In this document: positions 1-64,000 of the stretch, piece after piece
Numbering within the stretch: the stretch's first letter is position 1
Layout: each line of letters starts with the position of its first letter
DNA from: Marivita geojedonensis
Lineage (GTDB): Bacteria; Pseudomonadota; Alphaproteobacteria; Rhodobacterales; Rhodobacteraceae
Direction: 5' to 3'
NCBI RefSeq assembly: GCF_002115805.1
Contig: NZ_JFKC01000012.1
Span: 1-64,000 of the forward strand
DNA length: 64,000 nt
Position numbers and translations under genes: made by a program
The notes under the pieces: model-generated
Database searches by the model: none
The model's input: the letters and a program-made list of their open reading frames with translations, nothing else
Told to the model about the DNA's origin: nothing

Positions 1-2
1 TC

Positions 3-167
3 CTGACCCTAGTAGGGCCAGATCATTCCACACTGCTGACCGTAGACTGCGAGACCATGCTACGCATGAACGGTTCGGGGAAGCGGCGCTATGGCGATGA
101 CTATCCTGGCGAATGTCCGGAGAGGGTCCAATTTGCACAAAGATGGCCACTCACCTGCAACTTATGA
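3..167 (+). CDS. Possible 3' end of an unidentified gene (partial)
   Basis: Frame 3 is open from the window edge to a TGA at 165-167, giving about 54 residues of an unknown C-terminus with a charged stretch (GSGKRRYGDDYPGECPE). I do not recognise it, and the length is short enough to be chance. It matters only because it sits about 55 bases beyond the 3' end of a tRNA gene, a common place for an island boundary. The following stretch 168-222 is AT-rich and shows no gene. Confidence 0.2.
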   Translation: MTLVGPDHSTLLTVDCETMLRMNGSGKRRYGDDYPGECPERVQFAQRWPLTCNL

Positions 168-222
168 AACCCATTGGGCAAAAAACTTAACTATGTTTCT
201 TTAGGGGATATGTCGAAGAAGG

Positions 223-298
223 TGGTGCCGGTGATAGGACTCGAACCTACGACCCCATCATTACGAATGACGTGCTCTACCAGCTGAGCTACACCGGC
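223..298 (-). tRNA. tRNA-Thr (anticodon CGU)
   Basis: Read on the minus strand the sequence folds as a complete cloverleaf. The acceptor arm GCCGGTG pairs with CACCGGC, the D arm is GCTC/GAGC, the anticodon stem is CGTCA/TGATG around loop TTCGTAA, and the T arm is GTAGG/CCTAT around TTCGAGT. The anticodon CGT reads ACG (threonine). The discriminator base is A and the CCA end is encoded (TGG at 223-225 on the plus strand). It lies about 65 bases downstream of hemY on the same strand. Confidence 0.96.
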
Positions 299-363
299 CA
301 ATCCCAGACGAACGTGCGGGGATTGGCCGGGCTGTTAGCATCGGTTTAATGCCGAGAAAAGTC

Positions 364-1890
364 TTATTTCACCTTTTCCGGCTCCGGAGCGTCGGACGGC
401 TCATCGACCGGAGATGCCGTGTCTTCTACCGTTGCTTCTGTGGGGGCTTCAGGGGTCGATACCGGCTCCGGGTCGATCACCTCAGCTTCTTCGGTTTCAT
501 TCGATTTGTCTTCGAGTGAACCGACAATCAGAGGCAGCATCTCCGCACCCGCAGGCAGCACGGTTTCGCTTTGCGGAGGGGTCGTCCAGCTCAGAGTGTC
601 GAAGCTTTCACATGTTGAGCAGACTGGGGTCCACTCACTGTGGATCGTTTTGCAGTTGTCACAAACCCATTGCGGTCCGCGCGGTGCAGTGAGTGCCCGG
701 GCCAGCCAGCCACGTACAACGGCATCGGATGCGCCTTCGCCGCGCTCAATGGCCGCCGCGATGGCCAGAACCCGAGTATCAGGTTCGTTCTCGGCAAGAT
801 CTCCAAGCGACCGACGTGCTTCGGGGAAATCCTCAGCAGCGAGATTCAATTCGGCCAGAAGCAGCTTTGTTTCCCGGTGGTCAGGGCACAGGGCTGTCAG
901 CTGTCTGAACCGTTTCAAACGCGCATCTGCGCTTTCGTTCGGTTCAATTTCGGCAAAGGCCGCAGCAAGGTCGGGATGCGGGTGCACCTGCCACGCTTTC
1001 TTGAGGATCCGCACCGCATATTTCTGCCTGCCCTGCGCAATGTAGCTGCGCGCGGCCATGGCTGCCGCCGGGATCAGATCAGGTGAGGACTTGTTGGCAG
1101 CAATCGCGGCTTCCTGCGCCTCGATCGTCTTGCCTTCATCAAGGATTTCTTTTGCCTCGGACAGAGCCAGGACGGCATCCCGCCGCTTGTGAACATCACG
1201 CGGCAACGCGCCATGCTTTAGCTTGGCATTGAGCGTCTTGCGCGCGCCGGTCCAATCCGCCGACTTTGCCTGAAGTCGAAGCAATGTGTCCTGCACTTCT
1301 TCGTGCTTCGGCTTGATTGCAAACGCCCGCTCCGCAAGCTTGAGTGCCGTGTCGGTATCACCGGCGTCAAGCTTTTGCTTCATCAGACCGCGCACACCAA
1401 CAAAACGTGTCGTGTCGTTCTGGACGAGCCGCTTGTAGACCTCTTCCGCTTTTTTCCGATCACCCGTCATCTCTGCGGCTTGTGCCGTGATCAGATCGGT
1501 CAATTCCGGTTTGTGAAGGTATTTCTCGGCTTTCGAAGCTTTGGCCATCGCCAAACGGCCTTCGCCCGAAGCCAGAGCCATAAGACCCTCACTCAAAGCT
1601 TGGTATCCTTTGCGTTCGCGGTTTCGATCAAAGTAGCGCGAAATCGCCGTTTCATCACCGTTGATGAATTTCAGCGTCGCAATGAGGAGTGAAAACAGTT
1701 TCAGGAAGATCCACACCGCCAGAATTGCCACAAGGGCCGCAATCACCGATTGAAGCGGGCCGAGGGTAAATTCAGTTCCTCCTGCCGTAATCTGGATACC
1801 GCCGTTGCTCTCCATGAGATACCCGGCACCAAGGGTCAGGGCTGCGACGATGACGACAAAAAGAACGATCTTGAAAAGAGACCAAAGCAT
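364..1890 (-). CDS. hemY: HemY family TPR membrane protein
   Basis: A 508-residue inner-membrane protein of the HemY family, which is linked genetically to late heme/porphyrin biosynthesis though its activity is unresolved. Two membrane segments lie near the N-terminus (about residues 4-24 and 43-72), followed by the HemY-type helix (YFDRNRERKGYQALSEGLMA) and TPR-like helical repeats over roughly residues 95-400. An unusual C-terminal part follows: a four-cysteine zinc-ribbon-like motif (C410, C413, C424, C427), then about 75 acidic, Pro/Glu-rich residues that look disordered. The start has a strong AAGGGGGG ribosome site and lies 12 bases after the mic60 stop, so it is probably the last gene of hemD-mic60-hemY. 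The layout of membrane anchor, TPRs and metal ribbon resembles LapB/YciM. Confidence 0.9.
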   Translation of the reverse strand: MLWSLFKIVLFVVIVAALTLGAGYLMESNGGIQITAGGTEFTLGPLQSVIAALVAILAVWIFLKLFSLLIATLKFINGDETAISRYFDRNRERKGYQALSEGLMALASGEGRLAMAKASKAEKYLHKPELTDLITAQAAEMTGDRKKAEEVYKRLVQNDTTRFVGVRGLMKQKLDAGDTDTALKLAERAFAIKPKHEEVQDTLLRLQAKSADWTGARKTLNAKLKHGALPRDVHKRRDAVLALSEAKEILDEGKTIEAQEAAIAANKSSPDLIPAAAMAARSYIAQGRQKYAVRILKKAWQVHPHPDLAAAFAEIEPNESADARLKRFRQLTALCPDHRETKLLLAELNLAAEDFPEARRSLGDLAENEPDTRVLAIAAAIERGEGASDAVVRGWLARALTAPRGPQWVCDNCKTIHSEWTPVCSTCESFDTLSWTTPPQSETVLPAGAEMLPLIVGSLEDKSNETEEAEVIDPEPVSTPEAPTEATVEDTASPVDEPSDAPEPEKVK

Positions 1891-1902
1891 CAGACGCCCC
1901 CC

Positions 1903-3387
1903 TTATTCCTGAAGAAGCTGCTGGACGAGACCGTCCGCTGCCGTTTTCGCCTCGAGGCGAGTTTGAGCCTGCATCTGCCAGGCAGCAATCGCGCTCTGCG
2001 CGACATCCGGAAGTGCCGACAACTCGGACAGGGCGGTGCCCAGATCACCCGACTTCACCGAAGCCTCGACTCGCGACAGCACCGCGTCCGGATCATCTCC
2101 GTCCCGCGGTGCGACGGACCGCGCACCGAGCTGATTGGCGAAGAACGTGGCGATCCGATTTGTGCCTTCCGCACTGTCAGTTTCCACGCTGCGCGCTTCA
2201 CGCAAAGCTGCGCGGGCTGCATCGGGAAAGCCTTCGATCAATCCACTCAATGTCGGAATCCCGCTTTCAGCATGTGCCGACAGAGCCTCGGGCAGTGTCA
2301 CACCATTATTGGAAAGCACCGACACTGCGTTCGTGAATCCAGCCCCGGTTTCAAGTGCCGTCGTAATTTCCGCGAGCGCAGCACGCGACGCGGCAAGTTG
2401 GGCCTGCTCTTCTGCGTTACCCTCGGCCTGAATGGCTTCCTGAGCCATTTGTGCAACTTCGGCACGTTGCGCTTCAACTTCAGCCTGCAGATCGGCCAAG
2501 GCCCGCTCATAGGCAGCGATCGCTTCCTCCGACACTGCCTGCTCCATCGGCTGGCGCTCAAGCGTATCGATCCGCGCCGCAAGCTCATCGAGCCGCGTGG
2601 CAAGATCGGAACTGACCGCCTGCACGGATGCGACCTGTTCTTCGATCGGCCCGAGATCAACAGTCGGAGCTTCAACACCCTCCAGCTCTGTAATTCGCGC
2701 GCCGAGATCTGACAAAGACCCGTCCTGTGTCGCAAGGGCGTCCCGGACCTCATCTTCGAAACCTGTGTCAGACGACGCTTCGAAAGGCCAAACGGCCTGT
2801 GAGGAATAGGCAGCAACACCGTAACCAAGAACGGCCGCCGCAGCGCCACCCAAGAGCATCGGGACAAAGCCACCCTTCCGCTCGATCGTGGTCTCTTTCA
2901 CGACCTGCGGAGCGACTGGCATCTGATCCGGTTCGGTCACAGCTTGATAATCCGCGGCGTGCCCTTCGACCGTTTCGGCCTCTTCGATCAGCTTTTCGGC
3001 CTCTTCCTCGGTCAAATGGTCATCGGCGACGAAAGAGTCCTCTGCTTCCTGATTTTGATCCGACTCGATGTCCGAGGATTCGTCCGCAGAAACCGCGTCT
3101 TCGTCGGGCGAAACCCGATCCTCCTCGGTCGGCTCGGCCTGCTCGATCACTCCATCGGCAGCAGAGTCCCCAGTTTCGGTTCCGTCATCAGTTGGAGGAG
3201 CCTCGCTGCCCGCTGGCGTTTCGTCGACAGGGGCATAAACCTCAACCGCTTCAATGGCTTCAGCCGCTGTCTCCAGATCCTTGGAGACGTCTTCCGAGTT
3301 GTCAGACGCATCGTTTGCCTGATCCGCTTCGGCCATCTTTTCGGTTTCTTCGTTTGAGGTCGTGTCCGTGCTTTTGCGTTTCGCCAC
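1903..3387 (-). CDS. Mitofilin/Mic60-family inner-membrane protein
   Basis: About 494 residues in the order expected for alphaproteobacterial Mic60 (COG4223). There is a long acidic, low-complexity cytoplasmic N-terminus, one membrane helix (LLGGAAAAVLGYGVAAYS), a coiled-coil middle rich in Glu/Ala/Gln (segments such as LATRLDELAARIDTLERQ and ADLQAEVEAQRAEVAQMAQE), and a conserved helical C-terminal domain (DPDAVLSRVEASVKSGDLG to QTRLEAKTAADGLVQQLL). Mic60 is the ancestral MICOS subunit and shapes inner-membrane invaginations. It typically sits between hemD and hemY, as here. I prefer the GTG start at 3387, which has GAAGGAA at good spacing. An upstream in-frame TTG at 3411 has its SD-like GGAGAC too close, and ATG 3336 is another option. 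Confidence 0.87.
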   Translation of the reverse strand: MAKRKSTDTTSNEETEKMAEADQANDASDNSEDVSKDLETAAEAIEAVEVYAPVDETPAGSEAPPTDDGTETGDSAADGVIEQAEPTEEDRVSPDEDAVSADESSDIESDQNQEAEDSFVADDHLTEEEAEKLIEEAETVEGHAADYQAVTEPDQMPVAPQVVKETTIERKGGFVPMLLGGAAAAVLGYGVAAYSSQAVWPFEASSDTGFEDEVRDALATQDGSLSDLGARITELEGVEAPTVDLGPIEEQVASVQAVSSDLATRLDELAARIDTLERQPMEQAVSEEAIAAYERALADLQAEVEAQRAEVAQMAQEAIQAEGNAEEQAQLAASRAALAEITTALETGAGFTNAVSVLSNNGVTLPEALSAHAESGIPTLSGLIEGFPDAARAALREARSVETDSAEGTNRIATFFANQLGARSVAPRDGDDPDAVLSRVEASVKSGDLGTALSELSALPDVAQSAIAAWQMQAQTRLEAKTAADGLVQQLLQE

Positions 3388-3440
3388 CGGTATTTCCTTC
3401 GAATCTGTCAAGTCTCCGCGACATGACTGTCAACTTTACC

Positions 3441-4184
3441 TTACAAGTCTCGCTGCCGCCGCTCAAGCGTCAGGTCATCCGAGATCATTTCACTCACCAA
3501 CTGCACCATGCCGTCCCTGTTTGGCATCTTTGCAATTCGAACTCTGTCTGCGACCGCATCTGGCAAGGCATCCGCTACAGCCCGACTGATTGCGGCAAAC
3601 CGGATATGCGTCGCGCCGTCCGATTCGCGACCCAGTTGCTGAGCCGTCCTCGGTGAGAATACCGGTGCGAGGATGTGTCTGTCTTGCGACAAAGCTTCCC
3701 GCGTCCTCTCCGAAAAAGGCTCAAGTTTCTGCTGATATAGGATGGCTTCCGCGGTCGGCACTCCGTTTTCCGACAGTCGCCGGGCGACATCTCCAATTGC
3801 CACCTCCCCCCTCACATGCAGCAGGCCGCCGGGATAGCCCCGATCCAGAATGTGCTGAACCAACTGATCAGCAGTCCCACCGGCTACATCCGTATCAAAA
3901 CCAAACGACCGAACAGCCTTCGCAGTTCCTTCTCCAACCGCAATTGCAGGCAGATCAAGATTAGCACCGCCCAGCGCCTTGTAGGCATGTAGACCGTTCG
4001 CCGACGTGAAGATCAAGCCAGTGACCCCATCAAGTGAGGGCAGCGGGCCAGTGACATGTATGCTCATCAACGGATTGATTAAACATTCGGCATTTTCACG
4101 GGTCTCACGCGGCAGAGCGGCCCAAAACGCCTCGGAGGCGGCTTGGGGGCGGGTCAGCAGCAGAAGCGGGCGTCGGTCAGCCAT
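3441..4184 (-). CDS. hemD: Uroporphyrinogen-III synthase
   Basis: A 247-residue protein with the HemD fold signature: an N-terminal half beginning RPLLLLTRPQAASEAF, the segment GLIFTSANGLHAYKAL, the hinge-proximal IAVGEGTAKAVRSFGFD, and the second domain LLHVRGEVAIGDVARRL. It closes the linear tetrapyrrole hydroxymethylbilane to uroporphyrinogen III with inversion of ring D, in the cytoplasm. ATG 4184 is chosen because homology begins there; the frame stays open upstream but reads through tsaD on the opposite strand. It is divergent from tsaD (72 bases between starts) and probably co-transcribed with mic60 and hemY. HemD sequences diverge strongly, so context adds weight to the call. Confidence 0.87.
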   Translation of the reverse strand: MADRRPLLLLTRPQAASEAFWAALPRETRENAECLINPLMSIHVTGPLPSLDGVTGLIFTSANGLHAYKALGGANLDLPAIAVGEGTAKAVRSFGFDTDVAGGTADQLVQHILDRGYPGGLLHVRGEVAIGDVARRLSENGVPTAEAILYQQKLEPFSERTREALSQDRHILAPVFSPRTAQQLGRESDGATHIRFAAISRAVADALPDAVADRVRIAKMPNRDGMVQLVSEMISDDLTLERRQRDL

Positions 4185-4256
4185 ACCGTCCGTCTTGTTG
4201 TGAGCAGCAGACAAGGGTGGTAACTGCTCGACCTCAAGGGTGCAACGGAAAGTCTG

Positions 4257-5327
4257 ATGAACCACGACATCACTGTTCTCGGGCTGGAAAGCAGCTGCGA
4301 CGATACCGCCGCAGCGGTACTCCGCGGACGCACGATACTGTCTTCGGTGGTCGCGGACCAAACCGCGCTGCATGCCGCTTTCGGCGGGGTTGTGCCTGAA
4401 ATCGCTGCGCGCGCGCATGCCGAGAAGCTCGACATCTGCATCGAAACGGCACTTAACAAGGCTGGAACCCCATTATCGGAAATCGACGCCATTGCGGTGA
4501 CCGCAGGCCCCGGCCTGATCGGTGGTGTCCTTTCAGGAGTGATGATGGCCAAAGGCCTGAGTGCCGCCACAGGCAAGCCTCTGATTGGAGTCAATCACCT
4601 TGCCGGGCATGCGCTGACTCCGCGTCTGACGGATGGTTTGGAATACCCGTATCTCATTCTGCTGGTGTCCGGCGGGCATTGCCAGTTTCTGCGTGTGGAT
4701 GGACCTAACCGGTTTTCACGCCTTGGCAGCACAATTGACGATGCCCCCGGTGAAGCCTTTGACAAGACCGCCCGCCTTCTGGGTCTGCCACAACCGGGCG
4801 GACCCTCGGTTGAACAGCATGCCAAGGATGGGGACGAAACGCGCTTCAAGTTTCCCCGGCCTCTCCTTGATCGCGCCGGGTGTGATCTGTCGTTTTCGGG
4901 GCTCAAGACCGCTCTGCTCAGGCAGCGCGACCAGCTCGTTTCCGATCAGGGGGGTCTTCATCCGAAAGATGTCAACGATCTTTGCGCGGGGTTTCAAGCC
5001 GCGATCCGGGATGTCCTTGTCGAGAAATCGCGCCGCGCGTTAGAGGTATCCAATGACATCACGGGCTTCGCCGTCGCCGGCGGTGTCGCCGCCAACAAGT
5101 CACTTCGTGCTTCACTAGAGACACTTTCCGACGCACGGGATATCCCCTTTGTCGCGCCACCGTTGGCCCTCTGCACAGACAATGCGGCAATGATCGCCTT
5201 CGCCGGAGCCGAAAAGTTCGCATCGGAGGGCGCCGACGATCTGAGTCTTTCCGCACGCCCAAGATGGCCGCTCGACAAACAGGCGCCCGCAGCTTTGGGC
5301 AGCGGAAAGAAAGGGGCCAAGGCATGA
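4257..5327 (+). CDS. tsaD: tRNA N6-threonylcarbamoyladenosine transferase TsaD
   Basis: 356 residues, the usual length for bacterial TsaD (Kae1/Qri7 family). It transfers threonylcarbamoyl from threonylcarbamoyl-AMP to A37 of ANN-reading tRNAs, working with TsaB and TsaE; tsaE is in this window at 15665. Visible motifs are the N-terminal [29 protein letters not shown], the metal-binding NHLAGHA histidines, [10 protein letters not shown], the [11 protein letters not shown] loop, and [13 protein letters not shown]. It overlaps gpsA by ATGA, the same order seen in other alphaproteobacteria. GGAAAG stands before the ATG. Confidence 0.97.
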
Positions 5328-6280
5328 TCGGGGTCATGGGAGCAGGAGCGTTTGGGACCGCCCTTGCAATCGCCTTGGGCAAAGCCGGTCACACGGTCAA
5401 TCTTTGGTGCCGCAATGCGGATCAAGCGCGCGATATGGCCGAGTTGCGCTGCAACAGAGCCTACCTTCCGAACGCGCCTTTCCCCGAGAGCCTGCACGTG
5501 ACGCAGGACTTGGCACTCGCTGCCAAAGGCACCGCTCTTCTGATTGCGGTTCCGTTGCAGTCAATGCGCGCTGCCATTGCAGACCTTGGGGCACCCTCCG
5601 CAGCACTCGTTGCGTGTTGCAAGGGGATCGAATTGCACAGCGGGCTGGGTCCGACCCGCGTTCTCGAAGACACCCTGCCGGGTATCACATCGGCTGTTCT
5701 GACAGGACCGAGCTTTGCAGCAGATATCGCTATCGGACGGCCCACAGCACTGACGCTGGCCTGCGCCGACAACGTTACCGGCGCGGTTCTGCAACAGGCT
5801 CTGACCACACCGACGCTCAGGCTCTACCGCACGTCCGACACGGTTGGTGCGGAACTGGGCGGCGCATTGAAAAATGTGATGGCAATTGCCTGCGGTGCGG
5901 TCATCGGCGCCGGTCTGGGCGATAGCGCACGTGCCGCGACAATGACCCGAGGCTTTGCAGAGATGCAGCGGATTGGTGCTGCTTTGGGCGCACGCCCTGA
6001 AACCCTCTCCGGCCTGTCCGGCCTTGGAGATCTTGCGCTTACCTGTACGTCGGATCTGTCGAGAAACTATCGGCTTGGTCTATCGCTCGGAACAGGCGAA
6101 AAATTCGATCCCTCCATCACCGTCGAAGGCGCCGCAACAGCGCATGCAATGCTTCGGATTGCGAACGAAAAAGGATTGGATGTTCCAATCACACGAACGG
6201 TGACCGAGCTTCTTGACGGATCGACGACGATCACAGATGCCATAGACGCCCTGATGACCCGCCCATTGAAGGAAGAATGA
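5324..6280 (+). CDS. gpsA: NAD(P)-dependent glycerol-3-phosphate dehydrogenase
   Basis: 318 residues. It reduces dihydroxyacetone phosphate to sn-glycerol-3-phosphate for phospholipid synthesis. It opens with the Rossmann loop [13 protein letters not shown] and carries [40 protein letters not shown], the catalytic-lysine segment [15 protein letters not shown], and the conserved [11 protein letters not shown]. The ATG start overlaps the tsaD stop as ATGA. A longer frame begins inside tsaD but adds unrelated residues. It is translationally coupled to the neighbours on both sides. Confidence 0.97.
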
Positions 6281-6556
6281 ATGCTGATTGCCCTGATCGC
6301 CCGAGACAAACCCGGTGCCCTGGAAACCCGCAAAGCCAACCGTGACGCCCATCTTGGCTACATTGAGGCAACAGGCGTTGTCGAACAGGCTGGACCGCTG
6401 CTGGATGCAAAGGACCAGATGATCGGATCGCTGGTCATTCTCGATGTACCCGACATGGCGGCGGCTCAAGCCTGGGCAGACAATGACCCGTATGCGCAAG
6501 CCGGATTGTTTCAGAGCGTCGATCTGATCCCTTGGAAGCGCGTGATTCAACGATGA
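6281..6556 (+). CDS. YciI family protein
   Basis: 91 residues forming one YciI-like (ferredoxin-fold) domain. The conserved pattern is an N-terminal strand LIALIARDKPGA, a HLGYIEATGVVEQAGPLLD segment with the family histidine (H24), then GSLVILDVPDMAAAQAWADNDPYAQAGLF. The biochemical role of YciI proteins is mostly unknown; some have been proposed as small enzymes on muconolactone-like substrates. The ATG directly follows the gpsA stop and its own stop overlaps the EVE gene as ATGA, so it is part of the tsaD-gpsA operon. Confidence 0.88.
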   Translation: MLIALIARDKPGALETRKANRDAHLGYIEATGVVEQAGPLLDAKDQMIGSLVILDVPDMAAAQAWADNDPYAQAGLFQSVDLIPWKRVIQR

Positions 6557-6972
6557 GGTACTGGCTCTTCAAATCGGAACCCTCGACCTGGTCGTGGGAG
6601 GATCAGGTCGCCAAAGGCGACGCTGGCGAAGAATGGGACGGCGTTCGAAACTACCAGGCACGCAACTTCATGCGTGAAATGGCGGTCGGCGACAGGGGAT
6701 TCTTCTATCATTCCCAAAAGGAAAAGGCCGTTGTCGGCACCGTTGAGGTCATTGCCGAAGCACATCCAGACAGCACTACCGATGATGAACGATGGGAGTG
6801 CGTGGACATAAAAGCGCTGGAACCGGCGAAAACGCCGGCCACTCTTGAGCAGATCAAATCGGATGAGCGGCTGTCCAAGATGGTCCTCGTGAACAATTCC
6901 CGTCTGTCCGTTCAGCCTGTCACTCCGGATGAATGGCAGATTATCTGTGAATGGGCCGGGTTGAACCGTTAA
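6553..6972 (+). CDS. EVE domain-containing protein
   Basis: 139 residues forming a single EVE domain (PUA-like fold, thymocyte nuclear protein 1 family), recognisable from YWLFKSEPSTWSWEDQ, the aromatic WDGVRNYQARNFMREM, and GDRGFFYHSQKEKAVVGTVE. EVE domains are thought to bind modified bases in DNA or RNA, and stand-alone bacterial versions of this length are common. The start ATG overlaps the YciI stop. Its place behind tsaD, a tRNA modification gene, fits but does not prove an RNA role. Confidence 0.9.
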   Translation: MRYWLFKSEPSTWSWEDQVAKGDAGEEWDGVRNYQARNFMREMAVGDRGFFYHSQKEKAVVGTVEVIAEAHPDSTTDDERWECVDIKALEPAKTPATLEQIKSDERLSKMVLVNNSRLSVQPVTPDEWQIICEWAGLNR

Positions 6973-7038
6973 GACGCTTTTTCATTAAGAGGAACACGGC
7001 TTTGGCGATATGCTGCCAGCATATCAAAGGAGGGTTCC

Positions 7039-7431
7039 ATGGGACTTGTGTCAGTTATTGCCGCCGCAGCGGCATCTTGGGTGTTTGGGGCAGTTTGGTA
7101 CATGATTCTGTCCAAGCCTTGGATCACGGCGTCCGGCGTGGAATGCGATTCCAGCGGCAAACCTGCAAACACCAGCCCGCTTCCTTTCATTCTCTCAGCG
7201 ATTTGCATGCTGTTGGTCGCCGGCATGATGCGCCACATCTTTGCAATGAGCGGGATCGAGACTGTGAGCAAAGGCGCATTGACGGGTTTGGGAATTGGTT
7301 TGTTCTTTATTGCGCCGTGGACGATGATCAATAACGCCTACGCAGGAAGGCCCTTTGCACTGACTATGATCGACGGTGGCTATGCTGTCTTTGGATGCAC
7401 GATCATTGGCGCGGTTTTGACCCTTCTTTAA
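7039..7431 (+). CDS. DUF1761 family membrane protein
   Basis: 130 residues with four hydrophobic segments (about 3-25, 49-66, 80-100, 110-130). The GAVWYMILSKPW motif near the N-terminus and NAYAGRPFALTMIDGGYAVFG near the C-terminus match the DUF1761 family. Function is unknown. A strong ribosome site AAAGGAGGG stands before the ATG, 66 bases after the EVE gene stop, so it could be read from the same transcript or from its own promoter. A GC-rich hairpin follows the stop. Confidence 0.85.
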   Translation: MGLVSVIAAAAASWVFGAVWYMILSKPWITASGVECDSSGKPANTSPLPFILSAICMLLVAGMMRHIFAMSGIETVSKGALTGLGIGLFFIAPWTMINNAYAGRPFALTMIDGGYAVFGCTIIGAVLTLL

Positions 7432-7434
7432 TTC

Positions 7435-7467
7435 ACGGAGGGTCCGGCCTGCGCCGAAACCCTCCGT
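7435..7467 (+). terminator. Hairpin after the DUF1761 gene
   Basis: ACGGAGGGT (7435-7443) pairs perfectly with ACCCTCCGT (7459-7467) across a 15-base loop, starting just after the stop codon. No T tract follows, so it may be a weak terminator or an mRNA 3' stabiliser. From here to the next hairpin near 7600 nothing else is recognised. Confidence 0.4.
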
Positions 7468-7599
7468 TCCCGCGCTCCCAAGTCACCACGCGCGTCAACT
7501 GAATATGGTTTCGGTCGTCCTGACCGTCCCTCCGGTTATACCCGTGTGGCGCGCAGATACCAAACGCCAAGTCCACGGCATTTTCTTCAATTGAAATAG

Positions 7600-7624
7600 A
7601 AAAAGGCGCCCCGTTGGGGACGCC
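7600..7624 (-). terminator. Rho-independent terminator of the DUF2853 gene
   Basis: On the minus strand GGCG-T-CCCC pairs with GGGG-CGCC around a 3-base loop with one bulge, followed at once by TTTTTC. It lies 26 bases after the stop of the minus-strand DUF2853 gene and may also stop transcripts arriving from the plus strand. Confidence 0.8.
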
Positions 7625-7650
7625 CTTCGATAAACGAAAGAGCTTTGCCC

Positions 7651-7992
7651 TCAGCCGTAAACCGACTCTTTGCCGAAATGCTTGGTGAGCATGTAGTAAA
7701 CCACAGCGCGGTATTTGTTGCGCTCCGACTTGCCGTAGGTTTCGATCACCGAGTTGATGCCATCCATCAGCTCCGGACCATCGCTCAAACCAAGTTTCTT
7801 GATGAGGAAATTGTTTTTGACCGTTTCCAGTTCGGACTCTTGCGAACCAGCGACGGTCGAGGCGTCATCATTGTAGATGGCAGGTCCACAGCCAATCGTC
7901 ACTTTGGTCAGCAAGTCCATATCCGGAGTCATGCCGCACTTGTTTTTCAGGTCATCCGCATACTTTGCGATCAAGTCGTCTCGTTTACCCAT
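7651..7992 (-). CDS. DUF2853 family protein
   Basis: 113 residues of a small soluble, helical protein that begins MGKRDDLIAKYADDLKNKCG and ends VVYYMLTKHFGKESVYG, the conserved ends of the DUF2853 family, which is common in alphaproteobacteria and has no assigned function. ATG 7992 follows a GGGAGAC ribosome site; the frame stays open upstream but loses family resemblance. It is divergent from the BON-LysM gene and ends in its own terminator, so it is monocistronic. Confidence 0.87.
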   Translation of the reverse strand: MGKRDDLIAKYADDLKNKCGMTPDMDLLTKVTIGCGPAIYNDDASTVAGSQESELETVKNNFLIKKLGLSDGPELMDGINSVIETYGKSERNKYRAVVYYMLTKHFGKESVYG

Positions 7993-8174
7993 CACTGTCT
8001 CCCTGTGAAGTCTTGGTTCCCCGGAGGACCGGCCCCCAACTTGCGCAAAGGTGGCAAAATCCCATGGCTCGGGCAACGAAAAATGCACTTTTGCGGAACA
8101 GGAGTGAGTTTTCCCTCTGGTACTGGCGGGAAAGTCACTCAATGCTAGGGCTGTATCATTGTCAGGAGGAACTA

Positions 8175-8594
8175 ATGGGTCTTTGGAATTTCATGAAATC
8201 GGCCGGTCGTAAACTTGTCGGCGCGGATGATGTGCCGACAGCGGCGGTCTTGCAGAAAGAGGTCGCTGACCTCGGGCTCGACACCAAGGGCGCCGAGATC
8301 AAGGTAGAGGGCGACAAGGTGGTCGTGTCCGGCGGGGACATGACACAGGAAGAGCGTGAAAAAGTGATCCTAGCGGTCGGCAACGTCGAAGGTGTCTCCT
8401 CGGTTGAAGCTGACACTTCGGACGAGCCGATGTTCCACGAGGTCAAGAAAGGTGACACGCTCTGGGCGATCGCCGAAAAGACCTTGGGCAACGGCGCTCG
8501 GTACAAAGAGATATTCGAGGCCAATCGTCCGATGCTGAGCGATCCGGACAAGATCTACCCAGGTCAGACGCTTCGGATACCGAAAGACGCCTGA
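8175..8594 (+). CDS. BON and LysM domain protein (Kbp/YgaU-like)
   Basis: 139 residues: an N-terminal BON-like domain (about residues 20-85, with AEIKVEGDKVVVSGGDMTQEE) and a C-terminal LysM domain (about 88-137, with FHEVKKGDTLWAIAEKTLG and YPGQTLRIPK). This matches the LysM/BON protein Kbp (YgaU) of E. coli, a cytoplasmic potassium-binding protein. There is no signal peptide, so it is probably cytoplasmic despite its peptidoglycan-type LysM. CAGGAGGA stands 5 bases before the ATG. A strong hairpin terminator follows. Confidence 0.9.
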   Translation: MGLWNFMKSAGRKLVGADDVPTAAVLQKEVADLGLDTKGAEIKVEGDKVVVSGGDMTQEEREKVILAVGNVEGVSSVEADTSDEPMFHEVKKGDTLWAIAEKTLGNGARYKEIFEANRPMLSDPDKIYPGQTLRIPKDA

Positions 8595-8607
8595 TTGCGA
8601 ATGTGAA

Positions 8608-8630
8608 GGCCCGCCAGTCATTGGCGGGCC
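8608..8630. terminator. Bidirectional terminator between the lysM-type gene and ahcY
   Basis: GGCCCGCCA (8608-8616) and TGGCGGGCC (8622-8630) form a perfect 9-bp stem with a 5-base loop, flanked by TTT on the plus side and a shorter T run on the minus side. It lies between the converging ends of the BON-LysM gene and ahcY and can serve both. Confidence 0.8.
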
Positions 8631-8640
8631 TTTGAATTGA

Positions 8641-10029
<1,389 letters not shown>

Positions 10030-10153
10030 TCCCGGCACTCCACATGTCATACTTGGTTGAAAGGGCAGTTAGCACGGGGTCACCACGCGGGCAATGCGCG
10101 GCAGTTTACAACCTGCGATTGGCGCACTACCGAAGTTGAAAACGAGGAAAACA

Positions 10154-10750
10154 ATGGCGAAACCCCCGCGCGCATGGCAACGGATGTTATCCGGTCGGCG
10201 GTTGGATCTGCTGGATCCGACACCCGTGGATATCGAGATCGAAGATATCGCTCATGGCCTGGCCTTTGTCGCCCGTTGGAACGGTCAGACATTTGGGGAC
10301 TATGCCTATTCGGTGGCTGAACACTCACTTTTGGTCGAGACGCTTTTTTCGCGGCTCTGTCCCAAGGCCACGGCCGCCGAAAGACTGACTGCTCTTCTGC
10401 ATGATGCACCGGAATACGTAATCGGCGACATGATCTCTCCGGTTAAGGCGGCTGTCGGACCGGGCTATGGCGATCTGGACGACAGGTTGTCGGCAGCCAT
10501 ACACATTCGCTTCGGCTTGCCGGCGGTGACGCCCGCAAAACTCAAACGGCAGATCAAAAAGGCAGACCGCATCAGTGCATGGATGGAAGCAACACAGATC
10601 GCCGGATTCACACGCGCTGAGGCGGACAGGTTCTTTGGCGCCCCGGATCTCGATCTGATTGCAGACCTGTCTATCGTTCTTCGCCCCCCAGTGGCGGTGC
10701 GCTCCGAGTTCACTGAACGTCATGCCAGTTTGCTGCAGGCGATGTTGTGA
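10154..10750 (+). CDS. HD-domain phosphohydrolase (YfbR-like)
   Basis: 198 residues with the metal-binding HD motif set: a first histidine in SVAEHSLLVETL, the HD pair in LLHDAPEYVIGDM, and a later aspartate in KKADRISAWMEATQ. The layout resembles YfbR-type 5'-deoxynucleotidases and related nucleotide phosphohydrolases, but the exact substrate cannot be read from sequence. ATG 10154 is preceded by GAGGAAAAC. Its end overlaps the GNAT gene as GTGA, so the two are coupled. It runs divergently from ahcY with 124 bases between. Confidence 0.8.
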   Translation: MAKPPRAWQRMLSGRRLDLLDPTPVDIEIEDIAHGLAFVARWNGQTFGDYAYSVAEHSLLVETLFSRLCPKATAAERLTALLHDAPEYVIGDMISPVKAAVGPGYGDLDDRLSAAIHIRFGLPAVTPAKLKRQIKKADRISAWMEATQIAGFTRAEADRFFGAPDLDLIADLSIVLRPPVAVRSEFTERHASLLQAML

Positions 10751-11235
10751 TCACAGTTCGACGCGCGGGCGAGTTTGATGCCCGGGAGATGGCCGGACTG
10801 CTTGACGCCATTATCCGCAAAGGTGGCACGACTGCGCATACCAAACCTGTATCACGCGATTCTCTTCTGGAGTGGATGCATCGCGCGCCAACCCGTTCAG
10901 CATGGTTCGTAGCAGAAACAGACGCCGGTGAAATCAAAGGCTTCCAGTTTATTGAACCGCATCATGAACTTGGTCCCGATGTTGGCGACATCGCAACATT
11001 CGTAGCGATAGGAGAGACCGGTTTCGGGATTGGATCAAAGCTGTTCGAAAAGACCAAATCTGCGGCGCAGGCGTTGGGGTATCGCTGGATCAACGCTACA
11101 ATCCGAGCCGACAACGCCGGTGGTTTGGCATATTATCAAAGCCGCGGGTTCGAAGATTACGCCTTTCATCCAGACGTTCCGCTTGCAAACGGACAAATCG
11201 TCGACCGGATCAGCAAACGCTTCGACCTAACCTGA
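10747..11235 (+). CDS. GNAT family N-acetyltransferase
   Basis: 162 residues with a GNAT fold. It opens ITVRRAGEFDAREMAGLLD, and the acetyl-CoA-binding beta4-alpha3 segment is TFVAIGETGFGIGSKLFEKTK, followed by WINATIRADNAGGLAYYQSRGFEDY, a typical motif B. The acceptor substrate is unknown. The GTG start overlaps the stop of the HD gene, implying a two-gene operon. It converges on regA with a 19-base gap. Confidence 0.85.
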   Translation: MITVRRAGEFDAREMAGLLDAIIRKGGTTAHTKPVSRDSLLEWMHRAPTRSAWFVAETDAGEIKGFQFIEPHHELGPDVGDIATFVAIGETGFGIGSKLFEKTKSAAQALGYRWINATIRADNAGGLAYYQSRGFEDYAFHPDVPLANGQIVDRISKRFDLT

Positions 11236-11254
11236 CCCGATTGTGTAATCAGCC

Positions 11255-11809
11255 CTATCTGGGGCTTCGTTTCGCAAGAATTCGCTGCAAGGTGCGGCGG
11301 TGCATGTTCAACCGGCGGGCAGTCTCTGACACGTTGCGATCACAAAGCTCGTAAACGCGCTGGATATGCTCCCAACGGACACGATCTGCGCTCATCGGGT
11401 TCTCTGGCGGCGGCGGAAGGTCGTCTCCTTTGGCCAGCAGAGCGTTGGTAATGTCTGTCGCATCCGCAGGTTTCGAGAGGTAGTCCGTTGCGCCGATTTT
11501 GACCGCCGCAACAGCAGTCGCGATGGCTCCGTATCCCGTAAGAACCACGACCCGGCTGTCGGGGCGCTTCTCGCGGATCACTTCCACAACGTCGAGCCCA
11601 TTGCCATCTTCAAGTCGTAGATCGACAACCGCATAAGCAGGGGGACGGGCGGTTGCGATGGCAGATCCGGATGTCACTGACGGAGCGGTTTCAACTTCGA
11701 ACCCGCGCTTCTCCATGGCTTTGGCTAGCCTGCGCAGAAACGGCTCGTCGTCGTCCACAAGCAAGAGGCTTTTGTCCTCGCCCAGATCGTCCAGTGTCCG
11801 CTCGCTCAC
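11255..11809 (-). CDS. regA: Redox response regulator RegA/PrrA/ActR
   Basis: 184 residues. The receiver domain (about 12-125) has the acidic pocket LLLVDDDEPF, the phosphoacceptor aspartate in AVVDLRLEDGNGL, VVVLTGYGAIATA, and the lysine in YLSKPAD. A proline hinge (DDLPPPPENPMS) follows, then a Fis-type HTH (NVSETARRLNMHRRTLQRIL) almost invariant among RegA/PrrA/ActR proteins. It activates or represses respiration, CO2 fixation, nitrogen and photosynthesis genes in response to RegB. It is transcribed toward the GNAT gene and lies 79 bases downstream of senC on the same strand. hvrA, which follows regA in Rhodobacter capsulatus, is not present here. Confidence 0.96.
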   Translation of the reverse strand: MSERTLDDLGEDKSLLLVDDDEPFLRRLAKAMEKRGFEVETAPSVTSGSAIATARPPAYAVVDLRLEDGNGLDVVEVIREKRPDSRVVVLTGYGAIATAVAAVKIGATDYLSKPADATDITNALLAKGDDLPPPPENPMSADRVRWEHIQRVYELCDRNVSETARRLNMHRRTLQRILAKRSPR

Positions 11810-11888
11810 AGTGGTTCCCTCCCGTCGCGTTTGCGTTATCCGCCAGTATTACCGGCGAATTTTTCAACATCAACGGGCAAATGGCCCT

Positions 11889-12515
11889 CTATTGCACAAC
11901 TTCAAGAAAGCAGGCAGCGCGCTCGGCAAGTTGATCCGGGCTGAGCTCGCGCCGGAAGAACTCCACAAAACCATCCTCCGGCATCACCAGATAGGTGAAG
12001 GTCGAGTGATCCACGAGGTAGTAGTCGTCATCCCCGGGCTGTCGGCGAAAATAGGTCCGATAGGCCTGGCTCGCGGCCTGCACCTGTTCCTCGCTTCCGG
12101 TCAGCCCGATCATATCTTCGTGCAGATTGGCGGCAAAATCACCAACCACTTCCGGGGTATCGCGGTTCGGGTCGATTGAGATGAAAACCGGGGTAATATC
12201 GTATCCCCGCTCACGCAGAATATCGACCGATTCAGCGTTTCGAACAGTATCGAGCGGGCAGACATCGGGGCAGAACGTATACCCGAAGTAAATCAGCGAC
12301 GGCTCTGTGATCACATCCTTGTCCGTCACTGTCTCACCGGCAGAATTGACGAGCGTGAACGGCCCGCCAATGGTGTCAGCACCACCGGCAACTTTCGTGT
12401 TCCGGCACTGGGCATATTTGTCATCCCCCTCGCCACCGGGCATGGTGGCGTACCAGATGCCACCAAGAAGTGCGACAAGTGCCACTCCTGCCGAGATTGC
12501 CGCCAAACGTACCAT
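11889..12515 (-). CDS. senC: SCO1/SenC (PrrC) copper chaperone
   Basis: 208 residues: one N-terminal membrane anchor (about 3-22) and a periplasmic thioredoxin-fold SCO domain. The copper site is visible as CPDVC in FGYTFCPDVCPLD, plus the distal histidine in YYLVDHSTFTYL; VFISIDPNRDTPE is also typical. SCO proteins deliver copper to the CuA site of cytochrome c oxidase, and in Rhodobacter SenC/PrrC also links oxidase activity to RegB signalling. It is divergent from regB with 117 bases between starts and lies upstream of regA on the same strand. Confidence 0.95.
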   Translation of the reverse strand: MVRLAAISAGVALVALLGGIWYATMPGGEGDDKYAQCRNTKVAGGADTIGGPFTLVNSAGETVTDKDVITEPSLIYFGYTFCPDVCPLDTVRNAESVDILRERGYDITPVFISIDPNRDTPEVVGDFAANLHEDMIGLTGSEEQVQAASQAYRTYFRRQPGDDDYYLVDHSTFTYLVMPEDGFVEFFRRELSPDQLAERAACFLEVVQ

Positions 12516-12632
12516 ATCGTCCTCTTGGTTCTCCCGCGAACAAAGCTCTTCTCTTCGGAAGTGCCTTGCTTATGCTTCGTTTCTGCCGACGTAAGGATTT
12601 TCCCTGCCGGAGCAAGTGACGAAAGGGCGCAG

Positions 12633-14024
12633 ATGACGCAATCCGAATTCGGACTCTTCCAGGAACGCCAGCGGGGCAGCTTCATTCGCCTCCGGACAAT
12701 GATCTGGTTGAGATGGTTCGCCATTGTGGGCCAGCTGACCGCAATCACACTTGCGCAGAAATTCTACAACCTGCAGCTCGAACTGGGCCTTTGCTATCTG
12801 GCCATCGGGGTCTCCATTGTCGGAAACCTCATCGCCATCTTCGTATTTCCCGAAAACAAGCGCCTGAATGAAGCCGAAAACTTCTTGATGGTGCTGTTCG
12901 ATCTGCTTCAGCTCTCGTTCCTGCTCTACCTGACGGGTGGACTCCATAATCCATTCACGATCCTCATCCTTGGTCCGGTGATCGTTTCGGCCACGATCAT
13001 GACCCTGAGATCGACAATCATAATTGGAGCGACGGCCCTTGCTCTTGTCACTCTGATGATGTTTTTCCACCTGCCGCTGCGGACAGAGCAGGGTTTCATC
13101 CTGCGGATCGCAGACGTTTTCGTCTTTGGGCAATGGGTCGCGATCACGATCGCAGTCATCTTCCTGTCGCTGTACGCGCGCCAGATCACAGAAGAGATGA
13201 ATTCAATGAGCGACGCCGTCGTTGCCACGCAAATGGCGCTCAGCCGAACGCAGATGCTCAACAATCTCGGCGGTGTCGTCGCAGCGGCAGCGCATGAGCT
13301 TGGCACACCGCTGGCGACGATCAAACTGACCAGTGCTGAATTGATCGAAGACCTGGACGATCATCCGGATCTTCAGGAAGACGCTCGCCTGATCCGGAAC
13401 CAGGCAGACCGATGCCGCGATATTCTGCAATCCATGGGCCGGGCCGGCAAAGAAGACCTGCAGATCCGCTCAGCGCCATTGCTCGAAGTCATCCGCGAGG
13501 CGGCGGAACCCCATGTGAACAGAGGGAAGGATGTTCTGATCGACGGGTTGGGCGACGAAAACGAGATCACCCATGATCAACCTCTTGTTCTGCGCCGGCC
13601 CGAAGTCATTCACGGCCTCCGCAATCTGATTCAGAACGCAGTGGATTTTGCCCGTGCAACGGTCTGGGTCGAAGCCAGATGGGACGAAAAGACCGTTTCG
13701 ATGCGCATTTTGGACGATGGTCCAGGCTATCCGACGAACTTGCTGGGTCGGATCGGTGATCCGTTCGTTCGCAACCGGCGCACCGAACGCGACCGTACAA
13801 CGCGGCCCGAATATGAGGGAATGGGGCTTGGACTGTTCATCGCCAAAACGCTTCTTGAGCGATCCGGTGCGGAACTCAGTTTTGCCAATGGCAGCGACCG
13901 CATGAATGGCACAAGCAAACGTCGCGGAGCGGTTGTCGAGGTGATCTGGCCAAGAGAAGCAATCGTTCCGCCCACGCTCCCGAAAGGTGAGGGTATCGGC
14001 GAGAACCCGTCTTTCGATCTTTGA
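12633..14024 (+). CDS. regB: Redox sensor histidine kinase RegB/PrrB
   Basis: 463 residues. Six hydrophobic segments occupy roughly residues 20-180, including the quinone-binding heptapeptide GGxxNPF (GGLHNPF). The dimerisation box AAAAHELGTPLATIK carries phospho-accepting H221, and 40 residues later lies C261 in ADRCRDILQSMGRAG, the redox-active cysteine (H225/C265 in R. capsulatus). The ATPase domain shows NLIQNAVDFA, DDGPGYP and GMGLGLFIAKTLL. It phosphorylates RegA under reducing or anaerobic conditions. ATG 12633 is used because homology begins there. All catalytic residues are intact. Confidence 0.96.
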   Translation: MTQSEFGLFQERQRGSFIRLRTMIWLRWFAIVGQLTAITLAQKFYNLQLELGLCYLAIGVSIVGNLIAIFVFPENKRLNEAENFLMVLFDLLQLSFLLYLTGGLHNPFTILILGPVIVSATIMTLRSTIIIGATALALVTLMMFFHLPLRTEQGFILRIADVFVFGQWVAITIAVIFLSLYARQITEEMNSMSDAVVATQMALSRTQMLNNLGGVVAAAAHELGTPLATIKLTSAELIEDLDDHPDLQEDARLIRNQADRCRDILQSMGRAGKEDLQIRSAPLLEVIREAAEPHVNRGKDVLIDGLGDENEITHDQPLVLRRPEVIHGLRNLIQNAVDFARATVWVEARWDEKTVSMRILDDGPGYPTNLLGRIGDPFVRNRRTERDRTTRPEYEGMGLGLFIAKTLLERSGAELSFANGSDRMNGTSKRRGAVVEVIWPREAIVPPTLPKGEGIGENPSFDL

Positions 14025-14041
14025 CGGTTCCTGCGTCAGAC

Positions 14042-14058
14042 TTAACGATCCATTAACC
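14042..14058 (+). promoter_or_regulatory. Full CtrA-type box (TTAA-N7-TTAACC)
   Basis: The sequence TTAACGATCCATTAACC matches the CtrA consensus TTAA-N7-TTAA(CC) without mismatch. It lies 17 bases after the regB stop and 51 bases before the PAS-protein ATG, where it could position or block RNA polymerase. In a by-eye scan of the intergenic regions of this window it was the only full match. Confidence 0.6.
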
Positions 14059-14060
14059 AT

Positions 14061-14096
14061 CTCCGCGTTGACTCCAGCCTGCGCACAAACGCGGAG
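14061..14096 (+). promoter_or_regulatory. Perfect 9-bp inverted repeat covering the Shine-Dalgarno
   Basis: CTCCGCGTT (14061-14069) is exactly complementary to AACGCGGAG (14088-14096), with an 18-base loop. The right arm contains most of the GGAGG ribosome site (14093-14097) of the gene starting at 14109, so folding would hide it. If transcription starts between the CtrA box and the repeat, this would be a translational switch; if it starts inside the repeat, the inverted repeat could instead be a protein operator. Confidence 0.5.
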
Positions 14097-14108
14097 GTCC
14101 GGGCAGAA

Positions 14109-15614
14109 ATGGTTTTTTGGCCACCCATTATCGTTGGTCTGGTATGTGCCGGTGCGGTCGCTGCATGGATTTTCCAACGAAACCGCCCAGTCCCGTACTC
14201 ACCTGATACGACATTTGAACAGAGTCTGTCTCTGCTCTTCCAAGATGGCGTTCTTGTCGATGCCGATGATGAAGTCTGGCCATTGCTCGCAGACATCCCC
14301 ACACCAATCACATGGGAAAGCACACGCAAGGCTTTAATCCACATCGTGCCATCTCTGCCCCTAACCCTGACGGAATTCGAGCCTAACAAAGCCCAATCAC
14401 CTGTTTCTGTCTCACTCCGTAAGGTTGCAGGAGGATATCGGGTAACCTTTCTTCCAACGCAGAAAAAAACTTCCAAACAGTGGTTTCTTGATCGCCAGAA
14501 CGAAGTGGCTGTCTCCCAAATCCGACCAGCGCTCTTATATGCGCCCGATCCAATCTGGTGCGTGGATGCCCGAACTGAAGTGATCTGGGGAAACGAAGCC
14601 TTTTGCGACCTTTCAGGCCAGCACGGCGGAAAGACCGCTTTTGCAACCCAAATTGCAGAACAGATTTTCGACGGCGAAATCCTGTGTTCGAAGCGTATAA
14701 AGCTGGAAGGCTCCGGTTCCGTTGGCCCAAAATGGCTCGAAGTGACACGCAAGGAAACCGAAACCGGAATTCTCTTTTATGCGAATGGCGCTGACGCAGT
14801 TGTGCATGCCGAGGAAGCACAGCGAAATTTTGTGCAGACCCTCTCCAAGACCTTTGCAAATCTCACCACCGGACTCGCGATTTTTGACCGCGAACGGCGC
14901 TTGGCCCTGTTCAACCCGGCCCTGATCGATCTGAGCGGTATATCGGTCGAATTTCTCAGCAATCGACCACCATTGTTTGAATTCTTCGACAAGCTGCGCG
15001 AACGCCGCGTGATGCCTGAGCCGAAAAACTATGACAATTGGCGAGAGAAGATGGCCAAGCTTGTCGCCGCTGCCAGCGATGACAGATACCGTGAGACCTG
15101 GAACCTGGCCGGCGGTCAAACCTTCGATGTGACCGGGCGTCCTTATCCTGATGGGGCCATCGCATTTCTGTTCAACGACATTACAGCCGAAGTGTCTCTG
15201 ACGCGGGGATTTCGCGCTGAACTGGAGACCATGCAGTCGATGATCGACGCGATGGAAGATGCCGTCGCGGCGTTCACGCAGCAGGGTGTCCTGACCGTGT
15301 GCAATACAGCCTACAAGCTGATGTGGAAAGTTGATCCGGACACCCGCATCACCGAATTCACCATCATGGAAGCGACGCAGGAATGGAAAACAGCATTTCA
15401 CCCAAGCCCGGTCTGGCCCGAACTTAGGGACTTCGTGACCACCAGTACCGAAAGGGCGAGTTGGGACAGTGACCTGCGCGCAAAAGATGGGCGTAGGATC
15501 GTCTGTCGGGTCGATCCGATCTGCTACGGCGCGACGCTGGTTCGCTTCTGTCACCAGCCCAAGGTGCAAGAAGGCGCAAACGAACAGGACGGGCTTCAGA
15601 TCGTTTCCGCCTGA
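14109..15614 (+). CDS. Membrane PAS-domain protein without kinase domain, possibly DivL
   Basis: 501 residues: one N-terminal membrane helix (about 4-23), then three PAS-like regions. These lie at about 130-235 (ALLYAPDPIWCVDARTEVIWGNEAF), 245-350 (TTGLAIFDRERRLALFNPAL, NDITAEVSLTRG) and 365-490 (MIDAMEDAVAAFTQQGVLTVCNTAY). It ends after the last PAS; no HisKA, HATPase or output domain is present. Its place between regB and tsaE agrees with my recollection that R. capsulatus DivL, a PAS protein acting on the CckA-ChpT-CtrA relay, lies in this neighbourhood. That link is inferred, not shown. A full CtrA box and an SD-covering hairpin lie directly upstream. It could also be an accessory sensor for RegB. 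Confidence 0.75.
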   Translation: MVFWPPIIVGLVCAGAVAAWIFQRNRPVPYSPDTTFEQSLSLLFQDGVLVDADDEVWPLLADIPTPITWESTRKALIHIVPSLPLTLTEFEPNKAQSPVSVSLRKVAGGYRVTFLPTQKKTSKQWFLDRQNEVAVSQIRPALLYAPDPIWCVDARTEVIWGNEAFCDLSGQHGGKTAFATQIAEQIFDGEILCSKRIKLEGSGSVGPKWLEVTRKETETGILFYANGADAVVHAEEAQRNFVQTLSKTFANLTTGLAIFDRERRLALFNPALIDLSGISVEFLSNRPPLFEFFDKLRERRVMPEPKNYDNWREKMAKLVAAASDDRYRETWNLAGGQTFDVTGRPYPDGAIAFLFNDITAEVSLTRGFRAELETMQSMIDAMEDAVAAFTQQGVLTVCNTAYKLMWKVDPDTRITEFTIMEATQEWKTAFHPSPVWPELRDFVTTSTERASWDSDLRAKDGRRIVCRVDPICYGATLVRFCHQPKVQEGANEQDGLQIVSA

Positions 15615-15664
15615 GCGAGGGTTTCCAATCTTGCAGCCCACATCAGGGAAGGTAAACATGCCGC

Positions 15665-16138
15665 ATGACCAAAAGCAGAGCGGCCTTCACCTCACACTCT
15701 CCCGATGAGACCGCACAGCTGGCAAGGCGCGTGGGGGCGCAGCTTGGTGCCGGAGACACTTTGCTTCTGGAAGGAGGAATTGGAGCCGGAAAAAGCCATT
15801 TCGCGCGCGCGCTGATCCTGTCGCGGCTGGCCGAAGCCGAAGATGTTCCATCTCCAACCTTCACGCTTGTTCAGACCTACGATTTGCCGGACTGCGAGTT
15901 ATGGCACGCCGACCTGTACCGCTTGGGCGATCCGGATCAGATTGTTGAATTGGGCCTCTTGGACGCATTTCAGGCAGCGATTTGTCTGATCGAATGGCCC
16001 GACAGGCTTGCCGAACTGACGCCTGAGACCGCCCTCACCGTCCGTTTTGACGACATGCTTCAGAACGACACCCGACAGATCGAGTTCACATGGACCGCGC
16101 CGCACTGGACCAGTTGTGTCAAAGAGGCTCTGGCATGA
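15665..16138 (+). CDS. tsaE: tRNA threonylcarbamoylation ATPase TsaE
   Basis: 157 residues, the usual size. The Walker A loop GGIGAGKSHFAR, switch region SPTFTLVQTYD, and LWHADLYRLGDPDQIVELGL with IEWPDRL are diagnostic of TsaE (YjeE). It is the ATPase that drives turnover of the TsaB-TsaD complex in t6A synthesis; tsaD is at 4257. It is the first gene of a run in which tsaE, phosphotransferase, nucleotidyltransferase, addB and addA each overlap the next by 1-8 bases. Confidence 0.96.
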   Translation: MTKSRAAFTSHSPDETAQLARRVGAQLGAGDTLLLEGGIGAGKSHFARALILSRLAEAEDVPSPTFTLVQTYDLPDCELWHADLYRLGDPDQIVELGLLDAFQAAICLIEWPDRLAELTPETALTVRFDDMLQNDTRQIEFTWTAPHWTSCVKEALA

Positions 16139-17100
16139 ATGTCGATGCGTTCCTGAAAAGCGCAGGCTGGGAAGGCGCAATGCGTGAACCTCTTGCGGGT
16201 GATGCGTCCTCTCGACGGTATATCAGGCTCTGTTACGGCGAAAAACGGGCCATCCTCATGGTCGATCCGCAGGACGACACAGCTCGCTTTGAGCGCATCG
16301 CAAACCACCTTCGGAGCATCGGTCTCTCTGCTCCGGCAGTCTTGAAGCGGGACAAAGGGCTGATGCTGCTCGAGGATTTTGGTGATGCGCAATTCGCGCG
16401 TGTCATTGCGCAAACTCCAGAGACGGAAGTTCCGCTCTATTTGGCCGCGACGGATGTTCTCGTTCACCTCGAAAACCTGCCTGCCCCGGATGGCCTCACG
16501 ACAGCATCGCCCGAGGTCCTGGGTCAAATGATTGAACCTGCCTTTACGCATTACCTGCCCCTTTTGGGTCGGAGCGCTGGTCGGGAGGCGGATCGCATAA
16601 CCTCCCTTTTGACCGACCACTTGGACAAGCATCTGCCTAAGACCTCAGTTCTGGTGCTGAGGGATTTTCATGCCGAGAATATGATCTGGCTTCCCGAACG
16701 TTCGGGCGTTGAACGGGTTGGGCTTCTTGATTTTCAGGATGCACTTGCGGGTCCGCCGATCTACGATCTGGTTTCCATGCTGCAGGACGCACGCCGGGAT
16801 GTGTCTGATGCAGCCCACAACGCAGTGCTTGCTCACTATCTCGGCGGAACCGGCCGATCTGAGTCAGAATTCATGCCGGCGTTTCATCTGATTGGCCTGC
16901 AGCGCAATCTCCGGATTTTGGGGATATTCGCGCGGTTGGCGACAGAAATGGGCAAACCCGGATACCTGAACCTTATTCCCCGGGTGTGGCGACATATCGA
17001 AACGAGCCTCGCCTCTCCGGTCTCGAAAGAAATCGCGCCACTGGTTCACCGCCTTTTTCCCGAACCCACACCAAGCCGTCTGAAGGAAGGTACGAACTGA
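16135..17100 (+). CDS. Aminoglycoside phosphotransferase-family sugar kinase (AmgK-like)
   Basis: 321 residues with a kinase-like (APH/choline kinase) fold: the N-lobe EPLAGDASSRRYIRL, the catalytic loop VLVLRDFHAENMIWLPE (Brenner-type HxDxxxxN variant), and the metal-binding segment VGLLDFQDALAGPPIYDLVS. Together with the following nucleotidyltransferase it matches the AmgK/MurU pair that phosphorylates the anomeric position of MurNAc/GlcNAc and makes UDP-MurNAc in a peptidoglycan recycling shortcut. The assignment rests on pairing and family, not on substrate residues. The start overlaps tsaE as ATGA. Confidence 0.78.
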   Translation: MNVDAFLKSAGWEGAMREPLAGDASSRRYIRLCYGEKRAILMVDPQDDTARFERIANHLRSIGLSAPAVLKRDKGLMLLEDFGDAQFARVIAQTPETEVPLYLAATDVLVHLENLPAPDGLTTASPEVLGQMIEPAFTHYLPLLGRSAGREADRITSLLTDHLDKHLPKTSVLVLRDFHAENMIWLPERSGVERVGLLDFQDALAGPPIYDLVSMLQDARRDVSDAAHNAVLAHYLGGTGRSESEFMPAFHLIGLQRNLRILGIFARLATEMGKPGYLNLIPRVWRHIETSLASPVSKEIAPLVHRLFPEPTPSRLKEGTN

Positions 17101-17780
17101 TGCCCGGATCGGTGATGCTGTTTGCCGCTGGGTTTGGCACTCGTATGGGCCACCTGACGAAGGATCGGCCGAAACCGTTGGTGGAAGTCGCTGGCAAACC
17201 GCTGATCGAACATGCCATGGATCTGGTCCGGGCTGTTCACCCCGATCGCATTGTCGCGAACGCGCATTACAAGGCAGACCAAATCGTTAAACATTTCGCC
17301 GGAACAGAGGTTCGGGTGAATGTCGAGTTGCCCGACATACTCGATACTGGCGGCGGACTCAAAGCTGCGTTGCCAATGCTTGAATCGGATGTGGTATTTA
17401 CAATGAACACCGACGCGGTTTGGGACGGCCCAAACCCCCTCTCGCTGCTGCAATCCGTCTGGACCGATGACATGCAGGCGCTCTTGCTGTGCGTCCCCAA
17501 ATCACAGGTGATTGGACACACCGGGTCCGGAGACCTTGATGTGTCAAAAGACGGTTATGGGTCCTGGGGGACGGAGACAATTTACTCAGGGGTACAGCTC
17601 ATCCACACCGATTGTGTCTCTGATACACCTGAAAATGCCTTTTCACTGAAGTCAGTCTGGGAAAAACTGGAGTCCCAGGACGCCCTTCGAGCGATTACCT
17701 ATCCCGGACGCTGGTGCGATGTGGGCCATCCCGGTGGCATCGCGCTTGCTGAGAAGATGTTGGGATTTGACCATGTTTGA
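17100..17780 (+). CDS. Sugar-phosphate nucleotidyltransferase (MurU-like)
   Basis: 226 residues of a GlmU/RmlA-like nucleotidyltransferase. The signature LFAAGFGTRMGHLTKDRPKPL is at the N-terminus, followed by VAGKPLIEHAMDLVRA, ELPDILDTGGGLKAALP, and the metal-binding aspartate in FTMNTDAVWDG. It probably uses UTP and a sugar-1-phosphate made by the upstream kinase, as in the AmgK-MurU pathway. The ATG shares one base with the preceding stop, and its end overlaps addB by 8 bases. Confidence 0.82.
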   Translation: MPGSVMLFAAGFGTRMGHLTKDRPKPLVEVAGKPLIEHAMDLVRAVHPDRIVANAHYKADQIVKHFAGTEVRVNVELPDILDTGGGLKAALPMLESDVVFTMNTDAVWDGPNPLSLLQSVWTDDMQALLLCVPKSQVIGHTGSGDLDVSKDGYGSWGTETIYSGVQLIHTDCVSDTPENAFSLKSVWEKLESQDALRAITYPGRWCDVGHPGGIALAEKMLGFDHV

Positions 17781-20718
17781 CCCAAGCGACAGGCCGCGTC
17801 TCTTTTCGCTTCCGCCCGGGGCGGATTTCGCGACTGAGCTGGTTAGGGGACTTAAGGACCGAACCAAGGACCAACCGCCGGAAGCGATGGCGCGGGTCGA
17901 ACTGTTTCTGAACACGCGCCGCATGCAGCGCCGTGTAGAAGCGGTTTTCGACCAAATGGGCGCAGGATTTCTTCCGCGTATTCGTTTGATCACCGACCTT
18001 GCTGACCCGATTGAACGTATACGCCTGCCGCGTCCAATTCCCGCGCTTCGCAGACAGCTTGAACTGGCCGAACTCGTGGGGCGGCTGATCGATTCCGATC
18101 CGAGCCTTGCCCCGCGCTCTGCGATTTATGACCTTGCCCAGAGCCTTGGCGCGCTTCTTGATGAAATGCAGGCTGAAGGTGTAACGCCCAAGGACATTGC
18201 CGCGCTCGACGTGACGGACCAGTCAGGACACTGGGAGCGCGCTCAACGGTTTCTGAATATTGTCACCCAGTATTTCGACCCTTCGAACGACTTGCCGGAT
18301 TCTGCGGCCGTCAACAGAATGGCGTTGGCGAACCGTCTGAACCTATGGCGCGACACACCACCGGATCATCCGGTGATTATCGCAGGATCTACCGGGTCAC
18401 GCGGGACGGCGTTTCAGTTGATGACCACTGCCGCACAGCTGCCTCAGGGGGCGGTAATTCTCCCGGGATTCGACACTGATCTGCCTGAACAGGTGTGGGA
18501 CGTGTTGCGCAGCGATGTCCGCAACACAGAGGCAATGCAGGGTGAAGACCATCCACAATTCCGCTTTGCCCGGCTGATGGAGAAATTGAACCTCCAGCCC
18601 GATGCGGTACGCGCATGGACAATGACACCTCCACCAAGCCCGTCGCGCAACGCTCTGGTCTCACTGGCGCTGCGTCCGGCGCCTGTCACGGATCAGTGGC
18701 TGTCTGACGGACCGAAGCTGCCGTCGCTGGACCAAGCCACTCAGTCTCTAACTCTGCTCGAAGCGCCCTCCCCAAGAGACGAGGCCCGCGCGATTGCGAT
18801 ACGGTTGAGGCAGGCCGCCGAAGATGGAACCACCGCTGCCCTGATCACGCCGGACAGGATGCTCACGCGTCGGGTCTCAGCCATATTGGACCGGTGGGGC
18901 ATTCTGCCAGATGACAGCGCGGGTACACCGGCGCAACTCTCTGCTCCAGGACGGTTATTGCGCCACATCGCACAATTGCGCGTGAACGGGCCGACTGCAG
19001 ACGCCCTGCTGACCATCCTCAAGCATCCGCTTTGCCACACCGGAGCAGATCGGGGGCAACACCGGCTTTGGACGTCAGAACTGGAACTTTTTATCCGGGA
19101 CAAGGGCGTGCCTTACCCTGATCTTGAGCAGTTGATGTCGTGGAAGCGCGCCGACGAGGCCAAAAACTGGCTCGCCTGGATTGACAGATGCCTGTTGCAA
19201 CCCGGCCTGCAGGGCAAGCAATCACTCAGCGATCATGTTGGCCAGCATGTGGCACAGGCCGAAGAGATCTGTGCGGGGTCAGCGAGCGATGATGCGGCGG
19301 AACTGTGGAACAAGAAAGCGGGCGAGACGTGCCGTGCGCAGTTCGAGGACCTTATCGAGAACGCTGGCTTCGGTGGGGCGATGTCCGCGCGCGACTATGC
19401 CGGTCTGATAGACGGAATCCTGCGGTCCGCCGAAGTGCGGGATCGCGATGCACCGCACCCCCATATCCTCATCTGGGGTACCATCGAAGCGCGCGTGATG
19501 GGCGCGGACCTTGTCATCCTTGGAGGTCTGAACGAACATTCATGGCCGGATGTGCCTCCACCAGACCCCTGGCTGAATCGCAGAATGCGCCAGCAGGTCG
19601 GCTTGCTTCTGCCCGAACGGCGTATCGGCCTGTCGGCGCATGATTTTCAGCAGGCCATTGGCGCTCGTGAGGTCTGGCTGACACGGGCTGAGCGCTCGGA
19701 AGATGCGGAAACCGTGCCTTCCCGCTGGCTCAACCGGTTGACCAATCTGATGACGGGTCTGCCCCAGACCGGTGGACCTCAGGCTTTGCAAGCCATGCAA
19801 GATCGGGGAAGATCATGGTTGGCTTTTGGACAGGCTCTCGAAACACCCATCTATGCGCCTCAGGCACCACGGCCCTCACCCGCACCGCCGGTCACCGCGC
19901 GGCCAGATGAGCTTTCGGTTACAAACATCGAAAGGCTGATCCGTGACCCCTACGCGATCTATGGGTCCAAGGTCCTGCGGCTGCGTCAACTGAACCCAAT
20001 CCAGCATGCACCCAATCCGATGCACCGAGGTACCGTGATCCACCGCGTTTTCGAGAAATTCGTCTCTGATACGGTGCAAAATGCGCTTCCTTTGACTGAG
20101 ACGCATTTGATCAAGGTGGCTCAGGACATCCTGAGTTCCGACGTTCCATGGCCAACGGATCGCATTCAGTGGCGCGTTCGCATTGAGAAAATCGCGCGTT
20201 GGTTCGTCGAGGCGGAGCGTGCAAGGCAATCGGCGGCTCGACCGGTTCTGTTCGAAAAGAAAGGGCAAATGCAGGTCGCCGATCCACCGTTCACCGTATC
20301 TGCCAAGGCCGACAGGATCGACTTGAATGACCGTGGCGAAGCGCTGGTGTACGACTACAAAACTGGAACAGCGCCCACAAAAGATCAGCAACTGCAGTTC
20401 GACGTACAGCTTCTGGTTACGGTCGCGCTGATCTGTGAGGGTGGCTTTTCCGACTTCCACCCACGCGGCGTGGCCGATGCGCGGTATATTTCATTCTCCG
20501 GGGATGGTCGCGAGGTGCCCGCACCGTTGCAGGACTGTCCACCTGAAAAGACTTACGCGATGCTCGTCAAACTGATCGATGCTTACCGTGACCCGAACAT
20601 GGGCTTCACCGCGCGCAACCGGATGCACAGGGACATTTTCGGCTCTGATTATGATCAGCTGTCTCGCTTTGGAGAGTGGGATGCATCCGATACGGCAGTC
20701 AGGATACCTGTGACATGA
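17773..20718 (+). CDS. addB: AddB subunit of the double-strand break repair helicase-nuclease (alpha type)
   Basis: 981 residues. Together with AddA it processes DNA double-strand ends for RecA-dependent repair. The N-terminus (RPRLFSLPPGADFATELVRGL) lacks an obvious Walker A loop. The C-terminal RecB-like nuclease motif is clear: AKADRIDLNDRGEALVYDYKTG, with catalytic D..D-x-K. The nuclease domain starts TNIERLIRDPYAIYG and ends FTARNRMHRDIFGSDYDQLSRF. The four cysteines that hold a 4Fe-4S cluster in Firmicutes AddB are absent from both places. The start at ATG 17773 overlaps the preceding gene. Confidence 0.93.
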   Translation: MFDPSDRPRLFSLPPGADFATELVRGLKDRTKDQPPEAMARVELFLNTRRMQRRVEAVFDQMGAGFLPRIRLITDLADPIERIRLPRPIPALRRQLELAELVGRLIDSDPSLAPRSAIYDLAQSLGALLDEMQAEGVTPKDIAALDVTDQSGHWERAQRFLNIVTQYFDPSNDLPDSAAVNRMALANRLNLWRDTPPDHPVIIAGSTGSRGTAFQLMTTAAQLPQGAVILPGFDTDLPEQVWDVLRSDVRNTEAMQGEDHPQFRFARLMEKLNLQPDAVRAWTMTPPPSPSRNALVSLALRPAPVTDQWLSDGPKLPSLDQATQSLTLLEAPSPRDEARAIAIRLRQAAEDGTTAALITPDRMLTRRVSAILDRWGILPDDSAGTPAQLSAPGRLLRHIAQLRVNGPTADALLTILKHPLCHTGADRGQHRLWTSELELFIRDKGVPYPDLEQLMSWKRADEAKNWLAWIDRCLLQPGLQGKQSLSDHVGQHVAQAEEICAGSASDDAAELWNKKAGETCRAQFEDLIENAGFGGAMSARDYAGLIDGILRSAEVRDRDAPHPHILIWGTIEARVMGADLVILGGLNEHSWPDVPPPDPWLNRRMRQQVGLLLPERRIGLSAHDFQQAIGAREVWLTRAERSEDAETVPSRWLNRLTNLMTGLPQTGGPQALQAMQDRGRSWLAFGQALETPIYAPQAPRPSPAPPVTARPDELSVTNIERLIRDPYAIYGSKVLRLRQLNPIQHAPNPMHRGTVIHRVFEKFVSDTVQNALPLTETHLIKVAQDILSSDVPWPTDRIQWRVRIEKIARWFVEAERARQSAARPVLFEKKGQMQVADPPFTVSAKADRIDLNDRGEALVYDYKTGTAPTKDQQLQFDVQLLVTVALICEGGFSDFHPRGVADARYISFSGDGREVPAPLQDCPPEKTYAMLVKLIDAYRDPNMGFTARNRMHRDIFGSDYDQLSRFGEWDASDTAVRIPVT

Positions 20719-23700
20719 GCCGCGACGACGCCACCGAAGCGCAGGTCCGCGCGGCCAATCCCACCGCGTCCACGTGGCTGGGTGCCAATGCTGGATCGGG
20801 CAAGACACGGGTTCTGACGGACCGCGTGGCGAGACTTCTGCTGGGTGGCTCGCGGCCGGAACACATTCTGTGCCTGACATTCACCAATGCGGCCGCAAGC
20901 GAAATGCAGAACCGCCTGTTCAAGCGTCTCGGCGAATGGGCCATGCTGGATGACGACAAGCTTCGGCAAGAACTGACCGAGCTCGGCGAAAGTGACGATC
21001 AACTGAGCGACGATTTTCTTGCCCGCGCGCGGACATTGTTCGCCCGCGCGATCGAAACACCGGGCGGTCTTCGTATTCAGACGATCCACGCATTCTGTGC
21101 CTCGATCCTCCGCCGATTTCCTCTGGAAGCCGGGGTCAGCCCTCAGTTTCAGGAAATCGACGATCGTGCCGCGCAACTGCTCCGCGAACAGATCCTGGAC
21201 GAAATGGCGGAAGGCAGAGGGGCTGATCTGATTGCCGAACTTGCCCATATCGCACCAAACGGTCCGCTCCATGAACTTGCGGATCGTATTGTCGGGCAGC
21301 GGGAGGCCTTTTCCCCCGCAATGACCAGCGATGACCTCAGAAAGCGTTATGGGCTGACCGATGGAGACACGATGCCAATGGTCCTGGCTCAGGTCTTTCC
21401 AGCCGGTGAGACTGCATTTTTAGCTGAGTTAGTGACTGAACTGCGAACCGGCGGAAAGAGCGACAACGACCTTGCAGATGCCATTGATGCGGCGCAAGGA
21501 GCGGATCAGGACGGTTTGCTTGCCCTCGAAAACATCGTGTTCACACAGAAAGGCGAAGTGCGGAAAACCTTTCCCCCGACGGCCAAGCTGCGCAAAGGGT
21601 CGCTGGCAGCAAGCATCAATCGACTGGAAGATCTGTTCGGGCGCATCGAAGCTGCACGGGAAACCCGATTGGCCTTGGATGCCGTTTCGCGGGATACGGT
21701 TCTACACCGGTTCGCTGCCGCATTCCTGAACCGGTACGAGGAAACCAAGCAGGCGCGGGGGTGGCTTGACTTCGACGACCTCATCACGCGGACACGTACT
21801 CTGCTGACCGACAGGCTGCAGGCGGAATGGGTGCTGTACCGACTGGATGGCGGGATCGACCATATTCTTGTGGACGAGGCCCAGGACACCAGCCCCGCGC
21901 AATGGGATGTCATCAACAGATTGGCCCAGGAATTCACGTCTGGCGAAGGCGCGCGCAGCGCAACACGTCGCACGATCTTTGTGGTCGGGGACAAGAAGCA
22001 GTCAATCTATTCCTTTCAAGGCGCCGACCCGAGAGAATTCGATCACATGCGCGCCGCGTTCCGAGATCAGATGCAGATGACCGACGCTCCGCTGCAGGAT
22101 GGGCAGCTCAGCTATTCGTTCCGGTCTTCCGTTCCCATCCTGCGCTTGGTCGATGAACTGTTCAAAGGGCGGGACAAAGCCGGTTTCCTGCCTGATCAGA
22201 CTCACATTTCCTTTCATGACCAACTGCCGGGGCGCGTCGATCTGTGGCCACTGATCGAACCGGCCATTGATGATGGTGACGACTTGCCATGGGACACTCC
22301 AGTGGACCGGGTCAGTCCAACACATCACAACGTCATGCTGGCCCAGCGCATCGCGCGGTTCATCAACAAGACGCTGACCGACGGAACGACCATTCCGACA
22401 GCCATAAAAAACGGGAAGGTCGAATCCAGGTCGGTCCACGCCGGGGACTTCCTGATCCTCGTGCGCAGTCGCGGTCAGTTGTTCAGGGAAATCCTTCGGG
22501 CCTGTAAGGCGCTTGGCTTGCCTATTGCCGGTGCGGACAAGCTCAAGGTGATGGACGAACTTGCTGTCAAAGACCTGCGCGCGCTGCTGTCCTTCCTCGC
22601 AACACCAGAAGACAGTTTGTCGTTGGCGTCCGCTCTTCGATCACCCCTGTTCGGTCTGGATGAACAGGCGATATTTGACCTCGCGCATCGTCGCAAGTCT
22701 CCGCATCTCTGGGAAGAGTTGCGCCGGCGCAGAGACGACTTTCCGGAAGTCCTCGAGGTTCTGGACGACCTCAGGGAACAAGTGGACTTTCTGCGCCCCT
22801 ACGACTTGCTTGAACGGGTTTTGATCCGGCACCGAGGCCGACAGAAACTGATCGGTCGGCTGGGCACAGAAGCAGAAGACGGGATAGACGCGCTACTCAA
22901 CCAGGCGTTGGCGTATGAGCGAACGGACATTCCAAGCCTGACCGGTTTCCTCCACTGGATGGAAACCGACGATATTGAGATCAAGCGCACGGTCGACAGC
23001 GCAGGCGCGCGGATCCGGGTGATGACGATTCACGGTGCGAAGGGCTTGGAAGCGCCTATCGTCATACTTCCGGACACGCACAAGAAAGCGTCTCAGGCGG
23101 GCAGGGACTCCTTCGTCGTCGGTGACGGTGTCGCACACTGGCGCGGCGCCGACAAAACGCGGGCTGCGTATCAAAAGGCGTTGGTTGAACAGGTTCGACT
23201 GTCTGAAGAGGAAGAAAAAGACCGGCTTCTCTATGTTGCGCTGACCCGCGCCGAACGCTGGCTGGTCGTCGCCGGAGCGGGCACTCCGGACCCCAATGCG
23301 GAAAGCTGGCATGACCGGATTTCAGCCAGCTTAGAGACTGTTGGCGGACATCCACACACATTCGGGTTCTACGATGATGGGCCGTCAAAAGGACTTCGGC
23401 TGGAACACATGACCTGGCCGGACATGTGCGCACAACCTGTCCCGCAGGAAACACCGGAACAAACGGCCCTTCCCGACATCTTTCTTTGCGATGCGCCTGC
23501 GATCCAGAAGAATGCTGAGGTGCTGAGTCCATCTGACCTTGGCGGCGCAAAGGCACTTGCGGGTGCGGATGGAGACCTTTCGGACATTGCAAAAGACCGC
23601 GGAACGCTTATCCACCTGTTGCTGGAAACGTTGCCGTCCATGGCTTCTGCTGACAGGCCAGACGCCGCGCGTCTGCTCTTGGATGATCACCCTTTGGCGG

Positions 23701-24107
23701 ACGAAATGGCTGAAGAAGCGATACGCGTTCTCGACACCCCATCGCTTCAACAGTTCTTCGCACCCACCACTCTGGCAGAGGTTCCGATAACAGCGAAAAT
23801 CGATGCGTTTCCCGACACGCAACTGCATGGCGTGATCGATCGGCTGATCATCGACGAAGACCGGATCATTGCCGTGGATTTCAAAACCAACCGCACCGTG
23901 CCGACGACAGAGTCACAGACACCCGAAGGTCTGCTCAGGCAGATGGGCGCGTATCATCAGATGTTGGCTGCCATTTACCCTGACAGGCAGATCGAAACAG
24001 GAATCCTCTGGACGAGGACCGCCACCTACATGCCGTTGTCAAAAGAAACCGTGACACAAGCTCTCGTGAGAGCAAGGCACCTTGACGGCCTTACGGAGGC
24101 TACCTAG
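20715..24107 (+). CDS. addA: AddA helicase-nuclease subunit
   Basis: 1130 residues of a UvrD-type 3'-5' helicase with a C-terminal nuclease. Visible motifs are motif [33 protein letters not shown], motif [18 protein letters not shown], motif [20 protein letters not shown], motif [17 protein letters not shown], and motif [17 protein letters not shown]. The nuclease domain near the end has [24 protein letters not shown]. With AddB it unwinds and trims broken ends. It overlaps addB as ATGA, and trxA follows 49 bases later. Confidence 0.96.
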
Positions 24108-24156
24108 TCTCCTGCTCCGACTGAAACATGCGCCTGAGCCGCAAGGAGACCTTTCC

Positions 24157-24477
24157 ATGTCCACCGTCGCCGTGACCGATGATACTTTTGACGCCGAAGT
24201 GAAGAATTCCAGCGTGCCCGTAGTGGTCGATTTCTGGGCCGAGTGGTGTGGGCCCTGCAAACAGATCGGGCCCGCACTGGAAGAACTGGCCGCCGAATAT
24301 GGCGATGCCGTAAAGATTGCCAAAGTCGATGTAGACCACAACCCGAACTCTGCCGCCGCAATGGGTGTGCGCGGGATTCCCTCACTGTTCATCTTCAAGG
24401 ACGGTCAGGTGGTTTCGAACAAGACCGGCGCTGCTCCGAAAGCGGCGCTGAAAAGCTGGATCGACGAAAGCATCTGA
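24157..24477 (+). CDS. trxA: Thioredoxin 1
   Basis: 106 residues with the canonical active site WCGPC in [18 protein letters not shown], the cis-proline region [17 protein letters not shown], and the C-terminal helix [11 protein letters not shown]. It is a general cytoplasmic disulfide reductase. ATG 24157 follows AAGGAGAC at good spacing. It is the last gene of the tsaE-addBA run in many alphaproteobacteria and is closed by a strong terminator. Confidence 0.97.
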
Positions 24478-24497
24478 TCCGATTGAGGATTTTTCCA

Positions 24498-24525
24498 AAC
24501 GCCCGGCCGCTGTGCCGGGCGTTTT
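24498..24525 (+). terminator. Rho-independent terminator of trxA
   Basis: AACGCCCGGC (24498-24507) pairs with GCCGGGCGTT (24514-24523) around a 6-base loop and runs into TTTTGCGTT. It separates trxA from hslVU. Confidence 0.88.
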
Positions 24526-24536
24526 GCGTTGCAGGG

Positions 24537-24565
24537 CTTGTGTGGGATCACGGTTCGGCCCATAT
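24537..24565 (+). promoter_or_regulatory. Sigma-32-type promoter of hslVU
   Basis: CTTG (24537-24540), an 18-base spacer, then CCCATAT (24559-24565). This fits the heat-shock form CTTG-N17/18-CYTATNT of alphaproteobacteria with one mismatch and the E. coli form CTTGAA...CCCCATNT. It lies about 27 bases before the hslV start and directly after the trxA terminator, where a promoter is needed. Confidence 0.55.
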
Positions 24566-24591
24566 CGTCACTGATGTTAAAGGGGGTTTTC

Positions 24592-25149
24592 ATGGCTGAG
24601 AACGACTTTCCAGGCTGGCACGGCACCACGATCATCGGCGTTCGCAAGGGCGGAAAAGTGGTGATCGCAGGGGACGGTCAGGTCAGTCTTGGCCAGACCG
24701 TGATCAAGGGCACAGCCCGCAAAGTGCGCCGGATTTCACCCGGCGGCTATGATGTGGTGGCGGGTTTCGCCGGATCGACGGCAGATGCGTTTACCTTGCT
24801 CGAGCGCCTGGAAGCCAAGCTCGAAGCGACTCCCGGACAATTGCAACGCGCCAGTGTCGAACTGGCGAAAGACTGGCGTACGGACAAATACCTGCAAAAA
24901 CTCGAAGCGATGCTGATCGTGTCCGATGGCAAGGAACTCTATGTAATCACGGGAGCAGGTGACGTGCTTGAACCCGAGCATGACGTGACTGCAATCGGAT
25001 CTGGCGGGAACTACGCTTTGGCCGCCGGACGCGCGCTGATGGACACCGACAAAGACGCCGAACAGATTGCCCGAGAGGCAATGGCGATTGCGGCGGATAT
25101 CTGCGTCTATACCAACGGCAACCTGACGGTCGAAACCATCAGCGGCTGA
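24592..25149 (+). CDS. hslV: ATP-dependent protease subunit HslV
   Basis: 185 residues of the proteasome-like peptidase of the HslUV (ClpYQ) machine. Unlike E. coli HslV it begins with an 11-residue leader, so the nucleophile should be T12 in [20 protein letters not shown], exposed by self-processing as in other alphaproteobacteria. Other family segments are [41 protein letters not shown], and [23 protein letters not shown] stands before the ATG. It is co-transcribed with hslU 37 bases downstream. Confidence 0.96.
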
Positions 25150-25186
25150 ACCGCTGTGGCACGTCTGACGCCGAAGAGGATTTACC

Positions 25187-26500
25187 ATGACTGACCTGAC
25201 CCCCCGCGAGATCGTCTCCGAGCTTGACCGGTTCATCATCGGCCAAAAGGATGCCAAGCGTGCCGTGGCGGTCGCCTTGCGCAACCGGTGGCGCCGAAAG
25301 CAGCTGAGCGACGACCTGCGGGAAGAGGTTTACCCCAAGAACATCCTGATGATCGGGCCAACGGGTGTCGGCAAAACCGAGATCAGCCGACGTCTTGCGA
25401 AACTCGCAAAGGCACCGTTCATCAAGGTCGAAGCGACAAAATTCACAGAAGTGGGATATGTCGGCCGGGACGTCGAACAGATTATCCGTGATCTGGTTGA
25501 TGCCGCCATCGCAATGACCCGCGATCAGATGCGTGAAGACGTCAAAGCCAAGGCCCACGAAGCCGCAGAAAACCGGGTGATCGAAGCTATTGCAGGCGAG
25601 GGTGCGCGCGATGCCACGCGTGAGATGTTCCGCAAAAAGCTCAAGGACGGTCTTCTGGATGACACCATGATCGAACTGGAGCTTCAGGACACGTCAAGCC
25701 CGTTCCCGATGATGGATATTCCGGGTCAGCCCGGAATGGGCGGCGGCGCTGGCATGATGAACCTTGGCGACCTTTTCGGCAAAGCCTTCGCAGGCCGGAC
25801 CACGCGCAAGCGGATGACCGTGGCAGAGAGCTATGAGGTTCTGATCGCGGAAGAGGCTGACAAGCTCTTGGATGACGAGCAGGTCAAGGTCCAGGCGCTT
25901 GAAGCGGTCGAACAGAACGGAATCGTATTTCTGGACGAGATCGATAAGGTCGCCGCGCGGCAGGAGACCCGAGGCGGGGATGTCAGCCGCGAGGGTGTGC
26001 AGCGGGACCTGCTCCCGCTGATTGAAGGCACCACCGTGAGCACAAAACACGGTCCGGTCAAAACCGACCACATCCTTTTCATTGCGTCAGGCGCCTTTCA
26101 CATCGCAAAACCGTCGGATCTGCTTCCAGAGCTTCAGGGGCGGCTTCCGATCCGGGTGAATCTGCGGGCGCTGACCGAAGAAGACTTTGTACGCATCCTC
26201 ACCGAGACGGACAACGCTCTGACCCTTCAATACACTGCGCTGATGGCCACCGAAGACGTGACCGTATCCTTCACCGAGGACGGTATCGCGGCGCTGGCCA
26301 AGATCGCGGCGGATGTAAATCAGTCGGTCGAAAACATCGGCGCGCGTCGTCTCTATACGGTGATGGAACGGGTGTTCGAAGATCTGAGCTTTGATGCACC
26401 GGACAAGTCCGGACAGTCCTTTACAGTGGACGCCGGATTCGTTGACCAGCATCTGGGAGAACTGACCAAATCCGCGGATCTGAGCCGCTACGTTCTGTAA
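25187..26500 (+). CDS. hslU: HslU ATPase subunit of the HslUV protease
   Basis: 437 residues of a Clp/AAA+ unfoldase. It starts [19 protein letters not shown] and has Walker [20 protein letters not shown], the pore loop [12 protein letters not shown], Walker [13 protein letters not shown], the sensor/arginine region [14 protein letters not shown], and [19 protein letters not shown]. The glycine/methionine-rich insert ([20 protein letters not shown]) belongs to the I domain that contacts substrates. It unfolds proteins and feeds them to HslV. GAGGATTTACC precedes the ATG. Confidence 0.97.
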
Positions 26501-26685
26501 GACATGCGTTTTCTGGACCGGGTTGGCTGAAGCTGAAGACGGGTGCCTGAGCGTGCCCGTCAGGTATCCGAGAACAGTTTCGTTCGGTCAGTTTACCACG
26601 AGCGATTAAGCGACAGACTCTGCGGCGGCTTTTCAGCGTCAGTATGCATCGCTATGTTAGCGCCAACACTGGCAGCGAGGCCCAA

Positions 26686-27363
26686 ATGAAACGATCCCGC
26701 ATCAACGAAATCCTCCGCGAGGGCGATTCCTTTATCCGGTCATTCGGATATACGTTACCGCCTTTCGCCTATCTTTCTCCGGAAGACCTGAGATCCAGCG
26801 ATCACGCAGAGATCAAGACCCGGCGCATGGGCTGGGACATTACCGATTATGGCAAAGAAAACTTCGACGAAATGGGGCTGTTCCTGTTCACGACCCGTAA
26901 CGGGCTGAACAGCGACCTCGGCAAGAAGAGCGCCATGCTCTACGCCGAAAAGATCATGATTTCCCGAGATCGACAGTTGAGCCCGATGCACCGCCATGAC
27001 CTCAAGGTCGAAGACATCATCAACCGGGGTGGAGGCACTTTGGTGATCGAGCTTTTCATGGCCGATGCGCAGGGCGAGATCGATCGCACTTCGGACGTGT
27101 CGGTCATGGTTGACGGCACGATCCGAACACTGGCCGCTGGTGGTCATCTGAAGCTTGATCCCGGTGAGTCAGTGACGCTCTTCCCCAATAACTGGCACGC
27201 CTTCTGGGGAGAGGGTGGGGATGTCCTGATCGGTGAGGTTTCAACCGTGAACGACGATTTGACGGACAACATCTTCGAACAGCCGATCGGCCGGTTCTCC
27301 AACATCGAGGAGGACGAGGCACCGCTTCATCTGCTCGTATCGGATTACGACACTCATCTCTGA
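26686..27363 (+). CDS. D-lyxose isomerase-like cupin
   Basis: 225 residues of the D-lyxose isomerase family (cupin fold, EC 5.3.1.15 type). The metal site appears as HRHDLKVEDI (H-x-H), the glutamate in TLVIELFMAD, and the later histidine in TLFPNNWHAFWGEGGDVLIGE. The enzyme interconverts D-lyxose with D-xylulose, or D-mannose with D-fructose. The true substrate is not clear: no pentose transporter or kinase lies nearby, and the adjacent transporter is of the peptide type on the other strand. ATG 26686 follows GCGAGG; an ATG at 26644 would add 14 atypical residues. Between hslU and this gene I see only weak hairpins. Confidence 0.82.
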   Translation: MKRSRINEILREGDSFIRSFGYTLPPFAYLSPEDLRSSDHAEIKTRRMGWDITDYGKENFDEMGLFLFTTRNGLNSDLGKKSAMLYAEKIMISRDRQLSPMHRHDLKVEDIINRGGGTLVIELFMADAQGEIDRTSDVSVMVDGTIRTLAAGGHLKLDPGESVTLFPNNWHAFWGEGGDVLIGEVSTVNDDLTDNIFEQPIGRFSNIEEDEAPLHLLVSDYDTHL

Positions 27364-27383
27364 CAAACGCCGCCCTGAAACAA

Positions 27384-27413
27384 AAAATGCCCCATCCGAA
27401 GATGGGGCATTTT
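27384..27413. terminator. Bidirectional terminator with a perfect 13-bp stem
   Basis: AAAATGCCCCATC (27384-27396) and GATGGGGCATTTT (27401-27413) are perfect complements with a CGAA tetraloop. The A and T flanks make it a Rho-independent terminator in both directions, shared by the lyxose isomerase-like gene (plus) and the peptide-binding protein gene (minus). Confidence 0.92.
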
Positions 27414-27432
27414 CTTTGGCGTCTTGGTGAAA

Positions 27433-28977
27433 TTACGCGAACCACCAACGCTCGATCATGCGCGAGCTGTCCATCTGGAATACGTTGCCGATGGTGCCCG
27501 AGTTGGTGAGCTTGTTGGAATGCGCATCTACGAAGTTCGCGTACATCGGGATGACAGTGCCACCCTCCTTGGAAACGAGCATCTGCATCTCGCGGTACTG
27601 CTCCCGGCGCTTGTCGCTGTCGAGCTCGGCACGGGCGGTCAGCAGAAGCTCCTGGAAGCGGGCGTTTTCCCAGCCCGTGTCGTTCCACGGAACACCGGAT
27701 TCATACGCCGTCGAGAACATCCAGTCCTCAGTCGCGCGGCCGGACCAGTAGCAGGCGCACCATGCCTTTTTCAGCCAGACGTTAGACCAGTAACCATCAT
27801 CCGGTTCCTGCACGACGTTGATGTTGATTCCCGCCGCCTTGGCGCTCGCCTGGTAGAGCTGAGCAGCATCGACCGCGCCCGGGAAGGCCGCGTTGGCCGC
27901 CGAAAGATCGATGGACAGACCGTCGAGACCCGCTTCCTTGAGCAGCGATGCCGCCTTGTCGGGATCGTAGTCGTTCATCTCGATATCGCCGGCAAAATAC
28001 TGGTTTGCCGGACCAATCGGGTTGTCGTTGGCAACCGCACCGTGACCAAGCAGGATCTTGTCGACCATCTCCTGACGGTTGACCGCATGCTTGAGAGCCT
28101 GACGCACCTTCAGGTTGGTGTACGGATCGACATTGGTCAGCATCGGGAAGGTGAAGTGCTGGTTGCCCGTCACTTCGAAGATGTTGATCATCGGGTTCGC
28201 GCGCATCAGCGGCTCGGTCTTGAAATCAACGCGGTTCACCGCGTCCACCTGACCGGTCATCAGCGCGTTCATACGGGCCGACGAATCGTTGATCGCGATC
28301 ATCTCAACGCTGTCGAACCAACCTGCCTTGCCATCCTTGTAGTGGCTGTCGACACGGCTGAGCAGCGTGCGCACGCCCGGATCGAAGCTTTCGACCTTGT
28401 AGAGGCCGGTACCGATGCCTTGTGCGATCGCTTCTTCGATCTGACCCGACGGGTAGATACAGATGTGGTAATCCGACAGCAGGAACGGGAAGTCCGCATT
28501 GCCGGCCTTGAGCGTGAACTCGACTTCGTGATCGTTGATCTTCTTCATCTCGGCGATGTTTTCGACGATCGGCTTGGCAGCCGATTTCGCACCTTCCGCC
28601 GTGTGCATCTGCAGCGAGTCGAGAACGTCGTCAGCTCCGAACGCTTTGCCGTTGTGGAAAGTCACGCCCTGGCGCAGCTTGAATGTCCAGGTTACCGCGT
28701 CTGCCGAGGCTTCCCAGCTTTCTGCAAGTTCGCCAACCAGTTCGCCGTTTGCCGCCACTTCGGTGAGGCAGTCGAACACCGCGCCGTGCGCCGCCATGAT
28801 CATGTAGCTGTCCGAGTGAGTCCGGCTGTCCCAGCTGTCGGAGGTGTTGGCGCCGGCCAGACCAAGGCGCAGCGTGCCGCCGCGCTGCTGCGCGCGCAGC
28901 GGAAGGCCACTGGCCGCAAGAACACCGGCGGCTGCACCGGTCTTCAATAGTCCACGTCTTGAAATACGAGTCATCAT
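27433..28977 (-). CDS. Peptide-type ABC transporter periplasmic binding protein (SBP family 5)
   Basis: 514 residues of a family 5 solute-binding protein (DppA/OppA type). A twin-arginine signal peptide is present (RISRRGLLKTGAAAGVLAASG, cleavage near AQ-Q), so it should be exported folded to the periplasm. The body shows GTLRLGLAGANTSDSWD, LAESWEASADAVTWTFKLRQGVTFHNG, RQALKHAVNRQEMVDKILLGHG and VYWSGRATEDWMFSTAYESG-like family segments. It is the last gene of the importer operon, 60 bases after the ATPase. The cargo could be a peptide, an opine or a sugar; sequence alone does not decide. GGGAGACG precedes the start. Confidence 0.92.
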   Translation of the reverse strand: MMTRISRRGLLKTGAAAGVLAASGLPLRAQQRGGTLRLGLAGANTSDSWDSRTHSDSYMIMAAHGAVFDCLTEVAANGELVGELAESWEASADAVTWTFKLRQGVTFHNGKAFGADDVLDSLQMHTAEGAKSAAKPIVENIAEMKKINDHEVEFTLKAGNADFPFLLSDYHICIYPSGQIEEAIAQGIGTGLYKVESFDPGVRTLLSRVDSHYKDGKAGWFDSVEMIAINDSSARMNALMTGQVDAVNRVDFKTEPLMRANPMINIFEVTGNQHFTFPMLTNVDPYTNLKVRQALKHAVNRQEMVDKILLGHGAVANDNPIGPANQYFAGDIEMNDYDPDKAASLLKEAGLDGLSIDLSAANAAFPGAVDAAQLYQASAKAAGININVVQEPDDGYWSNVWLKKAWCACYWSGRATEDWMFSTAYESGVPWNDTGWENARFQELLLTARAELDSDKRREQYREMQMLVSKEGGTVIPMYANFVDAHSNKLTNSGTIGNVFQMDSSRMIERWWFA

Positions 28978-29037
28978 CGTCTCCCTGTGTTTTTGGGCGG
29001 TCTTCAGCCGCCTGTTGGTCCGGTCATGGACCGATTC

Positions 29038-30684
29038 TCATGACATCTTATCAACAGCTGCATCGCCAATGTTATCAACTCCGCGTTCGTTGAGCAGATT
29101 GGTGAGCCAGTCCGGGTCCATTTCGGGAACAGAACTGAGCAAAAGGTCTGTGTAAGGGTGGTGCGGCGGCACGAACATATCGTGCTTCGGACCCTGCTCC
29201 ACCACTTTACCTTCTTTCATCACCACAACTTCGTCGGCGATCGCTTTGACCGTCGCAAGATCGTGCGTGATGAACATGTAGCTTAGCTTGAGGTCATCCT
29301 GCAGCCGGGCCAGCAACTTGAGAATTCCTTCGGCCACCAACTGGTCCAGCGCGCTCGTGACCTCATCGCAGATGATGAACTTCGGCTCGGCAGCCAGCGC
29401 ACGGGCAATACCGATGCGCTGCTTCTGACCGCCGGACAGTTCTGATGGCAAGCGGTCGAAATACTGGGCTGCGGGGAGTTCGATCTCATCCAGAAGCTCT
29501 TCCACGCGGCGCCGCTTCTGCTTGCCCGTAAGGCCCATGTAGAACTGGACCGGACGACCGATGATCTCGCCGATGGACTTGCGCGGGTTCAAAGCGGTGT
29601 CCGCCATCTGATAGATCATTTGCGCCTGGCGAAGCTGGTCTTTGTTTCGGCTTTTGTAATTTGCAGGAAGCGGCTGTCCGTCAAATTCGATGACACCCTT
29701 GGTCGGCGGCAAAAGCCCGGTGATGCAGCGGGCCGTGGTGGATTTTCCCGACCCCGATTCACCGACGACAGCAACGGTACGCCCCTCGTGAATGTCAAAA
29801 CTGACATCATGGAGCACAGGAATCTTTCCGTACGCAGCCGACACGTTCTGGACAGAGACAACCGGGGTCGCGCCGGTGTAAACAGCGGGTTTCTGCGGGC
29901 GCTCAAATGCGCGCACGGCCCAGAGGCTCTTGGTGTAGTCCTCTTTCGGATGCGCAAGCATCGTTCTTGTGTCAGCCTCTTCGACTTCATCCCCTTTGAG
30001 GAGGACTTTGATCTTGTCGGCCATTTGCGCGACGACCGCGAGATCGTGCGTGATGTATATCGCAGCGGTGTTGAACTGTTCGACAATATCACGGATCGAC
30101 GCCAGAACTTCGATCTGCGTGGTCACATCAAGCGCCGTGGTCGGTTCGTCGAAGATGATCAGGTCGGGACGGCAGGACATTGCCATCGCCGTCATCGCGC
30201 GCTGAAGCTGGCCACCGGAAACCTGGTGCGGATAGCGGAAACCGATTTCCTCGGGGTTCGGCAAACGCAGGCGGCGATACAGCTCGATTCCGTCCTTCAT
30301 GCTTTCGGCACGGGACATGACACCATGCTGCACCGGGCCTTCGGTGTGCTGGTCGATCAGCTTGTGCGCCGGGTTGAAGCTGGCCGCAGCTGACTGCGCG
30401 ACATAGGCGATGCGCTTGCCCAGAAGCTCGCGCTTTTTCGCGGCCGAGGCGGCAATCAGGTCGATCCCGTCAAAGGTGACGGACCCTTTGGAGATGCGAA
30501 CACCGTCCCGGGTAAAGCCCATCGCAGCCAGACCAAGGGTCGACTTGCCCGCGCCCGATTCCCCGATGAGGCCCAGCACCTCGCCCTTGTTCAGCGTCAG
30601 GCTGGCACCGTTGATGATCGGCGACCACGTCTCGTCGCTGCGCCCTTCGATCCAGAGATCGCGGATTTCAACGAGCGTGCTCAT
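29038..30684 (-). CDS. Fused two-domain ABC ATPase (DppD-DppF type)
   Basis: 548 residues carrying two complete nucleotide-binding domains in one chain, corresponding to OppD and OppF of peptide importers. Domain 1 (about 1-265) has GESGAGKSTLGLAAMG, signature VSGGQLQRAMTA and LIIFDEPTTALD. Domain 2 (about 275-530) has GESGSGKSTTARCITG, LSGGQKQRIGIARAL and FIICDEVTSALD. Both H-loops are present (ITHDLAVV, ITHDLATV). It powers the two permeases encoded upstream. Its ATG overlaps the end of the preceding permease gene by 4 bases. Confidence 0.95.
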   Translation of the reverse strand: MSTLVEIRDLWIEGRSDETWSPIINGASLTLNKGEVLGLIGESGAGKSTLGLAAMGFTRDGVRISKGSVTFDGIDLIAASAAKKRELLGKRIAYVAQSAAASFNPAHKLIDQHTEGPVQHGVMSRAESMKDGIELYRRLRLPNPEEIGFRYPHQVSGGQLQRAMTAMAMSCRPDLIIFDEPTTALDVTTQIEVLASIRDIVEQFNTAAIYITHDLAVVAQMADKIKVLLKGDEVEEADTRTMLAHPKEDYTKSLWAVRAFERPQKPAVYTGATPVVSVQNVSAAYGKIPVLHDVSFDIHEGRTVAVVGESGSGKSTTARCITGLLPPTKGVIEFDGQPLPANYKSRNKDQLRQAQMIYQMADTALNPRKSIGEIIGRPVQFYMGLTGKQKRRRVEELLDEIELPAAQYFDRLPSELSGGQKQRIGIARALAAEPKFIICDEVTSALDQLVAEGILKLLARLQDDLKLSYMFITHDLATVKAIADEVVVMKEGKVVEQGPKHDMFVPPHHPYTDLLLSSVPEMDPDWLTNLLNERGVDNIGDAAVDKMS

Positions 30685-31883
30685 TCCTTCAACCCCGAAC
30701 TTCTGTGAAGCATCCAGTCCACAACGAAGTTCACCCCGACAGTCAGAAGCGCAATCGCACCGGCTGCAAGCAACGGCAGCGCTGCGGTCAAGGGCGAGAA
30801 CGCCGCGAAGTTGATGAACTGCGCACTGTCACGCACCATGGTACCCCAGTCGGCCAATGGAGGCTGAATGCCCACGCCAAGGAACGACAACGACGCGATG
30901 GTGAGGAACACGAAACAGAACCGCAGACCGAATTCCGCCAGCAGCGGCGCAGTCGCGTTGGGCAGGATTTCCTTGAAGATCAGGTATCCCAGGCCCTCGC
31001 CCCGCAGCTTCGCGGCTTCGATGTAATCCATCACGACGATGTTCAGACCCACCGCACGTGCGAGACGGAACACGCGCGTGCTGTCGATCACCGCGATGAT
31101 GATGATCATGTAAATCGTCAGCAACCACCGCTCTGACCCGGCCCAGGCGCTGGCGATGGTCATCAGAAGTAGTGCAAAGATCAGCGACGGGATCGCCATC
31201 AGCACATCGACCGCGCGGCTGAGGATCTGGTCCAGCCAACCTTGAAGGGTAGCCGCAAGAAATCCGAGTGATCCACCGAGGAAGAACGCCAGACAGGTCG
31301 TGACAAAGGCAATGCCCACCGTGTTCTGCGCGCCGTAGATCAGGCGGCTGAGCAGGTCACGTCCGATCTGGTCGGTTCCCAACGGATGCAGAGGATCACC
31401 TCCTGTTGCAGCGTTTCCGCCCGGCAATACGTTGACCTTGGCAAAAATCTCTTCCTGCCCATGAGGCGCGATCCACGCCGCGAAAATTGCAGTAAATGCG
31501 TAGAGGATGACCACCAGAACGCCAAAACTTGCCGTCAGCGGCATCTGACGGAACAGCTTTCGGCTTCCAGCGGTGCCAACCGTCCGCCCAAGCAGACGGA
31601 ATAGAAATGCGGCGATCGCTGCGATGATGAAGAACTGAACCGCCCATCGGAAAAAGACGACACCGGCATTCGGAACGCCTGCTTCTGTTGTGGTGGGCTG
31701 GAAGAAGTACCAGATCGAAAAAAGAAGCAGACACGCGCCAAGCACATATCCGAAGGCGACGGCAAAGGGCATGTCGCGGAATGCAGGTGCATTGCCGGTC
31801 ACCTTCTGCCCGGCAAAACGAAACACCCAACCGCCTGCCGCGACCATCACAAGGATCAGAACCAATGTCAGAAGCGTATTCAT
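30681..31883 (-). CDS. Peptide-type ABC permease (DppC-like) with an extended N-terminus
   Basis: 400 residues, about 100 longer than ordinary DppC/OppC. The C-terminal 250 residues are a normal binding-protein-dependent permease: GTDQIGRDLLSRLIYGAQ, then the EAA loop EAAKLRGEGLGYLIFKEILPNA and a Pro-rich end FLGVGIQPPLADWG. The extra N-terminal part has three more membrane segments and contains FRDMPFAVAFG (35-45), echoed by FRQMPLTASFG (111-121) just before the first usual helix, which looks like an internal duplication. It overlaps the genes on both sides by 4 bases. Confidence 0.92.
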   Translation of the reverse strand: MNTLLTLVLILVMVAAGGWVFRFAGQKVTGNAPAFRDMPFAVAFGYVLGACLLLFSIWYFFQPTTTEAGVPNAGVVFFRWAVQFFIIAAIAAFLFRLLGRTVGTAGSRKLFRQMPLTASFGVLVVILYAFTAIFAAWIAPHGQEEIFAKVNVLPGGNAATGGDPLHPLGTDQIGRDLLSRLIYGAQNTVGIAFVTTCLAFFLGGSLGFLAATLQGWLDQILSRAVDVLMAIPSLIFALLLMTIASAWAGSERWLLTIYMIIIIAVIDSTRVFRLARAVGLNIVVMDYIEAAKLRGEGLGYLIFKEILPNATAPLLAEFGLRFCFVFLTIASLSFLGVGIQPPLADWGTMVRDSAQFINFAAFSPLTAALPLLAAGAIALLTVGVNFVVDWMLHRSSGLKE

Positions 31884-32875
31884 TTCGGATGCCTCAGACG
31901 TGGGTTGGACAGGATCGACAGGATGTCGGCCAGAAGGTTCAGCAGGATATAGGCAGCGGCGAAGATGAGGCAGCAGGCCTGCACAACCGGAATGTCCCGG
32001 ATCTTCACGCTGTCGACGAAAAGCTGGCCGATGCCGGGATAGACGAACACCACCTCGACAACGACCACCCCGGTGATGAGATAGGCAAGGTTGAGAGCGA
32101 TCACGTTGATGATCGGCGCCAGCGCGTTCGGCAGGGCGTGTTTCACGATGACCCGCATCGGCGACATGCCCTTGAGCCGCGCCATCTCGATATAGGGCGA
32201 GGCCAGAAGGTTGATGATTGCCGCACGGGTCATCCGCATCATATGCGCCGTCACGACCAACGTCAGCGTCAGCGCAGGCAGCAGGGTTTTTTCCAGCCGT
32301 TCGCCGAATGACATACCCTCAAAGATGTTGGACAGTGACGGCAGAAGCGGGTTCAGCACGGCAAGGAACAGGATCAGCACGTAGGCCAGAAAGAACTCGG
32401 GCGACGAAATCGAAGTCAGCGTGGTGACGTTTGTTGCCCGGTCAAAAACCGAATTTCGAAACAGCGCAGCAAGAATACCCAGAACAAGCGATACCGGGAC
32501 CGCGATACAGGCCGTTACAGCCGCAAGGAACATGGTGTTGGCAAAGCGCGGCGCGATCTGTTGCGCCACAGTGGTGCGCACTCCGCTGTCCGCACCGACA
32601 AAGCTGGCGAAATTCGCCTGTGCAAACGAATTGCCGAGATCGCCCTGGATGGCCCCGCCCAGCCATTGGAAGTACCGTGTGATGGGCGGCTGATCGAGCC
32701 CAAGATCCTTGCGGATGGCCTCGACGGCTTCGGGTGTCGCTCCTTGCCCGAGAATCGCCTGCGCGAAATCTCCGGGCAACATGTTCACGGCTGTGAAAAT
32801 GACAACGGAAACGACAAAGAGCGTTAGCAATCCAAGCGCAAGACGCTGAAGAATGATGCGAATGACCGAATGCAA
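31880..32875 (-). CDS. Peptide-type ABC permease (DppB-like)
   Basis: 331 residues of the DppB/OppB family. It starts IRIILQRLALGLLTLFVVSVVIF, followed by MLPGDFAQAILGQGATPEAV, typical of the N-terminus. The EAA loop near EMARLKGMSPMRVIVKHALPNAL contacts the ATPase, and the C-terminus is VEVVFVYPGIGQLFVDSVKIRD. It is the first gene of the operon permease-permease-ATPase-binding protein. The upstream 83 bases contain two TTAAC half motifs but not at CtrA spacing. Confidence 0.95.
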   Translation of the reverse strand: MHSVIRIILQRLALGLLTLFVVSVVIFTAVNMLPGDFAQAILGQGATPEAVEAIRKDLGLDQPPITRYFQWLGGAIQGDLGNSFAQANFASFVGADSGVRTTVAQQIAPRFANTMFLAAVTACIAVPVSLVLGILAALFRNSVFDRATNVTTLTSISSPEFFLAYVLILFLAVLNPLLPSLSNIFEGMSFGERLEKTLLPALTLTLVVTAHMMRMTRAAIINLLASPYIEMARLKGMSPMRVIVKHALPNALAPIINVIALNLAYLITGVVVVEVVFVYPGIGQLFVDSVKIRDIPVVQACCLIFAAAYILLNLLADILSILSNPRLRHPK

Positions 32876-32958
32876 CGTCTTTGCTTAACCTTGGTGTCCC
32901 TCAGATGCATACGTTAACAACAGGGCGCGATGTGTAAACATCAAATCGCTGACAAAAA

Positions 32959-33930
32959 CTAAGATGTTGAAATTCCGTCCATAATTCGGATCAATTCCGC
33001 GCTGATCCCGGGCTCGGACAAGGCGTGACCCGCGTTGCGGACCATACGGAGGTCGCACTCCGGCCAGGCGCGCGCGAGCTCCCAGGCACGGACCGGTGGA
33101 CAGATCATGTCATACCGGCCCTGAACGATCGCTCCGGGAATACCCGACAGTCGATCCATGTTGTTCAGGATCCAGCCGTCCTCTTCAAGGAACCCATTGT
33201 TAATGAAATAGTGGTTCTCAAGGCGGGCAAAGGCTCTTGCATAATCGCCGGGCGACTCTCCTCCCGAACCGCTGGAATGGACTGACGCAAGCGCATTTTC
33301 CCAAGAGGACCAAGCCCGCGCAAAGCGCGTTTCGGTTCGCAGGTCGCCGCAGAACAACCGTCGGTTATACGCACCGATCAGATCGTGGCGTTCATCCTCG
33401 GGGATCATGTCAACAAAACGCGCCCAGGTTTCCGGCCAGAATTGGCCGGCACCCCCGGCATAGAACCAATCCAGTTCGGCTTTGGTCATCGTGAAGACGC
33501 CGCGCAGAACTAGATGGCGAACCCGGTCCGGGTGGCTGATTCCGTAGATCAGGGCCAGTGTTGCCCCCCAGCTGCCACCAAAAACGATAAACCGGTCAAT
33601 ACCCAGCGTTTCACGGATCAATTCGATATCCGCCACCAGATCCCAGGTTGTGTTATTGGTAACGCTGGCATGAGGGCGTGACCGACCGCAGCCGCGTTGA
33701 TCGAACAGAACCACCCGGAAAACGCGCGGATCGAAATAGCGGCGCATCGACGGGCTGCATCCGCCGCCGGGCCCACCATGCAGCACGATTACGGGAATTC
33801 CATTTTCCGCCCCGCATTGCTCGACATAAACACTATGCCCATCCCCAACCGACAGCATCCGCTGGTCGTAGGGATCAATAGGGGGATAAAGGTACTGCAC
33901 TGCGCGCTTTTGGCTCGGGTATTTATCCAT
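32959..33930 (-). CDS. pip: Proline iminopeptidase
   Basis: 323 residues of the alpha/beta-hydrolase fold peptidase family S33. It has the oxyanion loop [36 protein letters not shown], the nucleophile elbow [14 protein letters not shown], the acid region [12 protein letters not shown], and the catalytic histidine in [12 protein letters not shown]. It removes N-terminal proline from peptides in the cytoplasm. ATG 33930 is preferred over the in-frame TTG two codons upstream. It is divergent from ubiG with only 35 bases between starts. Confidence 0.95.
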
Positions 33931-33965
33931 ACCCAATCTATATTGGCAGTGAGCACGAAAAGACC

Positions 33966-34721
33966 ATGGTGAAATCTCTCATGACCGCCCAGACGACCGT
34001 CGATCCGTCAGAAATCGCCAAGTTCGAGGCGATGGCCGCCGAATGGTGGGATCCGAATGGTAAGTTCAAACCGCTGCACATGCTGAACCCCTGCCGGTTG
34101 GATTACATCACGACACAGATCGCGGCAGAGTACGACAGAGACTTGGATCAACCAGAGCCGTTCAAAGGTCTGCGCATCCTCGACATCGGGTGCGGCGGCG
34201 GGCTTCTGTGCGAACCCATGGCACGTTTGGGTGCTACGGTGGTTGGAGTGGATGCCGCCGGCGGAAACATCCCCGTTGCACAGGCCCATGCCCGACACTC
34301 GGGACTCGAGATCGACTACCGTCATACAACTGCCGAAGCGCTGGCTGATGCTGGCGAGTCGTTCGATGTGGTCCTGAACATGGAGGTGGTCGAGCATGTC
34401 GCCGACCCACTGGCCTACCTGACCGCCTGCCAGCGCCTTCTGAGGGCCGGGGGCTTGCACCTCTGTTCGACGATCAACCGCAACGCCAAAAGCTTTGCGG
34501 CAGCTATTGTCGGCGCGGAATACATCATGCGCTGGTTGCCCAAAGGCACACATGACTGGGCCAAGTTCATAACTCCTGACGAACTGTACGATCTGCTGCG
34601 CAAAGCGGGGCTGGAACCGGTGGACAGAAAAGGCTTTCAGTTCAATCCGGTGTCGTGGCGGTGGAGTCTCTCGGACCGCGACTTGAGCGTGAACTACGTA
34701 ACAGCGTCCCTTAAGCCTTAA
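33966..34721 (+). CDS. ubiG: Ubiquinone biosynthesis O-methyltransferase UbiG
   Basis: 251 residues of a class I SAM methyltransferase. Diagnostic parts are [21 protein letters not shown] at the N-terminus, the SAM loop [38 protein letters not shown], and [23 protein letters not shown]. It performs both O-methylation steps in ubiquinone synthesis. ATG 33966 is listed; an in-frame ATG at 33981 would give [15 protein letters not shown] and is about equally likely. It converges with marR. Confidence 0.95.
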
Positions 34722-34753
34722 GGGCTTCAACTCTGCGGCCGGAAAAGGGACAC

Positions 34754-35203
34754 CTAACTCCGGCTCTCAGGCTCTTCCAACTTCACCCTCAGTTCCCGAA
34801 GCACCGGGATCGCCGCGCGCACCTTTGTGTCGCCCAACTCTTCGACCATCTCGTTGATCAGTGGCGTGATCGCCGCGATCGCTGCGTCCCGCGCCGACAA
34901 ACCCGCTGGGCTGATTGACACCTGTTTGCGGCGTGCATCATCCCAATCGGGGCGGATATGCACATACCCTGCCGCCTCCAGCTTGCCCAAAGTGTTCGTC
35001 ATTGCGCCACGGGTGACATGAAACGCCTTGGCGAGTTGCGCCGGCGTTTTCTCGGAACCGCCCCGTGCCAATTGATTCAGAACCGAGAAGTGCGAAATCT
35101 CCATCTTGTTCGGCAAGACTCTGGTCAACCGGTTCCGCAGCAGCTGATCCGCTGTCAGCAATTCACTGAAGAGTGAAATGGCAAGGGGGCTGCTGTCGTT
35201 CAT
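34754..35203 (-). CDS. MarR family transcriptional regulator
   Basis: 149 residues with the winged helix of MarR proteins: FSVLNQLARGGSEKTPAQLAKAFHVTRGAMTNTLGKLEAAGYV, followed by the wing with conserved basic and acidic residues RPDWDDARRKQVSISPAG. The ligand and targets are unknown. The start overlaps the stop of the nitrilase-family gene as ATGA, so it is the last gene of the comF-grxC-nitrilase-marR operon and may respond to conditions handled by that operon. Confidence 0.92.
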   Translation of the reverse strand: MNDSSPLAISLFSELLTADQLLRNRLTRVLPNKMEISHFSVLNQLARGGSEKTPAQLAKAFHVTRGAMTNTLGKLEAAGYVHIRPDWDDARRKQVSISPAGLSARDAAIAAITPLINEMVEELGDTKVRAAIPVLRELRVKLEEPESRS

Positions 35204-36042
35204 GCGGGGCCGATGAAATCTCTATCATGCTGTAAAGATGGGATTTTATGACGCGCTTTTGCCACGTTGGACAGGTCCAGGTCAACCAGATGGACCCCGA
35301 ATTCCGATCCTGCATCAAGGATCACCTCGCCCCAGGGCGAAACGGCAAGCGAATGCCCATACGTTGTGCGACTGCGACCCCGCGAAGCGGGATGCTGTCC
35401 ACCCTGGGCCGGGGCCAGCACGTAGCATCCGGTTTCGATTGCCCGCGCGCGCAGCAGAGGTTCCCAGTGCATCGGGCCCGTTGCCGGAGAAAACGCTGCA
35501 GGCACCGTCAGAATTTCCGCCCCGGCCTGTGCGAGTTTGCGATAAAGATAGGCAAATCGAACGTCATAACAGACCGACATTCCGATCGCACCAAACGGAG
35601 AGGGTGCAACCACGGCCCGGCTGCCCGGCGCGAATCCTGCGGATTCCTTGTACGTCTCCGTCTCCGTCACCTGCACATCGAACATGTGCAGTTTGTCATA
35701 ATACGCCGCGATCGATCCATCTGGCGCGATCAGGAAAGATCGGTTCAAGAACCTCTCTTCCGGCGGATCAGCCTTGAGCGCGAGCGACCCTATCAAAAGC
35801 CAGACACCCAGACGCGCAGCATCCTCGCGCAGGCCTTCGAGAGTCGGGTCATCAGACTGATGACGCAGAACGGTCTGCTGGTGTGTTCGGCTGCTGCTGA
35901 CGCAGTTGGTCACTTCAGGCGTGAGAATCAGTCCTGCACCGTCTGACGCCGCACGACGTATCAGTTCTGATGTGACCCGCAGGTTCGTCTGCGGATCATC
36001 CGACGACGTGAGCTGAAGCAACGCCGCCCGCATAACGCTCAC
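35200..36042 (-). CDS. Carbon-nitrogen hydrolase (nitrilase superfamily, Nit-like)
   Basis: 280 residues with the Glu-Lys-Cys triad regions of the superfamily: the glutamate in LILTPEVTNCV, the lysine in AAYDKLHMFDV-like context, and the cysteine in GMSVCYDVRFAYLYRKLA. YKESAGFAPGSRAVV and LAPAQGGQHPASRGRSRTTYGHS are typical of the Nit1/Nit2 branch, which includes omega-amidases and deaminated-glutathione amidases. Its place directly after a glutaredoxin gene suits a deaminated-glutathione role, but this is inference. The GTG start overlaps the grxC stop. Confidence 0.9.
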   Translation of the reverse strand: MSVMRAALLQLTSSDDPQTNLRVTSELIRRAASDGAGLILTPEVTNCVSSSRTHQQTVLRHQSDDPTLEGLREDAARLGVWLLIGSLALKADPPEERFLNRSFLIAPDGSIAAYYDKLHMFDVQVTETETYKESAGFAPGSRAVVAPSPFGAIGMSVCYDVRFAYLYRKLAQAGAEILTVPAAFSPATGPMHWEPLLRARAIETGCYVLAPAQGGQHPASRGRSRTTYGHSLAVSPWGEVILDAGSEFGVHLVDLDLSNVAKARHKIPSLQHDRDFIGPA

Positions 36043-36296
36043 GCAGCAAGAAGCGGATCGAGCTTGCCCGCACGATCAAGCGCATAGAGGTCGTCACATC
36101 CGCCGATATGGGTATTGCCAATGAAAATCTGCGGCACGGTCCGACCACCGTTTGCACGCTGGATCATCTCGGGTTTGCGGCTGGGATCGGCCCAAACGTC
36201 GATCTCGGTGAACGTGACGCCTTTCTGGGTCAGCAGACGCTTGGCAGCATGGCAGAAACCGCAGAGAGGTGAGGTGTAGATTTCAATTGTTTGCAT
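36039..36296 (-). CDS. grxC: Glutaredoxin 3
   Basis: 85 residues with the glutaredoxin fold: active site CGFC in IYTSPLCGFCHAAKRLL, the TVP cis-proline site in RTVPQIFIGNTHIGG, and the GG-CDDLYAL glutathione-binding loop. CGFC replaces the classical CPYC. It reduces protein and small-molecule disulfides with glutathione. ATG 36296 is where homology begins; the frame stays open upstream. It is encoded 31 bases after comF. Confidence 0.94.
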   Translation of the reverse strand: MQTIEIYTSPLCGFCHAAKRLLTQKGVTFTEIDVWADPSRKPEMIQRANGGRTVPQIFIGNTHIGGCDDLYALDRAGKLDPLLAA

Positions 36297-36327
36297 GGCA
36301 TGTCCCCTGAAGGTGATTGTCGGGGAT

Positions 36328-37056
36328 TTAAGCAGCCTTTGCAACGCGCGCCAGAACGGTGACATAAATCTCTCGGCACTGTGCGGTGTGACACGCCTGC
36401 GCTGCCGCAGAAAGCGTCGCGCCCGAGGTCATGACATCATCGATAAGCAGGACAGACCGGCCGTCAAGGACCTCAGACCGTTTCGGGTGAGCGATAATCG
36501 CATCCGACAGTTCCGAAAATCGCGCGTCTCGCGACTTGCCTTCAAGGGGGAGTGTTCTCCTTTGCCGGATCAGGGCATCAGGACAGAATTCCATCTCCAG
36601 TCGCAACGCGATGGCCTGAGCCAGCAGCGCAGACTGGTTGTACCGACGCTGCAGAAGGCGGGTCACGTGAAGCGGAACCGGCACCACGCAACACTCGGAC
36701 GGCAGATCTTCGGGCAGCGCCCTTATCATCCAATCCGCCGCCGTACGCACAATGTCATGCCGATCCCCGTGTTTGAGACCCAACACCAGCCTGCGGGCCA
36801 CGCCCTCATAGCGCAACGGTGCGCGCCCGCGTGACCATGGCCGCCCGATGCGCAGGCAGTCATCGCACTGGACAGGCCCTTCGGAAGAACCGGGTAGAGG
36901 CACCCCACAAAGATCGCAGACCAGCCCGGTGATGAAAGGCGTCTGTGCAAAACACTCGGCACAAAGACCGTTGTCCTGCTCGACCAGACCACCGCACGCG
37001 AGGCACCGCGGCGGGTACAGCATCCGCATCGCCGTTTGCAATCCTGTCCGCAGCAT
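36328..37056 (-). CDS. comF: ComF family protein (competence, phosphoribosyltransferase fold)
   Basis: 242 residues. An N-terminal double zinc ribbon (CLACGG..CAEC, CDLCGVPL..CDDC) is followed by a phosphoribosyltransferase-like domain with the PRPP loop VLLIDDVMTSGATLSAAAQ and the family motif QRRYNQSALLAQAIA. ComF supports import of transforming DNA, and in Rhodobacter capsulatus it is reported to be needed by recipients of gene transfer agent DNA. The start is only 14 bases from the start of the divergent gene at 37071, so their promoters must overlap each other or lie in coding sequence. Confidence 0.92.
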   Translation of the reverse strand: MLRTGLQTAMRMLYPPRCLACGGLVEQDNGLCAECFAQTPFITGLVCDLCGVPLPGSSEGPVQCDDCLRIGRPWSRGRAPLRYEGVARRLVLGLKHGDRHDIVRTAADWMIRALPEDLPSECCVVPVPLHVTRLLQRRYNQSALLAQAIALRLEMEFCPDALIRQRRTLPLEGKSRDARFSELSDAIIAHPKRSEVLDGRSVLLIDDVMTSGATLSAAAQACHTAQCREIYVTVLARVAKAA

Positions 37057-37070
37057 CCTATCTGCCGCTC

Positions 37071-37892
37071 ATGTCCGATACTCCGATCCTGACCGACCGT
37101 TCTGCGCTGACCCGAAATCGGGCGCGCGCGCTTCGGAATCCGGCCCTGTTCCTGCACGACGAAGCCGTTGCGGATGTTCAGGATCGCCTGTCGCTGGTTA
37201 ACAAAACCTTTCAGTCGCCCGCGATTGTGACACCATTTCCCGATGCGTGGCGAACGGCGTTTCCGGACGCAAATCTGCTGGCAGACGACGAAGTGCTGGA
37301 CCTTGGCGTATCAGCCCATGATCTGGTCATTCACGCGATGGCGCTTCACTGGGCAAACGACCCGGTCGGCCAGCTTATTCAGTGTCGCAGAGCACTTAGA
37401 CCTGACGGCTTGCTTCTCGTGGTGACACCAGGAGGGCAAACACTTCAGGAGCTTCGCGCCGCGCTTGGGCAGGCCGAAATCGAGATCACAGGCGGATTGT
37501 CTCCACGCGTTGCACCGATGGGAGAGATCCGCGATCTGGGAGCCTTGCTGCAACGCGCAGGGCTGGCGCTTCCTGTTGCGGACAGTGCCGTTCTCACCAC
37601 AAGTTACCAAAGCCCGCTGCACCTGATGCACGATCTGCGTGCCATGGGCGAAACCAACGCGCTTTCCGCCCGGATGCGAACCACAACGCGCCGGGACGTC
37701 TTGATGCGGGCAATGCAGCTGTACGCAGACGCCTATTCCGATGAGAGCGGCAGAGTGGTTGCGACGTTCGAACTGATCACACTGACGGGCTGGGCACCGG
37801 ATGCCTCCCAACCGCAGCCCCTGCGGCCTGGATCAGCCGCTCAGCGGCTCGCTGATGCACTGAACACGGTGGAAACGCCGCTGAAAGATTGA
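37071..37892 (+). CDS. Methyltransferase-like protein (NDUFAF5/BioC type) lacking the SAM glycine loop
   Basis: 273 residues related to class I methyltransferases of the BioC/NDUFAF5 group. It has FLHDEAVADVQDRLSLVNKTF, the post-II region DLVIHAMALHWANDPVGQL, LRPDGLLLVVTPGGQTLQEL, and the C-terminal YADAYSDESGRVVATFELITLTGWAP. Where a DxGxGxG loop would be expected (about residues 45-60) there is IVTPFPDAWRTAFPDANL, without the glycines. In mitochondria NDUFAF5 acts in complex I assembly as an arginine hydroxylase; whether this protein is an active methyltransferase is uncertain. It is followed 56 bases later by hemH. Confidence 0.82.
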   Translation: MSDTPILTDRSALTRNRARALRNPALFLHDEAVADVQDRLSLVNKTFQSPAIVTPFPDAWRTAFPDANLLADDEVLDLGVSAHDLVIHAMALHWANDPVGQLIQCRRALRPDGLLLVVTPGGQTLQELRAALGQAEIEITGGLSPRVAPMGEIRDLGALLQRAGLALPVADSAVLTTSYQSPLHLMHDLRAMGETNALSARMRTTTRRDVLMRAMQLYADAYSDESGRVVATFELITLTGWAPDASQPQPLRPGSAAQRLADALNTVETPLKD

Positions 37893-37948
37893 CCTGACCC
37901 AGATAGAGGTTAGTTAGCCCGCTAAATGACTTTAAGGATGCAGGCCCG

Positions 37949-39013
37949 ATGTTGGACGCGACCAAAACAGCTCAACGCCCGACCCACGCCCCGACGGATC
38001 ACCCGAAGATCCCGGCAGAGCGTGTTGGGATTCTTCTGGCCAATCTTGGCACGCCCGATCACTACAGCTACTGGCCAATGCGCCGGTACCTCAACGAGTT
38101 TCTGTCCGACCGCCGGGTGATCGACTACAGCCCATGGCTCTGGCAGCCTTTGTTGCAGTTGATCATCCTGACCAAACGCCCATTCAGCTCGGGCGAGGCG
38201 TACAAGTCGATCTGGAACGAGGATCAGGGCGAAAGCCCGTTGATGACGATCACCAAGGATCAGACGGCAAAGATCACCAAGACAATGCAGGATCGTTATG
38301 GCGATCAGGTCATGGTCGATTTCTGCATGCGCTACGGCAATCCATCGACCAAATCCAAGGTCCGCGAGATGGTCGAGGCCGGATGCCGCAAGATCCTCTT
38401 CTTTCCGCTGTATCCGCATTACGCGGGCGCGACATCGGCCACGGCCAATGATCAGTTCTTCCGCGCGCTGATGGATGAAAAGTGGCAACCGACGGTGCGC
38501 ACGGTCGACCCATACTACCAGCACCCGCTTTACATCGAGGCATTGGCCCAGTCGATCGAACGCGCCTATGCCAAGCTGGAAACCCGGCCCGATATCCTTG
38601 TCTGTTCCTATCACGGTGTGCCCAAGCGCTACCTGATGGAGGGCGACCCCTATCACTGCCAGTGTCAGAAGACGACGCGTCTGCTGAAGGAGCGGCTCGG
38701 ATGGGAAGACACCGAGATCACCACCACCTTCCAGTCGAAATTCGGCCCCGAAGAATGGTTGAAGCCCTACACCGTTGAAGAGGTCGCGCGTCTGGCCGAG
38801 GAAGACGGCAAGAAGAACATCGCGGTCTGCGCACCCGCGTTCTCAGCCGACTGCATCGAGACGCTGGAAGAGATCAACGAAGAGATCAAGGAAAGCTTTG
38901 AAGAGGCGGGGGGTGAGCACTTCACCTACATCCCCTGCCTCAACGACGACGACGCGCATATCGCGGCTTTGTCGGCGGTGATCGAAGAGAACATGAACGG
39001 CTGGCTCGACTGA
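37949..39013 (+). CDS. hemH: Ferrochelatase
   Basis: 354 residues. It inserts ferrous iron into protoporphyrin IX, the last step of protoheme synthesis, at the inner membrane. Motifs are VGILLANLGTPDHYSYWPM, MVDFCMRYGNPSTKSKV, FFPLYPHYAGATSATANDQF, the histidine-bearing LVCSYHGVPKRYL, TTTFQSKFGPEEWLKPYT and AVCAPAFSADCIETLEEINEE. The start has no strong SD. A clear terminator follows, so the gene is not read into the small gene downstream, which is on the other strand. Confidence 0.96.
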   Translation: MLDATKTAQRPTHAPTDHPKIPAERVGILLANLGTPDHYSYWPMRRYLNEFLSDRRVIDYSPWLWQPLLQLIILTKRPFSSGEAYKSIWNEDQGESPLMTITKDQTAKITKTMQDRYGDQVMVDFCMRYGNPSTKSKVREMVEAGCRKILFFPLYPHYAGATSATANDQFFRALMDEKWQPTVRTVDPYYQHPLYIEALAQSIERAYAKLETRPDILVCSYHGVPKRYLMEGDPYHCQCQKTTRLLKERLGWEDTEITTTFQSKFGPEEWLKPYTVEEVARLAEEDGKKNIAVCAPAFSADCIETLEEINEEIKESFEEAGGEHFTYIPCLNDDDAHIAALSAVIEENMNGWLD

Positions 39014-39040
39014 TCGCAGTTGGGCCGTGTACCGAATACA

Positions 39041-39070
39041 AAAAAGGCGGTGCATCGGCACCGCCTTTTT
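39041..39070. terminator. Terminator between hemH and the small exported protein gene
   Basis: AAAAAGGCGGTGC (39041-39053) pairs with GCACCGCCTTTTT (39058-39070) around an ATCG loop. The symmetric A/T flanks make it work in both directions for the converging genes. Confidence 0.92.
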
Positions 39071-39092
39071 CGTTTAGATAATCCGCTGTGGA

Positions 39093-39284
39093 TTAGTCCG
39101 AAGCAGCAGCAGCCAGCAGGGCGATAACGACCAGCGGGATGATGAGACCAGCGGACGAGGAGCTTGCTGCGGCTTCTTCAACCACAACGACCGGCTCCAT
39201 GACCACGTCGTCTTTTGCATAGGAACCAGCCATTGCTGTCGAAGCAGCACCTGCAAACGCAGCGGCGAGAACGAGTTTCTTCAT
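39093..39284 (-). CDS. 63-residue exported single-helix protein next to hemH
   Basis: A very small protein: signal peptide KKLVLAAAFAGAASTAMA (cleavage after AMA at about 19), a short acidic segment YAKDDVVMEPVVVVEEAA, a Ser/Ala linker SSSSAG, and a C-terminal membrane helix LIIPLVVIALLAAAA. The ribosome site GGAGGTTAAC before ATG 39284 is excellent, arguing for real and strong expression. Similar small genes beside hemH in roseobacters have, as I recall, sometimes been labelled ferrochelatase by proximity, which the sequence does not support. Function unknown. The upstream 150 bases carry a small TCACA/TGTGA inverted repeat. Confidence 0.82.
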   Translation of the reverse strand: MKKLVLAAAFAGAASTAMAGSYAKDDVVMEPVVVVEEAAASSSSAGLIIPLVVIALLAAAASD

Positions 39285-39434
39285 GTTAACCTCCAGATAG
39301 TTCGCTAGTCGGTGCTCACAGATGTGACACGCGACAAGCACCCAAGACTTACCTCGTATGACTCTCTAAGCAGCTTATCGTGGCAATTGCAAACCTATCT
39401 TATCGCACAACTTTCCTGCTTGAGCGCCATGTCG

Positions 39435-40034
39435 TCAAATTAGCAACACCTGCGTGCCGACTTTCGCCAGCTCGTAAAGTTCTTCAATGTGCTCGTTGTA
39501 AAGACCGATGCACCCATTGGAGGAACGACGCCCGATCTTGCGCGTGTCGTGCGTTCCGTGAATGCGGTAGTAGGTCCAGCTGAGGTGCAGCGCACGTGTG
39601 CCAAGAGGGTTATCCGGACCCGGCGGAACGTAGTCCGGCCATTCAGGGTTTCTGATCTTCATCGACGGAGTCGGACGCCAGTCCGGCTCAGGGTCCTTGA
39701 GCACGACGCTGGTGCGACCGCGGCGGGTAAGATCCTCAGTCAGCGGCACAGAAGAGGGATACAGCCGATAGTTGCCGTTCTCTTCCCAGTAATGCAGAGC
39801 CCGCGAATCGATATCGACAAGGATCGCCCCATTGCTCAGGTTGCTGAAATACGGCTGCCAGTCCAACGTCCGGAAGCTCGAAATGTTGCGTCGCACGATC
39901 TGAGACAGATCACGTTCGATTTCGACGGTCGAACCATCATTGACGTCCTGCGCAACGGCGGGAGTCGCGATCAGCGCAGCGGATCCTGCAAGAAAACGAC
40001 GCCGGTTCACGGGAAAACGCGGAGTGTTTGCCAT
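39435..40034 (-). CDS. Tat-exported L,D-transpeptidase (YkuD domain)
   Basis: 199 residues. The N-terminus has a twin-arginine type signal (NRRRFLAGSAALIATPAVAQ). The catalytic domain has the YkuD motif HGTHDTRKIGRRSSNGCIGL, where the cysteine is the nucleophile and the histidine its partner. Such enzymes make 3-3 peptidoglycan crosslinks or attach proteins to peptidoglycan in the periplasm. It lies divergent from the CAP-domain lipoprotein gene (172 bases between starts), with a second YkuD gene at 40818. Confidence 0.92.
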   Translation of the reverse strand: MANTPRFPVNRRRFLAGSAALIATPAVAQDVNDGSTVEIERDLSQIVRRNISSFRTLDWQPYFSNLSNGAILVDIDSRALHYWEENGNYRLYPSSVPLTEDLTRRGRTSVVLKDPEPDWRPTPSMKIRNPEWPDYVPPGPDNPLGTRALHLSWTYYRIHGTHDTRKIGRRSSNGCIGLYNEHIEELYELAKVGTQVLLI

Positions 40035-40078
40035 GGCGATGGCCTCTTTATCAGCTTATTCCAGAAATTCTGCGCTTA

Positions 40079-40107
40079 TCTATATTGCCTCAATGCCTCA
40101 GTCGCAA
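40079..40107 (-). promoter_or_regulatory. Sigma-70-like promoter of the L,D-transpeptidase gene
   Basis: On the minus strand TTGCGA (40107-40102), a 17-base spacer and TATAGA (40084-40079) match the -35 and -10 boxes at 4 of 6 positions each. They end 44 bases before the start codon at 40034. This is a sequence match only. Confidence 0.4.
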
Positions 40108-40206
40108 TTCAAAGGAATGTCATATCGGCAAATCTCGGCTTTGTGTGTTTGAACCTTCGCATGACTGCGGCTAATGCCTATGAGGATGAAACTGGGGTGA
40201 CCGATC

Positions 40207-40761
40207 ATGAAGCGTTCGACTTTCCTTCTGGGTGCAGCTGCCATGGTGCTCACCGCCTGCGCCAGCGCGCCATCGCAATCTGCGCTTGGCCCGGACGGAA
40301 AACCCCTGCCGCGCGTTTATCGTATCCGGGCAGGAGATACCGGTCGTATCCAGTTCCGCATGCTCGACGCGATCAACGCATTGCGTCAGGCCTCAGGCGC
40401 TCCGGCTCTTGAACTGAATGCACGGCTGAACGCTGCCGCCGCCACCCATGCGCGCGACATGAGCGTTCAGAACCGGCCCTGGCATTTCGGTTCTGACGGG
40501 TCGTCTCCCATCACCCGGATTCAACGGGCGGGCTACAGTGGAAAACTCGTCGGTGAAGCCATTTCCGAGACATATGAAACTGAACTCGAAACGCTTGGCG
40601 CCTGGATGGAAGCACCGAACACGCGGACGGTGATCCTTGATCCGTCCGCGCGTGAAATGGGCTTCTCCTGGTATCAGGAATCAAACGGCAAGATCTGGTG
40701 GAACCTGATCCTCGGCTCTCCGGGCGAAACAGGGTTCATCCCGGTAAACGCACCGTCCTGA
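40207..40761 (+). CDS. CAP-domain (SCP-like) lipoprotein
   Basis: 184 residues. A lipoprotein signal peptide (RSTFLLGAAAMVLTAC, lipobox LTAC) should anchor it to a membrane facing the periplasm. The CAP domain shows MLDAINALRQASGAPALELN, AAATHARDMSVQNRPWHFG, VGEAISETYETELETLGAWM and MGFSWYQESNGKIWWNLILG, with the family histidines and glutamates. Bacterial CAP proteins have been tied to peptidoglycan or extracellular matrix, but their activity is mostly unknown. It lies between two L,D-transpeptidase genes, which suggests a cell-envelope role. Confidence 0.9.
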   Translation: MKRSTFLLGAAAMVLTACASAPSQSALGPDGKPLPRVYRIRAGDTGRIQFRMLDAINALRQASGAPALELNARLNAAAATHARDMSVQNRPWHFGSDGSSPITRIQRAGYSGKLVGEAISETYETELETLGAWMEAPNTRTVILDPSAREMGFSWYQESNGKIWWNLILGSPGETGFIPVNAPS

Positions 40762-40817
40762 TCTCCTCGCCATCACACGTTGCGACGCAACATACACTTT
40801 GATCTGCGGACACCTGA

Positions 40818-41303
40818 TCACGGGTTGATCGTGATCGGCGTCCCATTCCGCACCATCGCATAGATTTCGCGCATTTCGCGGTTCGTTACCGCGATACAGC
40901 CCCACGTCCAGTCACGCCCACCCTTGCGGTACTTCCATGGCCGTCCGTGAATGAAAATGTCACCACCCGGTGATTTCCCCATCGTACTGGCGATCTCGAT
41001 ATCCCGCGGGCGCGGGTAGTCGATCCCAATGGACAGATAAAAACTGCTGTTGGGGTTGCGACGGTCGATCATGTATTCGCCTTCCGGCGTCCTGCCGTCC
41101 CCTTCGACCTGTTTGTGGCCAACCGGGGCGAAACCCAGCCCGATATCATAGCTTTTGAGAACGGCATCGTGATGTAACAGGTACATCTTGCGATCTGATT
41201 TCTGGACGACCACCCGTGTAACCTCGGGGCCATCATAGGTGGTAAATTTCCCACAGGCCGTCAGGCCCAGAAGAAGCGCGAGTAAGCAAAGAAGCCTGAC
41301 CAT
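40818..41303 (-). CDS. L,D-transpeptidase family lipoprotein (YkuD domain)
   Basis: 161 residues. The N-terminus VRLLCLLALLLGLTACGKF is a lipoprotein signal with lipobox LTAC. The YkuD core begins VVVQKSDRKMYLLHHDAVLKSY and has DIFIHGRPWKYRKGGRDWTWGCIAVTNREM, with the catalytic His and Cys in place. Predicted to act on periplasmic peptidoglycan. ATG 41303 is preferred to an in-frame GTG four codons upstream because it starts the signal peptide directly. It converges with the CAP gene. Confidence 0.92.
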   Translation of the reverse strand: MVRLLCLLALLLGLTACGKFTTYDGPEVTRVVVQKSDRKMYLLHHDAVLKSYDIGLGFAPVGHKQVEGDGRTPEGEYMIDRRNPNSSFYLSIGIDYPRPRDIEIASTMGKSPGGDIFIHGRPWKYRKGGRDWTWGCIAVTNREMREIYAMVRNGTPITINP

Positions 41304-41393
41304 TGGAAAACACACTGCCCGTTTTGTTTTGCAGGCAGTTTACCAGACTATGCGGCTCACGGGAAAACGAAACCGTGAGTAAGAACCGGCAGA

Positions 41394-42158
41394 TTACCGC
41401 TGATCCAGACGCCTCTCGATCGCTTCAAGCCGCGCAAGGACCTGATCCCGGTAAGCGTCGGTTTTTTCGTTCGATTCCTCTGCATGAGCGTCCTGCATGG
41501 AATTGACGATCAGACCGACCAGCAGGTTCACCACGGCGAACGTGGTCACCATGATGAACGGCACAAAGAACGCCCACGCCCAGGGGAACACCTCCATAAC
41601 CGGCCGGACGATACCCATCGACCATGATTCGAGCGTCATGATCTGGAACAGCGAATAGGCAGAGCGCCCGAGATCGCCAAACCATTCGGGAAAGGCATCG
41701 CCGAACAGCTTGGTCGCCATGACAGCACCGATGTAAAAGATCAGCGCCATCAGCAGAAATACGCTGCCCATACCCGGCAGCGCCGTGATGAACCCCTCAA
41801 CCACACGTCGCAGGCGCGGTGTTGCAGAGACCACTCGCAGAACCCGCAGGATGCGCAGCGCCCGGAGTACCGAAAAGCCCTGTGTGGCGGGAACAAGCGC
41901 GATACCGACGATGAAAAAGTCGAACAGATTCCAGCCGCTTCGGAAGAATCGCCATCCATGCGCAAAAAGCTTCAGCGCAATTTCGACCACGAAGATGATC
42001 AGACACAAACTGTCCAGAGCAAGGATCATCGGACCGGCTGTCTCCATCACCCGGTCCGATGTTTCCATCCCGAGCAGGACAGCGTTGAAGAGGATCACTC
42101 CAACAATGAAATTTCCCACCCAGGTCTGATCCAGAAAACTGGCTACTTTGTTGCGCAT
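41394..42158 (-). CDS. Voltage-gated sodium channel (NavSp/NaChBac type)
   Basis: 254 residues forming one six-helix subunit, four of which make a channel. S4 (about 97-110) has arginines at every third place (VLRALRILRVLRVV). The pore loop holds the sodium filter TLESWSM (175-181) in FQIMTLESWSMGI, as in NavSp and NaChBac. S6 is FFVPFIMVTTFAVVNLLVGLIVNSM, and the C-terminal tail (HAEESNEKTDAYRDQVLARLEAIERRL) is a predicted coiled coil for tetramer assembly. It is last in an operon after the RNA methyltransferase (12-base gap). Role: sodium influx, perhaps for motility or pH response in a marine cell. Confidence 0.95.
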   Translation of the reverse strand: MRNKVASFLDQTWVGNFIVGVILFNAVLLGMETSDRVMETAGPMILALDSLCLIIFVVEIALKLFAHGWRFFRSGWNLFDFFIVGIALVPATQGFSVLRALRILRVLRVVSATPRLRRVVEGFITALPGMGSVFLLMALIFYIGAVMATKLFGDAFPEWFGDLGRSAYSLFQIMTLESWSMGIVRPVMEVFPWAWAFFVPFIMVTTFAVVNLLVGLIVNSMQDAHAEESNEKTDAYRDQVLARLEAIERRLDQR

Positions 42159-42170
42159 TGCGCCGCCTCT

Positions 42171-43391
42171 TCACTTGTCCCGACGCAACAGCGCCACGAG
42201 TTCCACATGGGTCGACCAACGGAACTGATCAACCACCTGGACCCATTCAAGGTCATATCCCGCACGGATCAGTGTGGCAGTATCCCGCGCAAACGTCGCA
42301 GGGTTGCACGAAACATGCGCAATGCGGGGCACATGGGCCTTTGCCAGTTCGGCCGCCTGCGCCGCCGCGCCGGCACGCGGCGGGTCGATCACCACCGCAT
42401 CAAAGCGGTCAATCTCTTCCGGCAGAAACGGATTGCGAAACAGGTCACGGACCTCGTATGTAATCCGCTTGAGGCCCTCGGCCCCGCGCCAGGCCTGATC
42501 CAATGCGCGGATCATGTCGCGATCTCCCTCGACCGCATGCACAGCGGCTTCCTCGGCCAGCGGAAGCGCAAAAGTGCCACAGCCCGAAAACAGGTCTGCG
42601 ATCCGTTTTGCCCCACTTAGAGACTGCTTTACGGCCTGAACGAGGGCGTATTCACCGTCTTCGGTCGCCTGCAGAAAGGCACCGGGCGGCGGCGACATTT
42701 CGGCCTGGCCCAACTGGAGGATCGGCGCACGGCGCTGAAGGGCGATTTCGCCATCCCACGAGATGCGCGCAACGTCATACTCGCGTGCCAGGTCCGCAAG
42801 AGACTGGTGCAGTTCGATGTCCATCTCTTTCCCACCGCTCACCGAAACATCCAAACCTGTCACGGTCCGGGTCAGAAGAACCGACAATTCTCCCTTGCGT
42901 GATGCGCCAAGACTGCCCAGCGCTTCGACCATGGGAAGTGCGCCAACCAGGTCGGGGTGCAAAAGCTGGCAATTCGGAACCGCAATGATCGTGTCCGACG
43001 CCTTCATGTGAAATCCGGCCAGAGCGCCTTTCTTGGTACGGCGAACCGAAAATGTCGCTCGCCGCCGAGATCGGATCGGCGACGTGATTGGCTCGGGCAG
43101 ATCAATCGCAATGCCCTGAGCCGCAAGCGCTTGGCGTACGACGTCCCGCTTCCACTCCGACACGAAACTGTCAGACGCATGTTGCAACTGGCAACCGCCA
43201 CACGATTTCGCGTGAGAGCACGGAGGTTTGACCCGGTCCTCGGACGGGGTGACGATCTTGGGGTCGCGCAGTTGGTCTCCATCCAGCGTCCCGCTGACCA
43301 CCTCACCCGGCAGAGTTCCCGCAACATAGATGGGCCCATCGGCGATGCCGTCACCCAAATGGCCAAGTCGTTTGATCGCCACATCTGTCAT
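42171..43391 (-). CDS. 23S rRNA/tRNA m5U methyltransferase (RlmD/RumA family)
   Basis: 406 residues. The N-terminal part resembles a TRAM domain (AIKRLGHLGDGIADGPIYVAG), followed by a 4Fe-4S cysteine set C-x5-CGGC (PPCSHAKSCGGCQLQ). The C-terminal methyltransferase domain has ADLFSGCGTFALPLAE, AVVIDPPRAGAAAQAAELA, and the catalytic cysteine in IAHVSCNPATFARD. It methylates C5 of a uridine in rRNA or tRNA; the target position cannot be read from sequence. It sits between the ABC exporter pair and the sodium channel on one strand. Confidence 0.92.
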   Translation of the reverse strand: MTDVAIKRLGHLGDGIADGPIYVAGTLPGEVVSGTLDGDQLRDPKIVTPSEDRVKPPCSHAKSCGGCQLQHASDSFVSEWKRDVVRQALAAQGIAIDLPEPITSPIRSRRRATFSVRRTKKGALAGFHMKASDTIIAVPNCQLLHPDLVGALPMVEALGSLGASRKGELSVLLTRTVTGLDVSVSGGKEMDIELHQSLADLAREYDVARISWDGEIALQRRAPILQLGQAEMSPPPGAFLQATEDGEYALVQAVKQSLSGAKRIADLFSGCGTFALPLAEEAAVHAVEGDRDMIRALDQAWRGAEGLKRITYEVRDLFRNPFLPEEIDRFDAVVIDPPRAGAAAQAAELAKAHVPRIAHVSCNPATFARDTATLIRAGYDLEWVQVVDQFRWSTHVELVALLRRDK

Positions 43392-43430
43392 GTCGCGGCT
43401 TGTGCCTCAGCCAAACGCTCCGGTCGAGAG

Positions 43431-45257
43431 CTATTCCGCCGCCTGCGCGCCGATAAAGCCGCCGGACTGCCTGTCCCAGTAGCGGGCGTAGAGCCCACCT
43501 TTGGCAAGCAAGGCGTCGTGCGTCCCGACCTCGGCGATATGTCCCTGATCCATGACAACGATCCGGTCCATGCTGGCGATGGTGGACAACCGGTGTGCGA
43601 TGGCCAGAACCGTTTTGCCATCCATGACCCGTTCCAAGGCAGACTGGATCTGTGCTTCGACCTCTGAGTCGAGAGCACTGGTTGCTTCGTCCAGTACAAG
43701 GATCGGCGCGTCCTTGAGAATTGCGCGTGCCAGCGCGATGCGCTGCCGCTGCCCACCAGAGAGCTTTACCCCACGCTCTCCCAAATGCGCGTCATAACCG
43801 GTGCGCCCCAGATGATCCTCAAGATCCTTGATGAACTCGTGTGCCTCGGCCTTTCGCGCTGCGGCAATCACCTCGTCCTTGCTTGCATCCGGTCGACCAT
43901 ATCGAATGTTATCGAGCGCCGAACGATTGAACATCGCCGTTTCCTGCGTGACCATGCCAATCTGCCGACGCAAGCTTTCCTGCGTCACGTCGGACACGTT
44001 CTGACCATCGATGCGAATAGTGCCTTTTTCGGCGTCATAGAGCCGCAAAAGAAGCGAAACGAGCGTGGATTTGCCCGCGCCCGACGCCCCAACTATGGCA
44101 AGTTTTTCGCCAGGATGGATGGTCAAAGAAATGTCTTCGACCCCCCCTTTCTTTTTCCCGTAGGCAAAGCTGACGCAATCAAGCCTGACCTCTCCCCGAC
44201 TGACTTTCAGGTCGGTCGCTCCGGTCCTGTCGACCAATGTGTGATCCGGCGTCAGCGTGCGCATCCCGTCTTCGACTTCACCAACATTCGAATAGAGGCT
44301 CATGAGCGTAAAGCTGACCCATCCTGTCATCTGGGCCAGCCTAAGGCTGATGGCCCCTGTCGCCGCAATGTCGCCTGCGGAAATCAGACCAAGAGACCAG
44401 TACCACAACGCACCGCCCACAAGCAGAACAGGAAGGATCCCGGCCAGAGCCATAAGCCAAAACCGAAAAGCAACCGAAACCGCGCTGAAATCGAGGAACC
44501 GCTTGCGGTACTCGCTCATTGCGCCCAGCGCAGCGCGGTCTTCGAAACCCTGATGTGCAAAAAGCTTGACCGTCTTGATGTTGGTCACGGTATCGACGAC
44601 CTGACCTGTCACCATCGCCCGCGCCCCGGCCCGGGCTTTGGACCGCTTGCGTATGCGCGGCATGAAAAACCGGATCAGGAACCCGTAGGCGATCATCCAG
44701 ACACCCAGGCCGGCCGCAATCCGCCAGTCCACAGTGCCCAGCAACAGGATCGCCCCCACAACGGAAGCAACAGCAAACAAAACGGTATGGACCACTTCGG
44801 TCACAACGTCGTTCAGCGCACGCGCGGTCTGCATTTCCTTCTGCGCGATGCGGCCCGCGAAATCATTGTCGAAAAACGTAACCGACTGACCCAGCGTGTA
44901 GCGATGGATGCGCGACAGAACGAGGTTCATGATGTTCGGTTGCATCATGATGTTCTGCGAATAGGCGGACAGGCCCATCACGATGGGTCGGAACAAAAGA
45001 AAGAAGATCAGACACAGGATCAGCAGCCCCGAGCTGTCGCTGAACACGGTCGCCGAATCCGCATCCAGCGCGGAATCGATCACCCGCCCCAGCAGGATCG
45101 CAGCCACAACCTCTGCTACACCCCCAAGGACTGACAGGATGCCCGCCAGCCACAGAACCGGACCGCTGTCCTTCAACGCCCACCGGAAAAACGCGCCCAG
45201 CGTCTTTGGCGGCGGGCCATCAGCTTCGGCAAAGGGATCGATCCGGAACAGTTTCAC
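43431..45257 (-). CDS. ABC exporter half-transporter (second of a pair)
   Basis: 608 residues: six membrane helices (about 30-320), then a nucleotide-binding domain with GASGAGKSTLVSLLLRLYD, Q-loop MVTQETAMFN, signature LSGGQRQRIALARAI, Walker B ILVLDEATSALDSE and H-loop LAIAHRLSTI. All catalytic residues are canonical. It resembles MsbA/multidrug-type exporters; substrate unknown. Its start overlaps the upstream partner gene by 4 bases, so the two probably form a heterodimer. It is followed 39 bases later by the RNA methyltransferase gene. Confidence 0.94.
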   Translation of the reverse strand: MKLFRIDPFAEADGPPPKTLGAFFRWALKDSGPVLWLAGILSVLGGVAEVVAAILLGRVIDSALDADSATVFSDSSGLLILCLIFFLLFRPIVMGLSAYSQNIMMQPNIMNLVLSRIHRYTLGQSVTFFDNDFAGRIAQKEMQTARALNDVVTEVVHTVLFAVASVVGAILLLGTVDWRIAAGLGVWMIAYGFLIRFFMPRIRKRSKARAGARAMVTGQVVDTVTNIKTVKLFAHQGFEDRAALGAMSEYRKRFLDFSAVSVAFRFWLMALAGILPVLLVGGALWYWSLGLISAGDIAATGAISLRLAQMTGWVSFTLMSLYSNVGEVEDGMRTLTPDHTLVDRTGATDLKVSRGEVRLDCVSFAYGKKKGGVEDISLTIHPGEKLAIVGASGAGKSTLVSLLLRLYDAEKGTIRIDGQNVSDVTQESLRRQIGMVTQETAMFNRSALDNIRYGRPDASKDEVIAAARKAEAHEFIKDLEDHLGRTGYDAHLGERGVKLSGGQRQRIALARAILKDAPILVLDEATSALDSEVEAQIQSALERVMDGKTVLAIAHRLSTIASMDRIVVMDQGHIAEVGTHDALLAKGGLYARYWDRQSGGFIGAQAAE

Positions 45258-47098
45258 TCGGCAGCCTCGGTCTCTGTTGCGATAAACCCACCAGACTGGC
45301 GAGCCCAGAACCCTGCATATAGCCCGCCCTGCGCCAAAAGCGCGTCGTGCGCGCCTTCTTCGACGATCCGGCCCTGATCCATCACCAGGATCCGGTCCAT
45401 ATGCGCAATGGTCGACAGGCGGTGCGCAATGGCGATCACGGTCTTGCCCTCCATCATCCCGTAAAGCGTGTCCTGAATCGCCGCCTCGACCTCGGAATCC
45501 AGCGCGCTTGTTGCTTCATCCAAAAGCAGGATCGGCGCATCCTTGAGGATAACGCGTGCCAGCGTCACCCGTTGCCTCTGACCGCCAGAAAGCTTTACGC
45601 CCCGTTCCCCGACCTGTGCATCATAACCGGTTCGACCCTGCGGATCCTGTAGGTTCAGTATGAACTCATGGGCCTGTGCCTGACGCGTCGCCGCGATCAT
45701 TTCCGCCTCACTGGCATCCGGCCGCCCGTAAAGAATATTCTCGCGTACGGATCGGTGCAGCAGCGAACTGTCCTGCTGCACCATTCCAATGGCCATGCGC
45801 AGACTGTCCTGTGTCACCCTGGTGATATCCTGACCATCGATCAGGATGCGCCCGCTTTCCGGATCATAAAACCGCAACAGAAGCTTCACGAGAGTCGATT
45901 TTCCAGCCCCGGAGCGTCCAATAAGGCCAACTTTTTCTCCCGGTTGTATGGTCAGGCTGATTGCGTCCAGCCCGCCCGTTTCGCGGCCATAATGGTGTGA
46001 TAGAGACTGAATCTCGATCTTCCCCTGTGTAAGCGCCAAAGGTTTTGCCATCGGCTCGTCCACAAGAGTTATCGGTTGCGCGATGGTTTCCATTCCTTCG
46101 GCGACAACACCGAGCTGGCGGAAAAACGACGTGAGCGCCCACATGATCCAACCGGTCATTGCATTGAGCCGGAGCGTCAGCGCAGTCGCCGCCGCCACCA
46201 CACCCACGCTTGCCTGACCCTGCATCCAAAGCCAAAGCGCCCAACCCACAACGGACACGATCAGCAACCCGTTCAGCGTGACAAGCACCACGTCCATGAT
46301 CGTGAACAGCCGCATTTCGTATTGGAACGTACGGCGGGTGTTCTCGATGGCGTCCCGCGCATAGTCCAACTCCGCATCATTGTGCGCGAACATCTTGACC
46401 GAATGGATATTGGTGTAACTGTCTACAACCCGGCCAGTCACCTCGGACCGCGCGTCCGATGCCGCCTGAGAAGCAGGCCCGACCCGCTTTACCGTCCAGA
46501 CGACCAGCATCCCGTACAGGATGAGCCATCCAATCAGCGGGATCGCAAGTCGCGCATCCGCCTGTCCAAGCAGCACCAGCGCTCCGACGACGTAAGCCAG
46601 CGAAAAGGTAATTGCGTCGAAGACCTGAAACACGGCCTCGCCCGCTGCGGGAGGCGTCTGCATGATGCGGTTCGCTATGCGGCCCGCAAAATCGTTCTCG
46701 AACCATCCCACCGACTGCCGCAACACATGCTTGTACGCACGCCAACGGATCAGCGTCCCGAAATTTGGTAGAATCGTGTTGTTGAGCAGCAGAACATCCA
46801 GAGCCTGCAGGGCAGGCCTGATCAGCAGGATGAACACCGCCAAACCAACGAGCCATCCTCCGTAGGCGTCCCATACTGCTTCCGGGTCTCCGGCAAGGAT
46901 ATCGACAACCCAGCCCATCGCCCAGATCAGACCGATCTCGATTGTCGCAACAATGACTGACATGATCGTCGCGTAGACGAAGATCCGTTTGAACGGCTGC
47001 GCATAGTCGAGCAGGAACGGCAGCAGCCGAGAAGGCGGCGTGTCCTTCTCGTCATAAGGACCATAGGGATCGACCAGATTTTCAAAGAAGCGGAACAC
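45254..47098 (-). CDS. ABC exporter half-transporter (first of a pair)
   Basis: 614 residues with an N-terminal six-helix domain and a C-terminal ATPase domain: GRSGAGKSTLVKLLLRFYD, MVQQDSSLLHRSV, LSGGQRQRVTLARVI, LLLDEATSALDSE and IAIAHRLST. Both this and its partner have intact Walker B glutamates, unlike many asymmetric heterodimers. The likely start is GTG 47098 (FRFFENLVDPYGPYDEKD), preceded by AGGAGA; the longer in-frame extension has no family resemblance. The gene follows cca on the same strand with 140 bases between, including a hairpin just after the cca stop. Confidence 0.92.
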   Translation of the reverse strand: MFRFFENLVDPYGPYDEKDTPPSRLLPFLLDYAQPFKRIFVYATIMSVIVATIEIGLIWAMGWVVDILAGDPEAVWDAYGGWLVGLAVFILLIRPALQALDVLLLNNTILPNFGTLIRWRAYKHVLRQSVGWFENDFAGRIANRIMQTPPAAGEAVFQVFDAITFSLAYVVGALVLLGQADARLAIPLIGWLILYGMLVVWTVKRVGPASQAASDARSEVTGRVVDSYTNIHSVKMFAHNDAELDYARDAIENTRRTFQYEMRLFTIMDVVLVTLNGLLIVSVVGWALWLWMQGQASVGVVAAATALTLRLNAMTGWIMWALTSFFRQLGVVAEGMETIAQPITLVDEPMAKPLALTQGKIEIQSLSHHYGRETGGLDAISLTIQPGEKVGLIGRSGAGKSTLVKLLLRFYDPESGRILIDGQDITRVTQDSLRMAIGMVQQDSSLLHRSVRENILYGRPDASEAEMIAATRQAQAHEFILNLQDPQGRTGYDAQVGERGVKLSGGQRQRVTLARVILKDAPILLLDEATSALDSEVEAAIQDTLYGMMEGKTVIAIAHRLSTIAHMDRILVMDQGRIVEEGAHDALLAQGGLYAGFWARQSGGFIATETEAAE

Positions 47099-47214
47099 CG
47101 AACGGTCTCCTGGCAAATTCAACGGCCGGACAGCAACGGGCACAGATGCCCCCAGCCCGGAACGAAAGGTAAAGCAATGTTCGGTATTGTCCGTATGACA
47201 CCGCAACCCTAGCG

Positions 47215-47238
47215 CGGGTTTCTGTCAGAGGAAACCCG
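47215..47238 (-). terminator. Hairpin after cca
   Basis: CGGGTTTC and GAAACCCG form a perfect 8-bp stem with an 8-base loop directly after the cca stop codon on the minus strand. No clear T tract follows, so it may be partial termination or 3' end protection before the ABC exporter operon. Confidence 0.4.
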
Positions 47239-48384
47239 TCACTCAAGAAGGTCGGATTTCCCGAGTTGGAACTCCGACGCAATCCAGCGATCTTCGAGAG
47301 CGCGCAGCTTTTTTCCAAGCGCAACCCCTGAATAGGCTGGCATGAGGTCTCCGGGCTTAACGGGAAAGCTCGCCAGCGCCCCGGTCTTGGCCGCATCCAG
47401 AGAGCCCGGATCAAGCGGGCTCTCGAACATCGCGGCCCGCAAGAGAAGCACATCGCACGCAATGTCAGCGTTGTATCGGTAGCCAAGCTCTTTTGGACCT
47501 TCGTTCGATGAAATCAGTCTCTGATACTGCTCGATCCGGCGTTGCGCCTTCTTCGACAGTCGCAGCGCTGTGCCATCAAACACGCCCAGCGCAGCCAGAC
47601 GCCGCAGTGGATCGGCAGCCATGGATGCGCATTTCTCGAGGTGCACCAACGGGGCCAACGCCGTGTGAGAGGCACCAGACAGGACAAGCTGAAGAACGCC
47701 GGTCTGTGCCATAGACGCGATCGCTGGCGCCGGATCCGGTGCCGACAACAACTTCATGAGCTCCGCCCCCACACGTTCGCGGGACAGGCCGGAGAGTCCA
47801 TCCAGCTTGTCGGCTATGGCGGCCAAGGCCTCGGCGTCAAAGCCGTATTCCGGGTCTCCATACCAAGCGGCAAAACGAAAAAACCGAAGGATTCGCAAAT
47901 AATCCTCGGTGATCCGGTCATGCGCGTCGCCGATAAAACGGACACGCCGTGCCTCGAGGTCGGGCAATCCTCCCAGCGGGTCAATTACCGTGCCGTCCGC
48001 AGTGGCATAAAGCGCGTTCATCGTGAAGTCGCGACGTGCTGCATCTTCGGCAAGGTCGGTCGAAAAACGGACGATGGCGTACCGCCCATCTGTCTCCGTA
48101 TCCGCCCGAAAAGTCGTGACCTCATAACCCGTGCCGTCGCAGACAATCGTAATGGTTCCATGGTCGATGCCGGTGGGGACGGATTTCAATCCTGCGGCTT
48201 TTGCCAGCTCCTGAACAGTCTCCGGGGTGGCATCCGTTGAAATGTCCACATCCGTAACCGGAACCCCCATAAGCGCATTCCGAACGCATCCGCCGACAGC
48301 ATAGGCAACATGGCCCTCGACTGTCAGCGCAGCGAACACTGCCTGAGTGCCGTCGGAGTCCAGCCAGTCACCCGAAACCTTCAT
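47239..48384 (-). CDS. cca: CCA tRNA nucleotidyltransferase (poly(A) polymerase family)
   Basis: 381 residues of a class II nucleotidyltransferase. It has AYAVGGCVRNALMGVPVTDVDIST, the catalytic D-x-D, then TVTFRADTETDGRYAIVRF-like strands (GYEVTTFRADTETDG), DAARRDFTMNALYATADG, ARRVRFIGDAHDRITEDYLRILRFFRF, and ERVGAELMKLL. It adds or repairs the 3' CCA end of tRNAs. Its start ATG 48384 overlaps the Nudix gene stop by 4 bases. It is part of hslO-nudix-cca. Confidence 0.93.
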   Translation of the reverse strand: MKVSGDWLDSDGTQAVFAALTVEGHVAYAVGGCVRNALMGVPVTDVDISTDATPETVQELAKAAGLKSVPTGIDHGTITIVCDGTGYEVTTFRADTETDGRYAIVRFSTDLAEDAARRDFTMNALYATADGTVIDPLGGLPDLEARRVRFIGDAHDRITEDYLRILRFFRFAAWYGDPEYGFDAEALAAIADKLDGLSGLSRERVGAELMKLLSAPDPAPAIASMAQTGVLQLVLSGASHTALAPLVHLEKCASMAADPLRRLAALGVFDGTALRLSKKAQRRIEQYQRLISSNEGPKELGYRYNADIACDVLLLRAAMFESPLDPGSLDAAKTGALASFPVKPGDLMPAYSGVALGKKLRALEDRWIASEFQLGKSDLLE

Positions 48385-48977
48385 ACGCTCTCCATCCTCT
48401 GAGCCAGACCACGCAGGATACGCGCGGTGGCACCCCAGATGTAATACGGGCCAAAGGGAACGGTGTAGTAATGCCGCCGTGTGCCACGCCATCGCCGGGA
48501 CTGCACAGTAAACAGTGTTGAATCGGTAACATGTGCCAAGGGAACACGGAACGCTTCGGCCACTTCACCGGGCTCCGGAACAATGTCGAATGCGCGGTCA
48601 ATCCAACCGATCACCGGCGTCACCAAAAAGCCCGTCACCGTTTCATGCGAAGGCAGCGTTCCAAGAACATCTACGGTCTCACGCGGCAGTCCGACCTCTT
48701 CCTCCGCTTCACGCAACGCCGCGGCGATCACATCCGCATCGCCCTCATCCTGTTTTCCACCAGGAAAAGCAATCTGGCCGGGATGGTGTTTGAGTCGCGA
48801 TGACCGCTTGGTCAACAAAACGTCCGTCCTGCCACCTGTTGCGATGACAGGCACAAGAACACCCGCCGGACGAAGTTTGCGTCCGGCGGGCAGAACCACA
48901 TCAGGGTTCAGGTCAAAGTCGGACGAAGCGCCGCTGTTCTGCAATAACGCGGCCTCGATCCGTTTCCGGTCATTCAC
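48381..48977 (-). CDS. Nudix hydrolase, CoA pyrophosphatase type
   Basis: 198 residues. The Nudix box GGKQDEGDADVIAAALREAEEEVGL is complete, and the preceding LLTKRSSRLKHHPGQIAFPGG is the extra motif of CoA diphosphatases (NUDT7/NUDT8/YeaB). It would cleave CoA or related diphosphates into 3',5'-ADP and 4'-phosphopantetheine. The likely start is GTG 48977 (NDRKRIEAALLQN), overlapping the end of hslO by 8 bases; further upstream the frame is the shadow of hslO. Confidence 0.9.
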   Translation of the reverse strand: MNDRKRIEAALLQNSGASSDFDLNPDVVLPAGRKLRPAGVLVPVIATGGRTDVLLTKRSSRLKHHPGQIAFPGGKQDEGDADVIAAALREAEEEVGLPRETVDVLGTLPSHETVTGFLVTPVIGWIDRAFDIVPEPGEVAEAFRVPLAHVTDSTLFTVQSRRWRGTRRHYYTVPFGPYYIWGATARILRGLAQRMESV

Positions 48978-49959
48978 CCGACACCTCTTTTGCCTCGAAC
49001 CCGACCGTCGCGGGATCAAGATCATAGTGCGCTCCGCAGAACTGGCAGTCCGCTGTTACGCGACCCTCGTCGGTGGTCATCTTTTCGATATCCCGCGCGG
49101 AATAGATCGAGAGGCTTTGCCGCACCCGATCTTCTGAGCACGTACAGCCAAAACGCACCGGCAGAGCATCAAATACACGCGGGCCTTCTTCGTGGAACAG
49201 GCGGAATAACAGGTCTGTCGATGGCAGCGACGGACCAATCAGTTCCATGTCCTCAACCGTCGCGAGATGGAAATTCGCACGGGCCCAGTTCTCGCCTTCA
49301 TCGTCGTTCAGAAGATCTTCGGCCGCGAGCAATCCGCCTTCACCCGAACCGCCACCCTGAACATGCGGGGACGCCTTGGGCATGTGTTGAATCATGATGC
49401 CTCCGGCGCGCCAATGCTGGGCCACACCAGGTTCAGTCGACTGGCCAAAGCTCAGCGAGAATTTGGTGGGCAATTGTTCAGACTGCGCGAAATACGCTTC
49501 GGCACAGCTCGACAATGTGTTCCCAGTCAGCGGCGTGATCCCCTGATAGGGCTGCATGCCTTTGCCCTGATCCATCAGGATCGCGAAATACCCTTCTCCG
49601 ATCTGATCCATCGGAGCACCATCCGTGATCTTCTCACGATCAAAACTGGCATATGCCCGGATGCGCGCGGGTTCACCCTCAGCTTGAGGAGCATAGAAGT
49701 CCGTCGCGATCATCCGTACAGCGCCCTTCGACTGAACTTGAAGCGACAGCTTCCAGCGCAGCTTGATCGTCTGTCCGATCAACGCGGTCAGCAGGGCCAT
49801 TTCAGCCACCAGAGCCTCAACCGACGTCGGGTAGTTGTGCTGCTTGAGGATGCCGCTCAACACACCATCCAAACGGGCCACCCGGCCACGGATGTCCGAA
49901 CGGTCAAGTTGAAATGGCAGGACGGTGTCGTCCCAGGCGAGTTTCGATCCGAGTGTCAT
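48970..49959 (-). CDS. hslO: Redox-regulated chaperone Hsp33
   Basis: 329 residues. The N-terminal chaperone domain includes RGRVARLDGVLSGILKQHNYP and GKGMQPYQGITPLTGNTLSSCAEAYFAQSEQ. The C-terminal zinc switch has its four cysteines in FGCTCSEDRV and ADCQFCGAHY. Oxidation of these releases zinc and activates holdase function in the cytoplasm. ATG 49959 has AAGGAAATTCC before it. A near-perfect heat-shock promoter lies just upstream. It is the first gene of hslO-nudix-cca. Confidence 0.96.
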   Translation of the reverse strand: MTLGSKLAWDDTVLPFQLDRSDIRGRVARLDGVLSGILKQHNYPTSVEALVAEMALLTALIGQTIKLRWKLSLQVQSKGAVRMIATDFYAPQAEGEPARIRAYASFDREKITDGAPMDQIGEGYFAILMDQGKGMQPYQGITPLTGNTLSSCAEAYFAQSEQLPTKFSLSFGQSTEPGVAQHWRAGGIMIQHMPKASPHVQGGGSGEGGLLAAEDLLNDDEGENWARANFHLATVEDMELIGPSLPSTDLLFRLFHEEGPRVFDALPVRFGCTCSEDRVRQSLSIYSARDIEKMTTDEGRVTADCQFCGAHYDLDPATVGFEAKEVSGE

Positions 49960-49997
49960 GGAATTTCCTTGCTTGCCGCCCTCCGGCATGTTCGGGA

Positions 49998-50027
49998 CTA
50001 TATAAGCGAGGAACAGGCAGGTCCAAG
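49998..50027 (-). promoter_or_regulatory. Sigma-32-type promoter of hslO
   Basis: On the minus strand CTTG (50027-50024), a 17-base spacer, then CTTATATAG (50006-49998). This fits the alphaproteobacterial heat-shock consensus CTTG-N17/18-CYTATNTNNG very well. Transcription would start about 30 bases before the hslO ATG, and the -35 box lies under 20 bases from the start of the divergent Nudix gene. Confidence 0.65.
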
Positions 50028-50045
50028 GGGCAGAAAGGGTTTGGT

Positions 50046-50510
50046 ATGATGCGCAGGTTTGGCGAACCGCCTGAATCAGGTCGGACGTACACGCTTCGGA
50101 CAGGGGCATACGCAATTCTGCCTGTCGGTGACGGCCTCCTGCTCACCCATCAGGAGGCGCCGGAGCCGGAAGTGCAATTGCCCGGCGGTGGCGTCGATCC
50201 AGGCGAATCGCCGGTACAGGCCCTGATCCGCGAGGTATTCGAGGAAACCGGATGGCGGATCGCCCGCCCCACGCGTCTCGGTGCCTACCGCCGGTTCACT
50301 TATATGCCCGAATACGATCTCTGGGCCGAAAAACTTTGCCTGATCTACATGGCCCTTCCGGTCGTTCAGTATGGCGATCCGATTGAACCCGATCACACGG
50401 CCCTTTGGATGAGCATCCCAGAGGCTGCCGAAACACTGGCCAATACAGGTGACCGGGACTTCGTCCTGCGTTTTGCGTCACGCAATTCCGTATTCCAGAA
50501 GCGCGGCTGA
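50046..50510 (+). CDS. Nudix hydrolase (unspecified substrate)
   Basis: 154 residues with a complete Nudix box in PGGGVDPGESPVQALIREVFEETGW. It begins RRFGEPPESGRTYTLRTGAYAILPVGDGLLLTHQ and ends with EPDHTALWMSIPEAAETLANTGDRDFVLRF. The substrate is not apparent. Two adjacent ATG codons (50046 and 50049) are possible starts. It is divergent from hslO, and its 3' end overlaps the end of the response regulator-phosphatase gene on the other strand by 33 bases. Confidence 0.9.
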   Translation: MMRRFGEPPESGRTYTLRTGAYAILPVGDGLLLTHQEAPEPEVQLPGGGVDPGESPVQALIREVFEETGWRIARPTRLGAYRRFTYMPEYDLWAEKLCLIYMALPVVQYGDPIEPDHTALWMSIPEAAETLANTGDRDFVLRFASRNSVFQKRG

Positions 50511-51743
50511 TATATCGTCGTCATATTCCTGCCCGGCGCGCGTCTTGCGTTTCAGCCCGCTGTAGAGCGCATCGAGAAAATCCGGGCCCTTGGCCCCTGC
50601 CGGAATGGTCTGAATCAGCGCCAGCAGCCCAGCCTCGTCCAGCATGGTCCCGTCAGCAAGCACCGACTCGGTGAATCCGTCGGTGTAAAGCAGAACGCGA
50701 TCACCTGGATGAAGCCGGATCTCATGGTCCGCATAGGATGCTTCGTCGATCAGACCGATCGGCAACCCCCCCGCACCAAGGAAGTGCGCTTCACCGTTCC
50801 GCCTAAGAAGCAGAGGAGGAGGATGACCCGCCTGAACGAAACGTGCGATCCCGGTCCATTCACAGACATGCAGGTAGACCAGCGTCAGGTATTCCGTAAC
50901 ACCTTGCTGCCGAACAACCCGCCTATTCAACCTACCGGCCAACTCGCTTGGCGGAAGAAATGCGTAGCCGCTACCCTTGCGGGCAAGCGCGAGGTTTTCG
51001 TCGGGATATTCGGAACTCAGATACCCCGCCACACGCGCCGTCATCATCGCCGACGTAATTCCGTGCCCGGACACATCGAGACTGAACAGGCCGAAATCAC
51101 CGGACTCCACCCCGAACATCCCGGCGAGATCACCGCCCACATGGCCACAGGACTGCAATAGCAGGCTCACCCGGCTAGAGCCGAAAATCGCGCTGCGGAC
51201 AGGCATGAGAGATTGCTGCAGGATGCGCGCCTGCTGCAGATCCTTGTCGATCGAGGCGTGAATGCTTTGCAGTTCGGACAGAGTATCGGCAATCATCGCG
51301 TTCTTGGAACGCAACTCCTGCTCCATCGACAGGATCCGCGCGCCCGCATTGATCCGCGCGCGAAGCTCATCACCATTAACGGGCTTTGTCAGAAAATCGT
51401 CTGCGCCCGATTCAAGCCCCGAAGCCACTGCCGCCTTGTCCGACTTGGATGTCAGCAGAATGAAATACCCGTAAGTCTGACGGGCCGCGGCTCGGAAGGC
51501 CGCACAGAAATCCAGACCGCTCATTCCCGGCATCATCCAGTCGGAAATAATGAAATCGGGCTGGAAGCTGGCAGATATCTCCAGACCCTTTTCGCCGCTG
51601 TCTGCCTCAGCCACAACAAAGCCCCAACGCCTGAGCATCAGGATGAGGATCCGACGCTGTGCACGGCTGTCATCAACCACGAGAACGCGGCGGAATTGCA
51701 CCTGCTGCACATCGGGGAACGCAAAACGCGCGTCCTGTAACAT
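50478..51743 (-). CDS. Response regulator fused to PP2C/SpoIIE phosphatase (RbaY/RsbU-like)
   Basis: 421 residues. Receiver domain (about 18-138): VLVVDDSRAQRR, phosphoacceptor aspartate in FIISDWMMPGMSGLD, FILLTSKSD, FLTKPVNGDEL. A coiled linker follows, then a SpoIIE-type PP2C phosphatase (about 190-421): CGHVGGDLAGMFGV, FSLDVSGHGITSAMM, ARFVQAGHPPPLLLRRNG, DRVLLYTDGFTES. Such proteins dephosphorylate an anti-anti-sigma factor in partner switching; the layout matches RbaY of Rhodobacter capsulatus, which affects gene transfer agent production. The start is taken as ATG 51743; a TTG 33 bases upstream is in frame. A divergent Hpt gene may supply its phosphate. Confidence 0.9.
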   Translation of the reverse strand: MLQDARFAFPDVQQVQFRRVLVVDDSRAQRRILILMLRRWGFVVAEADSGEKGLEISASFQPDFIISDWMMPGMSGLDFCAAFRAAARQTYGYFILLTSKSDKAAVASGLESGADDFLTKPVNGDELRARINAGARILSMEQELRSKNAMIADTLSELQSIHASIDKDLQQARILQQSLMPVRSAIFGSSRVSLLLQSCGHVGGDLAGMFGVESGDFGLFSLDVSGHGITSAMMTARVAGYLSSEYPDENLALARKGSGYAFLPPSELAGRLNRRVVRQQGVTEYLTLVYLHVCEWTGIARFVQAGHPPPLLLRRNGEAHFLGAGGLPIGLIDEASYADHEIRLHPGDRVLLYTDGFTESVLADGTMLDEAGLLALIQTIPAGAKGPDFLDALYSGLKRKTRAGQEYDDDISAALLEYGIA

Positions 51744-51895
51744 AACCGCTTTACCAACCCATGCGTCGGCCCCCAAAGCGGTTTAGAGCCGGACCATTAA
51801 CAGCCGGTAAATCTGAGAATTCGAATGAAGCAGCGGCAGAGCGTTGCAGATTCTTAATCTTTTGCTGCTACCGATTCCCTCAAATGGAGGATTGC

Positions 51896-52228
51896 ATGAT
51901 TGACTGGGCGCGCGCGGCCGAATTGCGCAATGAAATCGGCACTGAGGATTTCGATGAAGTGGCAGAACTGTTCCTGATGGAGGTTGAAGATGCGCTTTCG
52001 CGTCTCGACGCCGCAAAGCATGAGCCGGAACAGATGCAGGAACTCATGCATTTCCTCAAAGGATCGGCACTCAACCTTGGTTTCTCCGACCTGTCCGACA
52101 TCTGTTCAGCTGCCGAATCTGACGCGGCTCAGGGATACATCACTGTCGATGTCGCGGCTCTGAAGGAGCTCTACAAACGTTCGCGCGCGTTTTTCGAAAC
52201 GGAATACACCCTGCGGTTCGCAGCCTAG
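51896..52228 (+). CDS. Histidine phosphotransfer (Hpt) domain protein
   Basis: 110 residues of a single Hpt four-helix bundle. The motif is MHFLKGSALNLGFSDLSDIC with the phospho-histidine at H52 (H-x-x-K-G-S-A). It opens IDWARAAELRNEIGTEDFDEV. Stand-alone Hpt proteins relay phosphate between a hybrid kinase and a response regulator. Here the divergent receiver-phosphatase (152 bases between starts) is the obvious partner. ATG 51896 has TGGAGGATTGC directly before it. Its stop overlaps the SDR gene on the other strand by 4 bases. Confidence 0.9.
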   Translation: MIDWARAAELRNEIGTEDFDEVAELFLMEVEDALSRLDAAKHEPEQMQELMHFLKGSALNLGFSDLSDICSAAESDAAQGYITVDVAALKELYKRSRAFFETEYTLRFAA

Positions 52229-53037
52229 ATGAACCGGTGCAGCGTTGCTGGGTCCGATCCGTCTGTCTGTTCACGTACCCGTGCGCGCAGCCGTTGCATT
52301 CCCGAAATCCAACGGTCCGTGTCCGCGGCACGCTGCGCGAAATAGGTATGCGCTTCGGGATGCGGCAGGATCAGGAACCGCCCCTCCTCAACCCCGGTCA
52401 ACGTCGCTTCGGCCACATCCTGAGGCGAAATCACTCCGTCCGGACGCGGCGTTTCTGGATCGTCATACCCCAGCAAAGGCGTAGCCACGTATAACGGGCA
52501 AACGACCGATACCTGAATCCCATCAGCGCCGTGTTCGATGGCCAGAGACTGTGCAAGGCTGACCGCCGCATGTTTGCTGGCGGAATACGCCGCGTCGCCA
52601 ATCTGCGACAGCACCCCGGCAGCTGAAGCCACATTCACCAGAACACCCGACCCGTGCTCAATCATCCGCGGCAACAGCAGACGGGATGCACGCAGATGCG
52701 CCATGACATGCAGATCCCAGCTTGACTGCCAATGCGCATCCGGGCGCGACGTCGGTCCGTCCGCTTCGCCCAGCGCGAATCCTGCATTTGAGAACAGCAT
52801 ATCGACGCGCCCTAGCCTGTCCAGCGCCGTCGACACCATGTCGGCAATCACGCCGGGGTCACGCAGATCACCGTGATGCGCAATGCCTCCGATCTCTTCG
52901 GCAATACTCCGGGCAGCAGCATCTGAAAGATCGCTGACCAGGACCCGAGCGCCACGCGCAGCGAGTCCTCGCGCCAAAGCGGCACCGATGCCCTGTCCGG
53001 CACCGGTAACAATCGCCGCCGCGCCCGCAAATCGCAT
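52225..53037 (-). CDS. Short-chain dehydrogenase/reductase
   Basis: 270 residues with the classical SDR layout: cofactor loop VTGAGQGIGAALARGLA, DGNAG-type segment MLFSNAGFALG, catalytic serine in VNVASAAGVLSQIGDAAYSASKHAAV with Tyr-x-x-x-Lys (YSASK), and VSVVCPLYVATPLL. An aspartate after the second strand (VLVSDLSD) suggests NAD preference. Substrate unknown. The start shares one base with the ilvA stop (TGATG), so it is coupled to ilvA. Confidence 0.9.
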   Translation of the reverse strand: MRFAGAAAIVTGAGQGIGAALARGLAARGARVLVSDLSDAAARSIAEEIGGIAHHGDLRDPGVIADMVSTALDRLGRVDMLFSNAGFALGEADGPTSRPDAHWQSSWDLHVMAHLRASRLLLPRMIEHGSGVLVNVASAAGVLSQIGDAAYSASKHAAVSLAQSLAIEHGADGIQVSVVCPLYVATPLLGYDDPETPRPDGVISPQDVAEATLTGVEEGRFLILPHPEAHTYFAQRAADTDRWISGMQRLRARVREQTDGSDPATLHRFI

Positions 53038-54263
53038 CAGATCACGAACTGCGACAGCAGATCGTCGTCGGTAATGTCCTGAAACGTGAAACCCGCTGCG
53101 TCCAACTGTGAAAACAGCCGATCGAAATTCGTGGCATGTCCGGTCTCTATCCCGATCAGCACAGACCCATAGTTTCGCGCAGACTTCTTGAGGTATTCAA
53201 ACCGGGCAATGTCATCCTCAGGACCCAGAAAATTCAGGAAATCCTTGAGTGCGCCGGGGCGCTGCGGCAGTCGAAGAATAAAGTATTTCTTCAAGCCAAG
53301 GTATTTCTGTGCCCGCTCCTTGACCTCCGGAAGACGCTCGAAATCGAAATTGCCTCCTGTGGTCACACAGACCACCGTGCGCCCCTTGATGGACTGCCCG
53401 AGATCCTGCAACGCATCCACCGAAAGGGCACCGGCGGGTTCAAGGACGATTCCCTCGACATTCAGCATTTCGAGAATCGTCGTACAAAGGCGATCTTCCC
53501 TGATCGTCAGGGTGTTGGCCAGGCCGACCCCGTTCAGTCGCGCAAATGTCTTCTGCCCGATCTGACCCACCGCCGCGCCATCGGCGAATGTGTTGACATG
53601 TTCAAGTCGCACAGGCTTGCCGGCCTCCAGTGCCGCACGCAGGCACGCGCCACCTGCGGGTTCGACAAATGTGTATTGGCACTCTGTTCCAAGGTAACTC
53701 AGCATCCCCGCAGAAAGACCGCCGCCACCAACCGGAATAACAAAGTGATCCGGCATCCGGCCCAATTGTTCGATCACTTCGACCGCCACGCTCGCCTGCC
53801 CTTCGATGACGTCTTCATCATCAAAGGGTGACAGGAAGTGCCCGCCGGCCTCAGCGCAGAACGCCTGAGCCGAAGCGAGCGTGTCGTCGAAGTAGTCCCC
53901 GGTCAGACGGATCTCGATGCTGTCCCCCCCGAACATTGAGGTTTTCTGGATCTTCTGCTGCGGCGTCGTCACCGGCATGAAGATCACGCCCTGCTTTCCG
54001 AAATGCTTGCACATATACGCCACGCCCTGCGCGTGATTGCCCGCGCTGGCGCAAACGAAAAGATCGGCGTCGGGCCTTTTACGCATCGCGTTGAAGGCAC
54101 CGCGCAGCTTGTAGCTGCGCACGGGCGAAAGGTCTTCCCGCTTCAGATAGATATCGGCGTCATAACGTTCGGACAGATGCGCATTGCGCAAAAGCGGCGT
54201 AGGCGGAAACACCTCGCGCATCGCCTTGGTCGCATCGCGCGCGGATTGGGCAAAATCAGTCAT
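53037..54263 (-). CDS. ilvA: Threonine ammonia-lyase (threonine dehydratase)
   Basis: 408 residues, a fold type II PLP enzyme converting threonine to 2-oxobutanoate for isoleucine synthesis. The PLP lysine is in YLKREDLSPVRSYKLRGAFNAM, and the phosphate loop is VIPVGGGGLSAGML. The C-terminus has one ACT-like regulatory domain (LRLPQRPGALKDFLNFLG, FEYLKKSARNYGSVLIGIE), shorter than the double domain of E. coli IlvA, as in the TD1-type 400-residue enzymes. ATG 54263 is chosen where homology begins. It is followed directly by the SDR gene. Confidence 0.94.
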   Translation of the reverse strand: MTDFAQSARDATKAMREVFPPTPLLRNAHLSERYDADIYLKREDLSPVRSYKLRGAFNAMRKRPDADLFVCASAGNHAQGVAYMCKHFGKQGVIFMPVTTPQQKIQKTSMFGGDSIEIRLTGDYFDDTLASAQAFCAEAGGHFLSPFDDEDVIEGQASVAVEVIEQLGRMPDHFVIPVGGGGLSAGMLSYLGTECQYTFVEPAGGACLRAALEAGKPVRLEHVNTFADGAAVGQIGQKTFARLNGVGLANTLTIREDRLCTTILEMLNVEGIVLEPAGALSVDALQDLGQSIKGRTVVCVTTGGNFDFERLPEVKERAQKYLGLKKYFILRLPQRPGALKDFLNFLGPEDDIARFEYLKKSARNYGSVLIGIETGHATNFDRLFSQLDAAGFTFQDITDDDLLSQFVI

Positions 54264-54301
54264 ACATCCCCCTCGGGGCAATAGCGCATGGGCGCACGCG
54301 G

Positions 54302-55054
54302 TCAGTCAATGGGACGGTTCTCGACGAAATGCCCGTAAAGCGTGGTGAGCACCGAGATACCGATGATCGTAGCGAACCAGTTCACCACCAGCGAATAAAC
54401 GATGTTGATCACCGAACCGGGGTCATCGTTGAACCAGGAAGGCAACTGAACAACGATGCTTGCGCCAACAACGATCAGGGCAAGCGTCAGAATTGTTCCG
54501 CTCTGCCCCTTGGTCGCATCCCAGGCGTCTCCAAGCGTCAGCTTCTCGCCCAATGCCGCTGCGGGCAGCATGATACCCAGGCGAAAGAACAGATACGCGG
54601 CCAGACCGATCAGGATCAGCGACATGATTCCGGCAAGAGGCGGCAGACCGATAGAGATAATTCCAACGGGAATGGACACCACGATCACACCCAGAACGAC
54701 CAGCAAACCGATCATGATGGACCGGCCAAGATATCCCATGATGGCAGAACCGTGAAACCGCGGCACCCAGCCGACCGCACTCTCTCCGGTCAGGGCAAAG
54801 CGATGCCACGCAACAGCGATCCAAAGACTCGCTATAACCGCAAGAAGTCCGAGAAGAATCGTGGGAACGATAACCTCAGGCGACATCACCGGCACCTGCG
54901 TGCCTTCGAAATCCATCATCTCGGGCGGATTGAGAAACGAATACACCGTGTACGCGCTTTGCACGAGATACAGCACCAGTGACAGGCGCAGCGCCTGATC
55001 CAGATTGGCCATCACCAGATTGAACGAATGTCGGAAAATCTGCCAACCCTTCAT
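54302..55054 (-). CDS. Multi-pass membrane protein of unknown function
   Basis: 250 residues with about six hydrophobic segments (near 22-38, 62-82, 105-125, 130-160, 185-205, 220-240). It begins KGWQIFRHSFNLVMANLDQALRL and has the soluble segment WHRFALTGESAVGWVPRF. I do not recognise a specific family; it resembles uncharacterised membrane proteins seen before ilvA in roseobacters. ATG 55054 has AGGAGCG upstream; the frame is open for a further 222 codons but those are antisense to argG. It lies 38 bases upstream of ilvA and may be co-transcribed. Confidence 0.8.
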   Translation of the reverse strand: MKGWQIFRHSFNLVMANLDQALRLSLVLYLVQSAYTVYSFLNPPEMMDFEGTQVPVMSPEVIVPTILLGLLAVIASLWIAVAWHRFALTGESAVGWVPRFHGSAIMGYLGRSIMIGLLVVLGVIVVSIPVGIISIGLPPLAGIMSLILIGLAAYLFFRLGIMLPAAALGEKLTLGDAWDATKGQSGTILTLALIVVGASIVVQLPSWFNDDPGSVINIVYSLVVNWFATIIGISVLTTLYGHFVENRPID

Positions 55055-55156
55055 CTCACCCACGCTCCTGTCTTGCCTACCCTGTTCCAAGGCCACTTCT
55101 TGCCCCTGCTCTGAAAAACAAGTAATCGCCCGGGCAAACCCGTTAAAGGAAAACCC

Positions 55157-56380
55157 ATGTCTGCGCCCAAAAAAGTTGTGCTGGCCTATTCTGGTGGCCT
55201 TGATACCTCGATCATTCTGAAATGGCTGCAAACGGAGTATGGTTGCGAAGTCGTGACCTTCACCGCCGATCTGGGCCAGGGCGAAGAGCTGGAACCGGCA
55301 CGCGAAAAAGCAGTCATGCTCGGCATCAAGCCGGAAAACATCTACATCGAAGACATCCGTGAAGAATTCGTACGCGATTTCGTCTTCCCGATGTTCCGCG
55401 CCAATGCTCTTTACGAAGGTCTGTATCTGCTCGGTACGTCCATCGCGCGTCCTCTGATCTCCAAGCGCCTCGTCGAAATCGCTGCCGAAACCGGTGCCGA
55501 TGCTGTGTCCCACGGCGCGACGGGCAAGGGCAACGATCAGGTGCGCTTCGAACTCGCGGCCTATGCGCTCAACCCCGATATCAAGGTGATCGCACCGTGG
55601 CGCGAATGGGATCTCAGCTCGCGCACCAAACTGCTCGACTTTGCAGAAAAGAACCAAATCCCGATCGCCAAGGACAAGCGCGGTGAAGCGCCGTTTTCGG
55701 TCGATGCGAACCTGCTGCACACCTCCTCAGAGGGCAAAGTGCTGGAAGACCCGGCGCAGGAAGCACCCGATTACGTCTACCAGCGCACCGTCCACCCCGA
55801 GGATGCGCCGGACACCCCCGAAATGGTCGAGATCACCTTTGAAAAGGGCGATGCCGTAGCCATCAACGGCGAGGCGATGTCACCCGCCACGATCCTCACC
55901 AAGCTGAATGAACTTGGCGGCAAACACGGCGTTGGCCGTCTGGACCTCGTGGAAAACCGTTTCGTCGGAATGAAGTCGCGCGGTATCTACGAAACGCCCG
56001 GCGGCACTGTTCTGCTTGAGGCGCATCGCGGGATCGAACAGATCACGTTGGATTCAGGTGCGGGTCACCTGAAAGATTCGATCATGCCGCGCTATGCGGA
56101 ACTGATCTACAACGGCTTCTGGTATTCACCCGAGCGGGAGATGCTTCAGGCCCTTATCGACAAAAGCCAGGAACACGTCACCGGCACAGTTCGTGTGAAG
56201 CTCTACAAAGGGTCGGTCAATACGGTTGCCCGCTGGTCCGATCACTCGCTGTATTCAGAAGCGCATGTCACCTTTGAGGAAGACGCAGGCGCGTACGATC
56301 AGAAAGACGCGCAGGGCTTCATCCAGCTCAATGCGCTGCGTCTCAAACTGCTCGCCGCACGGAACCGTCGCCTGAAATAA
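55157..56380 (+). CDS. argG: Argininosuccinate synthase
   Basis: 407 residues. It joins citrulline and aspartate with ATP in arginine synthesis. Motifs are the PP-loop [74 protein letters not shown], and the C-terminal [32 protein letters not shown] precedes the ATG. It is monocistronic, with a strong terminator 20 bases after the stop. Confidence 0.98.
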
Positions 56381-56400
56381 TACAATCTCTAAACAGGCAG

Positions 56401-56428
56401 AAAGGCCCGCCAATCGGCGGGCCTTTTT
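56401..56428. terminator. Terminator of argG
   Basis: AAAGGCCCGCC (56401-56411) pairs with GGCGGGCCTTT (56416-56426) around AATC, continuing into a T run on the plus strand. The A run on its left lets it also serve the DUF7282 gene on the minus strand. Confidence 0.92.
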
Positions 56429-56432
56429 CTTT

Positions 56433-56846
56433 TTAATTCGCGGAAATCACGGTCATAACCAGCGCGTCGTCCACGCGGATTGGGCCGTCTTCCTTGGCGC
56501 CCAGCGTGTATTCAAAAACACCGGTCGACATTCCGCCGTCCTCCCCATGCACCATAAGCATGAGCATCTCCCCGGAACCCACATTCTCCTGAAGGATAGC
56601 TGTCACATTCGCATTCTCACCTTCCTTGATTGGCGCATACCCAATCACCGGGCCGGGCTTCATCTCGGAATCGGTGCGATGCACAACCAGCCAACCATTT
56701 GCCGGCGCCACTACGGTTGCGGCGGTGACGGTGCCTCCGGACATATCCTGATCCATCGCATCGACAGCCGGGGGCATTGCATGCCCTGCAGCCATTGCCG
56801 CAGATGCGGACAGTGCAAAAACCAAGGTTGAAAGAGCATTTTTCAT
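56433..56846 (-). CDS. Exported DUF7282-type protein
   Basis: 137 residues with a Sec signal peptide (KNALSTLVFALSASAAMAAG, cleavage near AMA). The mature part has TAATVVAPANGWLVVHRTDSE, PVIGYAPIKEGENANVTAI and MLMLMVHGEDGGMSTGVFEY. This looks like the small beta-sandwich repeat now named DUF7282, found in archaeal and bacterial exported proteins. Methionine and histidine residues are frequent (AMDQDMSGG, MLMLMVHGEDGGM). Function unknown. AGGAGACC precedes the ATG. It is transcribed alone. Confidence 0.82.
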   Translation of the reverse strand: MKNALSTLVFALSASAAMAAGHAMPPAVDAMDQDMSGGTVTAATVVAPANGWLVVHRTDSEMKPGPVIGYAPIKEGENANVTAILQENVGSGEMLMLMVHGEDGGMSTGVFEYTLGAKEDGPIRVDDALVMTVISAN

Positions 56847-56940
56847 TTTCGGTCTCCTGTTTGAAAGCAGGGCTTCCCCCTGCTGGCCCAAACAGACACG
56901 GACGCGCATCGACTTTGGTTTCACGACGTCGGAAAAAAAC

Positions 56941-57660
56941 CTACGGGAGGAGTTTTTCAGCCTGCAACTTTCTGTACGCAGGCATCGTCCGTTCGACCAG
57001 ATCCGCAAGTTCGCCAGCCAACTCAGGAAGCGGTCCTTCAGGGCCGGCAAATCCGGTACTCGTGTGGACCGATCCATACCAATGCGGCGCCCACGCCCCG
57101 TCATAGGGTTTTGGACCTGCCGGCCATCGAAGCATCGCCGGATCAAAATCCAACCGAATGGCGTCACACAATTTCTGTAACATTCCCTGCGGATTCTCCC
57201 GGATATCCGCACTGTCGACAACGACCGGCTTCTGACCCAAAGACACCACATGATCGAACAGATCGGCCTGCGCATCAAAGCCGATATCCTCTGCGGTCAA
57301 CTCGGGATACCCTTTGGCAAAACTCGCAACCACCCGCGCCGGATGCCGGATCAAGAACACGTTCACGCACTCCGCCATGAAGTCCCGCGGTATGCCTTCG
57401 ATCATGTGCTGGCACATATGCTTGTGATAGACGTTCGGCTTGCCATCCTTGATTGATCCAATCAGAGACTGTTCCACCTCAAAAGCGTCTTCCGGCCGGC
57501 TTGCAAGGATCTGCTCGCGCATCGGGTGATCAAGCCCTGTCAGACGCAGATAGGGTCCGTAAAACGGCTCATCGACAACTTCGAAATCGGCGCGTTGCGC
57601 GAATGCGTACATCATCGCCGTCGACAGGTTGCGCGGTCCCGACCACATGGCAACTCTCAT
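56941..57660 (-). CDS. Sulfotransferase-like P-loop protein
   Basis: 239 residues. The N-terminal MWSGPRNLSTAMMYAFAQR is a PAPS-loop-like phosphate binding site, and VNVFLIRHPARVVASF is the second conserved region of sulfotransferases. EVVDEPFYGPYLRLTG and the C-terminal basic tail are usual for this short cytoplasmic subfamily, whose substrates are unknown. It is divergent from msrA with 153 bases between starts; there is a small CTCACC/GGTGAG hairpin at 57728-57743 and nothing else recognised there. Confidence 0.8.
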   Translation of the reverse strand: MRVAMWSGPRNLSTAMMYAFAQRADFEVVDEPFYGPYLRLTGLDHPMREQILASRPEDAFEVEQSLIGSIKDGKPNVYHKHMCQHMIEGIPRDFMAECVNVFLIRHPARVVASFAKGYPELTAEDIGFDAQADLFDHVVSLGQKPVVVDSADIRENPQGMLQKLCDAIRLDFDPAMLRWPAGPKPYDGAWAPHWYGSVHTSTGFAGPEGPLPELAGELADLVERTMPAYRKLQAEKLLP

Positions 57661-57813
57661 GTCCGGCTCTCCTTGATGTATGCCGGCACGGTAGCGTCTG
57701 CCGTTTTGCAGGCAAGCGGTAACTCGATCTCACCTTCTGGTGAGACGGACGTTTCGAATTTGCGCCACTCGACTGTTTCGGAACAGGATGATCCCAAAGC
57801 CGAGGAGACCACC

Positions 57814-58476
57814 ATGAAACTGCTTCGCCGCGCGCGCCCTGCCCTGCTTTTCCTCTCGATCCTCGCGGGGACGTTTATCAACGCCGCCCGGGCTGAGGCA
57901 GGCGAAACCCGCGAGATCATTGTCGCGGGAGGGTGCTTCTGGTGTGTCGAAGCGGATTTTGAGCGTGTGCGCGGCGTCAAGGATGCTGTTTCCGGTTACA
58001 CTGGCGGTACCGTGGCAAATCCGACTTACAAGCAAGTAACACGTGGCGGCACTGGTCATTATGAGGCGGTAAAGATCAGCTATGACAGCGCGGTGATCGA
58101 CCGATCCCAGCTTTATAATCTGTTCTTCCGCTCCATTGATCCAACCGATGCAGGCGGACAGTTCTGTGACCGCGGTCAGAGCTATGCAACCGCGATATTC
58201 GTCACCAATGCTGCGGAACGTGCCGATGCAGAAGCCGCGAAGGCCGCCGCACAAGCCGAACTCGGGCAAAGAATCGTGACCCCGATCCTGGACGCCAAAC
58301 CTTTCTATACTGCGGAGGGGTACCATCAGGATTACTTCAAAGGCACAAATCGCGTACTGACCCGCTTTGGCGCGATTTCGCAGAAAGACGCCTACAAGCG
58401 CTACCGCAAAGGCTGTGGTCGCGATGCTCGTATCAAAGAGCTTTGGGGCGCCGATGCGCCATTTGTCGCGAATTAA
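57814..58476 (+). CDS. msrA: Exported peptide-methionine (S)-S-oxide reductase
   Basis: 220 residues. The catalytic motif is GGCFWCVEADFERVRGV, followed by GYTGGTVANPTYKQV, GHYEAVKISYD, and AEGYHQDYF. A clear Sec signal peptide precedes it (ALLFLSILAGTFINAARAEA), so unlike ordinary cytoplasmic MsrA this copy should act in the periplasm and repair oxidised methionines there. No MsrB or MsrPQ is nearby; extra cysteines near the C-terminus (KGCGRDAR) may serve as resolving cysteine. GAGGAGACC precedes the ATG. Its stop overlaps the end of the ribokinase gene. Confidence 0.95.
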   Translation: MKLLRRARPALLFLSILAGTFINAARAEAGETREIIVAGGCFWCVEADFERVRGVKDAVSGYTGGTVANPTYKQVTRGGTGHYEAVKISYDSAVIDRSQLYNLFFRSIDPTDAGGQFCDRGQSYATAIFVTNAAERADAEAAKAAAQAELGQRIVTPILDAKPFYTAEGYHQDYFKGTNRVLTRFGAISQKDAYKRYRKGCGRDARIKELWGADAPFVAN

Positions 58477-59348
58477 CCCAGCCGGGCGTCCTGCACATCC
58501 TTGAGGTCAGGGATGACATCTGCTGTGCCATGACGGGTCACCATGATCGCCCCGGCCTGCTGACCAAGCGAAATGGCCTGTTCCATCGGCAGTCCACGGT
58601 CCAGACCGGCCACCAGATATCCCGTGAAAGTATCGCCAGCACCCGTTGTATCGACAGGCGTAACTGGGATCGCGGGAAAGGTCCGATCCGTTCCGTCGTC
58701 CGTATTGATCCAGCGGCACCCGTCACCGCCGAGTGTCACAATCACATCCCTGACCGGGAGATCCGTCAACGCGATCCCCGTCGCCTTGGTCAATTGCTCG
58801 GCCTCAACCGCGTTCATGACCAGCATATCCAGCATGGGCAGTACGGCCTCAACAGCGGATGCGTCAAAGGGCGCGGCCGCATACACAACGCGCAGTCCGC
58901 GCGCCGAAGCCAGTCGGGCACTTTCTACCTGACATGACGTCTCGTTCTGGAAAAGAAACGTGTCCGCGTCGGTTGCTTCACCGAGGGCCGCCGAAATATG
59001 TGTCTCTGTTAAGGCCCGATTTGCCCCTGGGTACAGAACAATCGCGTTCTCGCCATGATCGTCGACCATAATGATGGCGTGTCCCGTGGGTACGTCGATT
59101 TCGAGGATGTGACGCGTATCGACGCCGTATTCCAGAAGCCGATCCACCGCCCAGCGCCCATCTGGCCCAACCGCCCCGATATGAACAACCCGCACGGCAG
59201 CACGGGCAACAGCGACCGACATGTTCGCGCCCTTGCCGCCAAGCCCGCGGCTGTGTTCGGTCGAGGCCAGTGTCTCTCCCGGCGCCAATAGATGGGGAAC
59301 CTGATAAAACAGGTCCGCATTGATTGAGCCGAGATTGAAAACCGTCAT
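58473..59348 (-). CDS. Ribokinase-like PfkB family sugar kinase
   Basis: 291 residues with PfkB signatures: N-terminal GLGGKGANMSVAVARA, VHIGAVGPDGRWAVDRLLEYGVD, and the catalytic VTPVDTTGAGDTFTGYLVAGLDRG with the anion hole and base aspartate. It fits ribokinase best, but ribose transport genes are absent, so another sugar or nucleoside is possible. It starts 3 bases after the maeB stop and is probably co-transcribed with it. Confidence 0.88.
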   Translation of the reverse strand: MTVFNLGSINADLFYQVPHLLAPGETLASTEHSRGLGGKGANMSVAVARAAVRVVHIGAVGPDGRWAVDRLLEYGVDTRHILEIDVPTGHAIIMVDDHGENAIVLYPGANRALTETHISAALGEATDADTFLFQNETSCQVESARLASARGLRVVYAAAPFDASAVEAVLPMLDMLVMNAVEAEQLTKATGIALTDLPVRDVIVTLGGDGCRWINTDDGTDRTFPAIPVTPVDTTGAGDTFTGYLVAGLDRGLPMEQAISLGQQAGAIMVTRHGTADVIPDLKDVQDARLG

Positions 59349-59351
59349 GTC

Positions 59352-61607
59352 TTACCGCCCTTTGCAGGCCGCCAAAACCGCCATGTTGAGGATGTCCTGC
59401 GCTGTCATCGAGGTCGAACAGATCTGAATCGACTTGTCCACACCGGCAAGGATCGGCCCGATCACCGTCGCCCCGGCCATTTCCTGCATCAATTTGACCG
59501 AAATCGACGCAGAGTGGCGCGCCGGCACAACCAGAATATTCGCGGGTCCGGTCAACCGCTGGAACGGGTAGAACTTCTGCGCATTGCGGTTCAGCGCCAC
59601 ATCGACGGTCATTTCGCCTTCGTACTCGAAATTGACTCCGCGCCGATCGAGAACACGCGGCGCGATATGCATCTTTTCCGCCCGCTCCGAAACGGGGTAG
59701 CCAAAGGTCGAGAACGACACAAACGCCACGCGTGGCTCAAGCCCCATCAGCCGAGCAACCTCAGCGGCCCGCTCCGCGATGTTCGCCAGGTCCTCCTCAT
59801 CCGGCCATTCATGAACCAGCGTATCCGCGATCAGGACAATACGTCCCTTGACCAAAAGCGCCGTCACACCTGCCGCCCCATGTGACGCATCCGCATCGAA
59901 CACATGGTTGATCAGTTCCATCACATGCGCCGATTTGCGTGTCGCGCCTGTGACAAGTGCGTCGCCATGCCCCTGTTGGAGCATCAGCGCGCTGAAAACG
60001 TGACGGTCCCGCGCCGCAAGGCGGTGGATATCCTGGTGGTCGTAACCTTTGCGCTGCAAACGGCCGTAAAGCACGTCCTTGTAACGCTGAAGGTGTTGGG
60101 TATTGGCCGCGTTGACGACTTCGATCTCGCGCACCGCATCACCCAGACCAGCCTCTTCCAGCTTGGTCTTCACATCGGCCTCGCGCCCGACAATCAGTGC
60201 TTTGCCGAAACCCGACCGCTGATACATCACTGCTGCGCGCAACACGCGAGGGTCGTCCCCCTCGGCAAAAATCATCCGCGCCTGTGCTGACCGCGCCCGC
60301 GCGTTGATCCCGCGCAGGATACTGGCCGTCGGGTCCATTCTTGATTTCAGCGACTCTTCGTAGGCATCCAGATCAATGATCGGCCGCCGTGCAGCGCCTG
60401 TGTCCATGCCCGCCTTCGCCACAGCAGGCGGAATGCGGTGAATCAGTCTCGGATCGAAGGGCGTCGGGATAATGTAATCCCGCCCGAAACTCAGGCTTTT
60501 TCCGTATGCCAGAGCCACCTCGTCCGGCACATCCTCGCGCGCCAGTTCAGCCAGCGCCTCGGCACAAGCTATCTTCATTTCGTCATTGATTGCCCGCGCG
60601 TGAATGTCGAGCGCCCCCCGGAACAGGTATGGGAAGCCCAGAACGTTGTTCACCTGGTTCGGATAATCGCTGCGTCCGGTTGCGACAATGGCATCCATCC
60701 GCACTTCATGCGCCTCTTCCGGTGTGATCTCGGGGTCCGGGTTCGCCATCGCGAAAATCACCGGGTTGTCCGCCATCGACCGCACCATGTCCTGCGTCAC
60801 GGCTCCTTTGACACTCACCCCAAGGAAAACGTCCGCACCGACCATCGCCTCTTCCAGCGTGCGCGCGTCGGTCTTGACCGCATGCGCAGATTTCCACTGG
60901 TTCATGCCCTCGGTCCGACCCTGATAGATCACACCCTTGGTGTCCGCGACGATGCAGTTCTCGTGACGCGCACCCATCCGCTTGAGCAGTTCGATGCAGG
61001 CAATACCGGCGGCACCAGCACCGTTGAGAACGATCTTCACATCCTCGATCTTCTTGCCCGAGATATGCAGCGCGTTCAGCAAACCCGCCGCACAGATCAC
61101 CGCCGTGCCGTGCTGGTCATCGTGAAAGACCGGGATAGCCATCTCTTCCTTGAGACGCTGCTCGATGATGAAACACTCCGGCGCCTTGATGTCCTCAAGG
61201 TTGATCCCGCCAAAGGTCGGCCCCATCAGACGCACCGCCTTACAGAACTCATCGGGGTCTTCGGTATCCAACTCGATGTCGATGGAATTCACATCCGCAA
61301 ACCGTTTGAAGAGGACGGACTTCCCTTCCATCACCGGCTTCGATCCCAGCGCACCCAGATTGCCCAGACCCAGAACCGCCGTCCCGTTCGAAATAACCGC
61401 AACGAGGTTGCCCTTGTTGGTGTAGTCGTAGGCCAGACCGGGGTCTTTCGCGATGTCTTCGCACGGAACGGCGACGCCCGGGGAATAGGCCAACGACAGA
61501 TCACGCTGCGTGGTCATCGGGACGGTGGCCTGCACCTCCCATTTGCCAGGGGTCGGTTCAAGATGGAAGGCAAGCGCTTCTTCGCGGGTGTATTTCGGGT
61601 TGGACAT
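59352..61607 (-). CDS. maeB: NADP-dependent malic enzyme with phosphotransacetylase-like domain
   Basis: 751 residues. The N-terminal two thirds are malic enzyme: SLAYSPGVAVPCEDIAKDP, KFADVN-type metal region FKRFADVNSIDIELD, VFHDDQHGTAVICAAGLLNAL, KIVLNGAGAAGIACIELL, IFAMANPDPEITPEEA. The last ~320 residues (RMIFAEGDDPRVLRAAVMYQ to STSMTAQDILNMAVLAACKG) are related to phosphate acetyltransferase, thought to sense acetyl-CoA rather than catalyse. It makes pyruvate and NADPH from malate. It is divergent from mutS with 85 bases between. Confidence 0.96.
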   Translation of the reverse strand: MSNPKYTREEALAFHLEPTPGKWEVQATVPMTTQRDLSLAYSPGVAVPCEDIAKDPGLAYDYTNKGNLVAVISNGTAVLGLGNLGALGSKPVMEGKSVLFKRFADVNSIDIELDTEDPDEFCKAVRLMGPTFGGINLEDIKAPECFIIEQRLKEEMAIPVFHDDQHGTAVICAAGLLNALHISGKKIEDVKIVLNGAGAAGIACIELLKRMGARHENCIVADTKGVIYQGRTEGMNQWKSAHAVKTDARTLEEAMVGADVFLGVSVKGAVTQDMVRSMADNPVIFAMANPDPEITPEEAHEVRMDAIVATGRSDYPNQVNNVLGFPYLFRGALDIHARAINDEMKIACAEALAELAREDVPDEVALAYGKSLSFGRDYIIPTPFDPRLIHRIPPAVAKAGMDTGAARRPIIDLDAYEESLKSRMDPTASILRGINARARSAQARMIFAEGDDPRVLRAAVMYQRSGFGKALIVGREADVKTKLEEAGLGDAVREIEVVNAANTQHLQRYKDVLYGRLQRKGYDHQDIHRLAARDRHVFSALMLQQGHGDALVTGATRKSAHVMELINHVFDADASHGAAGVTALLVKGRIVLIADTLVHEWPDEEDLANIAERAAEVARLMGLEPRVAFVSFSTFGYPVSERAEKMHIAPRVLDRRGVNFEYEGEMTVDVALNRNAQKFYPFQRLTGPANILVVPARHSASISVKLMQEMAGATVIGPILAGVDKSIQICSTSMTAQDILNMAVLAACKGR

Positions 61608-61692
61608 GCGTCAGAGGCCTCATACGTCAAAATCGGGTTTTCCACCCGGGTCGGTCGCCTTAATGTCACGCCAAAGCACCAAGGGGAAGCTT

Positions 61693-64000
61693 GTGAACGC
61701 GAATAAATCACCCGTCACACCCATGATGGCGCAATATCTGGAAATAAAATCCCAGTATGCGGATGCTTTATTGTTCTATCGCATGGGCGATTTTTACGAA
61801 TTGTTCTTCGACGACGCTGCTGCTGCAGCCGAAGCGTTGGACATCGCGCTCACCAAACGCGGCAAACACGACGGGGACGACATCCCGATGTGCGGCGTTC
61901 CGGTACATGCCGCCGAAGGCTATCTGCTGACGCTCATCCGCAAGGGGTTTCGCGTCGCAGTCTGCGAACAGATGGAAAGCCCGGCAGAGGCGAAAAAGCG
62001 CGGGTCCAAGTCTGTCGTTAAACGCGACGTGGTGCGTCTGGTCACGCCCGGTACGCTGACCGAGGAAACGCTGCTGGAAGCGCGGCGGCACAACTTTTTG
62101 GCCGCTTTGGCCTGTGTCAGAGACGATTGGGCACTTGCGTGGACCGACATTTCAACCGGCGCGCTGCACGTGCTGCCCCTGTCGCTGGCCCGCGTCGGTC
62201 CGGAATTGGCACAGCTCTTGCCGTCAGAGATCCTTATGGCCGAAGGTACGGACGACGCTCTGTCCGGTGTCCTTGATGATCTGGGGCTCGAGCCGACAAT
62301 CCTTGGCAAATCCACCTTCGACTCGACCGGTGCCACCGCCCGTCTGACCCAACAGTTCGGCGTGTCGTCCCTGGATGCCTTTGGTCACTTCTCGCGTCCC
62401 GAGCTGTCGGCATTGGGCGCGCTGATCGAATATCTCGATCTCACGCAGAAAGGACGCCTGCCCCTGTTGCGGCCGCCGCAGCAGGAAAAGCTGGGCAATT
62501 CGATGCAGATCGACGCGGCAACACGGCGCAACCTCGAGCTGACCCATTCGCTGCAAGGTGGGCGTGCCGGTTCCTTGCTGTCCGTGATCGACCGAACCGC
62601 AACGGCCGGTGGTGCCCGGCTCTTGGAGCGGCGTGTCTCCACGCCCTCGCGCGACCTGACCGTGATCCGTAATCGTCAGGATGCGATCACCTGGGCCATT
62701 TCCGATCCGATGACCGCCCGTCAGGTCCGCGACGTCCTCAAACGCGTGCCCGATGTGGACCGCGCCTTGTCCCGGCTTGGCCTTGATCGCGGCGGGCCGC
62801 GTGATATGGCGGCAATCCGCAACGCATTGGCGCAAGCCGAGGCGATTTCGGCTGTGTTAGAGACACATGATCTCCCCGAAATCCTGCGCAGCGCCGTATC
62901 CTCCTGCACCGGCCACGCCGAGCTTGCCGCCCTTCTGGACGACGCGCTTGTTGCAGAACCGCCGCTGCTTGCACGTGACGGTGGGTTCATCGCACCCGGC
63001 TATGACGACGGCCTGGACGAAGCGCGAAAACTGCGTGACGAAGGGCGCGGCGTGATCGCGGGGCTTCAGGCGCAGTATTCCGAGATGACCGGCGTGTCCT
63101 CACTCAAGATCAAGCACAACAATGTGCTGGGCTACTTCATCGAGACCACGTCGACCCATGCTCAAAAGATGATGGCCCCGCCACTGAATGAGACCTTCAT
63201 CCATCGCCAGACAACGGCGAACCAAATCAGGTTCACCACTGTCGAACTGTCCGAACTCGAGAGGCGGATTCTGAACGCGGGCGGTGAGGCGATTGAGATC
63301 GAAAAGCGGCTCTATGCCACCTTAAGTCGCGCAATTCTTGACCATCAGGCAGCACTCAACGCATTGGCCAGCGGATTGGCCGAACTCGATCTCGCAACCG
63401 CGCTGGCCGACCTTGCGACCGATCTGGATTGGTGCCGGCCAATCGTTGACGACAGCCGTGCCTTTGACATCGAAGGCGGGCGTCACCCCGTTGTCGAACG
63501 CTCACTCAAGGCGCAAGGCGGTACCGGATTTGTGGCCAACGACTGTAGCCTCTCAGCAGAGGACGACAAAGCCGCGATCACGCTTCTGACCGGCCCGAAC
63601 ATGGCCGGTAAATCGACATTCCTTCGGCAGAACGCCCTGATCGCCCTGCTGGCGCAGATTGGGTCTTACGTTCCCGCAAAGTCCGCACATATCGGAGTGG
63701 TCAGCCAGATCTTCAGCCGCGTCGGTGCATCAGACGATCTTGCGCGTGGACGGTCAACCTTCATGGTGGAAATGGTCGAAACCGCCGCGATCCTGAACCA
63801 GGCAGACGACCGCGCGCTGGTGATCCTTGACGAAATCGGACGCGGCACCGCCACCTATGACGGCCTCTCTATCGCCTGGGCGACGTTGGAACACCTGCAA
63901 TCCGTCAACAAGGTTCGCGCGCTCTTTGCGACGCATTATCACGAGATGACCACACTCGCGAACACGCTCGACGGTGTGAAAAACGCCACGGTGGCTGTGC
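61693..64000 (+). CDS. mutS: DNA mismatch repair ATPase MutS (3' end outside window)
   Basis: The first 769 codons of mutS are visible; the gene runs off the right edge. The mismatch-reading phenylalanine and glutamate lie in FYRMGDFYELFFDDA. Further segments are CGVPVHAAEGYLLTLIRKG, NFLAALACVRDDWALAW, the core FIETTSTHAQKMMAPP, then Walker A LLTGPNMAGKSTFLRQNA, GRSTFMVEMVETAAIL, Walker B VILDEIGRGTATYDGLSIAW and the FATHYHEM switch. GTG 61693 with AAGGGGAAG is the best start; ATG 61723 lies in frame ten codons later. Confidence 0.96.
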   Translation, partial: MNANKSPVTPMMAQYLEIKSQYADALLFYRMGDFYELFFDDAAAAAEALDIALTKRGKHDGDDIPMCGVPVHAAEGYLLTLIRKGFRVAVCEQMESPAEAKKRGSKSVVKRDVVRLVTPGTLTEETLLEARRHNFLAALACVRDDWALAWTDISTGALHVLPLSLARVGPELAQLLPSEILMAEGTDDALSGVLDDLGLEPTILGKSTFDSTGATARLTQQFGVSSLDAFGHFSRPELSALGALIEYLDLTQKGRLPLLRPPQQEKLGNSMQIDAATRRNLELTHSLQGGRAGSLLSVIDRTATAGGARLLERRVSTPSRDLTVIRNRQDAITWAISDPMTARQVRDVLKRVPDVDRALSRLGLDRGGPRDMAAIRNALAQAEAISAVLETHDLPEILRSAVSSCTGHAELAALLDDALVAEPPLLARDGGFIAPGYDDGLDEARKLRDEGRGVIAGLQAQYSEMTGVSSLKIKHNNVLGYFIETTSTHAQKMMAPPLNETFIHRQTTANQIRFTTVELSELERRILNAGGEAIEIEKRLYATLSRAILDHQAALNALASGLAELDLATALADLATDLDWCRPIVDDSRAFDIEGGRHPVVERSLKAQGGTGFVANDCSLSAEDDKAAITLLTGPNMAGKSTFLRQNALIALLAQIGSYVPAKSAHIGVVSQIFSRVGASDDLARGRSTFMVEMVETAAILNQADDRALVILDEIGRGTATYDGLSIAWATLEHLQSVNKVRALFATHYHEMTTLANTLDGVKNATVAV

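Follow-up and report, generated by a model that had tools for sequence, protein, structure and literature searches.

The analyzed window, i.e. the whole stretch of 64,000 nucleotides of Marivita geojedonensis DNA considered here, carries three consecutive genes on the forward strand, encoding the sensor kinase RegB, a PAS-domain protein and TsaE. A CtrA-type full box lies between the first two. The distinguished features, with the basis of each assignment, are listed below.

12633-14024, forward strand: regB, sensor kinase gene, the upstream neighbour (NF045988, 759 bits, cut-off 570)
14042-14058, forward strand: CtrA-type full box (exact match, family conservation, spacing control)
14068-14073, forward strand: weak -10-like hexamer TTGACT (columns 27-32 of the 16 genus members; family columns 28/29 and 32/33)
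14080-14081, forward strand: predicted transcription start, about 24 nt after the box (from the distance in Rhodobacter sphaeroides fla2 promoters and a purine excess at column 40)
14093-14097, forward strand: Shine-Dalgarno-like GGAGG (read directly from the sequence)
14109-15614, forward strand: gene of a short, PAS-only DivL of 501 aa (PAS_7 and PAS_8; profile match to full-length DivL-type proteins)
15665-16138, forward strand: tsaE, the downstream neighbour (PF02367, 115.5 bits; TIGR00150)

The short DivL and the CtrA-type box

A domain search detected neither HisKA nor HATPase_c in the 501-aa PAS protein of the window, and solely PAS families were found in all 32 aligned family members (E 0.01). 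The profile built from these 32 rows was compared by hhalign with a profile of full-length DivL-type proteins (four rows), which gave a probability of 100 and an E value of 2e-48 over 360 columns. The reference proteins were the four that were fetched (L268-L271) among 18 matching genomes of the class outside the family; HisKA and HATPase_c were present in the three of them that were scanned. In all four the kinase-type H box reads VSY, the phospho-accepting His being replaced by Tyr, which is a mark of DivL. Among solved structures, the single PAS protein had no match, and the best hit of the profile query was a weak PAS match (E 0.0012). The preliminary description had named DivL as a possible identity of this gene, and the comparisons above identify its product as a short, kinase-less DivL. 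In Rhodobacterales, DivL has been described as short and devoid of its kinase part, and DivK as absent (PMC9430884; PMC2877005; here and below, statements from the literature refer to excerpts of the cited papers).

Elsewhere in the same genome (C12:175192-175677) there is a second, weak PAS match, located in a 640-aa frame with an adjoining HATPase_c domain. This frame possibly encodes the additional divL-type kinase that has been described from relatives.

The box, TTAACGATCCATTAACC, occupies positions 14042-14058 of the forward strand and fits TTAA-N7-TTAACC perfectly. It is separated by 17 bases from the regB stop codon (TGA, 14022-14024) and by 50 bases from the divL start codon (ATG, 14109). 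The sequence, coordinates and distance from regB given in the preliminary description were exact, and its remark that this is the sole full match in the intergenic regions holds for all 64,000 bases, genic sequence included, whether TTAA-N7-TTAA or the longer TTAACC form is searched for. The TTAACC form did not occur in any of 100 dinucleotide shuffles of the window; matches to TTAA-N7-TTAA with one mismatch number four in the window (3.4 expected).

The whole genome (4.31 Mb) contains TTAA-N7-TTAA at 30 places and the TTAACC form at six, compared with 16 and three, respectively, for a control pattern read backwards. This corresponds to about 0.45 and 0.09 sites per 64 kb. A site with such a density is not rare, so a single match is weak evidence by itself, and an expectation of about 0.45 exact TTAA-N7-TTAA sites in a stretch of this length would be in keeping with a chance match. 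The significance of the box rests on its position and conservation, not on the match as such.

Conservation of the box and its linkage to divL

A search of 149 family genomes, each representing one genus and that of M. geojedonensis among them, gave a match to the protein in 137; of 16 congeners, 15 have it, G161 being without a match. The counts of boxes given below omit six weak or broken matches (G008, G017, G054, G095, G109 and G122), and L124, a family locus that breaks off within the gene, provides no upstream sequence. Among the 146 family loci analyzed, for which the stretch was fetched, regB lies upstream of divL in 139. The exact box is present between -40 and +250 of the regB stop codon in 120 of these, namely at the locus described here, in all 15 congeners and in 104 of 123 other genera; it is absent from this interval in the remaining 19.

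The spacing of the two half-sites is strict. Between -10 and +200 of the regB stop codon, 103 of the 123 other genera have the N7 arrangement. The counts for the remaining spacings between N0 and N20 are 0-4 of 123 each, and the N7 box in letter-shuffled sequences averages 0.2 with a maximum of 3 of 123. Twenty loci lack the exact box in this narrower interval, and 11 of them have a match with one mismatch, which is a raw count with no chance rate attached; in several of the 11 the first half is TTTA.

The sequences flanking the box vary among species while its position stays. Recurrence at the same place in most loci of different species, within varying flanks, refutes the view that the site is a chance match, the probability of which we regard as negligible. 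The preliminary description had proposed a search upstream of orthologues in other Rhodobacteraceae and had named a lack of conservation in close relatives as evidence against a CtrA site. Since the box is conserved in congeners and in other genera, this objection falls away.

Named genomes were also searched. A scan with the single protein as the query gave no match, and an alignment query yielded at least 564 related stretches, of which the best 80 were kept. In these best 80 of at least 564 loci regB lies upstream in 78, with the box in 68 of the 78; the nearest ones belong to Marivita species. These numbers are not to be added to the family counts, because the two sets overlap and the named loci are the most similar ones, not a random sample; Dinoroseobacter shibae, Rhodobacter capsulatus and Caulobacter fall outside the best 80 of at least 564. 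The breadth of conservation suggests that a link from CtrA to divL is nearly general in the family, extending beyond one or two model strains.

Three overlapping boxes were observed behind regB of Salipiger bermudensis (L226). They are located at +23, +34 and +45 from the stop codon, in an 11-bp register.

The box follows divL and not regB. Six loci lack the direct succession of regB and divL, and in every one of them the box is retained, 39-115 nt before divL. In five of them (L028, L081, L089, L128 and L129) there is no regB within the 1461-2077 nt upstream of divL, and in the sixth (L112) regB is 868 nt away from divL. The box is also present in a seventh such locus (L069), which is situated at a contig edge. 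Five regB loci of divL-less genomes were checked, two of which (L288 and L290) end too near regB and were not counted. In the other three (L286, L287 and L289) regB is directly followed by tsaE and there is no exact box, L287 having a match with one mismatch over the regB stop codon. Two of these three genomes are also without a CtrA match.

The occurrence of divL was compared with that of CtrA in the 149 genomes. At the cut-offs used, seven genomes lack both divL and CtrA, five lack divL alone and three lack CtrA alone (Fisher p 3e-7, relatedness ignored). One of the last three, G006, has the box as well as a piece of a CtrA DNA-binding domain (84% identity); the divL match of the other two is weak.

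These data bear on the proposal that the sequence serves another regulator or is just a sigma factor -35 element. FnrL binding next to divL has been suggested in R. capsulatus, and the half-sites of Dnr/Fnr and CtrA are alike (PMC7232146), but the strictly spaced TTAA-N7-TTAACC is the full site described for CtrA in print. Furthermore, both divL and the exact box are missing from G090 and G136, two genomes that gave no CtrA match and whose regB locus is informative. We consider this proposal highly improbable and treat the sequence below as a putative CtrA site.

Sequence elements between the box and divL

Upstream regions of 126 loci (120 with regB upstream and six without) were aligned on the box, with columns counted from its start. 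In this alignment the box extends to TTAAC...RTTAACC[A/T]T. Further downstream, 108 of the 126 loci (52 expected) have an A in columns 28/29 and 111 (47 expected) a T in columns 32/33, and column 40 shows an excess of purines. Within the window's genus all 16 loci, the window included, have the T and none has the A; of the 110 loci from elsewhere, 95 have the T and 108 the A. In these 16 members the block is mostly TTSAAT at columns 27-32, one column earlier. The window itself has TTGACT at 14068-14073, which is weaker than the TTSAAT of its congeners and retains only the T at column 32 of the family columns.

CtrA-activated fla2 promoters of R. sphaeroides have mapped starts 23-24 nt after the box and an invariant A at -11 (PMC6180460). 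If this geometry is counted from the box, the A falls at about column 28-29 and the start at about column 39-40, which fits the family outside the window's genus. Outside the window's genus, the family profile agrees with these promoters in the position of the box near -35, the distance to the start and the A at -11. The fla2 promoters belong to flagellar genes and their starts were determined by 5'-RACE (PMC6180460), whereas the divL start is predicted and the window's genus is without the A. A scan with the sigma-70 consensus, a method that does not cover CtrA promoters, returned no promoter-like site at the box.

The preliminary description had assigned divL a promoter separate from that of regB. 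Two observations speak for such a promoter of the CtrA type: the -10-like element keeps a fixed distance from the box, and the box remains with divL where the two genes are apart. Read-through from regB is compatible with the same data. It might even be that divL is expressed mainly by such read-through and that the box only fine-tunes it. The frequency of regB upstream of divL (139 of 146 loci), the short gap between the genes (median 101.5 nt in 138 loci) and the lack of a terminator-like site in this gap in a simple scan are all in line with this explanation. It sits poorly with a box that is kept at divL when regB is elsewhere and is missing where divL is missing, and with a promoter-like element conserved at a fixed distance, and we judge it unlikely. 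A CtrA-type promoter belonging to divL itself is the reading we prefer.

Two other features of the gap were noticed. GACTC, a site of the GANTC type (CcrM-type methylation), is located at 14070-14074 and overlaps the -10-like element; most congeners have GAAT or CAAT there. A perfect 9-bp inverted repeat (14061-14069/14088-14096) covers most of the divL GGAGG and, were divL read through from regB, might mask the ribosome-binding site on the mRNA. Of its two arms, a CtrA-driven transcript with the predicted start would hold only the second. A hairpin formed by this repeat was rejected as a translational switch: its fold z-score is -0.86, with 41 of 200 shuffles folding as well, and it is not conserved, a perfect stem of at least 7 bp being present in only two of 15 congeners and differing in sequence.

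Proposed CtrA feedback on divL and its possible origin

The genome of M. geojedonensis encodes CtrA (P0002; NF045991, 421.5 bits, cut-off 350). There is no exact full site just upstream of ctrA, the sole site listed on its contig being about 39 kb away. For the 30 exact sites of the genome, frames were printed beside 17 (20 frames), and six were submitted to family searches; as these were hand-picked for their resemblance to known classes, they illustrate rather than prove a CtrA regulon. An exact TTAA-N7-TTAA site (C18:50652-50666) immediately precedes a CckA-type kinase gene (L171), for which the best NCBIfam models are those of CckA, far below the cut-off and with an incomplete fetched piece. 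With boxes at divL and at this gene, two putative inputs of the CtrA relay carry them here. Another exact site precedes a frame encoding an RpoH sigma factor (family search over the cut-off), and further ones precede MotB-type, LuxR-type (with an autoinducer-binding domain) and EAL frames; the sixth frame, that of a glycosyltransferase, is also beside a site. Many other sites adjoin unrelated genes or sit under a long reading frame. Predicted CtrA sites have been listed at rpoH1, luxR2 and cckA of D. shibae (PMC4046655).

We hypothesize that the box is very probably a binding site of CtrA~P in a CtrA-activated promoter of the short divL, a confidence lowered very slightly by the lack of the A at column 28/29 in the whole genus. 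Phosphorylated CtrA would sit on the box over the -35 region, and RNA polymerase would use the -10-like element starting about 12 bases past the box. The transcript would begin near 14080-14081, and its leader would measure about 28 nt and contain the GGAGG at 14093-14097. The short DivL would act on the hybrid kinase CckA, which via ChpT would set the phosphorylation of CtrA, and CtrA would thereby feed back on its own input. We incline towards a positive sign of this feedback.

The binding of CtrA, activation over repression and the transcription start are what we infer in this scheme, and a real CtrA site through which CtrA represses divL, or which it binds with little effect in most conditions, deserves consideration. 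The cckA gene of Ruegeria KLH11 has a predicted full site, yet additional CtrA leaves it unaffected (PMC3692519), so regulation does not necessarily follow from a site; the -10-like element of the window is, in addition, weak. On the other hand, the box is at the -35 position, and repressing CtrA sites of Caulobacter overlap the -10 element, activating ones being near -35 (as stated in PMC6180460). Moreover, divL expression falls rather than rises in ctrA mutants of both D. shibae (PMC4046655) and R. capsulatus, in which the decrease in ctrA knockouts is significant (PMC6363796). Repression or a silent site is, in our estimate, slightly less probable still than main expression by read-through from regB, and activation is retained as the preferred interpretation.

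The concept of a CtrA-divL feedback is already published. CtrA was predicted in 2010 to control cckA and the kinase-less divL in the DivK-less 'cluster B' of Rhodobacterales, thus making a feedback (Brilli et al. 2010; PMC2877005), and on account of this earlier prediction the loop itself is largely ordinary. That prediction and the present one share the regulator, the short DivL, the feedback idea and the target pair of divL and a CckA-type gene. They differ in that upstream regions were scored with a Caulobacter matrix in the earlier work (PMC2877005), whereas the exact site was aligned here over 146 family loci, other spacings were controlled for, a -10-like element was recognized and the linkage of the box to divL was tested. 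What the present analysis contributes is how widely the box is conserved, how the promoter is laid out and that the box goes with divL. No mention of the -10 block at divL was encountered in the literature searched, which is no proof of its being unpublished, and the search found no paper joining Marivita and CtrA.

Expression data from relatives are available. The divL homologue of D. shibae (Dshi_3433) has a predicted CtrA site and its expression is lower in ctrA, cckA and chpT mutants (PMC4046655). It resembles the gene in the window in having such a site at a phosphorelay-dependent divL homologue; it belongs to another genus, and its orthology to the window gene is presumed, the Dshi_3433 record being outside the loci fetched. 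In Phaeobacter inhibens, divL1, which may or may not be the short divL, is repressed in ctrA and cckA mutants (PMC12363192). In the gafA promoter of R. capsulatus, gel shifts showed binding to a CtrA site whose distance from the start codon is conserved among species, but this is an N6-type site coinciding with the likely start, and the gene is a different one (PMC6363796). Direct control of divL by CtrA with feedback, as put forward in the preliminary description, gains from the expression data of D. shibae and R. capsulatus, and for M. geojedonensis it stands as a prediction.

Longer DivL variants within the family were considered with respect to the box. There were 16 long-tail candidates, of which 13 were fetched in full and three (L051, L075 and L131) were left out. 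A HisKA tail was detectable in four family members (L272, L273, L278 and L285), and the exact box is absent in the three HisKA-tail members with upstream sequence (L146, L147 and L150). No HisKA was found in the tails of five box-bearing long-tail members (L274-L277 and L284). The exact box is also absent at the four full-length DivL-type genes of other families. The association of box absence with a HisKA tail has a P value of 0.002, if the three members are assumed to be independent, and the coincidence of the box with DivL truncation is suggestive only.

The H box of three of the long proteins (L272, L273 and L278) contains His instead of Tyr; HisKA was detected in them, HATPase_c was not, and their genes are without an exact box. 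They are apparent intermediates between full and short DivL.

A tentative and rather doubtful scenario is that the box was gained with, and compensates for, DivL truncation and the loss of DivK, so that feedback at the protein level, through DivK and the DivL kinase part, became transcriptional. The place behind regB would then mean that divL is read from the transcript of a redox kinase as well as from a CtrA promoter.

Through the CckA-ChpT-CtrA relay, Rhodobacterales regulate motility, gene transfer agents and quorum-sensing traits, and the predicted promoter offers a clear, testable site of control for a poorly understood regulator of this relay. If the coincidence of box gain and DivL truncation is true, protein-level feedback would have been rewired to transcriptional feedback.
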